DNA from: Ferroacidibacillus organovorans
GTDB taxonomy: Bacteria > Bacillota > Bacilli > Alicyclobacillales > SLC66
Length of the DNA stretch: 64,000 nucleotides
Direction: 5' to 3'
Assembly: GCF_001642725.1 (NCBI RefSeq)
Contig: NZ_LSUQ01000005.1
Location: forward strand, 1-64,000
The position numbers and the translations under genes are program-made. Positions 1 through 64,000 of the stretch are shown piece after piece (position 1 is the first letter of the stretch; each line of letters begins with the position of its first letter). The notes below the pieces were generated by a model. It was not told the origin of the DNA. It saw only the letters and a list, made by a program, of their open reading frames with translations, and made no database searches.

Positions 1-67
1 CAGTTAAGCCCTCCAGCGCCGATGGTACTTGGACCGCAGGGTCCTGGGAGAGTAGGACGTTGCCAGA
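1..67 (+). rRNA. rrf: 5S ribosomal RNA, 3' part (cut by window edge)
   Basis: The first bases match the conserved 3' half of bacterial 5S rRNA: the CAGTTAAGC segment, the AGCGCCGATGGTA helix and the GAGAGTAGGACG segment, closing with TTGCCAG. The 5' half lies outside the window. A rho-independent terminator follows at once, so this is the end of an rRNA operon. An rRNA operon next to yaaC and guaB is also the B. subtilis arrangement (rrnO). The exact 3' end is uncertain by a few bases. Confidence 0.93.
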
Positions 68-73
68 CAACGC

Positions 74-99
74 GCGACACCTCACGGTGTCGCTTTTTT
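74..99 (+). terminator. rRNA operon terminator overlapping the yaaC stop
   Basis: Perfect 8-bp stem GCGACACC (74-81) / GGTGTCGC (86-93) with a TCAC loop and six Ts (94-99). The loop contains the yaaC stop codon read from the other strand (82-84), and the T tract and 3' arm are the last yaaC codons, so one sequence ends the rRNA transcript and encodes the YaaC C-terminus. Confidence 0.9.
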
Positions 100-1098
100 C
101 ATATGGATGCACCCAAGGATCTGGTTAGCCAGATAATTTGGAAACTCGTGCAGGACTAATGTACATAATCGCTTCATCATCAGAGTTTCAACTGATGATT
201 CTTCTCCGACGAGAGAAATCCATTCTTCTGCTTCATAGCGAGCGATCATGCTTGCGTGAAAAAGTAAACACGTCCAGATGAATGGTTCTGGTAGAAGGGG
301 AATTTCATGGTGAATTGCCGGTGGGATAAATACGAAGTTGATCGTTTTTGTATCCCCGTCTGTTCGCTTACAACGTAGCGGGTGATCCATCATCCGTAAC
401 GTGGGCTCTCCCGTCATCCATACGTTTTGCACGAACTGAACTTCTGTCTGAGGCGTTTCACATCGTTCGCTGGTTCGGTCTTGTGTAAAAAGTATCTTAA
501 TTTCCTCGTGAGTCATCTGGCACCGTCTAGGCAAATCTGCGGCGAGGTTTAACTTGGTTTGAGAGACAGTACACTTCGATGTTCGCCGAGAACGGTTCAT
601 GATTAGTTGTAAATCGTCCACCTCTGGAATACAACCCCACAATTCATCGATTTTAAAGGAGTAATCTTGGTCAAATCTTGAGAGATGTTTCAGATTTTCC
701 GGATTAAAGGTCATCAGCCAATCAAGCATGGCTCCTCTGCGCTTTAAATAAATGCGATCACGCCAATACTCATGGTTTGTTGATTTCTTTCGCGCTGTAC
801 TTAAACCGTGTTGCGTGGAGTTTGTTGTTTTCGTTGTTCTGTGATGGAGTAGAACAAGGACTTTTGTATAGTTGAGAATTCCGTAGTAGAGAAGCAGTGG
901 CCGAAGCGCGAGTGTCCCCCTCTCTGCTTGGACAAAATAGGTTCTGCCCATCCTTAGCAAAGAGGACAGACGATAAGATACATCCATGCGCTCTTCAGGT
1001 TTAATACGTTCATTATCTTTTAAAAATGCACGGGCGCCTGCAGGCAACTCCAAGGTAGAAAGCAGATCGGGAAGCTCGTAAGGAACATTTGAATTCAT
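82..1098 (-). CDS. yaaC: YaaC-like protein
   Basis: A 338-residue protein resembling the YaaC family (B. subtilis YaaC is 315 aa), whose function is unknown. Identification rests on sequence character and on position: YaaC lies between an rRNA operon and guaB on the opposite strand, as in B. subtilis. The open frame extends upstream to 1206, but the ATG at 1098, giving an N-terminus of MNSNVPYELPDLL, fits best; the upstream part would run through the guaB promoter and start region. The last codons (Met-Lys-Lys-Ala-Thr-Pro-stop) lie inside the 5S terminator. No catalytic motif was recognised. Confidence 0.85.
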   Translation of the reverse strand: MNSNVPYELPDLLSTLELPAGARAFLKDNERIKPEERMDVSYRLSSLLRMGRTYFVQAERGTLALRPLLLYYGILNYTKVLVLLHHRTTKTTNSTQHGLSTARKKSTNHEYWRDRIYLKRRGAMLDWLMTFNPENLKHLSRFDQDYSFKIDELWGCIPEVDDLQLIMNRSRRTSKCTVSQTKLNLAADLPRRCQMTHEEIKILFTQDRTSERCETPQTEVQFVQNVWMTGEPTLRMMDHPLRCKRTDGDTKTINFVFIPPAIHHEIPLLPEPFIWTCLLFHASMIARYEAEEWISLVGEESSVETLMMKRLCTLVLHEFPNYLANQILGCIHMKKATP

Positions 1099-1102
1099 AC
1101 GG

Positions 1103-1131
1103 TTGACACCACTCCATACGCTCGTTAGACT
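1103..1131 (+). promoter_or_regulatory. sigma-A promoter of guaB
   Basis: TTGACA (1103-1108), a 17-base spacer and TAGACT (1126-1131) lie just upstream of guaB and inside the gap to the divergent yaaC start. The predicted leader is only about 50 bases, too short for a purine riboswitch. Confidence 0.7.
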
Positions 1132-1140
1132 TACTCGTAA

Positions 1141-2652
<1,512 letters not shown>

Positions 2653-2719
2653 TCATCTGAGGAGCAGATCGGCGTATTCTACATTATTGTTATGATGAAA
2701 CGTAACAGGGGCGTGTAGA

Positions 2720-3448
2720 ATGGAGATCTTTGCACACCGAGGGGCGAGCGCGCATGCGCCTGAAAATACGATGGCCGCATTTGTGGCAGCCTATGATCAA
2801 CGCGCAGATGCTATCGAACTGGATGTTCACGTTGCGGCGGATGGGACAATCGTTGTCATTCACGATGACACGGTTCAGCGTACGACGCAAGGAACAGGCG
2901 CTGTTGCGCAACTCACCTATGATCAGTTAAGGCGATTGGATGCAGGTTCTATCTTTGGAGCGTCCTTTCGCGGTGAACGCATTCCGACACTCGCAGAAGT
3001 ACTTGACTTTGTCAGGAGCACCTCGATGCGAGTAAATATTGAAGTAAAGGGAGCGAATTTGTCAGAGGAGCGGTTGCTTCAACTGATTCGCGATCACGAT
3101 ATGATAGAGCGCACGATCGTCTCATCGTTTTCCTGGAATGTGTTGCGAAAGATGCAGGCTGTTGATTCGGGTGTACAGGTTGCGCCTCTTTGTACCGAGT
3201 TTCACGTTTTGACGCCAGATGAGGCGTATGCGCGAGGTTTTCAGGCGATTCATCCCCATCTCCGCAGTCTGTCTCCTATGTACATTCGCAGGGCCATTGA
3301 TCTGGGAGTATCGCTTCGTCCGTATACGGTCAATCGCACAGAAGATGTGTCTGCACTGTTTCGCCTGGGGACGCATGCGATTATTACGGATGATCCGTTG
3401 AGGGCGCGCCGTATCGTTCAACAGATGCGCTCCGGAGACCGTAGATGA
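2720..3448 (+). CDS. Glycerophosphodiester phosphodiesterase
   Basis: A 242-residue GDPD-family enzyme, expected to hydrolyse glycerophosphodiesters to glycerol-3-phosphate and an alcohol. It begins with the family signature AHRGASAHAPENT, followed by the metal-binding ELDVH and a conserved HDD. There is no signal peptide, so it is probably cytoplasmic (UgpQ-like). An AGGGG ribosome site precedes ATG 2720. It lies 67 bases after guaB and upstream of pdxS, where B. subtilis carries the cell-wall carboxypeptidase gene dacA. Confidence 0.92.
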   Translation: MEIFAHRGASAHAPENTMAAFVAAYDQRADAIELDVHVAADGTIVVIHDDTVQRTTQGTGAVAQLTYDQLRRLDAGSIFGASFRGERIPTLAEVLDFVRSTSMRVNIEVKGANLSEERLLQLIRDHDMIERTIVSSFSWNVLRKMQAVDSGVQVAPLCTEFHVLTPDEAYARGFQAIHPHLRSLSPMYIRRAIDLGVSLRPYTVNRTEDVSALFRLGTHAIITDDPLRARRIVQQMRSGDRR

Positions 3449-3450
3449 TG

Positions 3451-3459
3451 TGCTATACT
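3451..3459 (+). promoter_or_regulatory. Extended -10 promoter of pdxST
   Basis: TG-C-TATACT (3451-3459) is an extended -10 element about 70 bases before pdxS. No good -35 is visible, which is tolerated by extended -10 promoters. Confidence 0.45.
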
Positions 3460-3527
3460 CTAGTCAATGGGTTGCACCAAAGAGATAATGGAAGAAATAA
3501 AAGTTGACGGAGAGGTAGGAATTACTT

Positions 3528-4412
3528 ATGACTGTAATTGGATCAGATCGCGTCAAGCGAGGAATGGCGCAAATGCAAAAAAACGGCGTCATTATGGACG
3601 TCATCAACGCGGAACAGGCGCGCATTGCTGAGGCGGCGGGGGCAGTTGCCGTCATGGCGTTGGAGCGGGTTCCGAGTGACATTCGCGCTGCAGGTGGAGT
3701 CGCTCGCATGGCGGATCCGACCATCGTTGAAGAGGTCATGAAGTCAGTTTCGATTCCCGTCATGGCAAAGTGTCGCATTGGGCATATCGTCGAGGCGCGC
3801 ATTCTTGAAGCGATGGCCGTTGACTACATTGACGAGAGTGAAGTTTTGACACCGGCTGATGACAAATTTCATATCAATAAGCGAGATTTCACGGTTCCAT
3901 TTGTCTGTGGCGCGCGCGATCTTGGTGAAGCGTTACGACGAATTGCAGAAGGGGCCTCGATGCTTCGTACAAAAGGCGAACCCGGTACGGGGAATATCAT
4001 TGAAGCAGTGAAACACATTCGCACGATGCGCGCTCAAATTCGCAAAGTAACCGCGATGTCAGAAGATGAACTCGTTGCCGAATCTAAAGCGATCGGTGCA
4101 CCTTATGAACTCTTGCTTGAGATTCATCAAACGGGTGAGCTCCCTGTCGTGAATTTTGCGGCGGGCGGCGTTGCAACACCGGCAGATGCAGCGCTCATGA
4201 TGGAGCTTGGGTCGGATGGCGTATTTGTCGGTTCCGGAATTTTCAAATCGGAGAACCCCGAGAAATTTGCGCGTGCCGTGGTTGAGGCGACGATGAATTT
4301 CCAGGATTACGACCTTCTTGTGCGTCTCTCAAAGGATCTTGGAACACCGATGAAGGGGATCGAATTGTCTACGCTTGCTAATAATGAGCGTATGGCTGAA
4401 CGCGGTTGGTGA
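3528..4412 (+). CDS. pdxS: Pyridoxal 5'-phosphate synthase, synthase subunit
   Basis: Makes PLP from ribose-5-phosphate, glyceraldehyde-3-phosphate and ammonia supplied by PdxT. The 294 residues match the family length. The two catalytic lysines are visible: K81 (in MAKCRIGH) and K149 (in RTKGEPGTG), the same numbers as in B. subtilis. The C-terminal phosphate loop [12 protein letters not shown] is intact. A GGAGAGGTAGGA region supplies the ribosome site. pdxT follows seven bases after the stop, so the two subunits are cotranscribed. Confidence 0.98.
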
Positions 4413-4419
4413 TTGCCTG

Positions 4420-5007
4420 ATGGAACGTGTAGGAGTACTAAACGTGCAAGGAGCGGTTCGCGAACACGCGGATCATCTACGACGTGTAGGCAGTGAGGTT
4501 GTGCTTGTCAAACATCCAGAAGACCTTCAGGTGATTGATGGGCTGATTATTCCGGGTGGAGAAAGCACGACGATTGGTAAGCTGATTCGCAAATATGAGC
4601 TCTATGACGGCATTCGGGAACGCATCGAAGATGGGATGCCGGTCTTTGGGACATGTGCGGGATTGATTCTTCTAGCAAAGAAGATTGAGGGCAGCGATGA
4701 AGCGCATCTCGCCGTGATGGACACGGTGGTTGATCGCAATAGTTTCGGGCGGCAGCGAGAGTCGTTTGAGGCGAATCTGCCGATTTCTGAGATTGATGGG
4801 GAGGCGTTTCCATGCGTCTTCATTCGGGCACCTCATATTGTTTCGGCAGGATCTGACGTGAGCGTGCTGGCCACATACGGAGAAAAAATCGTGGCGGCAC
4901 GCCAAGGCAATCGACTGGCAACTGCGTTTCACCCGGAACTCTCCGATGATTTGCGCATGCACGCGTATTTTCTAGATATGGTTCGGGGATCAAGCCAACC
5001 TGATTAA
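4420..5007 (+). CDS. pdxT: Pyridoxal 5'-phosphate synthase, glutaminase subunit
   Basis: Hydrolyses glutamine and channels ammonia to PdxS. The 195-residue protein has the class I glutamine amidotransferase features GGESTT, a nucleophile cysteine at residue 79 in GTCAGL, and the FHPE histidine-glutamate pair near the C-terminus. ATG 4420 is preferred over the in-frame ATG at 4375, which lies inside pdxS; the chosen start gives the family N-terminus (ERVGVLNVQGAVREH). Confidence 0.97.
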   Translation: MERVGVLNVQGAVREHADHLRRVGSEVVLVKHPEDLQVIDGLIIPGGESTTIGKLIRKYELYDGIRERIEDGMPVFGTCAGLILLAKKIEGSDEAHLAVMDTVVDRNSFGRQRESFEANLPISEIDGEAFPCVFIRAPHIVSAGSDVSVLATYGEKIVAARQGNRLATAFHPELSDDLRMHAYFLDMVRGSSQPD

Positions 5008-5037
5008 GCTATAAAGAAGAGTAGAGAATAGCGATGA

Positions 5038-5063
5038 AGAGGCAGCCGTGAGGCTGCCTCTTT
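5038..5063 (+). terminator. Hairpin after pdxT, probable terminator
   Basis: A 10-bp stem AGAGGCAGCC (5038-5047) / GGCTGCCTCT (5052-5061) with a GTGA loop. The T tail is short (TTT), so termination may be partial. The region before serS is too short for a T-box leader. Confidence 0.6.
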
Positions 5064-5138
5064 GGCGGGAATTGCCCGTCACCCGGGAGTATGGTATCTT
5101 TTGGGCATTGGATATTGATAAACATGGGAGTGGTTTTT

Positions 5139-6437
5139 GTGTTGGATGCGAAGCTTTTGCGACAAAACCCGGATCGAATGCGACAGGCATTGTCAAGAAG
5201 GCGCGAGTCACAGGAAACCATCGATATGTTTGAGCAATTTTTAGATGAAGATCGAAAATGGCGAGAATATGTTGCGGAAACAGAACAGCTAAAGGCAAAT
5301 CGAAATGCGGTTACTCAACAGGTGGCACAAGCAAAAAGAAATGGTGAAGATGCACAGTCGTTGATTGAAAAGATGCGTTTGGTGGGCGATCAAATTCAGG
5401 CGTTGGATGCGCAAATTCGGGAATCAGAGCAAGTCATTGAGGACTGTCTCTTGAGATTGCCCAATCTCCCCCATGACAGTGTCCCAGAAGGCGCAAGTGA
5501 AGAGGAGAATCCCGAACTTCGTCGACACGGTGAGGCTCCAGTTTTTTCATTTGAACCAAAGAACCACTGGGATCTTGGTCAACTTTTAGGCATTCTCGAC
5601 TTTGAGCGTGCGGCAAAGGTGAGTGGTTCTCGTTTCGTTATCTATAAAGGATTGGGAGCGCGTTTAGAGCGTGCTCTGATGAATTTCATGATTGACATGC
5701 AGGCGGGGCGCGGTTATGAAGAAGTGTGGCCGCCTTATCTGGTCAATCGTGCAAGCATGGTTGGGACGGGAAATTTGCCGAAGTTTGAAGACGATGTTTT
5801 TCGCGTCGCGGATGAGGACTTTTACCTCATTCCAACAGCCGAAGTTCCTGTGACGAACCTCCACCGGGATGAGATTCTTGCGCTGGAAATGCTGCCGATT
5901 AACTATGCTGGATTCAGTTCGAGCTTTCGCTCAGAGGCAGGTTCATCTGGTCGCGACACACGTGGGCTTATTCGGCTGCACCAATTTCAAAAAGTCGAAC
6001 TGGTGAAATTTACGACCCCTGAGAGCTCTTATGATGCGCTTGAGGCGATCGTAGAGGATGCAGAAGCCGTGCTGCGCGCGCTTCGACTCCCTTATCGCGT
6101 GATCGAAATTTGCACAGGTGATCTAGGTTTTAAAGAGACAAAAAAGTACGATCTTGAGGTGTGGCTCCCTGGAGCAAAGATGTATCGCGAAATTTCTTCC
6201 TGTAGTAATTTCGAAGATTTTCAGGCGCGAAGAGCAAACATTCGCTTTCGCCGAACGGAGAAGAGCAAGCCTGAGTTTGTTCACACGTTAAACGGATCAG
6301 CGCTAGCGCTTGGGCGAACCATGGCGGCGATTCTTGAGAACTATCAGGAAGCAGATGGAACGATCCGCGTACCAGAGGTATTGATTCCTTATATGGGCGG
6401 CGTGACGCGTATGGGCTACGCCAATGAGCGTATCTAG
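5139..6437 (+). CDS. serS: Serine--tRNA ligase
   Basis: Charges tRNA-Ser with serine. The 432-residue protein has the N-terminal helical arm (roughly residues 30-100) that grips the long variable arm of tRNA-Ser, class II motif 2 (FRSEAGSSG with the following RLHQFQKVE) and motif 3 ([15 protein letters not shown]). GTG 5139 is chosen because it follows GGGAGTGG at good spacing and gives the family N-terminus [10 protein letters not shown]; the open frame extends further upstream to 5091. A weak TTGCCC-N17-TATCTT at 5072-5100 might be its promoter. Confidence 0.97.
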
Positions 6438-6737
6438 ATGAATACGGCGTTCGCGCTCTGGGTGGCGGCTGATGGGGTGCTTCTCGTGTGTTTGTGGATA
6501 CAGCACCAGGTGATGGCTGTGTCCGCCTTTCAACGTTCGGCAATCATCAGCGGTTTTTTTTTCCTCGTTTCTATGATTGGATTGCTCGCTATGCCTGCTC
6601 GTTCAGGTATAGCGATCGCAGTTGTCTTCCAGTCACTGGGATGGATCTTTACGTTTGCCATCACGTTGCGTGCACTAAAGCAGCGGCGTAAAGGATCAGG
6701 TTCATCTGTCAAGACAGGAAAAGGTTTGAATAGGTAG
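6438..6737 (+). CDS. Small membrane protein of unknown function
   Basis: A 99-residue protein starting at the base after the serS stop codon. Three hydrophobic segments (about residues 5-24, 32-52 and 57-77) and a basic, lysine- and arginine-rich tail suggest three membrane spans with the tail in the cytoplasm. Not recognised as a known family. The tight junction with serS suggests translational coupling, although the ribosome site inside serS is weak. Confidence 0.55.
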   Translation: MNTAFALWVAADGVLLVCLWIQHQVMAVSAFQRSAIISGFFFLVSMIGLLAMPARSGIAIAVVFQSLGWIFTFAITLRALKQRRKGSGSSVKTGKGLNR

Positions 6738-6830
6738 GCGCGGATTCTTTCCTTGAGTCATATAGTGTCGTATCGAGACGGATTCGCTTTGTGCTGACCG
6801 TCTACGCACAGATCAAGGGGAGACGCAACC

Positions 6831-7493
6831 GTGCCAGAAGATCGCAAGCTCCGCGTTAATTCAACAAAATCCTCTCAAAAACAACCTGTGACGCTGGCGG
6901 CTGGCACCAAGAAACAGCCAGCCAAAAAACGTCGCCCGCGCCCACACGCGACGCGTGCGGATCACGTTACAGCAGCGTCTACGGATGTGGCCGAACCGAT
7001 GCAAATGGAATCTCCTGCCGCAACCCGCTTGACGCTTCGCATGATGTTGCCGGAGGATGAAGCTGTCGTCACGCGTGTCACTCAGGAAGAACTAAGCGGC
7101 ATTTATCGAGAGAGTTATGGAAACGATCTCGATATGAGCATGGTGATGCAATACATCCAAAGCGCGCAGACGCGCATGATTTTGGTGAATGACCAGGTCG
7201 CGGGCTATGTAAGCTACGTCGCGGATGATTTTGGGCGCATGAATGTTGGCTCACTTGTCATTGGCAAAGGGCACCAAGGCCACGGGTACGGTACGCGCAT
7301 CATGAAATATTTGGAGCAAGAGGCGCGCGCGATGGGGATGAATGAGATCGAAGTGTTCATCCAAGGAACGAACACGCGCAGTCAAGCGTTTGTGCAACGA
7401 TTGGGTTATGTACAAGTTCAGTCGAATCAACCGCAGACGATTGTAATGATAAAGACATTACGTACTACGGGTGAAGCACAACCACCACAGTGA
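6831..7493 (+). CDS. GNAT acetyltransferase with basic N-terminal extension
   Basis: A 220-residue GNAT-fold protein. Residues 1 to about 60 are rich in Lys, Arg, Ala, Thr and Pro and look disordered. The catalytic fold follows, including an acetyl-CoA-binding loop around GKGHQGHGYGTRIMKYLE and a C-terminal AFVQRLGY segment typical of the superfamily. GTG 6831 follows AAGGGGAG. The substrate cannot be read from the sequence. The basic tail may bind nucleic acid or ribosomes (inference). A strong terminator follows. Confidence 0.8.
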   Translation: MPEDRKLRVNSTKSSQKQPVTLAAGTKKQPAKKRRPRPHATRADHVTAASTDVAEPMQMESPAATRLTLRMMLPEDEAVVTRVTQEELSGIYRESYGNDLDMSMVMQYIQSAQTRMILVNDQVAGYVSYVADDFGRMNVGSLVIGKGHQGHGYGTRIMKYLEQEARAMGMNEIEVFIQGTNTRSQAFVQRLGYVQVQSNQPQTIVMIKTLRTTGEAQPPQ

Positions 7494-7508
7494 AAATGTG
7501 CGTTGGGT

Positions 7509-7545
7509 AAAGGTTAGGCACGTTAAGGTGCCTAACCTTTATTTT
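7509..7545 (+). terminator. Strong terminator between convergent genes
   Basis: Perfect 13-bp stem (7509-7521 with 7528-7540), six-base loop, then ATTTTT. It ends the acetyltransferase transcript and sits against the stop codon of the convergent gene. Confidence 0.9.
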
Positions 7546-7850
7546 TACCAGTACCACCAAGGGCTGAGAGCTGAGATTGCGAGGAATGGCAGGAAGAAAA
7601 ACGGCCAGAAGACTTGCTCAAATGATTCTGACTCACCGTGATGGATTGCGCTTACAGCGTCTGCGGATGGTAAATTATCCTGATCATTTTGACGGATTGA
7701 AACGGTGCGAGCGCCGTTTGTATTCATCTGACGTAGGTGGATACCGTCTGCCGTCACATGATGGATGACCCCATAATGAGCCCGTCCGTAGGCGTGAACG
7801 CAAACGGGTTGGCCGTAGAGTGAACGCGCTTGATGATACAGCGGATGCAT
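7545..7850 (-). CDS. Small hypothetical protein with hydrophobic aromatic tail
   Basis: A 101-residue protein. The N-terminal part (HPLYHQARSLYGQPV, then a short segment rich in His, Gly and Val) looks like a small beta-rich domain. The C-terminal 20 residues are strongly hydrophobic and aromatic (Phe/Pro/Trp/Tyr, ending WWYW), suggesting membrane association. The start is well supported by GGGGAGGTG upstream of the ATG at 7850. I recall similar small proteins in other spore formers but cannot name the family or assign a role. Confidence 0.75.
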   Translation of the reverse strand: MHPLYHQARSLYGQPVCVHAYGRAHYGVIHHVTADGIHLRQMNTNGARTVSIRQNDQDNLPSADAVSAIHHGESESFEQVFWPFFFLPFLAISALSPWWYW

Positions 7851-8003
7851 GCGTATAACACCTCCCCATGCGAATTGAACGTCTTACACCGTCAATCAAT
7901 GCGACATTCGGGGCAAATGGAAGGTACAAACGCTGATTCATTGCGAACTCGATGTTGATTTGCAAGTGCATGGGCTGTGAGTGGGACTGGTTGAAAGTGT
8001 ATT

Positions 8004-8031
8004 TTGAGGTTGAATTGAACTGTGGTATTCT
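8004..8031 (+). promoter_or_regulatory. Promoter of tRNA-Arg
   Basis: TTGAGG (8004-8009), 16-base spacer, TATTCT (8026-8031), with an upstream TG giving an extended -10. It ends 16 bases before the tRNA. Confidence 0.6.
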
Positions 8032-8047
8032 AAGATTTATGGAACAT

Positions 8048-8126
8048 GCACCCGTAGCTCAGGTGGATAGAGCGGTGGTTTCCTAAACCACGTCTTGCGG
8101 GGGTTCGAGTCCCTCCGGGTGCGCCA
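8048..8126 (+). tRNA. tRNA-Arg (anticodon CCT)
   Basis: Acceptor stem GCACCCG/CGGGTGC, D stem GCTC/GAGC, anticodon stem GTGGT/ACCAC with loop TTCCTAA (anticodon 8082-8084), T arm with loop TTCGAGT, discriminator G and encoded CCA. It decodes AGG. The segment between anticodon and T stems is seven bases, slightly longer than the usual four to five, making the gene 79 bases. Confidence 0.95.
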
Positions 8127-8137
8127 AAAAGTACAAT

Positions 8138-8180
8138 AAAAGCGGCTTCCAGAGATCTGGGTAGCCGCTTTTATTAATTT
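8138..8180 (+). terminator. Terminator between tRNA-Arg and the convergent aldolase gene
   Basis: AAAAGCGGCT (8138-8147) pairs with AGCCGCTTTT (8163-8172), and an inner CCAGA/TCTGG pairing extends the hairpin. T-rich flanks on both strands make it potentially bidirectional. Confidence 0.85.
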
Positions 8181-8198
8181 TACTCCCGAAAAAAGTGA

Positions 8199-8864
8199 TT
8201 AAGCTTTGGCAGATGCAAATTCACGTTTGCGCTCTTCGATTTGTCTGAAGGCTTGCTCTGGCAAAGGCTTCTCGCCACCAATAAGGCGAGCGTGAAGAAT
8301 CAACTCTGCCGCTTCATCGAGCGTAGCTAGCAATTGCGCAGTTTCTGAAGGCGTGTTGCTAAAGGCGAGTACGCCGTGGTTGGCTAGAAGAACGGCTGAA
8401 ACGCCAGAATTTTTTTCGACGGCGTTGACAATTCCTTGTACAGAGGCGTCAGAACCCCGCGGAGCCCAGGCGATGACAGGTGTAGGTTCGGTCACGCCAA
8501 AGCGCATGAGTGGTTCGTAGACCACGGGAATGGGTTCGTGTGCGATCGCAAATGCGGTAGCGTGCGGTGCGTGGGTGTGGATGATTCCGCCCACAGTTGG
8601 ACGGGCTCGATAAACAGCGGCATGCATTTGAATGATTTCCGCCTGTGTGGGCATAACTTCGCCTTCGAGAACCGTACCGTCTGTTCGAATGACAGCAAAA
8701 CTATCCTCATCGAGACTGGCAACATTACCGCCGCGTGTCATCAACATGGTATCTTCACTTAGACGAGCAGACAGATTGGCGTGGTGACCGCGAAACATCA
8801 GCCCAGCATCCCTCAACGAAATGGCCGCTTGAATAATCGCTTGTTTTGCTTCTTTGACATCCAT
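8199..8864 (-). CDS. Class II aldolase/adducin family protein
   Basis: A 221-residue zinc-dependent aldolase-fold protein related to L-fuculose-phosphate aldolase and L-ribulose-5-phosphate 4-epimerase. Visible features are the phosphate-binding segment HHANLSARL, the acidic residue in QAEIIQMH, the zinc-binding HTHAPHA and a further zinc histidine in ANHG. The substrate is not deducible; sugar phosphate cleavage, or a step of methionine salvage, is possible. GGGGGTG lies upstream of the ATG at 8864. It appears monocistronic, with its own promoter and palindrome upstream. Confidence 0.87.
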   Translation of the reverse strand: MDVKEAKQAIIQAAISLRDAGLMFRGHHANLSARLSEDTMLMTRGGNVASLDEDSFAVIRTDGTVLEGEVMPTQAEIIQMHAAVYRARPTVGGIIHTHAPHATAFAIAHEPIPVVYEPLMRFGVTEPTPVIAWAPRGSDASVQGIVNAVEKNSGVSAVLLANHGVLAFSNTPSETAQLLATLDEAAELILHARLIGGEKPLPEQAFRQIEERKREFASAKA

Positions 8865-8898
8865 CGTTAAACACCCCCGTAGGTATTGTGGATCTATA

Positions 8899-8930
8899 CT
8901 GTATTATACAGCATAATGCGTTTGACGCAA
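8899..8930 (-). promoter_or_regulatory. Promoter with operator-like palindrome for the aldolase gene
   Basis: On the reverse strand TTGCGT (8925-8930), 16-base spacer and a perfect TATAAT (8903-8908). The -10 sits inside the palindrome CTGTAT-T-ATACAG (8899-8911), so a repressor bound there would block initiation. The regulator is unknown. Confidence 0.55.
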
Positions 8931-9025
8931 GAGGTTGGAAAACCGCGGGCGGGAACATTCGGGATTTTGGAATAGAGCACAGGGTATAGTTTATGAGTGT
9001 GCCTTTGTCGTATTATGTCGAAATT

Positions 9026-9056
9026 GGTTGTATCACATACAACCGTATGCTATGTT
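9026..9056 (+). promoter_or_regulatory. Promoter and overlapping palindrome of the chemoreceptor gene
   Basis: TTGTAT (9028-9033), 17-base spacer, extended -10 TGC-TATGTT (ending 9056). A perfect inverted repeat GGTTGTAT-N3-ATACAACC (9026-9044) covers the -35. A second AT-rich inverted repeat, CTTTATAT (9059-9066) / ATATAAAG (9076-9083), lies in the leader. Confidence 0.5.
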
Positions 9057-9099
9057 AACTTTATATCTATTTTAAATATAAAGTAAGGGGTTACATAGT

Positions 9100-10815
9100 G
9101 TGAATCGAATCCGTCATAGTTTCGTGGGCAAGCTCATGTTGTTGCTGGGCATCATTGTCACTGCCGTAATTATCATGATTATTGTATCGTTTCAACATTC
9201 GCAGAGGGTAATCCAGGCAACCAACCTCCTTCGCAATACGGGTATTCGCATCAATCAATATTCACATCAAGCTTATACTTCCTTTTTAACTATGGATGAT
9301 CAATCGAACATGTGGGTCGGGCTAAACGGTTTTGGAAATCAGACACTTAGACAAGCCACCTTTAATCAAATCAAGGTGGCAGAAGCCAGCCTCAATCAAT
9401 CCCTACAGAATCTCGCGCCGCTCATGGCAAGTGCAACTGACCAATCCTTGTTACGTCGCGCGATGCGCGATGCGACAGGTTATGAAGGTTACTTTTCGCA
9501 AGTTGAGAAACTGAACGTGACGGATCACAAAGCGGCCCAACAGATTATGTATATTACCAATAGTGCAGTTTCAAACGCCCTTACCACGGATTTGATCAAT
9601 CTTGAGGATATTGGAAAAGTGATTGTTGAACAAAACGCGAAGAGCACCTTGATGGATGCAAAGAGTCAGGAACAAATTGTTCTATTCGGCGGCGTGATCA
9701 TCGTCCTCTTTGCGCTTAGCATCATGTTTTTTGTGTACATCCTCTTAAAGCCACTCACCCTCATTGTGAAAAGAGTACATCAGATCGCGGACGGAGACTT
9801 TAGTGTCGAGGCGCTTCGTGTGAAAAATAAAGACGAGATCGGCGTTCTTGCTGAATCTTATAATGAAATGGTCAACCGTTTGCGTGGGATTTTAATGAGT
9901 GTGAGCGATAGCGCGCAGCACGTCGTTGCAGCCTCTCAGGAACTGATGGCAAACGCTTCGCAAACGAGTGTCGCCACGGAACGCATTGCAGAAAATATTC
10001 AAGAGGTTGCGTCAGGCGCTGAACTGCAATCGTCGAGCACAAACGCGGCAGTTACCACCATCTCTGAGATTGGCGCTTCCGCACAAGAGATTTCCAAGCG
10101 CACAAAGAGTGTCGCCGCGACTTCGGTTGATGCAACCGCACTCTCCAATCAAGGGTTAATTGCGATTCAACAGGTTTATGATGCGATGGTTGGAATTCAA
10201 TCTCAGGTTCGCATCCTTGCGTCAAATGTTAGCGCATTAGAAAATCACTCACAGCACATAGGCGAAATTGTCAATGTGATCAGCGAAATCTCGGGGCAAA
10301 CGAACCTGCTCGCGTTAAACGCAGCGATCGAAGCGGCGCGGGCTGGGGAGTATGGAAGGGGCTTTGCGGTTGTTGCAGAAGAAGTGAGGAAGTTGGCAGA
10401 AGAGTCGGCTGCGTCATCAAAACAAATTGCCGATCGCATTCACTCGATTCAAACAGAAATGTCTGCCACCGTGGATCTGACATCCTCTGTGCAGCAGAAA
10501 GTAGAAAATGGGATGAATGATGTTCAAACGGCAGGCTCTGCGTTTACAAACATTCAACGCGGGATTCAAGAAGTGTCGCAACAAATCGCCGAGGTCTCAT
10601 CTGTTGTAGAGCGAATGTCTGAGGGTACGGTTGACGCTAACCAATCCATGCAAAACGTGTCGAATCTAACCTCCGGGGCGTTCACGAGCACAAGAAATGT
10701 GTCGGAGGCAGCTCAAGAGCAGTTGGCATCCATGGAAGACATTGCGGCGTCGGCGACAGAACTCTCAAGTATGGCGGAAGCATTGCAAGAAAAACTGTCA
10801 CACTTTAAAGTATAG
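9100..10815 (+). CDS. Methyl-accepting chemotaxis protein
   Basis: A 571-residue transmembrane chemoreceptor. Membrane span 1 is about residues 10-32, followed by an extracytoplasmic helical domain of about 160 residues (four-helix-bundle type), membrane span 2 at about 193-216, a HAMP domain at about 217-270, and a long coiled-coil signalling domain. The hairpin tip ([21 protein letters not shown], from about residue 396) contacts CheA and CheW. GTG 9100 follows AAGGGG. No chemotaxis genes are nearby, so the ligand is unknown. Confidence 0.95.
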
Positions 10816-10837
10816 GTAAAATCGGGGAGGTAATGAC

Positions 10838-11278
10838 ATGATTCAAGAGGTATCCGATCTTTATGCGCTCCTTACGGCAGTCCATGAAAGTATTGACAAC
10901 ATGCTGAACGATTTGACGGATGGACAGTGGTTAAAAAAACCGTTTCCCAATTTCAACAATGTCGCGTCCGTGGTGGATCATATTACTCGCGTTGAGAAAA
11001 AATTTCTCTCGGGTATTGAAGGGGCGTTACTTGAAACCAATCCGGGAGAGCCGTTTAAGGTTGAGCAGTGGGACTTGTTTGCCATTCGTCAGGCGTGGGC
11101 TGCGTCACTTCCCTATGCGAGGCAGGTTTTGACAAAGGTCACCTTGGAGGACTTGACCGACCCGGGAATGAAACTAGGCATTGGCGAGTTAAACAAGCGC
11201 CAGCTCATCAGTTACACAATTGCGCACGCCACCCATCACCGAGGACAGATTCCACTTATTAAGAAGTTACTCGGTTGA
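10838..11278 (+). CDS. DinB-fold metal-binding protein
   Basis: A 146-residue four-helix protein of the DinB/YfiT superfamily. The likely metal triad is H48 (VVDHI), H130 and H134 (HATHHRGQ), as in related thiol transferases. A GGGGAGGT ribosome site lies eight bases before ATG 10838. Some relatives use bacillithiol or mycothiol as cosubstrate, but the reaction here cannot be assigned. It follows the chemoreceptor by 22 bases and is probably cotranscribed with it. Confidence 0.85.
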   Translation: MIQEVSDLYALLTAVHESIDNMLNDLTDGQWLKKPFPNFNNVASVVDHITRVEKKFLSGIEGALLETNPGEPFKVEQWDLFAIRQAWAASLPYARQVLTKVTLEDLTDPGMKLGIGELNKRQLISYTIAHATHHRGQIPLIKKLLG

Positions 11279-11286
11279 TCGCCGAT

Positions 11287-11345
11287 CGGATAGAGCTTCG
11301 CTCACGAAAGCGGTGACGGAGCTTTATCCGTTATCTGCTTTTTAA
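11287..11345 (+). terminator. Terminator between dinB-like gene and cstR
   Basis: A 14-bp stem (11287-11300 with 11317-11330, two G-T pairs) abuts the stop codon of the convergent repressor gene. The TTATCTGCTTTTTA downstream gives a modest T tail for the forward transcript. Confidence 0.65.
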
Positions 11346-11591
11346 CAGAAGATTCATTGCTTGTTGCACTGCGTCGTGTGTAGAAATCTCGTTCTCCATA
11401 TCCATGCGAATGCACTTCTCTAAATTGTCAACGACAATCGCAGCAATCGCTTTATCCACTGCGCTGCGAATCGCAGAGAGTTGAGTCACGACATCTTTAC
11501 AATCCCTTTCTTTTTCCATCATTTCCAAAACACCGCGAATTTGACCTTCTACACGCTTAAGCCGATTGAACATTTTATCTGTATACTCCAT
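11331..11591 (-). CDS. cstR: CstR-like persulfide-sensing repressor (CsoR/RcnR family)
   Basis: An 86-residue all-helical repressor of the DUF156 (CsoR/RcnR/FrmR) family, starting YTDKMFNRLKRVEGQIRGV. Two cysteines, C31 and C60, occupy the same positions as the reactive pair of Staphylococcus aureus CstR, which form di- and trisulfide crosslinks when exposed to persulfides. The copper-ligand histidine of true CsoR, four residues before the second cysteine, is Asn56 here, which argues against copper sensing. The neighbours are rhodanese, TauE, DsrE, TusA and thioredoxin genes, matching the known CstR context. Its promoter carries the same palindrome as two neighbouring promoters, so autoregulation is likely. 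Confidence 0.9.
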   Translation of the reverse strand: MEYTDKMFNRLKRVEGQIRGVLEMMEKERDCKDVVTQLSAIRSAVDKAIAAIVVDNLEKCIRMDMENEISTHDAVQQAMNLLLKSR

Positions 11592-11619
11592 GCATCTCGC
11601 TCCTTTATAAAGGATATTC

Positions 11620-11662
11620 TATACCTTTAAGGGTATTATAATCTTGTCCTGTTTGGCGTCAA
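11620..11662 (-). promoter_or_regulatory. cstR promoter with CstR operator O1
   Basis: On the reverse strand TTGACG (11657-11662), 16-base spacer and TATAAT (11635-11640). Overlapping the -10 and start region is TATACC-TTTAAG-GGTATT (11620-11637), an inverted repeat with the same half-sites and spacing as O2 and O3. A bound repressor would block its own promoter. Confidence 0.72.
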
Positions 11663-11699
11663 TACGAAAAGATTGGAGAGAGGGGAGCACGCGTCTCAC

Positions 11700-11729
11700 T
11701 TGACATATATACCCCGATAGGTATATAAA
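11700..11729 (+). promoter_or_regulatory. Rhodanese-tauE promoter with CstR operator O2
   Basis: TTGACA (11700-11705), 18-base spacer and TATAAA (11724-11729). The spacer holds the operator TATACC-CCGATA-GGTATA (11708-11725), lying between the -35 and -10 boxes. Confidence 0.75.
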
Positions 11730-11767
11730 TACCCTATCTCGTAGATGTGATAGAGGGGGTACGTTCA

Positions 11768-12148
11768 TTGAATTATACATGGTTGATCTTGGTTTTGGTG
11801 ATTGTGGCCTATTTTTTTTGGAGCCGTAAACGTGGTTCCGGAGTTTCACAAATCAGTTCTGCAACCTTGCAGGAAAGATTAAAGAGTGATGCTTCATCTC
11901 TGGAGATCGTGGATGTGCGTGAGCCTTCTGAGTTTAAAAGTGGGCACATTGCAAAGGCGAGAAATATCCCTCTTGGAACATTGGATCGGATGCTAGCTGA
12001 AATCCCGAAGGATAAAGATGTCGTATTTGTATGCAGGAGTGGTGCGCGCAGTTCCATGGCGGCGCGTAAAGCACAAAAGGGTGGATTGAAAGCGATTTAT
12101 AATCTGACCGGCGGTATGTCCAGTTGGAGCGGTCCTGTAAAAAAATAG
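11768..12148 (+). CDS. Membrane-anchored rhodanese
   Basis: A 126-residue single-domain sulfurtransferase behind an N-terminal membrane anchor (about residues 3-21). The active-site loop is CRSGARS, with the persulfide-carrying cysteine at residue 89, and the family motif VDVREPSEFKSGHI is present. The TTG at 11768 is selected because AGGGGG lies eight bases upstream. The rhodanese domain should face the cytoplasm and may pass sulfane sulfur to soluble acceptors. First gene after operator O2 and cotranscribed with the exporter gene. It resembles B. subtilis YqhL in layout. Confidence 0.88.
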   Translation: MNYTWLILVLVIVAYFFWSRKRGSGVSQISSATLQERLKSDASSLEIVDVREPSEFKSGHIAKARNIPLGTLDRMLAEIPKDKDVVFVCRSGARSSMAARKAQKGGLKAIYNLTGGMSSWSGPVKK

Positions 12149-12196
12149 TGTAAGCAAAGACAAGTCTTTCATCTTGAATGTCTTGAGTGAATCTGA

Positions 12197-13000
12197 ATGG
12201 ATGGGGTGATGGCCATACTTACGGTCTCGCAGACAATTCTCGCTATTGTATCCGGCGGTGTGGTCGGTTTTACATTAGGCTTACTTGGTGGCGGTGGCTC
12301 CATTCTTGCGGTTCCACTGCTACTCTACGTCGTTGGGTTACGTGACCCGCACGTGGTGATTGGAAGCACTGCGCTCGCAGTCTCTGTAAATGCATATATC
12401 AACCTGATTTCGCACGCACGCAAGAAGAATGTATGGTGGAAGCCGGCGATCGTCTTTTCGCTTCCCGGGATTGCCGGTGCATATCTAGGGACAGTTTTGG
12501 GAAAATTGGTTCCAGATAAGCAGCTTCTTTTTTTGTTTGCAATTCTCATGATAGTGATAGCGGTCCTTATGCTTCGTCCTAAAAAAGCAACATCTGGACA
12601 AACGTTTGACAGAAGCAACATTCGCTGGCTGAGAATTATCATCGCAGGGCTGTTGGTCGGACTTTTGTCAGGGTTCTTTGGCATTGGCGGCGGGTTCTTG
12701 ATTGTTCCTGGATTGATCTTTAGTACCGGGATGCCCATGATTCTGGCGATTGGCAGTTCACTCTTCTCTGTCGGGACGTTCGGATTAACGACAGCGATCA
12801 GTTATGCAGTATCTGGGTTGATCGATTGGTGGGTCGTGCTCATGTATGTTGTCGGGGGAATCGTTGGTGGCGTATTTGGGTCGTGGGCAGCTACAAAATT
12901 GAGTGCAAAACGCAAGACCCTAAATTATATCTTCTCGTCGATTATCATCGTTGTGGCAATCTACATGCTAATCATCAACTTCCAAGCCATGCATTTATAG
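12197..13000 (+). CDS. tauE: TauE/SafE-family sulfur-anion exporter
   Basis: A 267-residue membrane protein with about eight spans and the internal duplication of the family: glycine-rich LGLLGGGGSILAVPLLLY near the N-terminus and LSGFFGIGGGFLIVPGLI in the second half. The family exports sulfite, sulfoacetate or thiosulfate-like anions. Its place beside cstR parallels S. aureus tauE of the cst locus, so sulfite or thiosulfate export is the likely role (inference). ATG 12197 has only a weak ribosome site; an in-frame ATG at 12209 is an alternative. Confidence 0.88.
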   Translation: MDGVMAILTVSQTILAIVSGGVVGFTLGLLGGGGSILAVPLLLYVVGLRDPHVVIGSTALAVSVNAYINLISHARKKNVWWKPAIVFSLPGIAGAYLGTVLGKLVPDKQLLFLFAILMIVIAVLMLRPKKATSGQTFDRSNIRWLRIIIAGLLVGLLSGFFGIGGGFLIVPGLIFSTGMPMILAIGSSLFSVGTFGLTTAISYAVSGLIDWWVVLMYVVGGIVGGVFGSWAATKLSAKRKTLNYIFSSIIIVVAIYMLIINFQAMHL

Positions 13001-13021
13001 AAAACAATGGTTGTTTCTCGG

Positions 13022-13066
13022 TTGACATGGAGGATGACATCATCGTACTATACCCTCTATGGTATA
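13022..13066 (+). promoter_or_regulatory. dsrE operon promoter with CstR operator O3
   Basis: TTGACA (13022-13027), 18-base spacer and TACTAT (13046-13051). The operator TATACC-CTCTAT-GGTATA (13049-13066) overlaps the -10 and the probable start point. It lies about 85 bases before the first dsrE gene. Confidence 0.75.
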
Positions 13067-13149
13067 CGCCGTTGGCGTAGCTCAGGAGAAGGCGTAAGGG
13101 TTGAACTCTGCGCCATCTCAAACTTAATTCATTTATTGGAGGGAAATCG

Positions 13150-13545
13150 ATGGCGAAGCGCGTGGCGATTATCGCATCAAACGGTGGGCTAGAGGCTGCC
13201 TACAAAGTCTTAAACATTGCTACGGCGGCAGCGGCCACCGATGCGGAAGTTGGAATTTTTTTTACGTTTGAAGGATTGTCGATCATTCACAAACAATCCG
13301 AAACAATGCTCAAGCTTCGTCCTGAGAATGAGCACTTTTCGGAAGGGTTTAAACGCGCGAATGTCCCGACGGTAAGCGAATTACTCGAAATTGCGCAGGA
13401 CAGCGGTGTAAAAATGATTGCTTGTCAGATGACCGTAGATGTTATGGGTTTAAGTAAAGACGATTTTATCGATGGAATTGAAGTGGGCGGAGCGGTCGCC
13501 TTTTTGGATTTCGCCTACGATGCAGACGTGTCAGTGACATTTTAA
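13150..13545 (+). CDS. DsrE-like sulfurtransferase 1
   Basis: A 131-residue DsrE/F/H-fold protein (COG2210-like). The active-site region ACQMTVDVMGL carries the single likely sulfur-binding cysteine at residue 92, and the C-terminal GGAVAFLDFAYDADVSVTF is characteristic. Such proteins carry sulfane sulfur as a cysteine persulfide and exchange it with TusA. GGAGGG precedes ATG 13150. First gene of the second unit; 22 bases separate it from the TusA-rhodanese gene. Confidence 0.9.
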   Translation: MAKRVAIIASNGGLEAAYKVLNIATAAAATDAEVGIFFTFEGLSIIHKQSETMLKLRPENEHFSEGFKRANVPTVSELLEIAQDSGVKMIACQMTVDVMGLSKDDFIDGIEVGGAVAFLDFAYDADVSVTF

Positions 13546-13567
13546 GGTTAAAGGGGGAGCATCGAAA

Positions 13568-14146
13568 GTGACGCAGCAACTTGTTAATTTGACAATTGAT
13601 TGCAAAGGGCTTTCGTGCCCAATGCCCATAGTAAAAACGAAAAAGGCGATTGATCAAGTGAGTCCTGGCCAAGTGTTGGAAGTGCTCGCAACTGATCCAG
13701 GTTCGGTTGCTGATATCAAGAGTTGGGCGACGCGCACGGGACATCAGTTTATTGGAACAACGAAAGATGGAAATGTTTTCAAACACTACATCCGTCGGAC
13801 CGATCCGAACGAGGTGAGGCCAGAGAGTCGGCACGCGGACGTGATCAGCAATGAGGAACTCCAAGCATTGCTATCTCAAAATCCGGTGATTCTGGACGTT
13901 CGTGAACCCATGGAGTATACTTTTGGACATATTCCTGGAGCGAAACATGTGCCTCTGGGACAACTCGAAGAGGAACTTGAATCACTTCGCAACTTTGCCG
14001 ATCAAGTGATCCATGTTGTGTGTCGAAGCGGCAATCGTAGTGATACGGCGTGTCAAATTCTATCCGAGCACGGCTTTCCACATGTGAAAAATGTAGTGCC
14101 TGGCATGTCTGAGTGGACTTTTGATCTCGAACAAAGTCAGTCGTAA
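13568..14146 (+). CDS. TusA-rhodanese fusion sulfur carrier
   Basis: A 192-residue two-domain protein. The N-terminal TusA domain (about 1-80) has the CKGLSCPMP signature; C17 of the CPMP motif is the sulfur-carrying cysteine. A rhodanese domain follows (about 90-190) with active-site loop CRSGNRS (cysteine 152). S. aureus CstA combines rhodanese, TusA and DsrE modules in one chain; here DsrE is encoded separately just upstream. It should relay sulfur between small-molecule persulfides and proteins. GTG 13568 follows AAGGGGGAGC. Confidence 0.93.
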   Translation: MTQQLVNLTIDCKGLSCPMPIVKTKKAIDQVSPGQVLEVLATDPGSVADIKSWATRTGHQFIGTTKDGNVFKHYIRRTDPNEVRPESRHADVISNEELQALLSQNPVILDVREPMEYTFGHIPGAKHVPLGQLEEELESLRNFADQVIHVVCRSGNRSDTACQILSEHGFPHVKNVVPGMSEWTFDLEQSQS

Positions 14147-14153
14147 TTTGGAT

Positions 14154-14192
14154 GATGTAGAAAACCTGCCTGTTGTGCGAGTTTTCTACATC
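14154..14192 (+). repeat. 12-bp inverted repeat inside the sulfur operon
   Basis: GATGTAGAAAAC (14154-14165) and GTTTTCTACATC (14181-14192) form a perfect 12-bp stem with a 15-base loop, seven bases after the TusA-rhodanese stop. No T tract follows, so it is not a classic terminator. It may be an RNA processing or stability element or a regulator site. Confidence 0.75.
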
Positions 14193-14255
14193 GTGCATCG
14201 CTGTGCTGGGAACGATAGGATTGAGATCAGACGGTTTGAGAGAGAGGGTATGAAG

Positions 14256-14573
14256 ATGGCGACGACTGCAATTACAGACGCAACGTTTCGTGATTTTATC
14301 AATTCGGATAAACCTGTCTTGGTTGATTTTTGGGCAACGTGGTGTGGTCCCTGCAAGATGATGGCTCCTGTTCTTGAAGAGGTGTCCCATGAGTATGCCG
14401 CTAAACTCAAAGTTGGTAAGCTCGATGTTGACCAGAACCCACAGATGTCACAGCAATACCGTATTATGAGCATTCCAACGATCATCGTGTTTCAACAAGG
14501 TAAGCCGGTAAAGCAAATCGTAGGATTTGTACCCAAAGCTCAATTGATCTCTCAATTGACTGGGATCATTTGA
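14256..14573 (+). CDS. trxA: Thioredoxin
   Basis: A 105-residue classical thioredoxin with the active site WCGPC (C30 and C33), the FWATWCGPCKMMAP segment and the cis-proline loop SIPTI. ATG 14256 is chosen because GAGAGAGGG lies seven bases upstream and the length fits the family; an ATG at 14250 is too close to that site. In this locus it probably reduces persulfides or disulfides on TusA, DsrE or rhodanese partners (inference); the organism may have other, housekeeping thioredoxins. Confidence 0.95.
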   Translation: MATTAITDATFRDFINSDKPVLVDFWATWCGPCKMMAPVLEEVSHEYAAKLKVGKLDVDQNPQMSQQYRIMSIPTIIVFQQGKPVKQIVGFVPKAQLISQLTGII

Positions 14574-14642
14574 TCTCGGAAAAATCGTTGCGGGTGCGCG
14601 CCGAGCGAATGCGAGAAAATACGTCGCAATGGAGAGTGCTCC

Positions 14643-14987
14643 GTGAAGACAAGACACATCGTCTATTTTATCGCGCGCAGCGAGCGCGTCCCGCAAGTTT
14701 TAAAGGATGCGCTGCAGAGAATCTCAACACACGAGATTGACCTTTTCTTTGATTTGGATGGAACGCATGCGCTGGATAAGCGGTATGCGAATCATCTTTC
14801 CAAGGAACTGGGCATTGATCTTTTGGCACTGTTCGAACAGGCGATTCAAGCGGGCATCCATTTATACGCATGCCAAATGAATGTCATGAATTCTTGTCAC
14901 CTTCACTGTATCGATGGTGTTGAACCGGCTGGTGTGGTCACATTTCTTGAATGCGCATACCGAGCTGACGCTGTCTTCAGCTATTGA
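14643..14987 (+). CDS. DsrE-like sulfurtransferase 2
   Basis: A 114-residue DsrE-fold protein, shorter than copy 1 but with the same active-site block (YACQMNVM, cysteine 77) and ending GVVTFLECAYRADAVFSY. Two further cysteines in CHLHC shortly after the active site are not found in copy 1 and could hold a second thiol relay or a metal. GTG 14643 has GGAGAG six bases upstream. The next gene starts ten bases after its stop. Confidence 0.85.
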   Translation: MKTRHIVYFIARSERVPQVLKDALQRISTHEIDLFFDLDGTHALDKRYANHLSKELGIDLLALFEQAIQAGIHLYACQMNVMNSCHLHCIDGVEPAGVVTFLECAYRADAVFSY

Positions 14988-14997
14988 GGTGATCGCG

Positions 14998-15369
14998 TTG
15001 GAATCTAAAAAAGTGGTACTCTTCGTTTTACATAGTGAATTAGAGTCTGCGTATCCACCGTTGAATATTGCGGTCGGCGCTGTTTCGTCGGGTGCTGAAG
15101 TGATTTTGGCATTTGGGCGAGACGGAGTCGATATCTTGCGCTCTGACTATATACCGATTCCCTCGAAAGGAGGCGCCTATCTCGCGAATGGTCTTTATGA
15201 TTTTGGCGCGCCGAGCATTATGGAGCTCTTAGAGATTGCGTCAGAGATGGGCGTTCGTTTTGTTGTCATTGATGAAGACCACGTTCCGACGAAGTGGTTG
15301 ATTGAGCGAAAGGAACTCCGCTGGATCCTCAATGAATCGGCAGATGCGGATCTTTTTGTCCACTTTTAG
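14998..15369 (+). CDS. DsrE-like protein 3, lacking all cysteines
   Basis: A 123-residue DsrE-fold relative. The N-terminal strand (KKVVLFVLHSELESAY), a SIMELLEIASEMGV helix and the C-terminal DADLFVHF align with copies 1 and 2. The active-site block is replaced by FVVIDEDHVPTKW and the protein contains no cysteine, so it cannot carry a persulfide. It could be a structural subunit in a DsrEFH-like heteromer (inference). TTG 14998 follows GAGGTG by six bases; the in-frame GTG at 14989 is an alternative. Its stop overlaps the convergent gene by four bases. Confidence 0.8.
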   Translation: MESKKVVLFVLHSELESAYPPLNIAVGAVSSGAEVILAFGRDGVDILRSDYIPIPSKGGAYLANGLYDFGAPSIMELLEIASEMGVRFVVIDEDHVPTKWLIERKELRWILNESADADLFVHF

Positions 15370-15806
15370 GATGAACGTGACGTCCGAAACTGCTGTCCAA
15401 TCGAGCTCCCAAACCAAGCCCCAAACAAGCCGAGAAAAATTCCCCACACAACGGTTATCGCGAGGAGAATGAATCCCGCGGCACTGCCAATTCCCATGAT
15501 GTCTGTAATGGTGTTCGCGGCCTTCATTAGCGGTCCCGTGATCGCGTCAAATGCAAGTTGCCCGCCCCATGAACAAGCTCCTATTAAAAGCCCTGAGAGT
15601 AATGCGTCCCGTCGATAAACGGTAACGAATCCGAGCATTGCGCTAATCACCCAGGTACCGTACCATAATCCGGTTCGGAGTGTGACGAGGCTAAGAATCA
15701 TTCCGATAAGTGTGAGAATGACAATACGACGCATCTGCTTCGTTCGCAACGCACGTTGCGAGGAATAGGAATCGATATAAGCGTGTGAATATTTTATACG
15801 TGTCAA
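15366..15806 (-). CDS. Four-span membrane protein of unknown function
   Basis: Up to 146 residues with about four hydrophobic segments: an N-terminal pair after residue 27, one around residues 68-90, and one around 108-130 containing the glycine-rich VWGIFLGLFGAWFGSS. The longest frame begins at TTG 15806, which has GGAAGGG directly next to it and is doubtful; ATG 15734, at the basic MRR before the first span, is an alternative. Not recognised. It runs towards the sulfur operon, and its stop overlaps that of the third dsrE-like gene by four bases, so a role in sulfur metabolism is not implied. Confidence 0.6.
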   Translation of the reverse strand: MTRIKYSHAYIDSYSSQRALRTKQMRRIVILTLIGMILSLVTLRTGLWYGTWVISAMLGFVTVYRRDALLSGLLIGACSWGGQLAFDAITGPLMKAANTITDIMGIGSAAGFILLAITVVWGIFLGLFGAWFGSSIGQQFRTSRSS

Positions 15807-15835
15807 ACCCTTCCGTTTAGGATATTAAACGAAAA

Positions 15836-18318
15836 TCAGGTTGTGGGTATCAACTTCCACGTCATTGTCGCAGGAGAATGGATGACTTGGTTTCGTGAAA
15901 GCATAGGTTCATACAATCCATTCCACCACGGAGGAAGGAAGTTTTCATACCAAGGAGAGAGTGGATTTTCACTCTGTCCACCGGGATAAATACCATATCC
16001 TTGGTCACTCGCCAGATTCATCACGAATCGCCAACTCGGGCCAGCTGTTGCATTTGGAAATCCATCAGCTGCGTCAACGGTCCAGCTGTCGCCGCTACCG
16101 GGGCGTGGCCCATAGCCTAATGAGGCTACCTGTGTTAACGAGGGGACTGCGCGAAAATGTATGCGACCCCACGTCCAAGAAGAAACGGGTCCTGCCAAGT
16201 GGCTGTGGAGTGTGGAGACCGCTTGTAAAAACGAGATTTTCATAACCTGTGCGGAATCCCTTTTCGTACTTCCCGGAGGTGAGAACGCTGCGTTGGTTGG
16301 TTCATCGTCCAGAATTGCAGATCCTCGTCTAATGGAGCATTCCCGGGAGTTATCGCCAGATTGGCATCGGCATTCACGTTGACGTGATCCACTTTCCACC
16401 AAGGGGAAAACGTGTTTTTCAGATAATCTGTCCAAAATGTCCACCAGAGTGTTGCGGCCGCGGAGTTCACACTCATGTGATCATTCCAGCGCGACAAGAT
16501 CATTCGCGCTTGAGCAGGTTGTGACGGGAGATTGGTTCCGTTTAGGGTATGAAGCAGAATCGGTACAATCTGTTCTGCCAGAATGTCTCTCGTGTCATTT
16601 TGGAGGGTTTCCATGTCTTTGACGGTGAGATGCTTCGCGTTATGTAGTGTTTTATAGATTTCGTCTGCCCGATACCCATTCGAGAAAAAATCGGCGGACG
16701 TACCGATATAGTAGGGATAGTTTGCACTGACGACGCGTTGATTGGCTGAAAAGACGATTCCGCTTGGCGGGTTGTAAACGTGGGGGATATCTTGATAAGG
16801 AATTGTTCCAACAATCTTTGCAGTTCCGTTCCCAGGGAGGGGTAGCCAAGGATCTGGAGTGTTTACAATTGGATAGTATCCGGCAGAAATCATGCCGATG
16901 TTTCCGGCACGGTCTGCATAGACGAAATTTTGGGTGGGGGCATGCCAGTTGCGCAAGGCGGATTGGAAATCGGGAAAATTTTTGGCGCGCACCACATCAA
17001 GCATACTTTGAAGATCAGGGCTTGGGAGATTACCCATCCAATCGACAGCTAGAGTCATTCCGGATTGTGTAAGCACAGGCCCTTGTTTTGCAATTTGCAC
17101 GATGAGCGATACGGGTGCTTTTCCTTTGACGGGTATTTGATAGCGCACGCGCTGAAATGGAATGTATCGATTTTTATAAAGATATTGGCCAGGATACTTT
17201 GGATTGGTGTACTCGTGGTAAAAAAATGTTGATTGATTCTGTACATCGGTCAGGCTCCAGCTTATGGAGCGATTGTGACCAATGAGAATGATTGGAAGGC
17301 CGGGAACACTCACCCCGCTAAAATGAAAACTTGGTGATGACCCGCTAACTTGGTACCAAATGGAGGGGAGTGTCAGATTGAGGTGAGGATCGCCCGCCAT
17401 GAGTGGCTTTCCGGAAGCTGTACGGAATCCCGAGACTGCCCAATTGTTGCTGTTTGAGTAAGTGTGAATAAGCCCTTTTGGTAATTGTTCGAATTCATGC
17501 GCCAAAACGTTTGCGGCGTGCGCCTCGCCCACTGTGACAGACTGCTCAAAGGATATGGGAACGGCGGCGGCGTGCGTGTAGGGACCTGGATCGTATGGGT
17601 GTTGCACTGTTTTTGCGATAACAGGAAACCAATCCATCGCGCGTTTGTATCCTAATGCGTGAACAAGGATCGCATAATCGATCGGCGTTGTCGAAAAATC
17701 GAGTGTTTGAGTCATATCTCCCTGAATGACCAAGGAGTCAACGGGCGTCCACGGCGCAGGTGTGTAATTGAGCAGTTTGAACATCGTGGGAAGTTGATGT
17801 GTCTTCTCGTCAAATGATATTCGTGCATTGACACCTTTAGAGAATGCGGTCAACGCTTGATGCGCAGTACTGGAAGCCGGCGTCGTGAGCCATTCTTTGA
17901 CGGCTGTACGACTGATTCCTAACGTGTCTTCAAATTGATCGGAAGGAAGTGTGTCTTGCCCAACAACTTGAGAGAGTAACCCCTCACCTTGCCGTCTCAT
18001 CAGATCCATTTGAAAGAGTCGAAATGTAGCCTGAAGGTAGCCCATTGCAAAAAAAAGATCCGCGTTCGTTTTCGCATCGATGTATGCGCTTCCGTTTGCG
18101 GTAAACGAGATTTGTGCGGGTTGCTGTAAGCCGGCAAGAGCAATGGAGCGATTTCGAGGCAGTAAGGCGCCGGCAACTATGGTAAAAACACCGGTGGAGG
18201 GGTTTAATAAAGTGCCTAGAGGAGGCAATGACCCCATTCCTGTTGCGCTAACATCAAGAATGGCTAAGCTAAAGAGAGAAGAAAGGGTAAGATTAAGAGT
18301 TTTACGCCATTTCATCAA
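15836..18318 (-). pseudogene. Penicillin acylase family N-terminal nucleophile hydrolase, frameshifted
   Basis: A secreted or membrane-tethered penicillin amidase/acyl-homoserine-lactone acylase-like gene. The N-terminus has a hydrophobic signal, then the alpha-chain region; the beta-chain nucleophile serine is about residue 290 in NSNNWAVSG, followed by GDPHL. The main frame (18318 to 16240) runs out into an unrelated tail after TMNQPT. The conserved C-terminus (NAAFSPPG, then SSWTWGRIHFRAV) continues in the next frame to 15836. The shift lies at a CCAA repeat (16293-16302 read in reverse): one more unit would restore Asn-Gln-Pro-Thr-Asn-Ala-Ala and a protein of about 828 residues. Start is TTG 18318 or ATG 18315 after GGAGGTG. 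It may be a true mutation, a switchable repeat or a sequencing error. Confidence 0.88.
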
Positions 18319-18390
18319 AAGTAGCGCACCTCCATGGTGCGGATCGCATCACACGGGGTGCAATCCAACACGTTTCTTGAATGGTTATTG

Positions 18391-18975
18391 TCAATATGCA
18401 CTCATCATTGCCTCAAGGTGGCGTTTTCGATCAGGCCACTCCTCATCAATGATGCTGTAATAAACGGTGTCCCGTATATATCCGTCGTGTAAGATGCGAT
18501 GCTTGCGAAGAATGCCCTCTTTTGTTGCGCCAATTCGCGCAATCGCCTGCTGAGAGCGCACATTGCGCGCGTCCGTTTTCAGTTGGACCCGAACCATCCC
18601 TAATGTCTCAAAACCGTGTCTGAGGAGGAGGTATTTACACTCTGTATTAATCGCGGTGCGCCAAACGCGCGGAGCGAGCCATGTCCAGCCGATCTCGACG
18701 TGACGATTTGCTGCGGAGTAGTCCAAATAACGCGTACTACCGATCAGTTGATTTGTGGCATGCTCCCGTATCGCGTAGGGAAAATCAATGCCCTCGCGTT
18801 TGTCAATCAACGCACGTTCTACAATTTCGGCCATGTCTTCCTTTGTGTGAACAGACGAAGGGAGATAAGTCCAAATTTGTTCATCTTGGCATGTGAGAAA
18901 AAGTTCATCTATGTGTTCTTCACGGAGTGGGATGAGCGTCACTTGGCGTCCGGTTAATTCGGGTAGGTTAAGCAT
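18391..18975 (-). CDS. RimJ/RimL-type GNAT acetyltransferase
   Basis: A 194-residue GNAT protein of the ribosomal-protein-alanine acetyltransferase type, with conserved LRPL-like N-terminus (VTLIPLREEH), IGSTRYLDY, EIGWTWLAPRVWRT and the C-terminal ARIGATKEGILRKH block. The ATG at 18975 has GGAAG six bases upstream; the ATG at 18981 abuts that site. It probably acetylates an N-terminal amine or a small molecule. Divergent from the ABC importer operon and 72 bases upstream of the acylase gene on the same strand. Confidence 0.88.
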   Translation of the reverse strand: MLNLPELTGRQVTLIPLREEHIDELFLTCQDEQIWTYLPSSVHTKEDMAEIVERALIDKREGIDFPYAIREHATNQLIGSTRYLDYSAANRHVEIGWTWLAPRVWRTAINTECKYLLLRHGFETLGMVRVQLKTDARNVRSQQAIARIGATKEGILRKHRILHDGYIRDTVYYSIIDEEWPDRKRHLEAMMSAY

Positions 18976-19077
18976 GTTCATCTTCCTTTTGAAATTCTCT
19001 ATAAGGTTAATGAGTGGATAAGAAGAGCTTGCGTACCCATCATACTAGAATTCACAGATGAAACATAGCTGTCACAT

Positions 19078-19097
19078 TTCCGAAAATGTTTTCGGAA
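19078..19097. promoter_or_regulatory. Perfect palindrome, operator candidate A
   Basis: TTCCGAAAA-TG-TTTTCGGAA is a perfect 20-base palindrome, 37 bases upstream of the -35 of the importer promoter. Its core CCGAAA-N4-TTTCGG recurs at 19251-19266. Confidence 0.55.
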
Positions 19098-19133
19098 CGT
19101 TAAATAGATGAAAAAAGTTTTTTGTTCAATCTA

Positions 19134-19162
19134 TTGAAACATGTAAGCGATTACTTTATGAT
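19134..19162 (+). promoter_or_regulatory. Promoter of the ABC importer operon
   Basis: TTGAAA (19134-19139), 17-base spacer, TATGAT (19157-19162). This predicts a leader of about 130 bases before the binding-protein start. Confidence 0.65.
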
Positions 19163-19175
19163 GATCGCATAGGAA

Positions 19176-19234
19176 ACTTCTATATTTTCACGGGATAGTG
19201 TTAGGTTTGTTCACGATTCCTAAAATATAGAGGT
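19176..19234 (+). repeat. Long leader stem-loop before the binding-protein gene
   Basis: ACTTCTATATTTT (19176-19188) pairs with AAAATATAGAGGT (19222-19234), 13 bp with one G-T pair, enclosing a 33-base loop. It begins close to the predicted transcript start, so it could protect or regulate the mRNA 5' end. Confidence 0.6.
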
Positions 19235-19249
19235 AGAAACGTTGGTGGA

Positions 19250-19267
19250 ACCGAAATCCTTTTCGGT
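19250..19267. promoter_or_regulatory. Operator candidate B or leader hairpin
   Basis: ACCGAAA-TCCT-TTTCGGT, with the same CCGAAA-N4-TTTCGG core as candidate A. It lies about 80 bases downstream of the predicted start point and about 30 before the start codon. It could be a second regulator site or an mRNA hairpin. Confidence 0.5.
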
Positions 19268-19297
19268 CGATTGTCAATTCACAAGGGGGGTCAAAGA

Positions 19298-20959
19298 ATG
19301 AAACATCGTAAAAAAATAGGACTTGTCAGCGCAGCGGTTCTCGTCGGGACGCTCGCTGGTTTCACGCAACCGTCGCACGCTGTCGCGCGACTCGGCCAGC
19401 ATGCAGCGAAACACGCAAGCGCAAACACGACACCGCTTACCATTGTTCCGGGACCAAACGGGGATTTTCAAAATGATTTCAACCCATTCTCACCTGCTGC
19501 GAATTACGGAACGATCGGACTGATTTACCAACCGCTTTTCTATTTTGACAACATCAGTGGAAAAACCTATCCGCTCATGGGCATGTCGTATTCGTGGACG
19601 AACGCGAACAAAACGTTAATCGTACATTTACGCAATGCGAAGTGGTCGAATGGAACCGCATTCACGTCGAGTGACGTTGTTTTTACATTTGATCTGCTGA
19701 AAAAGTATCCTGCGGCAGACGCGAACGGTGTGTGGTCACAGCTTTCCTCGGTGCAGGCGAGAGGTCCTCACGAAGTGGTCTTTCAGTTCAAACAGGCGAA
19801 TGTTCCATTTGCCTCTTACGTTCTAGAGCAATTCATTGTACCGCAACGCGTCTGGGCGAAACTTGGCGACCCGACAAAGGTCGGCGCGATGCAACCGATG
19901 GGTACTGGACCTTACATTCTGTCCTCTTTTAACGCTCAAGATTATAAATTCTACTCTAATCTTCAATATTGGGGCGGTCCTCCGGTCGTCCGCAATCTCG
20001 ACTTTCCTGCGTATTCTGGTAACCAGAGTGCAGACTTGGCGCTCGCAACCGGGCAAATCGCGTGGGCAGGGATTTTTATTCCGAGCATTCAGTCGATCTA
20101 TGCGTCAAAGAATCCGCACAATAAGTACTGGTTTCCGCCGTCAAACGTTGTCATGCTCTATACGAATCTGCAAGATCCACTGTTGAGCCAACTCCCTGTG
20201 CGTCAGGCCATGAGTCTTGCGATCAACCGCAATCAACTCTATTTGCAAGGGGAGTACGGTTATGAGCCGCCAGCGAGCCCCACGGGACTCGTGCTTCCGA
20301 ACAATAAGGCGTGGGTGGATCACGCTCTTCCGAAGCAGGATCTCGCCTTCTCATACAACCCGGCCAAAGCGATACAAATTCTTGAAAAGGCCGGATTTAA
20401 GAAAAATGCGCAAGGCATTTTTTCCAAAAACGGGAAACCGCTCTCCTTTACGCTACAAGTTGTCTCTGGTTGGACCGACTGGGATACGGATGCTTCCCTC
20501 ATAGCCAACCAACTCGGGAAAATTGGCATCAAGGTGAACGTACAAGAGGAGCAGTTTGGAGCATACTTCAGCAACATCAACAGTGCCAAGAAAAACTATC
20601 AACTGGCCATTTCCTGGACGAATACGGGACCGTCCCCTTACTTCCTGTATCAGAACATGTTAAACAGTAAGGGATCCTTCAACGTCGAACAGTTGCGCAA
20701 TGCGACGGTCGATCACGCGCTCCAGATGTTCTCTCAAACCTCATCGTCAGCGGTTCAACACCAGGCGATCAATACGCTTGAAAAGTACATGGCAGAGCAG
20801 CTTCCGAGCATTCCACTCGTGTTTGGTGCTACATGGAATGAGTATAACGACACGAACTATACAGGGTGGCCAACGGCGAGCAATCCGTATGTGAACCCAG
20901 CGCCCTTTACTCCAATTTCAGTAGGCATTGTCTTGACCCACTTGAAACCTGTCAACTAA
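19298..20959 (+). CDS. ABC transporter substrate-binding protein (family 5)
   Basis: A 553-residue extracytoplasmic solute-binding protein of the oligopeptide/dipeptide family (SBP_bac_5), which also contains binders of cello-oligosaccharides and other beta-glucosides. The N-terminus is a signal peptide with a basic start, a hydrophobic core (about residues 7-22) and a possible SHA cleavage site near residue 30. There is no lipobox cysteine, unusual for a Gram-positive binding protein. ATG 19298 follows GGGGGG. The downstream LacI and GH1 genes point to a sugar ligand rather than a peptide. Confidence 0.92.
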   Translation: MKHRKKIGLVSAAVLVGTLAGFTQPSHAVARLGQHAAKHASANTTPLTIVPGPNGDFQNDFNPFSPAANYGTIGLIYQPLFYFDNISGKTYPLMGMSYSWTNANKTLIVHLRNAKWSNGTAFTSSDVVFTFDLLKKYPAADANGVWSQLSSVQARGPHEVVFQFKQANVPFASYVLEQFIVPQRVWAKLGDPTKVGAMQPMGTGPYILSSFNAQDYKFYSNLQYWGGPPVVRNLDFPAYSGNQSADLALATGQIAWAGIFIPSIQSIYASKNPHNKYWFPPSNVVMLYTNLQDPLLSQLPVRQAMSLAINRNQLYLQGEYGYEPPASPTGLVLPNNKAWVDHALPKQDLAFSYNPAKAIQILEKAGFKKNAQGIFSKNGKPLSFTLQVVSGWTDWDTDASLIANQLGKIGIKVNVQEEQFGAYFSNINSAKKNYQLAISWTNTGPSPYFLYQNMLNSKGSFNVEQLRNATVDHALQMFSQTSSSAVQHQAINTLEKYMAEQLPSIPLVFGATWNEYNDTNYTGWPTASNPYVNPAPFTPISVGIVLTHLKPVN

Positions 20960-21075
20960 GGTTGATTCACCTATTGACACGTTGGGAAAAGCGTGACTTG
21001 TTCCGGAAGATGCATCGAAGTTCGATGGATCTTCCGGGCGCCTATTTGAGAGTCTTTGTGTAAGGGGGAAATGCA

Positions 21076-22065
21076 ATGCGTTATTTTTTTAATCGCTTAG
21101 GGTTCCTGCTCATCTCACTCTGGGCAGCCGTCACACTCAACTTTGTCCTGCCGCGGCTCATGCCCGGCAACCCGGCGGAGATCATGTTTGCCAAGTTTCA
21201 GGGACGCATGCTTCCGCAGGAACTGCACGCACTTGAGTTGCAGTTTGGATTCAGCAATCAACCGTGGCCAATTCAATACTTCCAATATCTTGGTAATATG
21301 ATCACAGGGCATTTTGGCCTATCCTTTACGTATTATCCTGTACCTGTTGCGACGGTAATCGCCACCAGTTTACCTTGGACGATCGGTGCAGTGGGATTTG
21401 CGACGCTGCTCTCGGTGATTGTGGGTTCTTTTGGTGGAATTCTGATCGCTTGGCGACGCGGTGGAATGCTCGATCGCACCCTTCCAATCGCCACGATGTT
21501 TTTTCAAGCGATTCCCTATAACTGGAGTGCCTTTATGTTGCTTTTCGTTTTCGGGTTTACGTTGAATTGGTTTCCGATGTACCACAGTTATGGAACGAAT
21601 CAGACACCAGGTTTTAATTGGCCATTTCTTTCTAGCGTTTTACGGCACGGCGTTCTCCCTGTCGCCACGATTTTTATCAGTGGCGTCAGCGGCTGGATTA
21701 TCGGAATGCGCAACAACATGATCAACACGCTCGGCGAAGACTACGTTGTCTTTGCAGAAGCGAAAGGAGTCTCTGCGCGGCGTTTGATGTTTTCGTACGC
21801 GGCGCGAAACGCATTGCTCCCTCAGGTGACGGGTTTGGCGATTGCGCTCAGTTCGATTGTCGGCGGCTCGATTCTCATGGAGCAGGTTTTTTCGTACCCC
21901 GGTATCGGCTTTCAACTCAACACGGCAGTATCCAATGAAGATTATCCGCTGATTCAAGGCATGTTTCTCATCATCGCGCTGTGCGTTTTGATCGCGAACT
22001 TTATCGTCGACATGGTCTATGCGAGGCTTGATCCACGCGTGCGCACAGGGGGTGCATCGTCGTGA
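21076..22065 (+). CDS. ABC transporter permease (DppB/OppB type)
   Basis: A 329-residue inner-membrane permease with about six spans. The N-terminal MRYFFNRLGFLLISLWAAVTLNF is typical of DppB-like permeases, and the cytoplasmic EAA loop (AEAKGVSARRLMFSYAARNALLP) contacts the ATPase. Its stop overlaps the GTG start of the second permease by four bases. AAGGGGG lies upstream of the ATG. It should form the membrane channel with the next gene product. Confidence 0.94.
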   Translation: MRYFFNRLGFLLISLWAAVTLNFVLPRLMPGNPAEIMFAKFQGRMLPQELHALELQFGFSNQPWPIQYFQYLGNMITGHFGLSFTYYPVPVATVIATSLPWTIGAVGFATLLSVIVGSFGGILIAWRRGGMLDRTLPIATMFFQAIPYNWSAFMLLFVFGFTLNWFPMYHSYGTNQTPGFNWPFLSSVLRHGVLPVATIFISGVSGWIIGMRNNMINTLGEDYVVFAEAKGVSARRLMFSYAARNALLPQVTGLAIALSSIVGGSILMEQVFSYPGIGFQLNTAVSNEDYPLIQGMFLIIALCVLIANFIVDMVYARLDPRVRTGGASS

Positions 22066-22988
22066 TCGCGGAAGCTACACTGCCTAAATCACAGCCGCCT
22101 GCCGTGGTTAAAAAGAAACGATGGAGGAATTTGCGCGCCTTTGTTCGCAATCCGCGCGCGATTGCGGGCATGAGCATTCTCGGGATCTTTGTCTTTATCG
22201 CCGTATTTGCTCCGTGGATTGCTCGCTACAATCCACAAGCCACGGAATTTCTGCCGTCGCAGGGACCGAGCGCAGCGCACTGGTTCGGCACGACCAACAC
22301 GGGTCAGGATCTTTTTTCACAGTTTGTGTGGGGGACGCAAACGACACTCTTGGTCGGGTTTGGCGGAGGGACCATTCAATTGATTCTAGGTCTCACCATC
22401 GGCATGTATGGCGGCTATAAGGGCGGCGTTATTGATGCGATCTTAAACGTCCTATCGAACATTTTCCTCGTGTTGCCCGCATTGGCGCTGCTTATCGTTA
22501 TTGAATCCTACATTCGTAACACGACACCGCTTATCAACGGACTAATCATCGGGCTTACCGGGTGGGCGTGGGGCGCGCGCGTCTTTCGAGCGCAGACGAT
22601 GTCTTTGGTGGGTCGCGACTTTGTGGTCGCCGCGAAGCTCTCTGGTCAGTCTGATTGGCGAATCATGTTTACCGAAATTCTCCCTAACATGTACTCAATT
22701 GCCGCATCCAGCTTTATGTACTCGTGTCTCGGTGCCATTCTCGCCGAGGCGGGACTCGCCTATCTCGGGCTTGAAAACCTGAATTCTAACAGTTGGGGAA
22801 CGATTCTCTACTGGGCGTTTAACGGTGACGCAATGTTAACCGGCGCCTGGTACTGGTTTGTGCCGCCAGGTCTCGCGATTGCGCTTGTTGGCATGAGCTT
22901 TGCCTTGATGAATTTTGCAATGGATCAGATCACGAATCCGCGACTCAACGTGGCGAAGCGAAGGGGGAGCCAACGTGACAGAGCGTAA
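22062..22988 (+). CDS. ABC transporter permease (DppC/OppC type)
   Basis: A 308-residue permease with a cytoplasmic N-terminal segment, a first span around residues 38-60 and five more spans. The GTTNTGQDLFSQ loop after span 1 and the EAA loop (AAKLSGQSDWRIMFTEILPN) are family hallmarks. GTG 22062 overlaps the preceding stop. Pairs with the upstream permease. Confidence 0.94.
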   Translation: MIAEATLPKSQPPAVVKKKRWRNLRAFVRNPRAIAGMSILGIFVFIAVFAPWIARYNPQATEFLPSQGPSAAHWFGTTNTGQDLFSQFVWGTQTTLLVGFGGGTIQLILGLTIGMYGGYKGGVIDAILNVLSNIFLVLPALALLIVIESYIRNTTPLINGLIIGLTGWAWGARVFRAQTMSLVGRDFVVAAKLSGQSDWRIMFTEILPNMYSIAASSFMYSCLGAILAEAGLAYLGLENLNSNSWGTILYWAFNGDAMLTGAWYWFVPPGLAIALVGMSFALMNFAMDQITNPRLNVAKRRGSQRDRA

Positions 22989-23967
22989 ACCTGTCCTCGA
23001 AATCGAGCATCTCTCTGTTGCGTATGACTCACCGCGCGGCCCCGTCCAGGCAGTTAACGACGTTTCGCTCGCGATCTATGAAGAGGAGATCGTCGGGCTG
23101 GTCGGGGAATCAGGTTCTGGGAAATCGACCATGGCGTACGCGATCATGCGGTTATTAAAAGGTGTGGCGTATGTTACAGGCGGAAGCATCAAAATCAACG
23201 GTAAAGATGTTTACGGTTTATCCAAGCAGGAGTTACGGGCGTTTCGCTGGGCTGAGATGGCAATGGTGTTTCAAAGTGCGATGAGCGCGCTCAATCCAGT
23301 GATGACCGTCGAACAGCAGATTGCAGATACGATCCGCAGTCATCAGAAAAATGCGTCGTCTGCGGAGATTCGCAAGCGCGCGGAAGAGCTTCTCGACCTT
23401 GTGCGCATTGATCGCAAGCATCTCAAAAGCTATCCGCATCAACTCTCGGGTGGGATGAAACAGCGTGTCGTTATCGCGATTGCGATTTGTCTCAAGCCGT
23501 CGCTTGTGATCATGGATGAGCCGACGACTGCGCTCGACGTGGTGGTGCAGCGCTCGATTCTGGATCAGATTCAGGAGATTCAACGCGAGGTAAAGTTCGC
23601 CATTCTCTTCATCAGCCATGATTTCAGTCTCGTCTCCGAACTCGCTTCACGCGTGGCAATCATGTACGCGGGGCGCGTGGTTGAGTTGGCGGGCAGTCGC
23701 CGACTCCGCGTCGCCGGTGAGCATCACCCGTATACAGAGGGCTTGTTACGGGCGATTCCGCGTTTGACGGCGGATGATGTTGTGATTGAGGGAATTCCCG
23801 GCAATCCGCCGAATCTCGTGGAACTCCCGAGTGGATGTGCGTTTCATCCGCGCTGCGCACACGCGACAGAGCGCTGTGCCGTGGAGGAACCGCGGCTGCA
23901 AAAGACGGGACAGGCGGAAATTGCGTGCCACTTGTTCCAGGGTCGGGAGGTTCCCCAACATGTCTGA
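22975..23967 (+). CDS. ABC transporter ATP-binding protein (DppD/OppD type)
   Basis: A 330-residue ATPase. Walker A is GESGSGKST, the signature is LSGGMKQR, and Walker B is LVIMDEPTTALD with the H-loop SHD. The C-terminal oligopeptide-transporter extension has a cysteine-rich cluster (CAFHPRCAHATERC) that in relatives binds an iron-sulfur centre or metal. GTG 22975 follows GGGGGAG and overlaps the end of the permease gene. Confidence 0.95.
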   Translation: MTERKPVLEIEHLSVAYDSPRGPVQAVNDVSLAIYEEEIVGLVGESGSGKSTMAYAIMRLLKGVAYVTGGSIKINGKDVYGLSKQELRAFRWAEMAMVFQSAMSALNPVMTVEQQIADTIRSHQKNASSAEIRKRAEELLDLVRIDRKHLKSYPHQLSGGMKQRVVIAIAICLKPSLVIMDEPTTALDVVVQRSILDQIQEIQREVKFAILFISHDFSLVSELASRVAIMYAGRVVELAGSRRLRVAGEHHPYTEGLLRAIPRLTADDVVIEGIPGNPPNLVELPSGCAFHPRCAHATERCAVEEPRLQKTGQAEIACHLFQGREVPQHV

Positions 23968-24925
23968 TGATCCACTTTTACGTGTAGATGAGCTTGTCGT
24001 GCGTTTTCCCATAAAGGCAAACGGTCAGAAAACGTTTATCCGCCCGGTTGATCGGGTGTCATTTTTCATACGCGAGGGTGAGGTTCTCGCGTTGGTTGGT
24101 GAGTCGGGAAGCGGAAAAACGACAATTGGGAAAGCCATGATGCGCATTCTTGAACCGACGAGCGGCTCGATTCTTTTTGATCAAAAAGAAGTAGGGCATG
24201 TGCGGGGGAGGAAACTGATCGATTATCGCACGAGTGTTCAAATGATCTTTCAGGACCCGTTTGGTTCACTGAATCCTGTGCGAACGATCGAGCAACACCT
24301 TCAGTTTCCGCTGCAAAAGCATCAGCAGTTGCGTGGGCAGGCGCTTGATGAGCGAATCACCAGCTTGCTTGAGCAGGTGGGATTGACTCCTGTCGCGGAA
24401 ACGCGGATCAAGTACCCGCACGAGTTATCCGGAGGCCAACGCCAGCGTGTCGCGATTGCGCGCGCTCTCGCGGTGGGTCCGCGCTTTCTCGTGGCGGACG
24501 AACCCATTTCGATGCTGGATGTATCCATTCGCGCGGGTATCCTGCGACTTATGAATGAGTTGAAGGAGCAGTATCGGCTGGCATTTCTCTATATTACTCA
24601 TGATCTTGCGTCTGCGCGTTACTTTGGGGATCGCATTATGGTAATGTATGGCGGTAAAATTATGGAGAGTGCTGATTCGCGTGAATTGTTGCGCAGACCG
24701 CTCCATCCCTACACGCAACTGCTGCTTGCGGCGACTCCTGGTCACGAAGAGAAGCAGGCATTGCCGGAAACGAGCAATCTGCCTCCGAATTTGGCGGAGT
24801 CGCGCAAAGGCTGTCCGTTTGCTTCGCGGTGTCCGCATGTCACGGCACAGTGTGAGCAAGAAGAACCGAAGCTTGAAGAGATTACTGATTCACACGCTGT
24901 CGCCTGTCATCTTGTGTCAACGTGA
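23960..24925 (+). CDS. ABC transporter ATP-binding protein (DppF/OppF type)
   Basis: A 321-residue ATPase, partner of the preceding gene product. It has Walker A GESGSGKTT, signature LSGGQRQR, Walker B FLVADEPISMLD and the H-loop THD, plus the C-terminal cysteine cluster (CPFASRCPHVTAQC). ATG 23960 lies in the end of the previous gene (eight-base overlap) with GGGAGG upstream. It completes a five-gene importer. Confidence 0.95.
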   Translation: MSDDPLLRVDELVVRFPIKANGQKTFIRPVDRVSFFIREGEVLALVGESGSGKTTIGKAMMRILEPTSGSILFDQKEVGHVRGRKLIDYRTSVQMIFQDPFGSLNPVRTIEQHLQFPLQKHQQLRGQALDERITSLLEQVGLTPVAETRIKYPHELSGGQRQRVAIARALAVGPRFLVADEPISMLDVSIRAGILRLMNELKEQYRLAFLYITHDLASARYFGDRIMVMYGGKIMESADSRELLRRPLHPYTQLLLAATPGHEEKQALPETSNLPPNLAESRKGCPFASRCPHVTAQCEQEEPKLEEITDSHAVACHLVST

Positions 24926-24967
24926 CGTGTGTTTGAGGATGATGTGTAGGAAGGAGGAAGCCATTCT

Positions 24968-25978
24968 ATGCCTTCCATTCGGGATGTGGCAGAAAGAGCC
25001 GGTGTATCGATTACAGCGGTTTCGCGTGCACTGAATGACTACCCAGACATTAATGCGGATACAAAGGCGCGCATTCTGCGCGTTGTGGAAGAGATGCGCT
25101 ATTATCCAAAAGCGTCTGCCCGCAGTTTGGTTATGAATAAATCGAACATCATTGGCGTGTATTATCCAACCCGTGACGGGATTGGATTTCAACAGCCGTT
25201 TATCGGGACGATGCTCGATATCTTTAAAGATGAGATTGGGAAACTGGGCTATGACTTGATGATCCTTGGCAATTCGACAGCTCCTTTTGATAGTTTCAGC
25301 CTGTTTGAACGGGTGAAACATCGAGAGGTTGATGGCGTTGTTCTGCTGGGGAAAACAGATGAGACGATTAAACAGCTGGCTGAGTCAAATGTTCCTCTGG
25401 TAGGCATTGATCATTTTGTTACAGGGCCACGCTGTGGCTCCGTGACCTCGGAGAATCGACGCGCCGTGCATGACGCAGTGGAGCGGCTTGTGCGGGGGGG
25501 ATACCAGAGGATTGCATTTGCTCACGGGCCGCTTGATTTGCCTGTCGCGGTGGAACGATTGCAAGGGTTTTACAGTGGGATGGCGGCGATGGGGCGTGCG
25601 GTGGAGCGTGCATGGGTTGTAGACGGGTCTTTCTCACTCGAAGGTGGGGTCGCATCTGCTAAGGCGCTTCTCGCATGCGCCTCGATGCCGGACGTTGTTC
25701 TTTGTGCGGCGGATATTACTGCGATCGGGATCATGCAGGAGTTTTTTCGATCAGGCATCTCGATTCCAGATGATGTGAGCTTGGTCGGATTTGACGACAT
25801 AGCGGCAGCGAGTTATGTCTATCCTCCGTTGACGACAATTCGCCAAGATGTAAATGGGCTTGGAAAACGCGCTGCACAAATGATGGTGGATTTGATTGAG
25901 GGTGGAAGCGATGCATTTCCGATGCACTATGTATTGCCAACCGAGTTTATCGTACGCAATAGCACAAGGAACATGTGA
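24968..25978 (+). CDS. LacI-family transcriptional regulator
   Basis: A 336-residue regulator. The N-terminal LacI helix-turn-helix (IRDVAERAGVSITAVSRALN) is followed by the hinge helix and a periplasmic-binding-protein-like sugar domain ending with the conserved VGFDDIAAASYVYPPLTTIRQD. AAGGAGG precedes ATG 24968. Located between the importer and the beta-glucosidase, it most likely represses the importer operon until a beta-glucoside or phosphate-free sugar binds. The palindromes upstream of the binding-protein gene are candidate targets (inference). Confidence 0.93.
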   Translation: MPSIRDVAERAGVSITAVSRALNDYPDINADTKARILRVVEEMRYYPKASARSLVMNKSNIIGVYYPTRDGIGFQQPFIGTMLDIFKDEIGKLGYDLMILGNSTAPFDSFSLFERVKHREVDGVVLLGKTDETIKQLAESNVPLVGIDHFVTGPRCGSVTSENRRAVHDAVERLVRGGYQRIAFAHGPLDLPVAVERLQGFYSGMAAMGRAVERAWVVDGSFSLEGGVASAKALLACASMPDVVLCAADITAIGIMQEFFRSGISIPDDVSLVGFDDIAAASYVYPPLTTIRQDVNGLGKRAAQMMVDLIEGGSDAFPMHYVLPTEFIVRNSTRNM

Positions 25979-26058
25979 TGTGCCGGTGCGATGCAAGTTG
26001 TGCGATTTAATAGATACGGAATGGGGGATTGTCCTTGGGAATTACGCTTTGGGATGAC

Positions 26059-27390
26059 ATGATGAAGGTGAATTTTCCAAAGGATTTTGTGTGGGGGGTC
26101 GCATCGTCTTCCTATCAGATTGAAGGTGGGGTTAACAAGGATGGTCGCGGTTCGACGATCTGGGACGACTTTTGCGCGATGCCAGGCGTGATTGCGGATG
26201 GTTCTGACGGAGCGGTTGCGTGTGATCACTACCATCGCTATCGCGAAGATTTTGCGTTGATGCAATCGATGGGGATTAAGCATTATCGTTTCTCGCTTGC
26301 GTGGTCGCGCTTGTACCCGGACGGGGACGGTGAGTTGAACCAGGCAGGACTGACTTTTTACACGAGACTTTTGGATGCGCTGGACGAGTACGGCATCGAA
26401 CCGATGGTGACACTTTACCACTGGGATTTGCCTTCGGCGCTACAGGCGCGGGGTGGGTGGGCCAATCGGGAGACTGCCTATGCGTTTGCGCGTTATGCAA
26501 AAGCGGTCTTCGCGTTTTTTGGACATCGCGTGCGAAGGTTCATCACCCACAATGAGCCGTGGTGCACCGCGTATCTCGGTCACGGGATTGGCATTCACGC
26601 GCCCGGAATTCGCAACCACGCGCAAATGCTCGATGTTGCGCACCATCTGATGCTCTCCCACGGACTCGCTGTGCAGGCATATCGAGCGGCGGGCTTTGCA
26701 GGGGAGATCGGTATTACACTCAATCTAAACCAAGTATATCCTGAAACAGAACGCGCGGAGGACATTTTGGCGGCCGAGCGAATCGGTGTCTTTCACAACG
26801 GTTGGTTTCTCGATCCCATTCTTAAGGGAAGCTATTCGAGTTTGTTTGGTGAGGTCTTTGGGAAGATGCCTGCTGCAATACAAGAAGGCGATCTTGAAGT
26901 GATTGCACAGCCGATCGATTTCTTGGGGATTAACTATTACTCCTATAGCGTAGTGGCGCATGATGAGAACAGCGCGCACGCCAAAACGCGCAATGTCACA
27001 CCTCACGATCGCGTGACCGACATGGATTGGCCCATTCTGGGTCAGGGATTGCGTGATTTATTGATTGATTTGCATCAAACGTACGGAAAGGTGCCGCTCT
27101 ATATCACGGAGAATGGCTGTGCGCAGATCGATCGTCTTGAAGGGGATCGCGTTCATGACATTTCGCGAATCAACTATTTGAGCGAACATTTTGCGGCGCT
27201 CAGCGATGCACTTCTTCAGGGTGTTCCGCTGCTTGGCTATTACGCATGGACGTTTATGGATAATTTTGAGTGGGGTTACGGATACACGAAAACGTTTGGT
27301 CTTGTGTATGTCGATTGGGCGACACAGACCAGAATTCCCAAAGACAGCGCATTTTGGTACGCTGAGTTGCTTCGCTCGTTCGACCATTAG
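26059..27390 (+). CDS. GH1 family beta-glucosidase
   Basis: A 443-residue glycoside hydrolase family 1 enzyme cleaving terminal beta-glucosidic or beta-galactosidic bonds. It has the N-terminal FPKDFVWGVASSSYQIEG, acid/base glutamate about residue 166 in THNEPW, and nucleophile glutamate about residue 351 in YITENG. No signal peptide, so it acts on imported sugars. The non-PTS importer suggests unphosphorylated substrates. The start is uncertain: ATG 26059 or 26062 gives the family N-terminus, while TTG 26035 has a better ribosome site (GGGGG seven bases upstream). Confidence 0.93.
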   Translation: MMKVNFPKDFVWGVASSSYQIEGGVNKDGRGSTIWDDFCAMPGVIADGSDGAVACDHYHRYREDFALMQSMGIKHYRFSLAWSRLYPDGDGELNQAGLTFYTRLLDALDEYGIEPMVTLYHWDLPSALQARGGWANRETAYAFARYAKAVFAFFGHRVRRFITHNEPWCTAYLGHGIGIHAPGIRNHAQMLDVAHHLMLSHGLAVQAYRAAGFAGEIGITLNLNQVYPETERAEDILAAERIGVFHNGWFLDPILKGSYSSLFGEVFGKMPAAIQEGDLEVIAQPIDFLGINYYSYSVVAHDENSAHAKTRNVTPHDRVTDMDWPILGQGLRDLLIDLHQTYGKVPLYITENGCAQIDRLEGDRVHDISRINYLSEHFAALSDALLQGVPLLGYYAWTFMDNFEWGYGYTKTFGLVYVDWATQTRIPKDSAFWYAELLRSFDH

Positions 27391-27417
27391 CCTGTGTCGC
27401 CGAGGTAGCGGAATGAT

Positions 27418-27446
27418 TTGCTTTCTCTTTGAAGGGGATGTATAAT
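27418..27446 (+). promoter_or_regulatory. Promoter of tRNA-Asp
   Basis: TTGCTT (27418-27423), 17-base spacer and a perfect TATAAT (27441-27446), ending 13 bases before the tRNA. Without a visible terminator after the tRNA, the transcript may continue into walR. Confidence 0.7.
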
Positions 27447-27459
27447 CATGAAGTTACTT

Positions 27460-27536
27460 GGAGCTGTGGTGTAGTGGCCTAACATGCCTGCCTGTCACGC
27501 AGGAGATCGCGGGTTCGAATCCCGTCAGCTCCGCCA
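27460..27536 (+). tRNA. tRNA-Asp (anticodon GTC)
   Basis: Acceptor GGAGCTG/CAGCTCC, anticodon stem CCTGC/GCAGG with loop CTGTCAC (anticodon GTC), variable loop AGATC, T arm GCGGG-TTCGAAT-CCCGT, discriminator G and encoded CCA. Standard 77-base cloverleaf. Confidence 0.97.
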
Positions 27537-27599
27537 TAGTGCGGTGATTGCGTTCTTCGGCGCGATCGCCGCATTATTTTATGTTCTGGAGGTGACCGC

Positions 27600-28295
27600 G
27601 TGTATCACATTCTGGTCGTTGAAGACGAAGAAGCGATTTCAGATATTCTCCAGTTTCATCTTGAAAAGGCTGGGTATCAAGTGATTACGGCAGCCGATGG
27701 AGAAGAGGCCCTTCGCGTGGCGCGCGAACAGTCGATGGATCTCGTACTCCTCGATGTGATGCTCCCGAAAAAAGACGGCTACGAGGTTTGCAAAGAGATA
27801 CGCCAGTTTTCACAAGTTCCGGTCATCATGTTGACAGCGAGGGACTCCGAAGTGGATAAAGTATTGGGGCTCGAGCTTGGCGCGGATGATTATGTGACGA
27901 AGCCTTTTAGTTCACGCGAATTGATGGCGCGTGTCAAAGCGAACTTGCGTAGAACAGCGCAACCTGACGAGAGTTCGGTTTTGACGCAGCGCGAGCATAT
28001 CGTCCACGGCGATTTGCGCATTGATATGAATCTCATTCAAGTGTTTCGCGACGGCGTGGAGATTCCACTGACGCATCGCGAATTTGAGCTATTGTTATTT
28101 CTCGTCAGGCACCCAGGTGTCGTGTTTAGCCGAACGCAATTGCTTCAGGATGTTTGGGGGTATGACTATCTCGGGGATGAGCGAACCGTCGATGTGACCG
28201 TTCGCCGCATGCGTGAGAAATTGGAGCTCGATCCAAGCAATCCAGTCTATCTTCTCACGCGACGCGGGACAGGCTATTTCTTTCGTAAGCCATGA
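27600..28295 (+). CDS. walR: Response regulator WalR
   Basis: A 231-residue OmpR-family regulator of cell-wall homeostasis. The receiver domain has the acidic pair ED near residues 8-9, the phosphoacceptor D52 in LLDVMLP and the K of TKPF. The C-terminal winged helix (about 130-228) ends with the characteristic TVDVTVRRMREKLE and YLLTRRGTGYFF. GTG 27600 follows GGAGGTG. Gene order walR-K-H-I-J-htrA-rlmH is diagnostic of the essential WalRK system. Confidence 0.97.
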   Translation: MYHILVVEDEEAISDILQFHLEKAGYQVITAADGEEALRVAREQSMDLVLLDVMLPKKDGYEVCKEIRQFSQVPVIMLTARDSEVDKVLGLELGADDYVTKPFSSRELMARVKANLRRTAQPDESSVLTQREHIVHGDLRIDMNLIQVFRDGVEIPLTHREFELLLFLVRHPGVVFSRTQLLQDVWGYDYLGDERTVDVTVRRMREKLELDPSNPVYLLTRRGTGYFFRKP

Positions 28296-30142
28296 TGCGA
28301 CGCAGGCTTGTGATGCAAAATGAGACCGCCAAGCCTGCCGTGCGCCGTTTCCCATTTTTTTCAAGCGTGCGCTGGAAATTGCTCGTCGTGTATCTGCTTT
28401 TGATTCTTTTTGCCATGCAGTTGATTGGCGCCTATTTTGTGCAGTCGCTGCACCACTATTTTGTGGATGCGTTTGAACGTTCGATTTCTCAAGAAGCTAC
28501 CTTTTTATCGAGCACACTCCAACCTACGCTCGGCGCAAATCGGCCGCTTGGTTTCTACAGTCGCGACCTCGTACACGCGATTGCCCACATCTCAAATGCC
28601 ACCATCTATGTTCTCGACAAGGATGGCAATGTTCTGGCGACGTCTGGCAATCCGTATCTGGTTGGACTCAAACGCGTGGACCCTGAAGTGACCAGCGCGT
28701 TGCTTGGCTTACAGGATACGCAAATTGCGCTCGATCCATCCACATCGCAACGGCAACTCTACTTTTCTCAACCCCTCCACTTTCACGGTCAGATCGTCGG
28801 CGCTGTCGAATTTGTCGCACCGATGCAATCGGTTGATCATTCCATCTCGATTATCACGTTGCTGTTTGCCACAGGCACTCTACTCGCTTTGGCGCTCACT
28901 GCGTTTTTGGCGGTGATCATTGCGCAAACGATCACGGGCCCTATCTCGGCGATCACGCAACGCACGCGTGAATTGGCGGCAGGAAATTTTGACTCAACAG
29001 TGCAAGTTCGCTCCAATGATGAAATTGGTGAACTCGCATCGACGTTTAATATGTTGACGCGCAGGCTACAGCAGTCGATCGCCAATACCGAGCAGGAAAA
29101 GGGACGTTTGCAAGCCGTGATGTCGAACATGAGTGAAGGCGTGATTGCCGTTGATCGAAAGTTTCGGGTGCTGTTACTGAACCCTGCAGCAGGCAGGCTT
29201 TTGGGACGGGCTCCTGAACAATTGGTGGGAGAATTTATCACGTCTCACCTCGATGTGGACGGTGATCGCACGGAACCGATGATTATCGATTTATTGGGAC
29301 GTTTTGTGGAGGTTTCGCTGACAGCGCTTCAGCGAAGGTCAAGCCGCACGGAATCGGTAGAGATGCGAGAAGACTTTGGCGGTTATCTGATCGTGCTTCG
29401 CGACGTCACGGCGGAGACGCGTCTAGAAGAGTCCCGCAAGCGGTTTGTCGCTGACGTTTCCCACGAACTCCGCACGCCGATTACGTCGCTGAAGAGTTAT
29501 TTGGAGGCGTTATTAGAAGGAGCGCGCGAAGACCCTGTGACCGAGGATAAATTTCTTCGCGTAATGGAAAGAGAGACGGATCGCATGGCCCGGTTGATAC
29601 GGGATCTGCTCCAACTCTCGCGCTTTGACAGTGGTTACGAAGCACTCCACTGTGAGCCTGTTCCTGTAGAAGTATTGCTCCATCGCGTGACAGAGCGCTT
29701 CTCGCTACTCGCGTTTCAGTCAAATATTCAATTCATCACGAAGTTGAGCGACACGGGTGTGTGGATTCAGATTGATCGCGATCGCATTGAACAGGCGATC
29801 GACAACATCATTTCTAATGCGCTGAAGTACACGCCATCAGGAGGCAAGATCACAGTTGATGCGCGCATGGATGAGTCGAAAGAGTGGGTAATGCTCACCA
29901 TCTCAGACACAGGGTCGGGAATCGATCCGCGAGAGTTGCCACACATTTTTGAGCGGTTTTATCGCGTCGATCTCTCGCGGGCGCGCCAGTTGGGCGGAAG
30001 TGGATTGGGACTGTCGATTGCAAAAGAAATCATCGAGGCGCATGGAGGAACGATTCGTGCAACAAGTGCACGGAATGAAGGAACAGCCTTTGTGATTGGA
30101 CTTCCGGTTTGTGAAGGGGAGATCGAGGATGAGCATGCGTAA
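28292..30142 (+). CDS. walK: Sensor histidine kinase WalK
   Basis: A 616-residue membrane kinase. Span 1 lies at about residues 27-47, an extracytoplasmic sensor domain at about 48-185, span 2 at about 188-210, HAMP at about 212-262, PAS at about 268-370, then the dimerisation helix with phosphorylated H391 (SHELRTP) and the ATP domain (N box around NIISNALKY, GSGIDP, and GGSGLGLSI). Its ATG overlaps the walR stop by four bases. It senses cell-wall status and phosphorylates WalR. Confidence 0.97.
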   Translation: MMRRRLVMQNETAKPAVRRFPFFSSVRWKLLVVYLLLILFAMQLIGAYFVQSLHHYFVDAFERSISQEATFLSSTLQPTLGANRPLGFYSRDLVHAIAHISNATIYVLDKDGNVLATSGNPYLVGLKRVDPEVTSALLGLQDTQIALDPSTSQRQLYFSQPLHFHGQIVGAVEFVAPMQSVDHSISIITLLFATGTLLALALTAFLAVIIAQTITGPISAITQRTRELAAGNFDSTVQVRSNDEIGELASTFNMLTRRLQQSIANTEQEKGRLQAVMSNMSEGVIAVDRKFRVLLLNPAAGRLLGRAPEQLVGEFITSHLDVDGDRTEPMIIDLLGRFVEVSLTALQRRSSRTESVEMREDFGGYLIVLRDVTAETRLEESRKRFVADVSHELRTPITSLKSYLEALLEGAREDPVTEDKFLRVMERETDRMARLIRDLLQLSRFDSGYEALHCEPVPVEVLLHRVTERFSLLAFQSNIQFITKLSDTGVWIQIDRDRIEQAIDNIISNALKYTPSGGKITVDARMDESKEWVMLTISDTGSGIDPRELPHIFERFYRVDLSRARQLGGSGLGLSIAKEIIEAHGGTIRATSARNEGTAFVIGLPVCEGEIEDEHA

Positions 30143-31475
30143 GCGATTCAACGTCTCTCCTGCACGCCGCTTCTGGCACTTTATCTCGACACCTCTTTTA
30201 ATCCTTGCGGTTCTCGCGAGCATCCTCTTTACATTTCTCATATGGTTTGGTTCACCGATTCCTGTTCAGAGTGCGCGCAACGGTTTTTACACAAGCCCGA
30301 AACTGGGGGCGCCAAGCACCTTGACGCGTTTGTTTTTGCCCCACCAAGTGTGGCTTTGGACGGGCCATCAGCAATTGTATTCGTATCCTGTACAAAGCAG
30401 TTTTGTGTCAAAACTTTTGTCTGCGTTGCACGGCGCAACTACAGTTACCGTCACACCAGCGAAAACGGCAAAAGCGCGCGGGGGGGAGAGTTATCTTGAA
30501 CTTGATTACGCCACGTATGGTGAGGTAGGCTCCCCGATTCAGGAATTGTTTCCTTCTTTGACGCAGGCGCTGTCTGTTCGAAATGTGTACATAAAGCCAG
30601 GCGCCAAGCGTGACACGGTGAATCTCGTCGTGGTTGACCAGCAAGGCGCTGTATTTAATATGCGCGCGTCAGGGGTTCGACTAAACGGCCTATCGCTTAC
30701 AGAACCGGACGCATCCGCTGTCCCTTACGCCCAGATTCCGATCAATGGGCGAGAGCTTCGCCTTCCTTACACCAATTCGGTCATGCCGATTGAAATCTGG
30801 TCACTCAAACAGCAGGATATTAGCGGGGTCATCGATTCCTACTTTGCAGACCCTAGCGCCGTGATTCCGATCGTCGACAGTATTCATAAAACGCTTTACA
30901 CCGATGGACTGCGTGCAGTGTGGTTATCGTCGGCAAGTTTTGGACCCACAATCGCATATCGCAATCCGCAAACGGGGAATGTGATACCTCGTACAGGGCA
31001 CTCGCCGCTCGACACCGCCGTTCAGTTTATCAATGACCACGGTGGCTTCCTCAGCAATCAAACATCTCAGGGAATTTCCGCCATCAAACGCTCGCCGGAC
31101 ATGACGGAGATCATCTTTTCACTCTCGGAAGACGGGTTTCCTGTGTTTGGTCAGTTTGGATCTATGCAGTGCATCGTAAACAATGGGTGGGTGGTGACAT
31201 TTCGGCGCGCACTCGTTGAGCCTTCCATCCTTGAGGAAACACAACCGCTGCACATTCTTTCTGGCGTTCAACTCATTAGCCGCCTCAGTCCGCGTGAACT
31301 CAACAAGATTCGCAGCATCAAACTCGGGTATGGAACGACGCTTTTTAGTTCAGCTGCGATAGAGTTTTTCCCTGTGTACCAGATTACATTTACATCTGGA
31401 ACAATTTATGTCAAAGCGACAGATGGACAGGTCTTTCACGGAACGGGGATGACTTCATGGACTTCGGTCGAGTAA
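30129..31475 (+). CDS. walH: WalH (YycH) regulator of WalK
   Basis: A 448-residue protein with one N-terminal membrane span (about residues 12-36) and a large extracytoplasmic domain, placed between walK and walI as in other Bacilli. WalH and WalI bind WalK at the membrane and restrain it in B. subtilis. Overlaps the walK end by 14 bases. ATG 30129 has GGGGAGATCGAGG upstream; the ATG at 30135 is possible. Primary sequence is poorly conserved, so the call leans on context and topology. Confidence 0.88.
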   Translation: MSMRKRFNVSPARRFWHFISTPLLILAVLASILFTFLIWFGSPIPVQSARNGFYTSPKLGAPSTLTRLFLPHQVWLWTGHQQLYSYPVQSSFVSKLLSALHGATTVTVTPAKTAKARGGESYLELDYATYGEVGSPIQELFPSLTQALSVRNVYIKPGAKRDTVNLVVVDQQGAVFNMRASGVRLNGLSLTEPDASAVPYAQIPINGRELRLPYTNSVMPIEIWSLKQQDISGVIDSYFADPSAVIPIVDSIHKTLYTDGLRAVWLSSASFGPTIAYRNPQTGNVIPRTGHSPLDTAVQFINDHGGFLSNQTSQGISAIKRSPDMTEIIFSLSEDGFPVFGQFGSMQCIVNNGWVVTFRRALVEPSILEETQPLHILSGVQLISRLSPRELNKIRSIKLGYGTTLFSSAAIEFFPVYQITFTSGTIYVKATDGQVFHGTGMTSWTSVE

Positions 31476-32311
31476 AAGCCATTCTCACGGTCGTCTTTCT
31501 TCTCCTCAATGCTTTTCTCATCCCGCAATGGCTGTATCAACAAATGGACGTGGGAGTGTATGCACAGCAATATGCCGATCAACTCGCGAGCATTCGCGCA
31601 GATCTCGCGCAACACAACGTTCAGCTACACGCGGTGGTTCCTTTGACGGATCCGCAGATGTCACAGTTGCGCGTGATTCCTGATCACACCAGTGTTTCTG
31701 TGCTCGCTCAGTCGATTTTTGGGGTTCATGATCACATTCGAACGCTAAAGAGCGGAGTGATATCGGGAACAGGAGGAAAGCTGCAAATGATGAGCGCCGG
31801 ACTTTTTCGCGTAACGTTTAAGCCGCCTCAGGGGATTGAACAGGGTTTTCTAAAAGGGGATTTGGCGAAACGCGTCAAAAGTATTATTGACAAACACGGC
31901 TACAATACGGGAGATTACCAGTTGCTTCGCGTTGAGGGCGGAAAGGTGCAACATAATCTGCTTTTTGCGCAGATGTTTGGAGGCTATCCTGATTTCTCGA
32001 ATTTGTTGAGAGCGCAGGTGGATCGCACTGCGTTGACAGATTACCTACAATCCATGGTAGATGTCCAGCAAACGTATCCGCCACGTACGGTGATGAGTGC
32101 GCTCAGTGCACTTTTGTCGATGGTCTCGTACATGGACAAGATGAATTATCACGAGGATAATAGCATTATCGACATGCGTCTGGGATATGTGAGTTTTATT
32201 ACGTCGAATCAAGGGTATGTTTTGGCGCCTGTTTGGCGCATTGCCACGTTGAAACAGGTATTTTATGTTCACGCGTTTTCGGGTGAAGTCGGGGTGGGAA
32301 ACATTTCATGA
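31457..32311 (+). CDS. walI: WalI (YycI) regulator of WalK
   Basis: A 284-residue protein with an N-terminal span (FGRVKAILTVVFLLLNAFLI, about residues 3-22) and an extracytoplasmic domain of the YycI type. The start overlaps walH by 19 bases and the stop overlaps walJ by four, showing tight coupling. Expected to act with WalH on WalK. GGGGATG precedes ATG 31457. Confidence 0.9.
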   Translation: MDFGRVKAILTVVFLLLNAFLIPQWLYQQMDVGVYAQQYADQLASIRADLAQHNVQLHAVVPLTDPQMSQLRVIPDHTSVSVLAQSIFGVHDHIRTLKSGVISGTGGKLQMMSAGLFRVTFKPPQGIEQGFLKGDLAKRVKSIIDKHGYNTGDYQLLRVEGGKVQHNLLFAQMFGGYPDFSNLLRAQVDRTALTDYLQSMVDVQQTYPPRTVMSALSALLSMVSYMDKMNYHEDNSIIDMRLGYVSFITSNQGYVLAPVWRIATLKQVFYVHAFSGEVGVGNIS

Positions 32312-33105
32312 GATGTAGTGTATTGGCGAGTGGAAGTACTGGAAATGCTATTTATGTTGAAACAGATCATACGAGAATTCTCTTGGATGCGGGAATTGGC
32401 TTGCGCCAATTACAGCAAGCCTTTGCAGCGATCGAGGTTGACCCGGCAACGCTTGATGCGATTTTGGTCACGCATGAACACTCCGATCACATCAAGGGGT
32501 TGGCAGCGCTACTTCGGAAATACGATACGCCGATTTATACATCTGACGGAACATGGGCTCACATTGCTCGCCTGTTTTCGGAAAAGCAGGAGGTGAAGCC
32601 GCGCAGCATCAAGGCGGGGATACCCTTTTCACTCGGAGAATTTGTGATTGAACCATTTGCACTGCCTCACGACGCGGAAGAACCTCTGGGGTTTTGTGTG
32701 TATGCACAAGGAGAAAAATTGGTTCTGGCCACGGATCTTGGCTATGCGAGTGAACGGATATGCACGGTCGCGCGTGGCGCGCACACCCTCATTCTCGAAT
32801 CGAACCACGATATCGATATGCTGCGAACGGGCACCTATCCGTGGCATCTAAAGCGACGAATCCTCGGCGATAAGGGGCATCTCTCTAATGCGGCCGCTGG
32901 GGAATGCCTGCTTGACATTGTCACGGAGGATACACAGACGGTCTATTTAGCGCATCTCAGTCAAGAAAACAATCGTCCTGAAATCGCGAAAGAAACGGTT
33001 GCGACGATGCTCTCGCGCGACGTCTCGCGCACGGAGGCGATTGTGCTGCGCTCGACGAGTCCGACTGCACCAACCGCGCTGGCACCTGTGTGCGTTGCGC
33101 GATGA
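32308..33105 (+). CDS. walJ: WalJ (YycJ), metallo-beta-lactamase-fold hydrolase
   Basis: A 265-residue cytoplasmic metallo-beta-lactamase-fold protein. The zinc-binding HEHSDH motif is clear (residues about 56-61), with downstream HDAEEPLGF, ATDLGY and LESNHD as further metal-site blocks, and KGHLSNAAAGECL near the end. Homologues are linked to coordinating cell division, wall synthesis and DNA replication, possibly as a nuclease. Last gene of the overlapping wal core. Confidence 0.94.
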   Translation: MRCSVLASGSTGNAIYVETDHTRILLDAGIGLRQLQQAFAAIEVDPATLDAILVTHEHSDHIKGLAALLRKYDTPIYTSDGTWAHIARLFSEKQEVKPRSIKAGIPFSLGEFVIEPFALPHDAEEPLGFCVYAQGEKLVLATDLGYASERICTVARGAHTLILESNHDIDMLRTGTYPWHLKRRILGDKGHLSNAAAGECLLDIVTEDTQTVYLAHLSQENNRPEIAKETVATMLSRDVSRTEAIVLRSTSPTAPTALAPVCVAR

Positions 33106-33136
33106 GGCGTTCGCTACATGGGGTGTGGGCGATCGC

Positions 33137-33165
33137 TTGTTTGTATGTGCGTGACTTTTTATAAT
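33137..33165 (+). promoter_or_regulatory. Promoter of htrA
   Basis: TTGTTT (33137-33142), 17-base spacer and a perfect TATAAT (33160-33165), 36 bases before the htrA start. It allows htrA to be made independently of walRK. Confidence 0.65.
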
Positions 33166-33200
33166 TTATGGAGCGAAACGGCTGTAAAGGAGGTTAAGCC

Positions 33201-34502
33201 ATGGGCTATTACGATGACGGTGAGTTTCGCAGTGAGCGGAGGGCGCGGTCTGGCGCTGGAAAGTGGGTTGCAGTTGTAGTCGTTTCGGCGTTGATCGGGT
33301 CGGGATCGACGCTTGCGGTGGGCGACTATCTCCTCAACAATTCGGGTGCGCTGGCTGCTGCGACCGATGCTAATTTACAACCGGTCTCAGCGCGTGCGGC
33401 TCAGACGATCTCGGTCAATGTAAATGATGGAATTGTCACCGCTGTACGCAAAGTCACGCCCGCGGTCGTCGGTGTGATCAACATGCAATATGCGCCGAAT
33501 GCGGCGGGAACTGCAAATGTTCTTCAAGAGGCGGGTGTTGGTTCGGGCGTCATTTTTGACCTGCACGGATACATTGTCACCAACAATCACGTTGTTGAAG
33601 GCGCGACGAAGGTCGAAGTGGTGTTACACGACGGGCGGCACGTCTATGCGACGGTCGTCGGTACGGATCCATATACAGATCTCGCGGTTTTAAAGATTCC
33701 CGGGAGTGATATCAAGCCGCGCAATGTCGCTGTTTTTGGCAACTCGGCGCTGCTTGAGCCAGGGGATCCTGCCATTGCGATCGGGAATCCGGCTGGACTT
33801 GATTTTAGTGACAGTGTGACAGTTGGCGTGATTAGCGCGACGCAGCGCACGATGCCTGTTCAGGATGAGGCGACAGGTCAGGTGATTGGCGAGGAGACGG
33901 TGCTGCAGACGGATGCGGCGATCAACCCGGGTAATTCTGGCGGTCCTCTTTGTAACATTGATGGGCAGATCATTGGGATTAACAGTTCAAAGATTGTCGC
34001 CAAGGGATTTGAGGGGATGGGCTTCTCTATCCCGATCAATGAGGTGCGAACGATTGCGACGGAGATTGTTCAGACGGGGCATGCATCCCACCCGGCGCTC
34101 GGCATCGAAGGAGAGTCACTCGCTGCCGTGCCGCAAGAGTATCAGCCGAATGTTCCTGTGAATTATGGGGTTTGGGTATACAAGGTTGACAGCAACTCGG
34201 CGAAGGCTTCTGGCATTGAGCACGGCGACGTCATCGTTGGGATCAATCAGTATAAAATTACTGGGTTCTCTGATTTGCGCGCAGTCCTTTGGGATCACTT
34301 CAAAGCGGGGGATAAGGTTCAGGTTACGTATTATCGCGGTCAGCAAAAGTATACCTCACCGCTTGTGTTAGGCCAACTGCCACCATATCAGCCACCAACG
34401 GCGTCAAGCAGTATTGGCGGGGGATCGTTTGTGATCCCCAATCCATTCTCAGGTGGCGGCGGGAGTGGAAGCGGCAGCGGCAGTGGATTCTCGTTCCCGT
34501 AA
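33201..34502 (+). CDS. htrA: HtrA-type membrane serine protease
   Basis: A 433-residue DegP/HtrA protease. A short cytoplasmic N-terminus precedes one membrane span (about residues 23-43), so the protease faces outside. The catalytic triad is H130 (NNHVV), D160 (YTDLAVLKI) and S246 (GNSGGPL). A PDZ domain follows (about 300-390). The C-terminal tail is a low-complexity Gly/Ser stretch. The ribosome site AAGGAGG is ideal. It corresponds to B. subtilis htrC (yycK) by position. Confidence 0.96.
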   Translation: MGYYDDGEFRSERRARSGAGKWVAVVVVSALIGSGSTLAVGDYLLNNSGALAAATDANLQPVSARAAQTISVNVNDGIVTAVRKVTPAVVGVINMQYAPNAAGTANVLQEAGVGSGVIFDLHGYIVTNNHVVEGATKVEVVLHDGRHVYATVVGTDPYTDLAVLKIPGSDIKPRNVAVFGNSALLEPGDPAIAIGNPAGLDFSDSVTVGVISATQRTMPVQDEATGQVIGEETVLQTDAAINPGNSGGPLCNIDGQIIGINSSKIVAKGFEGMGFSIPINEVRTIATEIVQTGHASHPALGIEGESLAAVPQEYQPNVPVNYGVWVYKVDSNSAKASGIEHGDVIVGINQYKITGFSDLRAVLWDHFKAGDKVQVTYYRGQQKYTSPLVLGQLPPYQPPTASSSIGGGSFVIPNPFSGGGGSGSGSGSGFSFP

Positions 34503-34575
34503 AGCACTCTCCTGGATTGCACCTCAAGCCTTGAATTCAATGTGGGCATGATGGGATGGAGAGGGGATCACTCGC

Positions 34576-35040
34576 ATGCAGATCGTGATCGTGGCTGTCG
34601 GTAAGGTGAAAGAGCGTTACTGGCGGGATGCCGAGGCTGAGTATCGAAAGCGTTTGTCCCCTTACGCGACGGTTCAAGTCGTCGAGGTTGCGGACGAGGC
34701 GGATGGAAAAGACATGAATCGGGTGCTTGACGAGGAAGGTGCACGGATTCTCTCACAACTGCGCGAACGCGACTATGTGGTCGCGCTCGCCATTGACGGT
34801 GAAGTGGTTACGTCGCCTCAACTGGCGGCTCGATTGGAGCGTATGAGCGCGCGCGGATCGGGTCGCTATGTGTTTATCATTGGTGGATCCAATGGTCTCT
34901 CCCCCGCTGTGTTGCAGCGGTCGGATTGGCATTTGAGTTTCTCGGCGTTAACGTTTCCTCACCAGATGATGCGGACGATGCTGCTGGAGCAGATCTATCG
35001 CGCGTTTCGAATTAAGCAGGGTGCGTCGTACCACAAGTGA
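34576..35040 (+). CDS. rlmH: 23S rRNA (pseudouridine1915-N3)-methyltransferase RlmH
   Basis: A 154-residue SPOUT methyltransferase that modifies the pseudouridine at position 1915 in helix 69 of 23S rRNA. The conserved FIIGGSNGL knot and the C-terminal MLLEQIYRAFRIKQGASYHK are diagnostic, and the length is near that of the family. GGAGAGGGG precedes ATG 34576. It ends the wal cluster as in B. subtilis. Confidence 0.97.
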   Translation: MQIVIVAVGKVKERYWRDAEAEYRKRLSPYATVQVVEVADEADGKDMNRVLDEEGARILSQLRERDYVVALAIDGEVVTSPQLAARLERMSARGSGRYVFIIGGSNGLSPAVLQRSDWHLSFSALTFPHQMMRTMLLEQIYRAFRIKQGASYHK

Positions 35041-35062
35041 TTCACGGCGCCCGCAGTTAGGT

Positions 35063-36016
35063 TCAAGCGTTCGTAGCTTCTACGTCAGCCAGAAACTCCC
35101 TTAAGACGCGCGCGAATTCCTCTGGTTCCTCCTGGATGGTCATGTGTGCACTGTGTTCAAAAACGTGAAAACGCGCTCCGGCTACCAAGCTGGCGTAATA
35201 GGCTGTGGTCTCAGGTGTGGCTTCGTCATACCTTCCACATGTGAAAAGACTCGGTAGCGTCAACTCGCCCATGCGCCCTGTCACGTCGAAGGTTTTCAAT
35301 GTCCCTGTCACCGTAAACTCAGACGCGCCCCACATCGTTTCATAGACTTGGTGATTGGTGACGGCAAATGCGTCAAGAATCTTTTGCGGCCACGGGTCGA
35401 GCCGACAAACGTGGCGTCGATAAAACAGCATCATTGCTTCTTGATACGCTTCTGTGTCGGTTGATCCGTCACGCTCGCAGCGTTCGATCACATCCTGAAC
35501 ACGTTGAGGAAATGCCTTTAGGTATGCGCGTTGATCGCGTTCCCACATCGGTGCGCTGAGTGCTGGACTCGAAAAGGTGACGCTGTGAACACCCACCGGT
35601 TTTGTGGGCATCGCGAGTGTGCTTTCGCTGTGCTCGCGATCCGCTTTGCCATCGACCAAGCTGCCACTTGCAAAGCCCAGGAGATACGCTGCTGCGAGCA
35701 TGGTGCCCCACGAGTGGCCGAGAAGATGCACCTCATCGAGGCCGAGCGCTGACCTTACTTGTCCGAGTTCTTCAACGAAGCGCTCCACCTTCCAAAGGGA
35801 GGGATCGGTCGGACGGTCCGACTTGCCACTCCCCAGCTGATCATAGTGAATGACGGCGCGGCTATCGCCTAATGTTTGAATGATGTCTGACTCCATGGTC
35901 GAGCTTCCAGGACCGCCGTGCATTACGAGCAATGGGATTTTATTGCCGTCCCCAGTTTTTCGGTACCACACATTACCGCCTGTCACTGGAATGAATCCCT
36001 CGGTAATTTTTGTCAT
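35063..36016 (-). CDS. Alpha/beta hydrolase, proline iminopeptidase-like
   Basis: A 317-residue alpha/beta-hydrolase. It has the oxyanion-hole HGGPG, a DQLGSGKSD segment and the nucleophile elbow GHSWG, all typical of the proline iminopeptidase (S33) family. The acid and base are probably in CGRYDEATPE and the C-terminal HSAHM. It should release N-terminal proline or act on a related amide or ester. GGAG lies eight bases before ATG 36016. It follows the Uma2 gene by 13 bases, so the two may be cotranscribed. Confidence 0.9.
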   Translation of the reverse strand: MTKITEGFIPVTGGNVWYRKTGDGNKIPLLVMHGGPGSSTMESDIIQTLGDSRAVIHYDQLGSGKSDRPTDPSLWKVERFVEELGQVRSALGLDEVHLLGHSWGTMLAAAYLLGFASGSLVDGKADREHSESTLAMPTKPVGVHSVTFSSPALSAPMWERDQRAYLKAFPQRVQDVIERCERDGSTDTEAYQEAMMLFYRRHVCRLDPWPQKILDAFAVTNHQVYETMWGASEFTVTGTLKTFDVTGRMGELTLPSLFTCGRYDEATPETTAYYASLVAGARFHVFEHSAHMTIQEEPEEFARVLREFLADVEATNA

Positions 36017-36029
36017 GAATTGAGCTCCT

Positions 36030-36614
36030 TTATTCGGTCAATTTCGGAAGGGTTAGAAGAATCGAGGACATCGTGAAACTCACACACGGAAGCCGCACGG
36101 AGTAAATCGGTTGATGCGCCTCATACACTGCGCAAAGGTGAAGTTGGCCATTTGTGTACTCATACTGCTCAACGGTTCCGTTCAATGAATCGACCAGCCA
36201 GTATTCTGGCACTTGATAGGCTTCGTAGGTCTTCCATTTCTCTTTGCGGTCTCGCTCAAAACTGCCTGGCGACAAGACTTCCACAATCAAATCGGGTACT
36301 CCAAAAATTCCCTTTACGTGAACGATTCCCATTCGCTCCCGGTGCACCATGACCAAGTCGGGTTGGCGCACGTCACGGCTTGAAAAGACCACGTCAACAG
36401 GACTCAGCACGATAAGATACTCTGCTTCGCATGTTTTTAATAATACATCCCTCATCGCAGAAACCACGAGTTGATGAAGTACGGAGGGGGTGGGGCTCAT
36501 CACATCAAGCTGTTGCCCAACGAGCTCGTACCGAAATCCGTCATCTGGCAATCCTGCGTATTCTTCATATGTCATAGGTTGATCATGAGCGCGTGAATTC
36601 TTCTGATCCTTCAA
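36030..36614 (-). CDS. Uma2-family (DUF820) endonuclease-like protein
   Basis: A 194-residue Uma2-family protein with the PD-(D/E)xK-like core RQPDLVMV and PDLIVEVLSPGS followed by the lysine-containing DRKEKWKTYEAYQVPEYWLVD. Members are abundant in cyanobacteria and some Bacteria, and their function is not established. TTG 36614 is preferred, as GGAGG lies eight bases upstream; the longer frame from GTG 36632 has no ribosome site. Often mobile and multicopy, so a transferred gene is possible. Confidence 0.88.
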   Translation of the reverse strand: MKDQKNSRAHDQPMTYEEYAGLPDDGFRYELVGQQLDVMSPTPSVLHQLVVSAMRDVLLKTCEAEYLIVLSPVDVVFSSRDVRQPDLVMVHRERMGIVHVKGIFGVPDLIVEVLSPGSFERDRKEKWKTYEAYQVPEYWLVDSLNGTVEQYEYTNGQLHLCAVYEAHQPIYSVRLPCVSFTMSSILLTLPKLTE

Positions 36615-37018
36615 TAGGAATTCCTCCGACACACATCACGATATACTTATGCTAACAAAATTGGGATTGCAGTAAAACGGCTTTTTTGTATGACTTGCCT
36701 CATGGATGAGACTATTTCGTGCCGCACAGCACTCCCCTTTGACTTCTGTAGCTCATAAAGACTTCATTACTTTCAGTTGAATGCTAGAACTCTATATCGA
36801 TGACCCATCTCCAACAATACCATACTACACGCGTCCCACTTTACTTACGACAAATGTTAGCTGTTCATGGCAATGCGCATGGGCAGATTGCGATGTGAAT
36901 CGGGTTACGCCATGCTTCAGTTCGTCGTGATAGAATGCGGTAAGAACGGATGATCCGATCATCCGTTATCTCGAGGATATCGATCAAGAAAAGGATTTTC
37001 GAGAGGGTCAGGGGACAA
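36615..37018. other. 404-base intergenic region between divergent genes
   Basis: No gene or RNA is visible. The central part (36650-36850) is AT-rich with short stop-interrupted frames. Near the right end there is a TAGAAT (36931-36936) that could be a -10 for the EamA gene, followed by a palindrome listed separately. Confidence 0.6.
36945..36967 (+). promoter_or_regulatory. Palindrome near the start of the EamA transcript
   Basis: AACGGATGA (36945-36953) and TCATCCGTT (36959-36967) form a perfect 9-bp inverted repeat with a five-base centre, just downstream of a TAGAAT -10-like box. It could be an operator or an mRNA hairpin. Confidence 0.5.
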
Positions 37019-37873
37019 ATGAAACGTGGAATCATGTTGCTTGTCACTGCCACCATTCTTTGGGGTGGCAATTACATCTGTGGGCGCTATTTGGCGCCTG
37101 CACTGCCGTCAAACTTGCTGAATACGGTTCGCTGGGCAATTTCCAGCCTGCTCCTTTTTGGCATGTTGTCCATGAATCACAAAAAGCTTCCGCTCTTCTC
37201 GCAGTGGAAAAAATTTGCCCTGCTCGGTTTTGTGGGGATTTTTGCGTTCTCTACGCTCACTTATCTGGGATTGCGCAGCATCAGCGCCGCACAGGCGGGA
37301 ATGATTTCGGCGGGGATTCCGATTGCCATTCTTCTATTTACGCCGCTCATTCTAAAAGAGCGTGTCAAAGCTAAGGCGTGGCTGGGGGCGCTTCTTTCCA
37401 TCATGGGGGTGGTGATCTTAATCCAAGGCGAGCACGCGGCAAACGGTCAATCGTCGATTGTCGGAGAGACGGAGATTGTCTTCTCCTGCATCGCGTGGGG
37501 GATCTATACGGTACTTGGGAAACGTTTTGGAAAGACGATGGATCCGCTGACCATGACCGCAGGCGCCGCCGTTTATGGAACGCTTTTCAGCGCACTGAGT
37601 TGCATCGGCACGGTGCGTCTGAACATGATTCACATGACGCCTTTGGCATGGCTCTCTGTCCTCTATGTGAGCACGTTTGCATCCGTGGGGGCATACCTCG
37701 CGTGGAACACGGGAGTGAAGATCGTGGGCGCAGGTCGCGCAGCGCCGTATATCAATTTGTTACCGGTTTGGACCGTAATTTTTGGCATTCTGTTGCTCCG
37801 CGAAACGGTGTCGATTCTGTCGATCGGCGGCGGCGTTGTCACCATTTTCGGTGCGGTTCTCGCCAGTCTGTAG
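37019..37873 (+). CDS. EamA/DMT-family transporter
   Basis: A 284-residue membrane protein with about ten spans in two EamA repeats. The N-terminal LLVTATILWGGNYICGRYLAP and the helix-4 TYLGLRSISAAQAGMI are typical of drug/metabolite transporters such as RhaT/YdcZ-like exporters. The substrate is unknown; amino acid or metabolite efflux is common in the family. ATG 37019 has GGGG upstream; the frame extends back to 36950 through the palindrome, which argues for the later start. Confidence 0.9.
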   Translation: MKRGIMLLVTATILWGGNYICGRYLAPALPSNLLNTVRWAISSLLLFGMLSMNHKKLPLFSQWKKFALLGFVGIFAFSTLTYLGLRSISAAQAGMISAGIPIAILLFTPLILKERVKAKAWLGALLSIMGVVILIQGEHAANGQSSIVGETEIVFSCIAWGIYTVLGKRFGKTMDPLTMTAGAAVYGTLFSALSCIGTVRLNMIHMTPLAWLSVLYVSTFASVGAYLAWNTGVKIVGAGRAAPYINLLPVWTVIFGILLLRETVSILSIGGGVVTIFGAVLASL

Positions 37874-37951
37874 GGTCTTGAACAACAAAATTAAAAGATC
37901 TTGCGCTATAATGTAAAGTGTTGGGAACGGAAGAAGGATGGTGAACGGATC

Positions 37952-38320
37952 GTGAAAAATGTAAGTCCTTATGTCATTGTCGAAGACGTGGCATCGTCGG
38001 TTGAATATTACCAAAAGATTTTTGGTGGAGATGTAAAAATCCTGAATAAACAAGACGGTGTCGTCATGCATGCGGAACTGCATCTGGGCGATAGTCTGAT
38101 TCATTTTTCGGCAACGTATGGCCGACAACCTGTGAGTGAGAATGTGAAACTGATTGTGCAATGCGAGAGTGAAGAAGAGATTCGAAATACATACGAAACG
38201 CTAAAGGCAGACGGAGAAGTCACGGTCGAGTTGCAGGATACGTTCTTTGGCGCGCTACACGGACAAGTGGTGGATCGCCGCAACCGAATTTGCTTTATTC
38301 TTAACTATTTTAAACGGTAA
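37952..38320 (+). CDS. VOC-family (PhnB/glyoxalase-like) protein
   Basis: A 122-residue vicinal-oxygen-chelate fold protein with a PhnB-like start (VSPYVIVEDVASSVEYYQKIFGG) and the second beta-alpha-beta unit after residue 60. Possible metal residues include the acidic and histidine positions of HAELHLGDSLIHF. GTG 37952 is chosen over an upstream ATG at 37901, which would add an atypical basic leader. A TATAAT at 37907-37912 could drive it. The function is unknown. Confidence 0.82.
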   Translation: MKNVSPYVIVEDVASSVEYYQKIFGGDVKILNKQDGVVMHAELHLGDSLIHFSATYGRQPVSENVKLIVQCESEEEIRNTYETLKADGEVTVELQDTFFGALHGQVVDRRNRICFILNYFKR

Positions 38321-38335
38321 GGAGAGAATCTTCTC

Positions 38336-39838
38336 TTGGGAAAAAACTACGTTCAAGAATTTCAAGATTTGCTGCAGAAAATTTCTGATTACGACAGCGC
38401 CATCGCGTTGCTTTCTTGGGATTCACGCACGAAGCTTCCGAAAAAAGGGGTCGAAGGCCGCGCACAAGTTCTCTCGACACTCGCGGGAGAGCGGTTTCGT
38501 TTGCTGCTCGGGGCACCGATGCAAAGTCTTATGGAAACGCTTGCGGCGCGCGCGTCGTCGCTTGACGAGGTGACGCGCCGTTCTTTTTTGCGCACGCAAA
38601 AGCAGCTTGAGCGGATCGAGCGCATCCCGCTCGCTCGATTAGAGGCATTTGCCCGATTGACCTCAAAGGCTGAGGCGGTGTGGGTGGATGCGCGCGAAGC
38701 AAATGATTTTGCGTCGTTTGCCCCTTATTTGACAGAGATCGTCGAGATGAAGCGTGAGTTTATCCAGTATCGGGACTGGAAAGGCCAGGCGTATGACGCA
38801 CTGCTCGATGAGTATGAACCTGATTTGACGATGGCGACTGTCGACCCGCTTTTTGCCAAACTGCGCGAGGAGACGCTGCGCTTACTTGATAAGATTCGCG
38901 AAGCAAAGCAGCCGGACACATCGATTCTTGAGCGCTTCTATGATCCGCAAAAACAGCGCGTATTTAGCCTGGCTATTCTTGAAAAGATCGGGTATGACCT
39001 ACAGGCGGGACGCCTCGATGAGACAGCGCATCCGTTTCAAACGACGATTTCATTGGGCGATGCGCGCGTGACCACGCGTTATCTGCCGTATTTCTTCAAT
39101 GCGGCGATTTTCGGCACGATTCACGAAGGAGGCCACGCGCTCTACGAGCAAGGGGTTGACCCTGCGCTCTTTGGAACGCCGCTTTTTGGTGGAACATCGA
39201 TGGGCATTCACGAGTCGCAATCGCGGTTTTGGGAGAACATTCTCGGGCGCAGTATGCCATTTTGGGAGCGTTTTTACGGAGATTTACAAGTGGTGTTTCC
39301 AGATGCGCTGGGGGACACGTCACGGGATGCGTTTTACGCGGCAATCAACGCAGTTAAGCCTAGTCTGATCCGTGTCGAGGCGGACGAACTGACCTACAAT
39401 CTGCATATCATGGTGCGCTATGAGATCGAGAAAGCGCTGATTTCCGGTGACGCGCGCGTCACCGATCTGCCTGAACTGTGGCGTTCGCGAATGAAGGAGT
39501 ACGTAGGGGTTGTACCAGATACGGATGCGGACGGCGTTTTGCAGGATGTGCACTGGTCAGGCGGCGACTTCGGCTATTTCCCATCGTACGCGCTCGGGAA
39601 TCTCTACAGTGCTCAGTTCGCAGAGAAACTTGAGGAGGAAATGCCCAATCTGTGGGATGATGTACGGCGGGGCGAGCTAATGCCCATACGGGAGTGGTTC
39701 CGCGAGCGTATTCATCGCTTTGGTGGAATGCGCGAGCCGAGTGAACTCGTGCTGGAAATCACAGGTCAGCCATTGCAAGCGGACGCGCTGATTCGCTATT
39801 TTGAGAAGAAGTACGTGCCACTCTACGGCTTGTCGTAA
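38336..39838 (+). CDS. M32-family metallocarboxypeptidase
   Basis: A 500-residue thermostable carboxypeptidase Taq-type enzyme, which removes C-terminal residues from peptides. The zinc motif HEGGH is at 263-267 (HEGGHALYEQG), followed by GIHESQSRFWEN holding the third ligand. The C-terminal blocks YVGVVPDTDADGVLQDVHWSGGDFGYFPSY are family hallmarks. The start is TTG 38336, nine bases after GGAGAG. It follows the VOC gene by 15 bases. Confidence 0.95.
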   Translation: MGKNYVQEFQDLLQKISDYDSAIALLSWDSRTKLPKKGVEGRAQVLSTLAGERFRLLLGAPMQSLMETLAARASSLDEVTRRSFLRTQKQLERIERIPLARLEAFARLTSKAEAVWVDAREANDFASFAPYLTEIVEMKREFIQYRDWKGQAYDALLDEYEPDLTMATVDPLFAKLREETLRLLDKIREAKQPDTSILERFYDPQKQRVFSLAILEKIGYDLQAGRLDETAHPFQTTISLGDARVTTRYLPYFFNAAIFGTIHEGGHALYEQGVDPALFGTPLFGGTSMGIHESQSRFWENILGRSMPFWERFYGDLQVVFPDALGDTSRDAFYAAINAVKPSLIRVEADELTYNLHIMVRYEIEKALISGDARVTDLPELWRSRMKEYVGVVPDTDADGVLQDVHWSGGDFGYFPSYALGNLYSAQFAEKLEEEMPNLWDDVRRGELMPIREWFRERIHRFGGMREPSELVLEITGQPLQADALIRYFEKKYVPLYGLS

Positions 39839-39917
39839 ACCGACTGCGCGCGGGAGTGCTACAATCTCGCACTTGTCCATATACTCCCATGAGAATGATG
39901 GACAGGGGTGCGTGGCT

Positions 39918-41579
39918 GTGCCTTCAAGTCGTGCAATGGTTAAAGGTGCGGCCATCCTCACGTTGGCTGCGATTCTCTCTAAAGTGATGGGCTCGATTTA
40001 TACGGTATTTTTGCAGAATGTCATCGGTGATAGCGGGATGGGCCTCTATCAGATGGCTTATCCCATCTATGCGACGTTGCTCATCATCTCGACGGCTGGG
40101 TTTCCCGTCGCGGTGTCCAAGTTTGTGAGTGAGCATGCGGCATTTGGGGACGTAGAATCGGCGCGCCGCGTCTATCGCGTCTCCTCTGTACTACTCGGTG
40201 TGCTGGGCATGGTCACGGCCGTCGGGCTCTACCTTTTTGCCGCGCAGTTTGCGCGCATCTCCGGTGATCCGCGCTCGGTGTACGCGATTCGCGCAATTGC
40301 CCCGGCGCTCTTTATCGTGCCGATGGTGAGCAGCCTGCGCGGATACTTCCAGGGCTGGCAGCAAATGAAACCGACGGCGATCTCGCAATTGATTGAACAG
40401 TTGATCCGCGTCACAACCATTCTCTGCGGCGCGTACATTGCGATTCGTCTTGGCATGGGCAACCCGATTGCGGCGGCTGTGGCTGCGTTTGGGGCGGTGA
40501 CAGGCGGCCTCGCTGCGTGGGGCGTTCTCGCAGGATACGCCCTGAGGGCGCGCAAGCATGGACGTATGGAACGTGCGAGCGGCGCTCACCAAGGCAGCGC
40601 AGGCAAGGGAGCGTCACACCGCGATCACGCGCCGCGTGAAGGACGAAGAAGCACGCGTTCGCTTGTGTGGCAATTGATCTACTATGCGGTGCCTGTTAGT
40701 TTGGGCGCGCTGGTTATTCCGATCATCAGCAACGTTGACGCGCTGACGGTGACGAATCTGCTGAAGCATCAAGGCTTCACCCAGGAGGCGGCGACGCGCG
40801 CCTTTGGGCTGCTGTCGGGGCGCGCTTTCAAACTGGCGATGCTCCCGGCAACGCTTGCGAGCTCCGTTGGCGCGGCGCTGCTTCCCTCCGTCTCGGAGGC
40901 GCACACGCTGCGCAATGCGGACGGAATCGCAGAGCGCGTGCAAACTGGGCTGCGCATGACGGCGCTCTTCTCGATCCCTGCGGCCGTTGGCTTGACTGTG
41001 CTGGCGCGCCCGATTGATATCATGCTGTTTCGCAACGCAGCCGGGTATCACAGCATCCAGATTTTGGCGATTGCCACGGTGTTTAGTACGCTTCAGATTG
41101 CACTGGCGGCAAGTTTGCAGGGGATTGGCCGCGTCTTTATTCCGTTTCACAGCCTCCTGCTCGGAACAGCGGTCAAAATAGGGTTGAACCTGCTGTTGGT
41201 TCCGCGCTATGGCATTGACGGAGCGGCGATGGCGACGGCTGTCAGCTATGGATTGGCCGCACTCTATAACCTTATGGCGCTGCGCCGCATCGTCTCGCTC
41301 GGCTCCTCAGCGCGCGACTGGCTCTTGCGCCCCCTTGTGGCATCTGGCATTATGGGGGCATTCACGTTTGCGGTCTATCGCCAATGGGAGAGAATCCACG
41401 TGATCTTGTCGACGCGGCTTGATGCGACAGTAGTCACGATGCTCGGGGTAGGCATTGGCATCGTCGTCTACCTCATCGCGCTGCTCGTCTCAGGCGGGCT
41501 CACAGATCGTGAACTCTCGGCGGTTCCAAAGGTAGGGAGGCCACTCGCTCGCACGTTTAAGCGAATAGGTATCCTCTGA
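39918..41579 (+). CDS. SpoVB/YabM-like polysaccharide flippase
   Basis: A 553-residue protein of the MATE/MviN-like (MVF, polysaccharide biosynthesis) family with about 14 spans. It lies directly upstream of mazG, the position of yabM in B. subtilis; relatives flip lipid-linked wall or cortex precursors. A loop of about 45 residues rich in Arg, His, Gly and Ser, near residues 210-255, interrupts the two halves. GTG 39918 is favoured (GGGG nine bases upstream); GTG 39912 is three bases from it. Confidence 0.9.
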   Translation: MPSSRAMVKGAAILTLAAILSKVMGSIYTVFLQNVIGDSGMGLYQMAYPIYATLLIISTAGFPVAVSKFVSEHAAFGDVESARRVYRVSSVLLGVLGMVTAVGLYLFAAQFARISGDPRSVYAIRAIAPALFIVPMVSSLRGYFQGWQQMKPTAISQLIEQLIRVTTILCGAYIAIRLGMGNPIAAAVAAFGAVTGGLAAWGVLAGYALRARKHGRMERASGAHQGSAGKGASHRDHAPREGRRSTRSLVWQLIYYAVPVSLGALVIPIISNVDALTVTNLLKHQGFTQEAATRAFGLLSGRAFKLAMLPATLASSVGAALLPSVSEAHTLRNADGIAERVQTGLRMTALFSIPAAVGLTVLARPIDIMLFRNAAGYHSIQILAIATVFSTLQIALAASLQGIGRVFIPFHSLLLGTAVKIGLNLLLVPRYGIDGAAMATAVSYGLAALYNLMALRRIVSLGSSARDWLLRPLVASGIMGAFTFAVYRQWERIHVILSTRLDATVVTMLGVGIGIVVYLIALLVSGGLTDRELSAVPKVGRPLARTFKRIGIL

Positions 41580-41599
41580 TTAAGAAAGGGTGGATGCTT

Positions 41600-43093
41600 G
41601 TGGGCCGCCTTACGGTCATTGGGTTAGGTGCGGGAGCGCTCGATGCGCTCCCGCTTGGCGCGTATCGGAGGTTGCTTTCCTCAAGCGCGGTGTATTTGCG
41701 AACGGATCGCCATCCTGTTGTCGACGACTTGCGAAAAGAGGGTGTCTTGTTTCAGAGCTTTGACGCCATCTATGACCAAGCGGACGATTTCGATGAGGTG
41801 TATACGCGGATTGTCGAAGAACTTCTCGCCGCCACCGCGAAGTATGGCGATGTACTCTACGCCGTTCCGGGTCACCCGGCGGTCGCGGAAAAAACGGTGC
41901 GCCTGTTGCGCGAACGCATCCCGAGCGCGGGTCATGAGTTGGTATTCGGGCCAGGGCAGAGTTTTCTTGACGATCTGTTTCTGCGTATCGACGTGGATCC
42001 AGTCGAGGGCGTGCTCCTGCTTGACGCGACAGACCTCGCGGCACATCAGCTCAACCCGCGGCAGCACACCGTTCTTCTCCAGATGTATAATCCGATGATC
42101 GCGAATGAGGTCAAGATCGCGCTCGCAGAAATTTACGGGGACGAATACGAAGTGCTTCTTGCGCAATCGGTTGGCGTAGCAGGGCAAGAGCGCGTACAAC
42201 GCGTGCCTGTCTACCAACTGGATCGCCTGGAGACGATCGATCACCTTACGACGCTGTACGTTCCACCAAGTGCTGACGCGCATCTCTTGCGCCGCCAATT
42301 TCACGAGTTGCGCGCGATCGTCTCCCGCTTGCGCGGTCCAGACGGGTGCCCATGGGACCAAGAGCAGACGCATCTCTCGCTGCGGCGATACGCGATCGAA
42401 GAGGCGTATGAAGTGGTGCATGCCATTGAGCAAGAGGATACGGATGCGCTCGTGGACGAGCTTGGCGACCTTCTCTTGCAAGTGGCGCTACACGCAGAGA
42501 TAGGCGCCGAAGACGGGGAATTCACCATGGATGATATCATCGGCCATTTGAGCGAGAAATTGATTCGTCGGCATCCTCACGTTTTTACGGAGCAGGCAGT
42601 GCTCACGTCAGACGAGGTCATCTCAAACTGGCAAACGATTAAAGCGGAGGAGCGGCGCAGGAAAGGGACAGAGCACGCGACGTTTATGGATCGCGTCAGT
42701 CGAGCGCTTCCTCCTTTTGCGCAGAGTGTCAAACTGCAGAGGCGCGCGGCAGAAGTCGGATTCGATTTCACAGACGTAGTGCAAATCTACGCCAAAGTGG
42801 ACGAGGAGTTGCGCGAGTTTGCAGATGCTATCGGGATCGACGAACGCGAAGATGAGTTTGGCGACGTTCTCTTCTCACTGCTTAATTTGGCACGCTTTTA
42901 TGAGATTGATCCAGAATCTGCCCTGAAACGTGCAAATTTGAAGTTTCGCGCGCGATTTGACCACATGGAACGGGTTGCGAGTGAAAAAAACCTTGAAATT
43001 CACGGGTTGAGTCTTGATCTTTTAGAGAAACTTTGGCAAAATGCGAAAGAAAACATGAGAAAAGCAGGAAATACGTTAACTGACAACGAATAG
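41600..43093 (+). CDS. mazG: YabN: tetrapyrrole-methylase-like and MazG pyrophosphatase fusion
   Basis: A 497-residue two-domain protein. The N-terminal half (about 1-220) has a SAM-dependent methylase-like fold starting GRLTVIGLGAGALDALPLG. The C-terminal half holds MazG nucleotide pyrophosphohydrolase repeats, with LRGPDGCPWDQEQTHLSLRRYAIEEAYE and DELGDLLLQVALHAEI, then EDEFGDVLFSLLNLARF. It removes aberrant nucleoside triphosphates. GTG 41600 matches the B. subtilis N-terminus; ATG 41594 is also possible. Confidence 0.94.
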   Translation: MGRLTVIGLGAGALDALPLGAYRRLLSSSAVYLRTDRHPVVDDLRKEGVLFQSFDAIYDQADDFDEVYTRIVEELLAATAKYGDVLYAVPGHPAVAEKTVRLLRERIPSAGHELVFGPGQSFLDDLFLRIDVDPVEGVLLLDATDLAAHQLNPRQHTVLLQMYNPMIANEVKIALAEIYGDEYEVLLAQSVGVAGQERVQRVPVYQLDRLETIDHLTTLYVPPSADAHLLRRQFHELRAIVSRLRGPDGCPWDQEQTHLSLRRYAIEEAYEVVHAIEQEDTDALVDELGDLLLQVALHAEIGAEDGEFTMDDIIGHLSEKLIRRHPHVFTEQAVLTSDEVISNWQTIKAEERRRKGTEHATFMDRVSRALPPFAQSVKLQRRAAEVGFDFTDVVQIYAKVDEELREFADAIGIDEREDEFGDVLFSLLNLARFYEIDPESALKRANLKFRARFDHMERVASEKNLEIHGLSLDLLEKLWQNAKENMRKAGNTLTDNE

Positions 43094-43135
43094 TCAGTTT
43101 TGGAGATTCTCCCATATCGGAAGGGGTACAGGCCC

Positions 43136-43411
43136 ATGAACAAAATTGATCTCGTCAATAAGATTTCCGAGAAAAGCGGTCTCAAGAAAAAAGATGTCGA
43201 ACTGACGGTCAACACACTGCTCGATTCGATCTCAGAAGCCTTGGCAGCTGGCGACAAAGTTCAACTGATCGGGTTTGGCACGTTTGAAACGCGTAAGCGC
43301 AAGGCGCGCAGCGGTCGCAATCCTCAGACAGGTGAGTCAATCGAGATCCCAGAGTCGTCCATCCCCGCCTTTAAACCAGGCAACAAGCTGCGGGAATTCA
43401 CCAAAGCGTGA
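43136..43411 (+). CDS. hup: DNA-binding protein HU
   Basis: A 91-residue histone-like protein that bends and compacts DNA as a dimer. It has the family start MNKIDLVNKISEKSGLKKKD, the GFGTFETRKRKARSGRNPQTG arm region and the IPAFKPGNKLR end. ATG 43136 follows AAGGGG. The stop overlaps the GTG of the next gene. Its place between mazG and rqcP differs from B. subtilis, where the HU gene (hbs) lies elsewhere. Confidence 0.97.
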   Translation: MNKIDLVNKISEKSGLKKKDVELTVNTLLDSISEALAAGDKVQLIGFGTFETRKRKARSGRNPQTGESIEIPESSIPAFKPGNKLREFTKA

Positions 43412-43692
43412 GGCTGGATAAGTACCTCAAAGTCTCTCGTTTGATCAAGCGTCGCACCCTCGCCAAAGAGGTGTGCGACAGCGGCCGCGTGAATGTGGGC
43501 GGCCGCGTGGCGAAAGCGGGGACAGAGGTTGCTGTGGGCGATGTGATCGAGTTGCGCTTTGGCTCGCGCACGATGGCGGTGCGCGTGGAGAAAATCGCGG
43601 AGAATGCGCGAAAAGAAGTGGCGCACGAGATGTATACGGTGCTCTCCGACAATCGATTGCCCGATGACCTTGAGAATGAAGAGGACGACTAA
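43408..43692 (+). CDS. rqcP: RqcP (YabO), S4-domain ribosome quality control factor
   Basis: A 94-residue S4 RNA-binding protein that works with RqcH on stalled 50S subunits during poly-alanine tailing. The S4 fold MRLDKYLKVSRLIKRRTLAKEVCDSGRV is clear. GTG 43408 overlaps the hup stop. Its acidic C-terminal codons form the 5' arm of a terminator. Confidence 0.95.
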   Translation: MRLDKYLKVSRLIKRRTLAKEVCDSGRVNVGGRVAKAGTEVAVGDVIELRFGSRTMAVRVEKIAENARKEVAHEMYTVLSDNRLPDDLENEEDD

Positions 43693-43711
43693 GTGAGCTC
43701 GTCCTCTTTTT
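43681..43711 (+). terminator. Terminator overlapping the end of rqcP
   Basis: GAGGACGA (43681-43688) pairs with TCGTCCTC (43699-43706), ten-base loop, then TTTTT (43707-43711). The 5' arm is coding and the stop codon is in the loop. It separates the housekeeping unit from the sporulation genes yabP-yabQ. Confidence 0.9.
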
Positions 43712-43810
43712 CGCCTTCCTCGCGGTTCTAACCTTCCGCGATTCGCCATAGAGTAGTACCGAAACAGCGCGACATCTGAGCGGTGTCGCAAAGGTTCGGG
43801 GGGATGTGCT

Positions 43811-44107
43811 GTGGCGGATGAGCGAACGCGTCGGGAGTTTGACAAGCACCAGGTACTCAGTGTCAATCGCCAATACACCGAAGTGACAGGCGTGCAAAAT
43901 ATCGAGTCATTCGACACGAAAGAGTTTGTGCTCCAGACGAGCAGTGGAATGTTATCCATTCGCGGTGAAAACTTACACATCAAAGCGCTGAGTCTGGAAA
44001 CGGGACTCGTCAGTATTGAGGGCGTCGTCTTTGACTTGACGTACCTCGATGACGGATACCATGGTGCGGAAAAGGGCAAAAAACTGTTATCACGATTGTT
44101 TCGCTGA
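43811..44107 (+). CDS. yabP: Sporulation protein YabP
   Basis: A 98-residue YabP-family protein required for normal spore formation in B. subtilis, made in the mother cell. The segment ESFDTKEFVLQTSSGMLSIRGENLHIKALSLETG is the family core. GTG 43811 follows GGGGGGATG. yabQ starts seven bases after the stop. A mother-cell sigma factor promoter is expected but not clearly readable. Confidence 0.93.
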   Translation: MADERTRREFDKHQVLSVNRQYTEVTGVQNIESFDTKEFVLQTSSGMLSIRGENLHIKALSLETGLVSIEGVVFDLTYLDDGYHGAEKGKKLLSRLFR

Positions 44108-44113
44108 TTCGCG

Positions 44114-44749
44114 ATGGATATCACGGTTCAATACGCGACAGCGACACTGATGACGATGACGGGCGCACTCCTGGGAGTGATTCACGACGTGTACCGCACG
44201 GCCCAGCGCGAGTGGAGATTTTTGCGGAGGTTCTCTGCACTTTTTGATCTCTCTTTCTGGCTTTTTGGCATCATCTTTGTTTTCACTCTGTTGCTGGGCG
44301 TCAACCACGGTGAGGTGCGTATCGTTATTTTTGCGCTCTTGCTCGTGGGGTACGCGCTCTACCATTTTATTGCAAGACCGCTCGTCATCGCGAGCACAGC
44401 GTTTATTCTGCGTCTTATCTATCGCGCAATTCTGTGGATTGGACAAGCGATCTATGCGACGATCATTCGACCGATTCTCACGGTGTTGCGAGGTGTGCGC
44501 CTGCTTGCGCGATCGATTGACCGCGGATTAGGGGCGGTGGAACCGCTTGTTTTATGGCCCGTTGTCACTTCGGCCAGAGGGCTAAAACACTTTGGAACTC
44601 GTCTGGCTCTGTTTGGGCTAAAAAAAATGCGGCCAAGCATCGTTACCGTGAAGGAAAAGTGGGATACTGTGCAGAAAAGAATTACAAAATGGATTCATCC
44701 TTTGAAAGACAAAGGCAATCAGGATGCGCCGGAAGATCAAGAGGAGTAA
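44114..44749 (+). CDS. yabQ: Spore cortex biosynthesis protein YabQ
   Basis: A 211-residue membrane protein with about five hydrophobic segments in the first 120 residues and a charged cytoplasmic tail. The N-terminal YATATLMTMTGALLGVIHDVYR is typical of YabQ, which is needed for spore cortex formation. Coupled to yabP; divIC follows 11 bases after the stop. Confidence 0.92.
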   Translation: MDITVQYATATLMTMTGALLGVIHDVYRTAQREWRFLRRFSALFDLSFWLFGIIFVFTLLLGVNHGEVRIVIFALLLVGYALYHFIARPLVIASTAFILRLIYRAILWIGQAIYATIIRPILTVLRGVRLLARSIDRGLGAVEPLVLWPVVTSARGLKHFGTRLALFGLKKMRPSIVTVKEKWDTVQKRITKWIHPLKDKGNQDAPEDQEE

Positions 44750-44760
44750 AGGAAGATAGA

Positions 44761-45096
44761 ATGAAACAGCCCTCAAACGTGGTGCAAATCGCATCAGGAT
44801 CACGTCTGCGCAGTCGCTTTAAACTGAGGTACTTGGTGGTTGCTACGTTTCTCGTTTGGGGAGGATACGTCTACTTCTTTGTGCAGCGACCGCTGCTTTT
44901 GCAACAGGCGTTCGCCAAGCAACAGGTGATCAGTCAGTTGCAAAACGCAAGAATTCTTGCGGATTCGCTGTCTCGCCAAGTCAAGAATCTCTCTACAGAT
45001 TCGTATATCGCCCAGTTGGCTGAACAGAAATACAATCTCATTCAACCAGGCGAGATTCTTTTTACTACGGGAAATGCAAATAACAGCCCGAAGTAA
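44761..45096 (+). CDS. divIC: Septum formation initiator DivIC (FtsB-like)
   Basis: A 111-residue bitopic division protein. A basic cytoplasmic N-terminus precedes one span (about residues 23-42) and an extracellular coiled coil (about 50-85), then a conserved AEQKYNLIQPGEILF. It forms the division complex with FtsL and DivIB. ATG 44761 has AAGGAAG upstream. Confidence 0.93.
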   Translation: MKQPSNVVQIASGSRLRSRFKLRYLVVATFLVWGGYVYFFVQRPLLLQQAFAKQQVISQLQNARILADSLSRQVKNLSTDSYIAQLAEQKYNLIQPGEILFTTGNANNSPK

Positions 45097-45108
45097 GTCT
45101 ACAAATTC

Positions 45109-45138
45109 TTGACACCTTTTTTCAAGCATGAGTATAAT
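45109..45138 (+). promoter_or_regulatory. Strong promoter of yabR
   Basis: TTGACA (45109-45114), 18-base spacer, TATAAT (45133-45138): both boxes are perfect sigma-A consensus. Confidence 0.8.
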
Positions 45139-45181
45139 CTGTAGTGATGAAGTGATGATCAGAGGGGGACCTATCTCTTTT

Positions 45182-45589
45182 ATGGCAATTGAAGTGGGCA
45201 ACAAACTTGAAGGAAAAGTCACGGGTATCACCCATTTTGGGGCTTTTGTGTTATTGCCAGGAGGAGAGACGGGCCTCGTACACATCTCTGAGATTGCTGA
45301 CTCCTATGTGCGAGACATAAACGAACACCTGAAGGTAAACGACCCAGTTACGGTGAAAGTGATTAATCTCGATAATAATAAAATAGGTCTATCGATCCGC
45401 CAGGCGCAAGATCGCCCACCGGTTGCGGCACGCCCTCCGAGACGTCCACACGGTGGTGGCGGTGGCGGCATGAACCGACAGACGTTTGAAGACAAAATGA
45501 GCCGATTCATGAGAGATAGTGAAGATCGCTTACAGGCACTGCGGCGCAGTGACTCGAAGCGTGGTGGGCGCGGCGGTCGTCGCGGTTAG
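45182..45589 (+). CDS. yabR: YabR, S1-domain RNA-binding protein
   Basis: A 135-residue protein with one S1 domain (GNKLEGKVTGITHFGAFVLLPGGETGLVHISEIAD, about residues 5-75) and a basic tail rich in Arg, Gly and Pro. Such general stress-type S1 proteins bind RNA or the ribosome. ATG 45182 matches the B. subtilis N-terminus, although the AGGGGG ribosome site is rather far upstream (about 13 bases). The strong promoter lies in the divIC-yabR gap. Confidence 0.92.
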   Translation: MAIEVGNKLEGKVTGITHFGAFVLLPGGETGLVHISEIADSYVRDINEHLKVNDPVTVKVINLDNNKIGLSIRQAQDRPPVAARPPRRPHGGGGGGMNRQTFEDKMSRFMRDSEDRLQALRRSDSKRGGRGGRRG

Positions 45590-45597
45590 TTTGTGAT

Positions 45598-45643
45598 AGA
45601 AAACGCAGCAAGCAGAAGGACTGGCTTGCTGCGTTTTCTTTTT
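45598..45643 (+). terminator. Strong terminator after yabR
   Basis: Perfect 16-bp stem (45598-45613 with 45624-45639), ten-base loop and a TTTTT tail. It sits between yabR and the convergent cmpA gene. Confidence 0.93.
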
Positions 45644-45654
45644 AAACATCCCTC

Positions 45655-45783
45655 TTAAGGGGTGGATTCAACGGAGTGAGTGTTTCTTCGATATTTGTAG
45701 TACACGCGATTCAGCATAATCACCGACCGCTTATCTCCATCTCGAAATGCGCGCGTTAACTGGTTTTTAAGCCATGTCGGCAT
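45655..45783 (-). CDS. cmpA: Cortex morphogenetic protein CmpA
   Basis: A 42-residue protein read on the reverse strand from ATG 45783 to TAA 45655-45657. The N-terminus MPTWLKNQLTRAF and the following LNRVYYKYRR resemble B. subtilis CmpA (37 aa), a small sporulation protein that with ClpXP removes defective SpoIVA and delays cortex assembly in faulty forespores. GGAG lies nine bases upstream of the start. The gene is short enough to be missed by automatic calling. It lies between yabR and the dCMP deaminase gene. Confidence 0.85.
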   Translation of the reverse strand: MPTWLKNQLTRAFRDGDKRSVIMLNRVYYKYRRNTHSVESTP

Positions 45784-45814
45784 AAAAGACAGCTCCTTGT
45801 TCAGGGATGCTACA

Positions 45815-46258
45815 CTATACGCCCAACACCTCGTTTTGGTCCGAAAGTTTTAGAACCGTGACTTTAGCGCGTTTCAATAACTCTAATGCATACGCGTCGA
45901 CTCGATACGCTTCCCCATAGATGACACTTGTGATTCCTGATTGAATGATTTGTTTGGTGCACTGAAGGCACGGGAAATGCGTCACATACATCGTAGCGCC
46001 TTCTGTGCTGACGCCGAATTTGGCGCATTGCAAAATCGCATTGCTTTCTGCGTGAATGGTGCGTATGCAGTGATCATCAACCACGTTGCATCCGACATCC
46101 TCGCAATGTTCATCGCCCGACACACTACCGTTGTAACCTGAGGCGATCGTTCGTCGATCTCTGACAAGGACTGCGCCCACTTGTCGGCGCGGGCACGTCG
46201 CGCGTGTCGAAACCATCGCGGCAACTTCCATAAAATAGTGATCCCAGGGTTTGCGCAC
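45815..46258 (-). CDS. dCMP deaminase family protein (ComEB-like)
   Basis: A 147-residue zinc-dependent cytidine/deoxycytidylate deaminase. The motif HAESNAI supplies the zinc histidine and catalytic glutamate, and PCLQC supplies two zinc cysteines; CPRRQVGAVLV is also typical. It should convert dCMP to dUMP for dTTP synthesis. GTG 46258 is preferred because AAGGGG lies nine bases upstream; ATG 46288 has no ribosome site. Opposite in strand to the surrounding conserved genes. Confidence 0.93.
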   Translation of the reverse strand: MRKPWDHYFMEVAAMVSTRATCPRRQVGAVLVRDRRTIASGYNGSVSGDEHCEDVGCNVVDDHCIRTIHAESNAILQCAKFGVSTEGATMYVTHFPCLQCTKQIIQSGITSVIYGEAYRVDAYALELLKRAKVTVLKLSDQNEVLGV

Positions 46259-46398
46259 GTCCGTGGTTCCCCTTTGTTTTTGCCTCATTATGGGGTTTTC
46301 TCACGGCGTGCGCAACCCGCGTCGCGACGTAAAAACTTTGTCGTAAAATTTGCTGGTTTTTCATACAAATTGTGACAACCTTCGTACTGCGGCGTGAG

Positions 46399-46417
46399 TA
46401 GAATAAAAACTATTCTA
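46399..46417 (+). promoter_or_regulatory. Palindrome upstream of spoIIE
   Basis: TAGAATA (46399-46405) and TATTCTA (46411-46417) form a 7-bp inverted repeat 20 bases before the spoIIE start; either arm resembles a -10 box. A TGTCGTA at 46339-46345 differs by one base from the Spo0A box TGTCGAA. Both are only suggestive. Confidence 0.35.
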
Positions 46418-46436
46418 TGCGCGGGTGGTGCAATTC

Positions 46437-49013
46437 ATGAATCCAAATCGGATGTCGATAAAAACAAAACGTCGCGGCACGCATATTCATCTCGTACGCG
46501 CCTCGTCACAGTCTGAAGCTGCACCGGAACCGGCCGTAAAAAAACAACAGTCGCCGCGCGCGAAGCAGGTGTCGATGAATGTGTGGCAGCGGCTGCTATT
46601 GATGTTAGGTGTGCTTGTCGTCGGTGTTTTGTTTGGACGAGCCGTCATCGTTGGATCGCTCACGCCGTTCCCTGTCGCCGCGTTTGCAGTCGCCCTACAG
46701 ATGCGCCGAGGCACGGCGTTATGGCTTGCGACAGGTCTGCTCATCGGCAGTGTTACGCATATGTCCGCAGGAACTCAGCCGCTCATGCTCGCGAGCATGC
46801 TGATCTCTTTTGCCATCATCCAACGCGTGATGAAAATGACAAAGTCGTTTGACGCATCTTCGCTTCCGTTTATCGCGGCAGCCGTGGATTTTGGGTTTCG
46901 CATTGGTTTCTCCGCACCGCTTAATGGGCTTAACACCTATACGGTTGCTTTTTCAATGGTCGACGCGCTGCTCTGTGGACTGTTGGCTTATATGTTCATG
47001 CAGTTGCCGCAAACCATTCAGTGGAATCGCTCTACCGAGCGCACACTGGGCATGGAAGAGTGGGTCGGAATTCTGATCATTCTCGCGTCGTGTTTGACAG
47101 GTCTGCACGGGATTGCCATCGGTAGGGTCCATCTTGAGCCGCTGGTAGCAGGTTTCCTCGTCCTCTCGCTCGCCTCCGTGGGGGGCGCCGGGATCGGCGC
47201 TGCGTCCGGCGTCATCTGCGGGCTGATCATTGCGCTTGGCGGTGGACAGAGTGGCGCAGATGTGGCCTATCTCGGATTTGCGGGACTCCTGGCTGGCGTA
47301 TTTCGCGATACTTCACGCTACGTGATGGGCATCGGCTATTGGATCGCCTCCTCGGCGCTCGCCGTCGATTTGCTCGGCATGCGCGGCGCAGAGGGGGCGA
47401 TGTTTGCGGCGGCAGGGGCGACACTCCTCTTCCTATTGACGCCAAAGCGTATGCTCCACCAGTTGGCGCGCTACGTTCCTGGGACGACGCACTTTCACAA
47501 CCGCCAGCTTGATCAGGCGCGGCGCATCAAAGACCTGATGACATCGCGGATGGATGAGATTGCTCACGTCTTTCAGGACCTTTCCTCTACGTTTCACGAG
47601 ACCTCCAGTGAACCCCCAGGACTCGATCCTGAGAACGTCACGCTGCGCACGATTGATACGGTTCATTTTGATCTTTGCTCGCACTGTCGCCGCCAGCGCG
47701 ATTGCTTTGAACTAAAGTGGCCAGAAACGCACAAGGCGATGGCGCAAACGCTCGCGGGTATCGCAACCAATCCGCGCATGACGGTCGCCGAGATGCCCGA
47801 CGTGATGGCGCGGATGTGCATCAAGAACGATCAGTTGCTAACGACCATGAAACAGGCGCGTCACATGACGGCGCTGGAACACGCTGTGCAGGTTCGCATC
47901 GCCGACGCGCGAAGCCTTGTCGCATCTCAACTCGACGGCGTCGCCTCCATGATGAAAGGGTTCTCTCAGCAGTTGCAACGCGAAAATGGAGATAGTGTGC
48001 GCCAAGAGAAACAAATCATCGACGCGCTCTCTTCGATTGGTTATCAGGTGCAGGGGATCGAGATCATGTCGCTAGAAGAAGGGCAGGTAGAGATTCAAAT
48101 CTTGGAGCAACACCCGACGGGACATGATGAATGCGCAAAATTGGTGGCGCCGCTTCTCTCTGACCTGCTGCGCGAGACAATTGCCGTGCGCAAAACGGAG
48201 GCGTCACGCGATGGCTCCTATCAGGTGGTCACGCTAGGATCCGCACGCAAATATGACGTGATCGCGGGGTGCGCGAGCGCGTCAAAAAACGGCGCACTAC
48301 ACAGCGGCGACTCCTATACGACGGTGGATCTCGGAACAGGGCGCTTTGCGATTGCGCTGAGCGATGGAATGGGCAACGGTGAACGCGCCCACAGGGAATC
48401 GAATGCAGCGGTGCGCATGGTGCAGCAATTGCTGCGGGCCGGGTTTGATGAGACGACAGCCGTCAAGACGGTCAACTCGGCGCTCGCACTCCGCTCACAG
48501 GAGGAAATCTACGCCACGCTCGACCTTGCCATCATCGATCTCTACACCTTGCAAACGGAATTTCTCAAAGTGGGTTCCGTGGCGACGTTTGTGAAGCAAG
48601 GGCGAGCGGTGCGTTCACTCACTGGAAATAGCGTGCCAATTGGCATTTTGAACGAGATTGACGTGCAGACCATCACCGTTCGTCTCGCCGAGGGGAGTTT
48701 CTTGACGTTCATGTCAGACGGGGTGCTGGACGCTGTGTCTCACATGAAAGACCCGGAGGAGTGGGTGCGCTTCCAGCTTGAGCGACTGGACTACAGCGAC
48801 CCACAGGTGATCGCCGATCTCCTGCTCGAATCGGCGGTGCGCGCCGCGGGCGGTGTCATTCGCGATGACATGACAGTGGTTTGCGCACGCATTGGCCCGC
48901 ATCGCCCGCAGTGGGCGACGATACCAATTCCGGAGGTTCCAAAGCTCAGAAATCCGCGGAGAAAGCGTGTTCCTACGCACCCTGCCAACGCTGAACGCCT
49001 CGTAAAGCTTTGA
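46437..49013 (+). CDS. spoIIE: Stage II sporulation protein E, phosphatase
   Basis: An 858-residue membrane phosphatase. After a basic cytoplasmic N-terminus come about ten membrane spans (residues about 45-330), a central regulatory region, and a C-terminal PP2C phosphatase domain (about 585-800) with GDSYTTVDLGTGRFAIALSDGMGNGERA and RDDMTVVCARI. It dephosphorylates SpoIIAA to activate sigma-F and helps place the asymmetric septum. ATG 46437 is favoured over the GTG at 46425. Confidence 0.97.
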   Translation: MNPNRMSIKTKRRGTHIHLVRASSQSEAAPEPAVKKQQSPRAKQVSMNVWQRLLLMLGVLVVGVLFGRAVIVGSLTPFPVAAFAVALQMRRGTALWLATGLLIGSVTHMSAGTQPLMLASMLISFAIIQRVMKMTKSFDASSLPFIAAAVDFGFRIGFSAPLNGLNTYTVAFSMVDALLCGLLAYMFMQLPQTIQWNRSTERTLGMEEWVGILIILASCLTGLHGIAIGRVHLEPLVAGFLVLSLASVGGAGIGAASGVICGLIIALGGGQSGADVAYLGFAGLLAGVFRDTSRYVMGIGYWIASSALAVDLLGMRGAEGAMFAAAGATLLFLLTPKRMLHQLARYVPGTTHFHNRQLDQARRIKDLMTSRMDEIAHVFQDLSSTFHETSSEPPGLDPENVTLRTIDTVHFDLCSHCRRQRDCFELKWPETHKAMAQTLAGIATNPRMTVAEMPDVMARMCIKNDQLLTTMKQARHMTALEHAVQVRIADARSLVASQLDGVASMMKGFSQQLQRENGDSVRQEKQIIDALSSIGYQVQGIEIMSLEEGQVEIQILEQHPTGHDECAKLVAPLLSDLLRETIAVRKTEASRDGSYQVVTLGSARKYDVIAGCASASKNGALHSGDSYTTVDLGTGRFAIALSDGMGNGERAHRESNAAVRMVQQLLRAGFDETTAVKTVNSALALRSQEEIYATLDLAIIDLYTLQTEFLKVGSVATFVKQGRAVRSLTGNSVPIGILNEIDVQTITVRLAEGSFLTFMSDGVLDAVSHMKDPEEWVRFQLERLDYSDPQVIADLLLESAVRAAGGVIRDDMTVVCARIGPHRPQWATIPIPEVPKLRNPRRKRVPTHPANAERLVKL

Positions 49014-49060
49014 GAGGATGAAATGGCCCGCCTGGGGGCAAACTAGGAAGTAAAACATTG

Positions 49061-49810
49061 ATGGAGTGGAAGCCAATGCGTGAAGAACCAGGAATTCGCC
49101 AAATCCTTTTGATTACAGACGGGTGCTCCAATGTGGGAACGGATCCCGTCTATGTCGCACAGTGCGCGCGGGCGCGTGGAATGACGACAAGTGTCATCGG
49201 AATTTTGGACGAGGGATCGCTCGGCGAGCAGGGCAGGCGCGAGGCGCAAAACATCGCGGAGGCGGGTGGGGGCATCTGCCGCTTGGTACAGGCGCATGAC
49301 CTATCGCAGACGATGCAGATGGTGACGCGACAAACGATGCAACTGACACTCCATCACGTCGTAAACGCTGAACTTCGGCAATTGGTCGGGGAAACGTCAG
49401 ACGGACTCCCGCCTGAAACGCGGACGAAAGTGGCGCGATTTGTTGAAACGATGACCGATGAGATTGAGTTGACCATCGCGCTTGTGCTTGATGCGTCAGC
49501 CAGTATGCAGAGCAAGATGGCGGCGGTTCGCGAATCCGTTCGGGATTTGGAGTTCGGGCTATCCGCCAGGCGCGGCGCGTACGAACTGATCGTCGTGACC
49601 TATCCAGGCGCCCGCGGTGAGGCTGTCGATCTTGTCAGACAGCGCGATTTTGCAGGTGGTCTGGCAGACTATATTGGCAGCTTGAGGCCATCCGGGAACA
49701 CGCCGACGGGACCGGCGCTGGAGGCTGCGATGAGTGAATTGCTGCGCGATCGCAGGATGGATGCACTCAATGATGGACGATCTGGAGATGTGAGGAACCA
49801 TGTCGTATAA
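49061..49810 (+). CDS. yabS: YabS, von Willebrand factor A-domain protein
   Basis: A 249-residue vWA-like protein of the sporulation-associated YabS group. It starts with RQILLITDGCSNVGTDP and has a second vWA-like element with a metal-site motif DASASM at about residue 147. The start is uncertain among TTG 49058, ATG 49061 and ATG 49076; AGGAAG lies upstream of the first two. It overlaps yabT by 11 bases. The molecular function is not known. Confidence 0.88.
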   Translation: MEWKPMREEPGIRQILLITDGCSNVGTDPVYVAQCARARGMTTSVIGILDEGSLGEQGRREAQNIAEAGGGICRLVQAHDLSQTMQMVTRQTMQLTLHHVVNAELRQLVGETSDGLPPETRTKVARFVETMTDEIELTIALVLDASASMQSKMAAVRESVRDLEFGLSARRGAYELIVVTYPGARGEAVDLVRQRDFAGGLADYIGSLRPSGNTPTGPALEAAMSELLRDRRMDALNDGRSGDVRNHVV

Positions 49811-50780
49811 AATTGCAGACGCCACAGACATCCCTAGCCTTGCAGAAGGAACCGTGTTGACGGGGCGCTTCTCAAAACGTGCGTATCGCGTGGAGCATCT
49901 GATTGGAATCGGTGCAAACGGCGCGGTCTATCTCGTGACGGATGATGAGGCAAAGCGCTATGCGCTAAAGGTGAGCGCACAGGCTTCAGCGCTGGCCGTC
50001 GAGTGCGACCGGCTACGCACAATGGCGAGTATTTCTCGGGATCTAAACGTCTCTCCAGATGTGGTGGCGCTTGACGACGTCTATTTTGCGAATGCGTTCT
50101 GGCCCGTTCTCGTGATGACCTACATCGACGGTGTGGCGCTTGACGAGTGGATGAAAACGAGGGAGAATCTACAGCAGTTTCCGATGGTGCTTGAACAGTT
50201 GGTGACGATGCTCACGCGACTGCACGACGCAGGCTTCGCGTACTGTGATGTCAAACCAGCAAATTTTCTGATCGAAAAGACGTCTAGGCGCTTGACGATG
50301 ATCGATTTTGGCGGTGTTACGGTCATCGGGCAGGCTGTCAAGGAATTCACGGAACCGTTTGACCGCGCGTGGTGGGGATTCGGTTCACGCAAAGCGGATG
50401 TTCACTACGACTTGTTTGCCGTGTGCATGTTGGCGCTGCACCTTCTTCGGCCCATTCCAAAGCATGATCTAAAGCGTCTTGCCACCGCTCACCCTCGCGA
50501 GCGGCGCGCCTATGTCACGAACCAAATGAGCGTGCCAGGGCCACACCTCGAGTTGCTTGACCGACTCTCTCGCGTACTCACAGACGCCTGCCCGAGTCGA
50601 GACGTTCTCCTCATGATTCAGGCTTACCTTCGCTCCATCCAGAGTGCGACGCCCTCCTATGCGCATGCCGGTTCTGTGCGATCCGCACGGCGGCGCTGGG
50701 ATTCCACTGACTATGGTCTCCTGGCGGCGGTCATCGTGTTTGCTTCGAGTCTTGTCGGCATCCTCGTTGTGAGTCGCTAA
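49800..50780 (+). CDS. yabT: YabT, sporulation Ser/Thr kinase
   Basis: A 326-residue Hanks-type kinase with a C-terminal membrane span (about residues 305-325). The glycine loop is GIGANGAVY, the catalytic loop YCDVKPAN has aspartate 150, and the metal-binding DFG aspartate is residue 169. B. subtilis YabT is DNA-activated, acts at the sporulation septum and phosphorylates RecA. GAGG precedes ATG 49800. Confidence 0.94.
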   Translation: MSYKIADATDIPSLAEGTVLTGRFSKRAYRVEHLIGIGANGAVYLVTDDEAKRYALKVSAQASALAVECDRLRTMASISRDLNVSPDVVALDDVYFANAFWPVLVMTYIDGVALDEWMKTRENLQQFPMVLEQLVTMLTRLHDAGFAYCDVKPANFLIEKTSRRLTMIDFGGVTVIGQAVKEFTEPFDRAWWGFGSRKADVHYDLFAVCMLALHLLRPIPKHDLKRLATAHPRERRAYVTNQMSVPGPHLELLDRLSRVLTDACPSRDVLLMIQAYLRSIQSATPSYAHAGSVRSARRRWDSTDYGLLAAVIVFASSLVGILVVSR

Positions 50781-50879
50781 ACGCTACCCCGTCGCGCGCG
50801 AGTCGTGTACAATTCAGGTAATCTGATGTGCGGGACGCAATTTGCCGCGCAAGCGGAAAATCGAGCGGAGTGATGGCGT

Positions 50880-51644
50880 TTGGATGAACACGCACTTCTC
50901 GATCTATTGATTCAGGCCGCTCGTCTGCTGCTTTCGAATGGGGGCGAGACGTCACGCGTTGAAACGATGATCGATCATCTGGCACGCGGTGCAGGTCTTT
51001 CGGATGATCAAGTGCAAAGCTTTGTGACACCAACCGGAATCTTCATATCGCTGACAACGGAAAACGGGACGACGACGCGCTTGTACCGCATGCGTGAGCC
51101 CGGACAGATGGATCTTGGTCGTGTGACTGCGATCAATGATCTCTCACGTCGCTTTGCGTCAGGCTCATGCACGCTTGACGATGCGATCGGCTCGCTGAAG
51201 CGAATCGAGGCGGCGCCACCGCGTTATTCGCGCGTTTTACAACTGCTTGCCGCGATGATCTCAAGTGGCAGCTTTGCGGTTGTGCTCGGCGGTACGCTGA
51301 TCGACTTTGTCGTGGCGGCGGTCGCAGGATTGACGGCACAATCGACGGTCTCTTGGCTCAACCGCTTTGTTCCGCGCTTTTTTGGCGTACTCCTCGCCGC
51401 GCTGATTGCCACTCTTCTCGCGGAGGGTCTTGGTGTTCTTATTCACTCGACCTCACAGGGCGCGATCACGATTGGCGCGATTCTGCCGCTGCTGCCTGGA
51501 CTCGCAATTACCAATGCCATTCGCGACCTGCTCGCAGGCGATTTGCTTGCAGGGGTGGCGCGTGGCGCGGAGGGACTGTTTACGGCGGTTGCGCTCGCGG
51601 TTGCAGTCACGCTTTCCATTGGGGTGTTCGCACATGTTTTATAA
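50880..51644 (+). CDS. ThrE/YjjP-type exporter subunit, larger half
   Basis: A 254-residue protein of the DUF1212 (ThrE N-terminal) family. A soluble N-terminal domain (RLLLSNGGETSRVETMI, FVTPTGIFISL) is followed by about five spans from residue 120. Related to threonine/serine exporters and, in E. coli YjjPB, succinate export. TTG 50880 has GGAGTGATGG upstream. It works with the small subunit encoded 56 bases downstream. Confidence 0.88.
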   Translation: MDEHALLDLLIQAARLLLSNGGETSRVETMIDHLARGAGLSDDQVQSFVTPTGIFISLTTENGTTTRLYRMREPGQMDLGRVTAINDLSRRFASGSCTLDDAIGSLKRIEAAPPRYSRVLQLLAAMISSGSFAVVLGGTLIDFVVAAVAGLTAQSTVSWLNRFVPRFFGVLLAALIATLLAEGLGVLIHSTSQGAITIGAILPLLPGLAITNAIRDLLAGDLLAGVARGAEGLFTAVALAVAVTLSIGVFAHVL

Positions 51645-51700
51645 CGATTTCACATGGTTTATTTTTTTTCTATCATGATCATTGCGGTGGAGGGTCATTC

Positions 51701-52135
51701 GTGATTGCGAGTCTGTTTAGCATCTTGGCGACGATTGCGGTCGGCGTTTTGTATCAGATCCCGCCTAAATCGATCCTGCCGATCGGCTTTTTGGGACTCA
51801 TTGCGCACCTGCTCTATATCGGTGCGCTTGATCACGGACTAAACATTGTCGTCGCGGCTTTTTTGGCCAGCGTCTGCGTAAGCTTAATCAGTGAAGGGTT
51901 TGCGCGTCAATTTCGAATGCCTGTCACCGTTTTTGCGGTACCGGGTGTCGTGAGTCTCGTTCCCGGATCGAGCGCCTATATGGCCATGAGGGACTTTGTG
52001 ATTCACGAGAATGTCACGGGGATCTCGATGCTTTTGGAAGCGGCATTTATTGCGGGCGCGATCGCTTCAGGTCTTGTGATGGCAGGCGTTGTGGCGCGCG
52101 CCGCGTGGGGGTGGCGCATTGGATCCCGTCACTGA
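51701..52135 (+). CDS. ThrE/YjjB-type exporter subunit, smaller half
   Basis: A 144-residue membrane protein with about four spans of the ThrE_2/YjjB type (IPPKSILPIGFLGLIAHLLY and PGVVSLVPGSSAYMAM). GTG 51701 follows GGTGGAGGGT. With the preceding gene it makes up one ThrE-type carrier. Its end overlaps the tilS start by about 17 bases. Confidence 0.88.
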   Translation: MIASLFSILATIAVGVLYQIPPKSILPIGFLGLIAHLLYIGALDHGLNIVVAAFLASVCVSLISEGFARQFRMPVTVFAVPGVVSLVPGSSAYMAMRDFVIHENVTGISMLLEAAFIAGAIASGLVMAGVVARAAWGWRIGSRH

Positions 52136-53501
52136 TGCGCTTGCGCAATTCATCCACCTTCATCCGAACGCTCGCATTCTGTTTGCGGTAAGCGGCGGGC
52201 GCGATTCGATGGTGATGCTGCACGCCGCGATCGCATGCCGTGAAAACCTTGAATTGGAGATCCACGTCGGGCACGTCCATCACGGTTTGCGCGAAGAGAC
52301 GGCAGATCGCGATGCATCGTTTGTGAGAGCATGGTGCGAAAACGCGGGAATTCCGTTTCATTTTTGCCAGGTTGACGCGCCAGAGCGCATGACGCGAACG
52401 GGCGAAGGAGCGGAAGAAGCGGCGCGAGCGCTTCGCTACGATGCGCTACTTGGGATGTGCGCGGTGTATGAACTTCACATGATCGCAACCGCGCACCACG
52501 CGCAGGATCAGACGGAGACAATCCTCCATCACGTCTTTCGTGGGACGGGCATGCGCGGCATGCGCGGTATGAAGCGTGTTTCGGCGCGCGGGGCGCATCT
52601 GATCGTACGGCCGCTGCTTCACGTACGGCCAGATGCGTTGGCGGCATACCAACGCGCGTGGTCAGTGCCTTTTGTCCATGATGAGACGAACGATTCTCAT
52701 GAATATCGGAGAAATCGTATTCGGCACACGATCCTCCCGCTGTTGCGCGCGGAGTTTGGCGACCATCTCGATGAAACGGTAGGACGAATGGCCGAAGTTG
52801 TGCGTGAAGAAGATGACGTCTTACAGCAAATGGCACAGTCGATCGCGCGCCAGTGCGTGGTGCCTTCTGATGAAGTTGTTACGATCGTGAAACAAACGCT
52901 TTTAAGTCATCACGTCGCTTTACAACGGCGAGTGGTTAAACTAGTATTAGAACGTTTACTGCCGTTTGAATCGTGGGAATATCGTGATGTCGAACGAATT
53001 CGCGAGCTTGCGGCAGGCGGTGAAGTGGGACGACAAGAATTGTCGCGCGAGTGGCATTTATCGGCGACAAGCCGCTTGGTGCGACTGGAGCGGCGCGTGG
53101 ACGTCTCGCACTGTGAGTTTGCACCGCAACATCTTGCGCAGGGCACTCGCTTGCGTTTTTCTTGGTTTCGCCTCGCGGTTTCACCCGGGGCAAACGCGTC
53201 GAAAAATGTGTGGCATATGCGGTTTGCAGCGCTTGGTGAGTTGATGCTCCGTCCTTGGCAATCTGGAGATCGGATTCAGGTGCACGCATCGCGTGAGCGA
53301 CTCGTGTCGGATTTGTTCAATACATATCGCGTGCCTGCGTCACTGCGCCGACTTTACCCCGTCTTCGTGTATCGCGGGCGCATTCTTTGGGTTCCGGGAC
53401 TCACCGATCCGCCTGAAGGTGGATTGCAAAAATTGGGCGAAATGGTGTACACCATTTCTGTGCACCCTATCTTTTCACACAATTCGACAGAACGAATGTA
53501 G
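52119..53501 (+). CDS. tilS: tRNA(Ile)-lysidine synthase
   Basis: Converts the wobble C of tRNA-Ile(CAU) to lysidine so that it reads AUA. The 460-residue protein has the N-type ATP PP-loop SGGRDS (residues 25-30), the HVHHGLR segment, TAHHAQDQTET and the C-terminal TilS domain (LRPWQSGDRI). TTG 52119 with GGGGGTGG upstream gives the N-terminus; an upstream TTG at 52089 is possible. Precedes hpt as in B. subtilis. Confidence 0.95.
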   Translation: MDPVTDALAQFIHLHPNARILFAVSGGRDSMVMLHAAIACRENLELEIHVGHVHHGLREETADRDASFVRAWCENAGIPFHFCQVDAPERMTRTGEGAEEAARALRYDALLGMCAVYELHMIATAHHAQDQTETILHHVFRGTGMRGMRGMKRVSARGAHLIVRPLLHVRPDALAAYQRAWSVPFVHDETNDSHEYRRNRIRHTILPLLRAEFGDHLDETVGRMAEVVREEDDVLQQMAQSIARQCVVPSDEVVTIVKQTLLSHHVALQRRVVKLVLERLLPFESWEYRDVERIRELAAGGEVGRQELSREWHLSATSRLVRLERRVDVSHCEFAPQHLAQGTRLRFSWFRLAVSPGANASKNVWHMRFAALGELMLRPWQSGDRIQVHASRERLVSDLFNTYRVPASLRRLYPVFVYRGRILWVPGLTDPPEGGLQKLGEMVYTISVHPIFSHNSTERM

Positions 53502-53539
53502 GCATTGTGTGCAGGACACCATGGCGTGAAGGAGTCAAG

Positions 53540-54091
53540 ATGTTGCATCCAGATATAGAATCGATTCTCTGTTCGAGAGAACAAATTGACCATCGCGTTC
53601 AGGAGATGGCAAAGGAAATTTCATCCATCCAAACAGAACAGCCGCTCATCGTCGTCGGCGTTCTCAAAGGCGCATTTTTGTTTATGGCAGACCTTGTACG
53701 GAACCTGACGCTGCCACTTGAGATGGATTTTATCGCCACATCGAGCTATGGCGCATCCACCAAATCGTCTGGCGTCGTCCAAATTTTAAAGGATCTTGAG
53801 CGACCCGTGGAGGGACGTGATGTCCTGCTGGTGGAGGACATCGTCGATAGTGGGTTGACCCTCAGTTATCTGCGGGATTCCCTCTTGCGGCGCGGCGCCA
53901 ACTCGGTGCGCATTGCGTCCGCGTTTGACAAACCGAGCGGACGAACCGTTAAAATATCGCCAGATTTTGCGGGATTCACCGTTCCCGGACACTTTTTGGT
54001 CGGTTATGGGTTAGACTATGCGGAGCGTTATCGCGAACTGCCGTATGTCGGCGTGTTAAAACCCTCAGTTTATGCGGGCGCGCAAGATTGA
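53540..54091 (+). CDS. hpt: Hypoxanthine phosphoribosyltransferase
   Basis: Salvages hypoxanthine (and guanine) to IMP or GMP using PRPP. The 183-residue protein has the PRPP site VLLVEDIVDSGLTL, the flexible loop region SSYGASTKSSG and the VGYGLDYAERYRELPYVGVLKP end. ATG 53540 is chosen because AAGGAG lies upstream; the frame begins at 53507. It lies 38 bases after tilS and about 100 before ftsH. Confidence 0.97.
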   Translation: MLHPDIESILCSREQIDHRVQEMAKEISSIQTEQPLIVVGVLKGAFLFMADLVRNLTLPLEMDFIATSSYGASTKSSGVVQILKDLERPVEGRDVLLVEDIVDSGLTLSYLRDSLLRRGANSVRIASAFDKPSGRTVKISPDFAGFTVPGHFLVGYGLDYAERYRELPYVGVLKPSVYAGAQD

Positions 54092-54150
54092 TTGCTTCAC
54101 GCGTAAAAACTCGGGAACGCTTGAGGCTCGTGCCATTTTCTTCCGCGTTG

Positions 54151-54159
54151 TGTTACAAT
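54151..54159 (+). promoter_or_regulatory. Extended -10 promoter of ftsH
   Basis: TG-T-TACAAT (54151-54159) lies 30 bases before the ftsH start; no good -35 is visible. Confidence 0.4.
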
Positions 54160-54189
54160 ATCTGAGCCTTGACCGAGAGGAGGTAGGGA

Positions 54190-56073
54190 ATGAGACGTTT
54201 CTATCAGAGTGCGATTTTTTATCTACTCATTCTACTTATCATCATTGGTGTGCTCCAGTTTCTGGTGCCTGGATCGAGTTCGAGCCAGCCGCTTTCATGG
54301 AGTCAATTTAGAACCGCCATGCAAAACCATGAGATTCAATCGCTTCAGGTCACGGCGGATGGGACAACGCTTCAACTTCAGGGCCAGTTTGTGAATAAAA
54401 CGCAATTCACCTCTCGGGCACTCTATTCAGAAGCGCTTGTGAACCAGTTGAGCAGCTTGCCTGCGGATGTGACGATTTATCCCCAACCCAAGGAATCGTC
54501 ATGGCTAACGTTCTTGAGCACGATTGTTCCGTTTCTCTTGTTTTTTGTGTTGTTCTTTTTCCTTTTCAATCAGGGACAAGGCGGCGGCAATCGCGTCATG
54601 AATTTTGGCAAGAGCCGAGCGCGTCTCTACACGGAAGAAAAGAAACGCGTCACGTTTGAAGATGTAGCGGGCGCAGATGAAGAAAAAACAGAGCTTGTCG
54701 AAGTTGTGGAATTTCTAAAAGACCCGCGACGTTTCTCTGCCGTTGGTGCGCGCATCCCGAAAGGCGTACTGCTCGTCGGACCGCCTGGCACAGGTAAGAC
54801 GCTGCTTGCGCGAGCGGTGGCAGGCGAGGCGGGTGTGCCGTTCTTTAGCATAAGCGGTTCCGACTTCGTCGAGATGTTTGTCGGTGTCGGTGCATCGCGC
54901 GTGCGTGATTTGTTTGAACAGGCGAAAAAGAATTCGCCGTGCATCATTTTTATCGATGAGATTGACGCGGTAGGACGGCAGCGCGGCGCAGGGCTCGGCG
55001 GTGGACATGATGAGCGTGAGCAGACCTTGAACCAATTGCTCGTCGAGATGGACGGGTTTGGCGCGAATGAAGGAATCATCATCGTCGCCGCCACCAATCG
55101 TCCAGACATTCTCGATCCAGCGCTCTTGCGGCCAGGACGCTTTGACCGACAGATCACCGTCGATCGACCGGACGTGCGCGGACGCGAGCAGATTCTTAAA
55201 GTTCACTCGCGAAACAAGCCGATTTCAAAAGATATCAACCTTGAAGTGATCGCCAAACGGACGCCCGGCTTTACAGGTGCAGACCTCGAGAATGTGCTCA
55301 ACGAAGCGGCACTGCTCACAGCCCGCCGAAACAAGCCGGTGATCGAGATGAATGAGCTTGATGATGCGATTGACCGCGTGATCGCTGGCCCGGAAAAGCG
55401 CAGCAAGGTGATCAGCGACCGCGAGAAGCGCCTCGTGGCGTTCCACGAAGGTGGGCATGCAGTGTGTGGCTACTACCTGAAGACTGGGAATATCGTTCAC
55501 AAGGTGACGATCATTCCGCGCGGAATGGCAGGAGGCTATACCGTAAGTTTGCCGAAAGAAGAGCGCAGTTACATGACGCGTGAAGACATTATGGAGCGCG
55601 TGATCGAACTCCTGGGTGGACGTGTCGCTGAAGAGATTGTACTTGGCGAAATCAGCACGGGCGCTTCCAACGACCTTGAACGCATTACCGATATTGTTCG
55701 CCGGATGATCATGGAGTTTGGCATGAGTACCCGCTTGGGACCCATGCAGTTCGGACATCGCCAAGGACAGGTATTTCTCGGACGTGATATCGGGTCAGAG
55801 CAGAACTACAGTGACGCGATTGCGTACGAAATTGACAAGGAGATGCGCTCCGTCATTGACGAGTGCTATGAACGGACGCGCGCGCTGCTCACAGAACATC
55901 GCGACAAATTGGATCTGGTCGCCACGACCCTGCTTGAGATCGAAACGCTTGACGGTGAACAGATTCGCCAGTTGATGGAGTATGGGCGGCTCGTTGAACA
56001 GGATGACGGTCCGAAGGTGACCATCAATGGGCGGAACGCCTTTGGTGACGGTCCAACTCCCACGTTGACCTGA
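54190..56073 (+). CDS. ftsH: ATP-dependent zinc metalloprotease FtsH
   Basis: A 627-residue hexameric membrane AAA protease that degrades membrane and regulatory proteins. Two spans (about residues 4-24 and 104-125) flank an extracellular domain. Walker A GPPGTGKT is at 197-204, Walker B is [10 protein letters not shown], the SRH follows, and the zinc motif HEGGH is at 419-423. AGGAGGTAGGG precedes ATG 54190. Confidence 0.98.
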
Positions 56074-56095
56074 TGGCTAGAACAGAGTAAGAATG

Positions 56096-56121
56096 CCGGG
56101 TGCCTCTTGAGGCACCCGGTT
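56096..56121 (+). terminator. Hairpin after ftsH
   Basis: Perfect 11-bp stem CCGGGTGCCTC (56096-56106) / GAGGCACCCGG (56109-56119), but with almost no T tract, so termination is likely partial. Confidence 0.6.
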
Positions 56122-56161
56122 CGCTATGGGTGAGCGTTTAAATCTAGAATCAAAAATTGGG

Positions 56162-56959
56162 GTGAGCGCACTGTTACTTGTGATTGATGTTGGGAATACA
56201 AACATTGTTGTAGGCGTCTATCGCGAGGAGGTGCTGGAACACCATTGGCGCCTGCGCACATTGCGCGATGAGACAGAGGATGAAATTGGATTACATATCA
56301 AATCGCTTTTGGCGGACGGCGGATTGCGTTTGGACGACATTGACGATGTGATCATCTCATCCGTCGTACCGCCGCTTATGCCTGCGTTTGAGCGAATGTG
56401 TCAGCGTTATTTTGGTCAACCTCCCATGATTGTGTCGGCCGATCTCGTACCGTCTCTACCCATACTGTATGATACACCGCGCGATGTTGGCGCGGACCGC
56501 CTGGTTGACGCTGTCGCGGCGATCGAGGAGTACGGCTATCCGCTCATCATTGTGGACCTTGGAACAGCAAACACGTTTAGTGTCATCGATGAAAAAGGTC
56601 AGTATCTCGGTGGAGTCATCATGCCGGGCATACAAATCTCGACAGAGGCGCTGTTTCAACGCGCAGCTAAACTGCCGCGCATCGAACTGGTGAAACCACC
56701 TTCCGTGATCGGGCAGAATACGGTGCACGCCATGCAATCCGGCATGATTTTCGGGAGCATCGGACAAGTGGACGGAATCATCAAACGCATCCGCGAAGAA
56801 TTGCCTCTTCCTTATCGCGTCGTGGCGACAGGCGGTATTTCTGAGCTTGTCTGTTCAGAGTCAGAATGGATTGACGTTGTGGATCCATTGCTCACGCTAA
56901 AGGGCCTTCGTCATATTTGGAAAATGAATTCTGGTAATAATCGCGAGGGAGAGAAATGA
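56162..56959 (+). CDS. coaX: Type III pantothenate kinase
   Basis: Phosphorylates pantothenate, the first step of coenzyme A synthesis. The ASKHA-fold protein has the phosphate motif LLLVIDVGNTNIVVG, VGADRLVDAVAA and IIVDLGTANTF. The start is unclear: GTG 56162 gives a near-family N-terminus (265 aa) but lacks a good ribosome site; ATG 56126 adds 12 atypical residues. The stop overlaps the hslO start. Confidence 0.93.
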   Translation: MSALLLVIDVGNTNIVVGVYREEVLEHHWRLRTLRDETEDEIGLHIKSLLADGGLRLDDIDDVIISSVVPPLMPAFERMCQRYFGQPPMIVSADLVPSLPILYDTPRDVGADRLVDAVAAIEEYGYPLIIVDLGTANTFSVIDEKGQYLGGVIMPGIQISTEALFQRAAKLPRIELVKPPSVIGQNTVHAMQSGMIFGSIGQVDGIIKRIREELPLPYRVVATGGISELVCSESEWIDVVDPLLTLKGLRHIWKMNSGNNREGEK

Positions 56960-57843
56960 TGACGGACGATTATGTGGCGACAGGAACAACGCGTAGCGGT
57001 CATATTGTCGGCTATGCGGCGCGCAGTACAAGTCTTGTGCGAACGCTTCAAGTGCGACACAACACTTGGCCTGTTGCGTCGGCGGCGCTTGGGCGCGTTG
57101 CGACGATGGGCGCGATCATGACGGTGGGGCTCAAGCGAGACGACCACCAGGTGACGATTCAGGTGCGCGGGGATGGACCATTGGGCAATATCCTCGTCGT
57201 TGCAACGGGGCGCGGCGACGTTCGCGGGATGGTGGACGAACCGCGCGTTGAATTAGAACTGAACGCCTTTGGCAAATTGAATGTCGGGATGGCAGTCGGT
57301 CGCGAGGGTTCGCTCTATGTGACAAAGGATCTCGGATTAAAAGAGCCTTATCGTGGATCAGTCCCACTTGTATCTGGCGAGATTGGTGAAGATTTTACGT
57401 ATTACTATGCTGTGTCTGAGCAAACCCCTTCTGCGGTATCGGTGGGCGTACTCGTCGACCGCGATTATACGGTGATCTCAGCGGGCGGCATTTTAGTACA
57501 AGCCTTGCCGGACGCGGAAGAAGATGAACTGCGCGCGCTCGAAGACGCGATGGCGCGTATGCCGAATGTGAGCAGTCTCATTCGCGATGGCGCAACGCCG
57601 GAAGACCTCTTGAAGATGGCGTGCGGATCAGATTTGCAGGTGCTTGATCAAAAACCGATTCAATTTCAGTGTACGTGTAGCAAAGAGCGATTGAGTCGCG
57701 TGCTTCTTTCGCTTGGACGAGAAGAGCTCAAGAAGTTGGCGGTTGAGCAAGATTCGACTGAACTGGTCTGCCACTTCTGTGTGACTGCGTATCATTTTTC
57801 ACGAGAAGAAATTGTGTCGCTGCACGAACTTGCGAAATACTGA
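56956..57843 (+). CDS. hslO: Hsp33 redox-regulated chaperone
   Basis: A 295-residue holdase that is activated by oxidation. The C-terminal zinc switch is present: a CxC pair (about 239 and 241, in CTCSKERL) and a CxxC pair (about 272 and 275, in CHFC). ATG 56956 overlaps the coaX stop, with GAGGGAGAG upstream; a second ATG follows directly. Same order (ftsH-coaX-hslO-cysK) as in B. subtilis, without the intervening yacD. Confidence 0.96.
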   Translation: MMTDDYVATGTTRSGHIVGYAARSTSLVRTLQVRHNTWPVASAALGRVATMGAIMTVGLKRDDHQVTIQVRGDGPLGNILVVATGRGDVRGMVDEPRVELELNAFGKLNVGMAVGREGSLYVTKDLGLKEPYRGSVPLVSGEIGEDFTYYYAVSEQTPSAVSVGVLVDRDYTVISAGGILVQALPDAEEDELRALEDAMARMPNVSSLIRDGATPEDLLKMACGSDLQVLDQKPIQFQCTCSKERLSRVLLSLGREELKKLAVEQDSTELVCHFCVTAYHFSREEIVSLHELAKY

Positions 57844-57857
57844 TCGGTAAAGTCGGA

Positions 57858-57886
57858 TTGACGCGCCCCTGTCTGCATTGTACAGT
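57858..57886 (+). promoter_or_regulatory. Promoter of cysK
   Basis: TTGACG (57858-57863), 17-base spacer, TACAGT (57881-57886), in the hslO-cysK gap. Confidence 0.6.
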
Positions 57887-57907
57887 TAGAAAGAACGTTA
57901 AAAGTGA

Positions 57908-57940
57908 CTTTGATTGCGCATGGTTGCGCAAATATCAAAG
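57908..57940 (+). repeat. Leader hairpin just before cysK
   Basis: CTTTGAT-TGCGCA (57908-57920) pairs with TGCGCA (57925-57930) and ATCAAAG (57934-57940), separated by a three-base bulge. It lies directly before the GGAGGG ribosome site, where it could affect translation. Confidence 0.6.
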
Positions 57941-57958
57941 GTGTGGAGGGAACGCATT

Positions 57959-58885
57959 GTGAATACGGAGGATCGCGTCACATCCCTAATTGGTAAGACA
58001 CCCGCAGTAAAGTTGCGCACACTCGTACCCGCAGAGGCGGCAGATGTGTATGTGAAACTCGAATGGTTTAATCCGGGGGGAAGTGTGAAAGACCGGATTG
58101 CTCTCGCGATGGTGGAAGATGCAGAACGTTCAGGGAAACTGCGCGCAGGGGATACGATCGTTGAACCGACGAGCGGCAATACAGGGATTGGTTTGGCCAT
58201 GGTGGCGGCGGCCAAAGGGTACAAGGCGATTCTTGTCATGCCGGACACGATGAGCGTGGAGCGTCGCAGCCTGCTTCGCGCATATGGGGCGGAAGTGGTT
58301 TTGACACCAGGCGCGCAAGGGATGCGCGGAGCGATTGCGAAAGCGGAAGAGATTGCGGCAACGGATTCGGAAAAATTCTTTATCCCTCAGCAGTTCGACA
58401 ATCCTGCCAACTCCCGCGTTCATGAAGAGACGACGGGTCCTGAGATCGTCGAACAAATGGGCGGACAGTTGGATGCGTTTATCGCAGGTGTCGGCACAGG
58501 CGGCACAGTGACTGGCGTGGGGCGCGTGTTGAAACGTGAAATTCCAAACTGTAAAATCATTGCGGTTGAACCGACAGACTCCCCCGTGCTTTCTGGAGGG
58601 AATCCAGGGCCTCATAAAATTCAGGGGATTGGAGCGGGTTTCATTCCGTCCATTCTTGATGTAAAATTACTCGACCGCGTGATTCAGGTACGCAATGAAG
58701 ACGCGTTTGAAATGGCGCGCGCTGCGGCGAAGCAAGAGGGCATTCTCGTTGGAATCAGTACAGGGGCGGCGATTTTTGCTTCGATCCAAGTCGCCAAAGA
58801 ACTGGGGCGAGGAAAACGCGTTTTAACCGTTTCGCCTTCGAACGGCGAACGATATCTGAGTACGGCATTATTTCAATTTGACTGA
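57959..58885 (+). CDS. cysK: Cysteine synthase A
   Basis: Makes cysteine from O-acetylserine and sulfide with PLP. The 308-residue protein carries the PLP lysine K44 in GGSVKDR, the TSGNTGIGL phosphate loop and [16 protein letters not shown] 57959 follows GGAGGG. In B. subtilis CysK also serves as the partner of the regulator CymR. Confidence 0.97.
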
Positions 58886-58901
58886 GTAAGGAGGGGAGAC
58901 G

Positions 58902-59735
58902 TTGAAACTTACCATGCGACCGCGTGAGCGACGCTCGATCCTTACGTCTCTGGGACAGCGTACGCTTGTCATGGGGATTCTCAACGTCACTCCTGATTCA
59001 TTCTCGGACGGGGGGCACTATATCGATCCCGCTCGCGCGATTGAGCATGCGCTCGATATGGTGGCGCTGGGCGCAGATTTGATCGATCTAGGGGCAGAGT
59101 CGACGCGTCCTGGCCATGCGCCTCTCAGCGCTGATGAAGAGTGGCGGCGGATCGAGACGATTCTCGAACCGTTGCGTGAAGCGATTGATGTACCGATTTC
59201 GATTGATACGTATAAAGGTGAAGTGGCAAGCAAGGCGCTTGCCGCCGGGATTGATCTGGTGAATGACGTCTGGGGCGGGAAACGCGACGAAGGAACGCTT
59301 CTCGCGGCCGCAGCGTACGACGCGCCGCTGATCTTGATGCATAATTCAACGGATGAACCGGAATTGCGAGGGGACGTCGTGGAGATCGTTTGTGAGGCAT
59401 TGCAGACGCTTGTTGATCAGGCGATCCAGGCGGGCGTTTCGCGGGATAAGATCATCCTTGATCCGGGGATCGGATTTGGGAAGACGATGCAGCAAAATTT
59501 GCGTCTGATCAATGAGACGAATGCGATCAAGCGATTGGGGTATCCTGTTTTAGTTGGCACGTCTCGCAAATCGGTGATCGGCCATGTGTTGAATTTGCCC
59601 GTTCAAGAACGTGTCGAAGGAACAGCGGCTACGGTTGCACTGGCGATTGCGCGTGGTGCCGATATCGTTCGCGTGCATGATGTGGGAGCGATGGCGCGCG
59701 TTGTGCGTATGACGGATGCGATGGTGCGGGCATAA
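58902..59735 (+). CDS. folP: Dihydropteroate synthase
   Basis: Joins p-aminobenzoate to dihydropterin pyrophosphate in folate synthesis. The 277-residue TIM-barrel protein has MGILNVTPDSFSDGG, DLGAESTRPG, IDTYKGEVA and DPGIGFGKT. TTG 58902 follows GGAGGGGAG; ATG 58914 is possible. It directly follows cysK and overlaps folK by one base. Confidence 0.97.
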   Translation: MKLTMRPRERRSILTSLGQRTLVMGILNVTPDSFSDGGHYIDPARAIEHALDMVALGADLIDLGAESTRPGHAPLSADEEWRRIETILEPLREAIDVPISIDTYKGEVASKALAAGIDLVNDVWGGKRDEGTLLAAAAYDAPLILMHNSTDEPELRGDVVEIVCEALQTLVDQAIQAGVSRDKIILDPGIGFGKTMQQNLRLINETNAIKRLGYPVLVGTSRKSVIGHVLNLPVQERVEGTAATVALAIARGADIVRVHDVGAMARVVRMTDAMVRA

Positions 59736-60244
59736 TGTATCGCGACTATCTGGTCTCGCTTGGTTCAAACGTGGGGAAGAGGGAAGATCATTTAACACAG
59801 GCGGTCAAACACCTCTCGCATATGCCAGGAACGCGTGTGCGAGAGGTTTCCAGCGTGTATGAAACAAATCCGATGGAACTTCTGGATCAACCTCAGTTTC
59901 TCAACGCAGTGGTTCGCTTGGAATCATCGGCCAATCCATATGCCATGTTGCAGTCACTCTTGGAAATTGAACAGGCGATGGGGCGCGTTCGCACTGTGCG
60001 CTATGGGCCGCGCGTGATTGATTTGGACATTTTGCTGTGTGGGGAAACGGTGATTGTCGACCCACCAGAACTGATGATCCCCCATGAACACCTGGTCAAG
60101 CGTGCGTTTGTCCTGGTGCCGCTCGAAGAACTCGTCCCCGAGGCGGTGCATCCGCTAACGGGTCAAACCATTCACGCCCTGTGTTCGACTGTGGACGGAC
60201 GCGACGGTGTGCGACGGGCTTGTGCGCTGGGATTTTGGGGTTGA
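59735..60244 (+). CDS. folK: 6-hydroxymethyl-7,8-dihydropterin pyrophosphokinase
   Basis: Transfers pyrophosphate from ATP to hydroxymethyl-dihydropterin, giving the FolP substrate. The 169-residue protein shows LVSLGSNVGKRE, NPMELLDQPQFLNAV and YGPRVIDLDILL. Its ATG overlaps the folP stop. folB, usual between these two genes, is absent here. Confidence 0.96.
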   Translation: MYRDYLVSLGSNVGKREDHLTQAVKHLSHMPGTRVREVSSVYETNPMELLDQPQFLNAVVRLESSANPYAMLQSLLEIEQAMGRVRTVRYGPRVIDLDILLCGETVIVDPPELMIPHEHLVKRAFVLVPLEELVPEAVHPLTGQTIHALCSTVDGRDGVRRACALGFWG

Positions 60245-60326
60245 TACAGAAGTGAGGATCGGGATACAGAGGGCGCGCGATTCGCCTTTCTGCCGATTCG
60301 TTTTTTCTTTTAAGGAGATGGTTTGA

Positions 60327-61334
60327 ATGTCTGCACTTGAATCGCTTCGTAAGCCGCTTCAAATTGGCAACGTGACGCTCGATAATCCGGTGATCTTGGC
60401 GCCGATGGCAGGGGTTTGTAATCCGCCGTTTCGCAATCTGGCAAAGCGACTGGGCGCGGGGATGGTTTGTGCAGAGATGGTCAGTGACAAGGCGCTTGTG
60501 CACAAAAATGAACGCACACAGCATATGTTGACCATCGTGCCGGATGAACATCCTGTCAGTTTGCAATTGGTTGGGTATGATATCGAAACGATGGTCATGG
60601 CGGCGGAGATGGTCGGTAGCGCGACTAACGCGGATATCATTGATATCAATATGGGCTGCCCTGTATTAAAAATCTACAAAAACGGATCGGGTGCCGCACT
60701 CGCGAGGGATCCGAATTATGCGGCAAAGATCGTGGAGGCTGTCGTCAAACGCGTCAATAAGCCGGTTACCGTCAAGTTTCGCAAAGGGTGGGACGATGAG
60801 CATGTGAATGCGGTCGAAGTGGCTAAAGCGGTTGAAGCGGCGGGCGCCCGAGCGGTCACTGTCCACGGTCGAACGGCGCGTCAACTCTATTCCGGGAGAG
60901 CGGATTGGTCGATCATTCGCGAGGTGAAGGAAGCTGTATCGATTCCGGTCGTTGGCAATGGGGATGTGGATTCACCGGATGTTGCGCTGCAAATGCTTCA
61001 AGAGACAGGCTGCGATGCGGTGATGGTGGGTAGGGCTGCGCTTGGTTATCCGTGGATCTTTCGGGAGATCGCACACTTTCTCGAGACGGGGGATAAGCTT
61101 GCTCCCCCCGGTGTGCAGGAGCGAATTGCCGTGGCGATTGAGCATCTTCACTTGCTTGTTGAGGATAAAGGGGAACACACGGGTGTGCGCGAGATGAGAA
61201 AACACGCCGGTTGGTACGTCAAGGGAATCCCTGGTGCCACTGCTTTGCGTGATCGCGTCAACCTCCAGGAAACGATGGCAGGCATGGAGGAAACGTTGTT
61301 GGAGATTCTCGACACATCTCGCGTGATCGCGTGA
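60327..61334 (+). CDS. dusB: tRNA-dihydrouridine synthase
   Basis: A 335-residue FMN enzyme that reduces specific uridines in tRNA. It has the LAPMAGVCNPPFRNL start, the likely catalytic cysteine at about residue 111 in MGCPVLKI and the TVHGRTARQLYSG block. AAGGAGATGG precedes ATG 60327. Follows folK as in B. subtilis. Confidence 0.96.
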   Translation: MSALESLRKPLQIGNVTLDNPVILAPMAGVCNPPFRNLAKRLGAGMVCAEMVSDKALVHKNERTQHMLTIVPDEHPVSLQLVGYDIETMVMAAEMVGSATNADIIDINMGCPVLKIYKNGSGAALARDPNYAAKIVEAVVKRVNKPVTVKFRKGWDDEHVNAVEVAKAVEAAGARAVTVHGRTARQLYSGRADWSIIREVKEAVSIPVVGNGDVDSPDVALQMLQETGCDAVMVGRAALGYPWIFREIAHFLETGDKLAPPGVQERIAVAIEHLHLLVEDKGEHTGVREMRKHAGWYVKGIPGATALRDRVNLQETMAGMEETLLEILDTSRVIA

Positions 61335-61417
61335 CGGTGAGAGGATGGATGAGTGAGTCGAAATTTAACCAGGATTGCATTGCAAGCGATAGATCCTAGA
61401 CATGAGGGAGAGCGCGC

Positions 61418-61561
61418 ATGCGTAGGATGAAAAGGAACCCATTCTGGCGTGTGATGCTGAGTTTGAGTGAAATAGGCCATTATCATCTCGTAAAATGGGG
61501 CATTGAACATTCATTGACACTCCACAGTCCATACCCTATAATTACCGCAGATTCTGAGTGA
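61418..61561 (+). CDS. Possible 47-residue small protein
   Basis: ATG 61418, preceded by GAGGGAGAG, opens a 47-residue frame with a basic N-terminus. The consensus promoter of greA lies inside this frame, which argues that it may not be a real gene. No similarity is recognised. Confidence 0.2.
   Translation: MRRMKRNPFWRVMLSLSEIGHYHLVKWGIEHSLTLHSPYPIITADSE
61514..61542 (+). promoter_or_regulatory. Consensus sigma-A promoter of greA
   Basis: TTGACA (61514-61519), exactly 17 bases, TATAAT (61537-61542): a perfect consensus promoter, expected to be strong. Confidence 0.85.
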
Positions 61562-61669
61562 GAGTGTTTGTGACGCTTTGGCAGATGGAGCAGCGTTTAT
61601 GGCTCATGGGTGCGATGAATTCATTTTATAGGGATTGTTGTGTGGCAGAGGTGCAAAGGAGCGAAACAC

Positions 61670-62146
61670 ATGTCTGAAAAAGAAGTCCTTGTAACACCGG
61701 CTGGATTGAAAAAACTAGAAGATGAACTGGAACAACTAAAGTCAGTCAAACGACGCGAAGTTGCGGAACGAATTAAAGTTGCGATCAGCTATGGGGATAT
61801 CAGCGAGAACTCAGAGTACGAGGACGCGAAGAATGAGCAGGCCTTCGTTGAAGGGCGTATCATTACGCTGGAAAAGATGTTGCGCAATGCGCGCATTATC
61901 CATGACGAAGAGATCGACACGGGCGTTGTGAGCATCGGATCGACGGTAACGCTTCGGGATATTGAGTATAAAGAAGATGTTGAGTATCACATCGTTGGAT
62001 CGGCAGAGTCTGACCCGGCAGAAAACAAGATCTCCAATGAGAGTCCAGTTGGGCGGGCGCTCCTTGGAAAATCGGTCGGGTCGACGGTTGAAGTCACCGT
62101 ACCCGCGGGAACCATTCAGTACGAGGTTCTCGATATTCGGAAGTGA
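61670..62146 (+). CDS. greA: Transcription elongation factor GreA
   Basis: A 158-residue factor that rescues backtracked RNA polymerase by stimulating transcript cleavage. The N-terminal coiled coil carries the acidic tip ([12 protein letters not shown], about residues 43-54), followed by the C-terminal FKBP-like domain ending [20 protein letters not shown] precedes ATG 61670. Confidence 0.97.
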
Positions 62147-62153
62147 CCGTGAG

Positions 62154-62180
62154 GACGCCGATTCGTCGGCGTCTCTTTTT
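62154..62180 (+). terminator. Terminator after greA
   Basis: GACGCCGA (62154-62161) pairs with TCGGCGTC (62166-62173) around a stable TTCG tetraloop, followed by TCTTTTT. Confidence 0.88.
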
Positions 62181-62205
62181 CGATGAATTGATTGGAACAT
62201 TTTGA

Positions 62206-63789
<1,584 letters not shown>

Positions 63790-63798
63790 AGGTGTCAC

Positions 63799-64000
63799 AT
63801 GACGTTATCGAGGATTGGGCATCGCAGAGAAATGAAAAAGGGGCGAGAAAAGCTCCCGTCACTTGCGCAGTTTTTTCGAACCTCAGAGGGTAAACCGATC
63901 GGCAGCTTGCGTTCGCGCCACTCGACTCAATACGTGCTCTCTTCGCAGGAAGTTCCAGTCAGTGGACTCGCGTTTACGTATTGGCTTACTGCCGTTTGGC
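63799..64000 (+). CDS. Unknown protein, cut by window end
   Basis: ATG 63799, with AGAGGTG upstream, opens a frame that stays open to the window edge (67 codons). The N-terminus is basic (RIGHRREMKKGREKL), followed by a mixed segment. It starts nine bases after the lysS stop, so it may be cotranscribed. Not recognised. Confidence 0.55.
   Translation, partial: MTLSRIGHRREMKKGREKLPSLAQFFRTSEGKPIGSLRSRHSTQYVLSSQEVPVSGLAFTYWLTAVW

Follow-up and report, generated by a model that had tools for sequence, protein, structure and literature searches.

The analysis of a 64,000-nucleotide stretch of Ferroacidibacillus organovorans (hereafter the window) revealed a sulfur locus which, together with sites dispersed over the genome, highly likely constitutes a CstR regulon, in which ATACC-N6-GGTAT operators would be bound by a dithiol CsoR-family repressor and released by persulfide. 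This analysis observed the sites and where they are placed, their specificity across the genome, their conservation, and the sensing residues of the repressor. A regulon of the CstR type is supported because the protein family, the sensing residues, the tree, the operator placement, the near-exclusive occurrence at reactive-sulfur genes and the recurrence in 15 of the 17 relatives all point to it.

An identical palindrome had been reported at 11620, 11708 and 13049 by a first-pass annotation of this DNA, and these coordinates proved exact, with TATACC-N6-GGTAT(A/T) occurring without mismatch at three places (five strand matches) in the window vs none in 100 dinucleotide shuffles of it, as shown in Table 1. 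The further claim that the palindromes lie over the -10 or between the -35 and -10 elements was right in substance, with promoters called by hexamer matching only and a scanner total in the region that did not exceed chance (8 hits vs 6.2 expected). When up to two mismatches were allowed, 10 matches were obtained in the window vs 1.9 expected, and a two-mismatch site at 8870-8887 was set aside as an operator, being within chance. Downstream of operator 2, at a distance of 20 bp, an additional half-site (AATACCC, 11728-11745) was observed whose only partner is degenerate; it is possibly a second tetramer contact.

Table 1. Operators, promoters and genes of the window locus, with operator sites elsewhere in the genome and operator-linked SOR genes in relatives
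Feature	Position	Strand	Evidence or remark
cstR, CsoR/RcnR-family (DUF156) repressor, 86 aa, C31/N56/C60	11331..11591	-	PF02583 (DUF156 / CsoR-RcnR domain) 86 bits, cut-off 22.8; residues; tree
Operator 1, TATACCTTTAAGGGTATT	11620-11637	.	cstR promoter, overlaps -10; conserved in sister genome G001
cstR promoter, TTGACG-16-TATAAT	11635..11662	-	hexamer matching; last 3 nt of -10 overlap operator 1
rhodanese-tauE promoter, TTGACA-18-TATAAA	11700..11729	+	hexamer matching; spacer filled by operator 2
Operator 2, TATACCCCGATAGGTATA	11708-11725	.	in rhodanese-tauE promoter spacer; conserved in G001
Membrane-anchored rhodanese	11769..12148	+	PF00581 71 bits; TTG start placed from GAGGGGG before it and the G001 orthologue
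tauE, TauE/SafE-family sulfur-anion exporter	12197..13000	+	PF01925 182 bits
dsrE-tusA promoter, TTGACA-18-TACTAT	13022..13051	+	hexamer matching; last 3 nt of -10 overlap operator 3
Operator 3, TATACCCTCTATGGTATA	13049-13066	.	dsrE-tusA promoter, overlaps -10; conserved in G001
dsrE-like sulfur carrier	13150..13545	+	PF13686 120 bits
TusA-rhodanese fusion	13568..14146	+	PF01206 92 bits, PF00581 69 bits
Long-stem hairpin without U-tract, between tusA-rhodanese and trx	14151..14195	+	fold z = -3.0
Thioredoxin (trx), possible later gene of dsrE unit	14256..14573	+	TIGR01068 132.9 bits, cut-off 96.8
DsrE-like protein, possible later gene of dsrE unit	14643..14987	+	PF13686 29.6 bits
DsrE-like protein, weak match	14999..15369	+	PF13686 24.8 bits, just below 25-bit cut-off; TTG start placed from the preceding GAGGTGAT
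Site before YgaP-type membrane protein	C11:27677
Site before CoA-disulfide-reductase-rhodanese, then BshB-like PIG-L deacetylase, then DUF2249 protein	C23:20534
Site before second tauE	C28:3980
Site before PDO and two rhodaneses	C76:8286
Site before CstB-like metallo-beta-lactamase-rhodanese protein (CstB-like persulfide dioxygenase)	C94:4780
SOR gene	G015:C1:535956-536852		linked to same operator
SOR gene	G017:C35:39041-39937		linked to same operator
SOR gene	G014:C132:6029-6925		linked to same operator

The sister genome retains all three operators and the same succession of genes, running from cstR through the first small DsrE. Because of the hairpin between the tusA-rhodanese and trx genes, which is possibly a processing or attenuation point, trx and the two DsrE-like genes after it (14256-15369) may depend on the dsrE promoter only in part. 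On its other side, cstR adjoins a convergent gene (10838-11278) encoding a DinB-family protein that matches mycothiol S-transferase and is possibly a bacillithiol S-transferase; in three relatives (G010, G011 and G012), a DinB-family gene also follows cstR directly and on its strand.

The first-pass annotation had ascribed to the repressor the C31/C60 pair of CstR and an Asn in place of the copper histidine of CsoR, and the residues C31, N56 and C60 were confirmed, with no metal-ligand histidine between the two cysteines. Each family genome possessing a CstR keeps these three residues in its best CstR match. The copper C-H-C site is thus absent from the window repressor, having N at position 56, and no copA/copZ linkage was found for it, its neighbours being rhodanese, tauE and dsrE, while the two other CsoR-family proteins of the genome are of the C/H/C type (H56) and both lie beside copA. 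In the phylogenetic tree, which has few columns and weakly supported deep branches, the copper CsoRs form a separate clade (96/88) that includes neither the window protein nor the Bacillota CstRs, and the window repressor groups with the Bacillota CstRs, apart from CsoR and InrS, on a branch (89/85) below the starred level. The closest solved structure by sequence, 7mq1, is deposited as a CsoR and is presumably a pneumococcal CstR; its fragment sits on a long branch of the tree. In the sister genome, a short cstR-like fragment with C31 replaced by R was observed close to the second tauE (G001:C31:55484-55636), and its sequence looks like that of a decayed second cstR.

Over the whole genome (3.03 Mb), the scan proposed in the first-pass annotation was informative in its exact form, with the 18-mer pattern found at seven places, all at sulfur genes, and at none in the backwards control, and uninformative in its two-mismatch form, with 91 forward hits vs 138 in the control and a signal not separable from the background. 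The relaxed core ATACC-N6-GGTAT gave nine sites vs one in the control, eight of them upstream of sulfur genes (three in the window and five outside). The N6 spacing accounts for 9 of the 19 ATACC-N(0-14)-GGTAT sites of the genome, and the next commonest spacing, N1, for four. The regulon of six to seven target genes in two units claimed earlier was therefore right and undercounted, since five more target units lie outside the window; around the sites before the CoA-disulfide-reductase and cstB genes, no clear sigma-70 promoter was seen. The ninth core site (C8:67861) was rejected as an operator, being without a promoter and within open frames. Three one-mismatch hits were likewise set aside, C11:33046 as lying within a coding frame, and C7:70415 and C11:40490 as having no sulfur gene recognised beside them.

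Across the family sample of 18 genomes (the window's own included), the exact pattern gave 57 forward sites vs 5 for the control, with at least one exact site in 16 of the 18. The proteins first downstream of the relatives' sites (n = 51; family counts overlap within a protein and are not additive) include 23 rhodaneses, 11 pyridine-nucleotide-disulfide oxidoreductases, 3 TauE, 3 metallo-beta-lactamase fold proteins, 3 thioredoxin-like proteins, 2 sulfur oxygenase reductases, 2 PIG-L proteins and 2 repressors of CstR's own family. That the palindromes are chance occurrences or have no regulatory role would fit the two-mismatch genome scan, which shows no enrichment over its control, but such an origin is exceedingly improbable in view of the zero count in shuffles and the excess of exact sites across the 18 genomes, mostly at sulfur genes. 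Among other Bacillota, the core was found at 23 of 37 cstR loci, with none in first-order Markov shuffles, and the exact core is absent from the other 14.

The half-sites of the copper CsoR operators in Streptomyces lividans (TACCCC..GGGTA, in a TAC-X9-GTA arrangement with C/G tracts; PMC3902906) are nearly the same as those found here. Together with the two CHC-type CsoRs beside copA, this lends some weight to the proposal that the genome's copper CsoRs use these sites as operators, or that copper and sulfur repressors share them, so that copper would be an inducer. We consider this very unlikely, as none of the eight sites lies at copA or a copper csoR, and the csoR2-copA2 promoter bears TACCCCTGTAGGGTA, a TAC-X9-GTA one bp longer than the TAC-X8-GTA common to all the sulfur sites. 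Around 60 cstR genes, 29 of the 30 scored sites are also X8. At the copper csoR loci, a scored site was obtained in only 2 of 9, both X9 and from sister species, which is a small sample; one bp of spacing may therefore keep the copper and sulfur circuits apart, a lead drawn from few copper sites. Cross-binding by the two copper CsoRs is conceivable because CsoR-family operators overlap in sequence. The copper CsoR of S. lividans resembles the present system in its protein family and TAC/GTA inverted repeat, and differs in its copper-ligand histidine, X9 spacing and copper efflux targets (PMC3902906). TAC-X9-GTA palindromes were noted at C8:28849-28864 and C8:30439-30455 in the csoR2-copA2 / multicopper oxidase region, and a family scan for this arrangement yielded, beyond the csoR2 promoter, mostly dispersed repeat and coding matches. 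ATACCCTGTGGGGGTA occurs at C17:1881 and C34:19693 of the window's genome and at C5:7094 and C11:35518 of the sister genome, within a dispersed element, AAAATCGGACTGTACCCCCACAGGGTATGCAGTCCGATTTT, that is itself a long inverted repeat.

Characterised CstRs repress rhodanese, TauE, CstB, SQR and CoAPR genes, and linkage of their cysteines by sulfane sulfur makes them lose affinity for DNA (PMC5480029, PMC9405070, PMC9918477). By analogy with these homologues, the window CstR, with its C31/C60 dithiol and no metal-binding histidine, would bind ATACC-N6-GGTAT over or between the promoter elements and block RNA polymerase. Sulfide or polysulfide would raise the cellular sulfane sulfur, C31 and C60 would be cross-linked between protomers by di- to polysulfide bridges, and the cross-linked CstR, with lower DNA affinity, would leave the sulfur-handling genes derepressed under persulfide as the inducer. 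Rhodaneses, TusA and DsrE would then transfer sulfane sulfur, the CoA-disulfide-reductase-rhodanese, CstB-like dioxygenase and PDO would reduce or oxidise it, and TauE would export the products.

CstR and most of the target types are already known from Staphylococcus aureus, Enterococcus faecalis and the YrkD of Bacillus licheniformis, and it is the regulon that is enlarged here. The B. licheniformis YrkD cluster (yrkD-yrkE-yrkF-yrkH-yrkI-yrkJ ... sqr pdo; PMC9918477), for which release by sulfane sulfur has been demonstrated, likewise has two operator regions and a CstR-like repressor with DsrE, TusA and rhodanese-type genes nearby, whereas the targets here lie on at least six contigs, have not been linked to an NreBC system, and additionally include a CoA-disulfide-reductase-rhodanese as well as a PDO that is probably a selenoprotein. 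S. aureus CstR shares the dithiol CsoR-family repressor and the tauE and CstB-type persulfide dioxygenase targets, but is thought to directly control a single operon (PMC5480029), compared with eight operators genome-wide here. The E. faecalis CstR also targets rhodaneses and a rhodanese-domain CoA-persulfide reductase (PMC9405070), while the present set is larger, with tauE, dsrE and tusA added. Sequence analysis alone extends a persulfide regulon here from a single operon to eight operator sites, with an operator exact enough for target prediction in relatives. A literature search found no studied CstR for the Ferroacidibacillus lineage, which is related to Alicyclobacillus.

A sulfur oxygenase reductase (SOR) gene was detected in three family genomes, with an exact site 81-85 bp upstream of it in G015 and G017, while in G014 it lies downstream of a PDO-rhodanese-rhodanese-tauE set beginning at a site. 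This linkage raises the question of whether the regulator serves mainly energy metabolism by sulfur oxidation rather than persulfide detoxification, like TTHA1953 of Thermus thermophilus, a CsoR-family repressor of dispersed sulfur genes which represses Sox genes (PMC10318464) and whose lack of response to NaHS in vitro (PMC10318464) counts against the persulfide-inducer reading. Such a role is unlikely in the window's genome, which has no SOR gene and whose targets match known detoxification sets, including the CstB-like dioxygenase and CoA-disulfide reductase. The TTHA1953 motif, TACNNTACNNNNGTANNGTA (PMC10318464), is also differently spaced, the sites here being TAC-X8-GTA, and its Sox targets set it apart as well (PMC10318464).

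In the operator-linked PDO gene at G000:C76:8374-9021 (L024), a TGA, the only one in frame, stands at the position of the first active-site Cys (FVTPT-TGA-PYCP); read as Cys, the gene scores 282.9 bits against TIGR02187 (cut-off 185), with a UxxC active site. A single TGA occupies this position in all 14 family genomes having the gene, and in the rest of the order the PDO exists in both Cys and TGA forms. In the Sec forms, the codons 3' of the TGA, GCC GCG GTG CGG, show almost no synonymous change and form a SECIS-like hairpin, AGCCGC-GGU-GCGGCU; neither holds for the Cys forms. The genome also encodes tRNA-Sec (63.3 bits) and a full-length SelB (372.5 bits). Judged from these features, the PDO is very probably a selenoprotein; TIGR02187 proteins with UxxC have already been listed as a selenoprotein family (PMC13188914), and control of a TIGR02187 PDO by a CstR-type repressor was not found in a literature search. 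Neither a probable selenoprotein disulfide oxidoreductase nor a BshB-like deacetylase or SOR was found reported there as a CstR target. Through these target types (SOR in relatives), persulfide sensing would be tied to selenium, bacillithiol and sulfur oxidation. A broader proposal, which we regard as evenly balanced, places three kinds of gene under direct control of the persulfide sensor: the PDO as a UGA-decoded selenoprotein, a deacetylase of the bacillithiol type and, in relatives, SOR. The sulfane-sulfur defence of this acidophile lineage would then be partly selenium- and bacillithiol-dependent and coupled to sulfur oxidation by a single operator that differs from the copper operators by one bp of spacing.

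The BshB-like PIG-L deacetylase gene (L023:4147-4830, on C23), downstream of the CoA-disulfide-reductase target, encodes a protein scoring below the BshB1/BshB2 cut-offs, and in three relatives (L115, L117 and L118) the operator lies directly upstream of a BshB-like PIG-L deacetylase gene; this operator linkage suggests a connection to bacillithiol. In several relatives, the PDO, cstR and rhodanese genes lie in one cluster behind a site.
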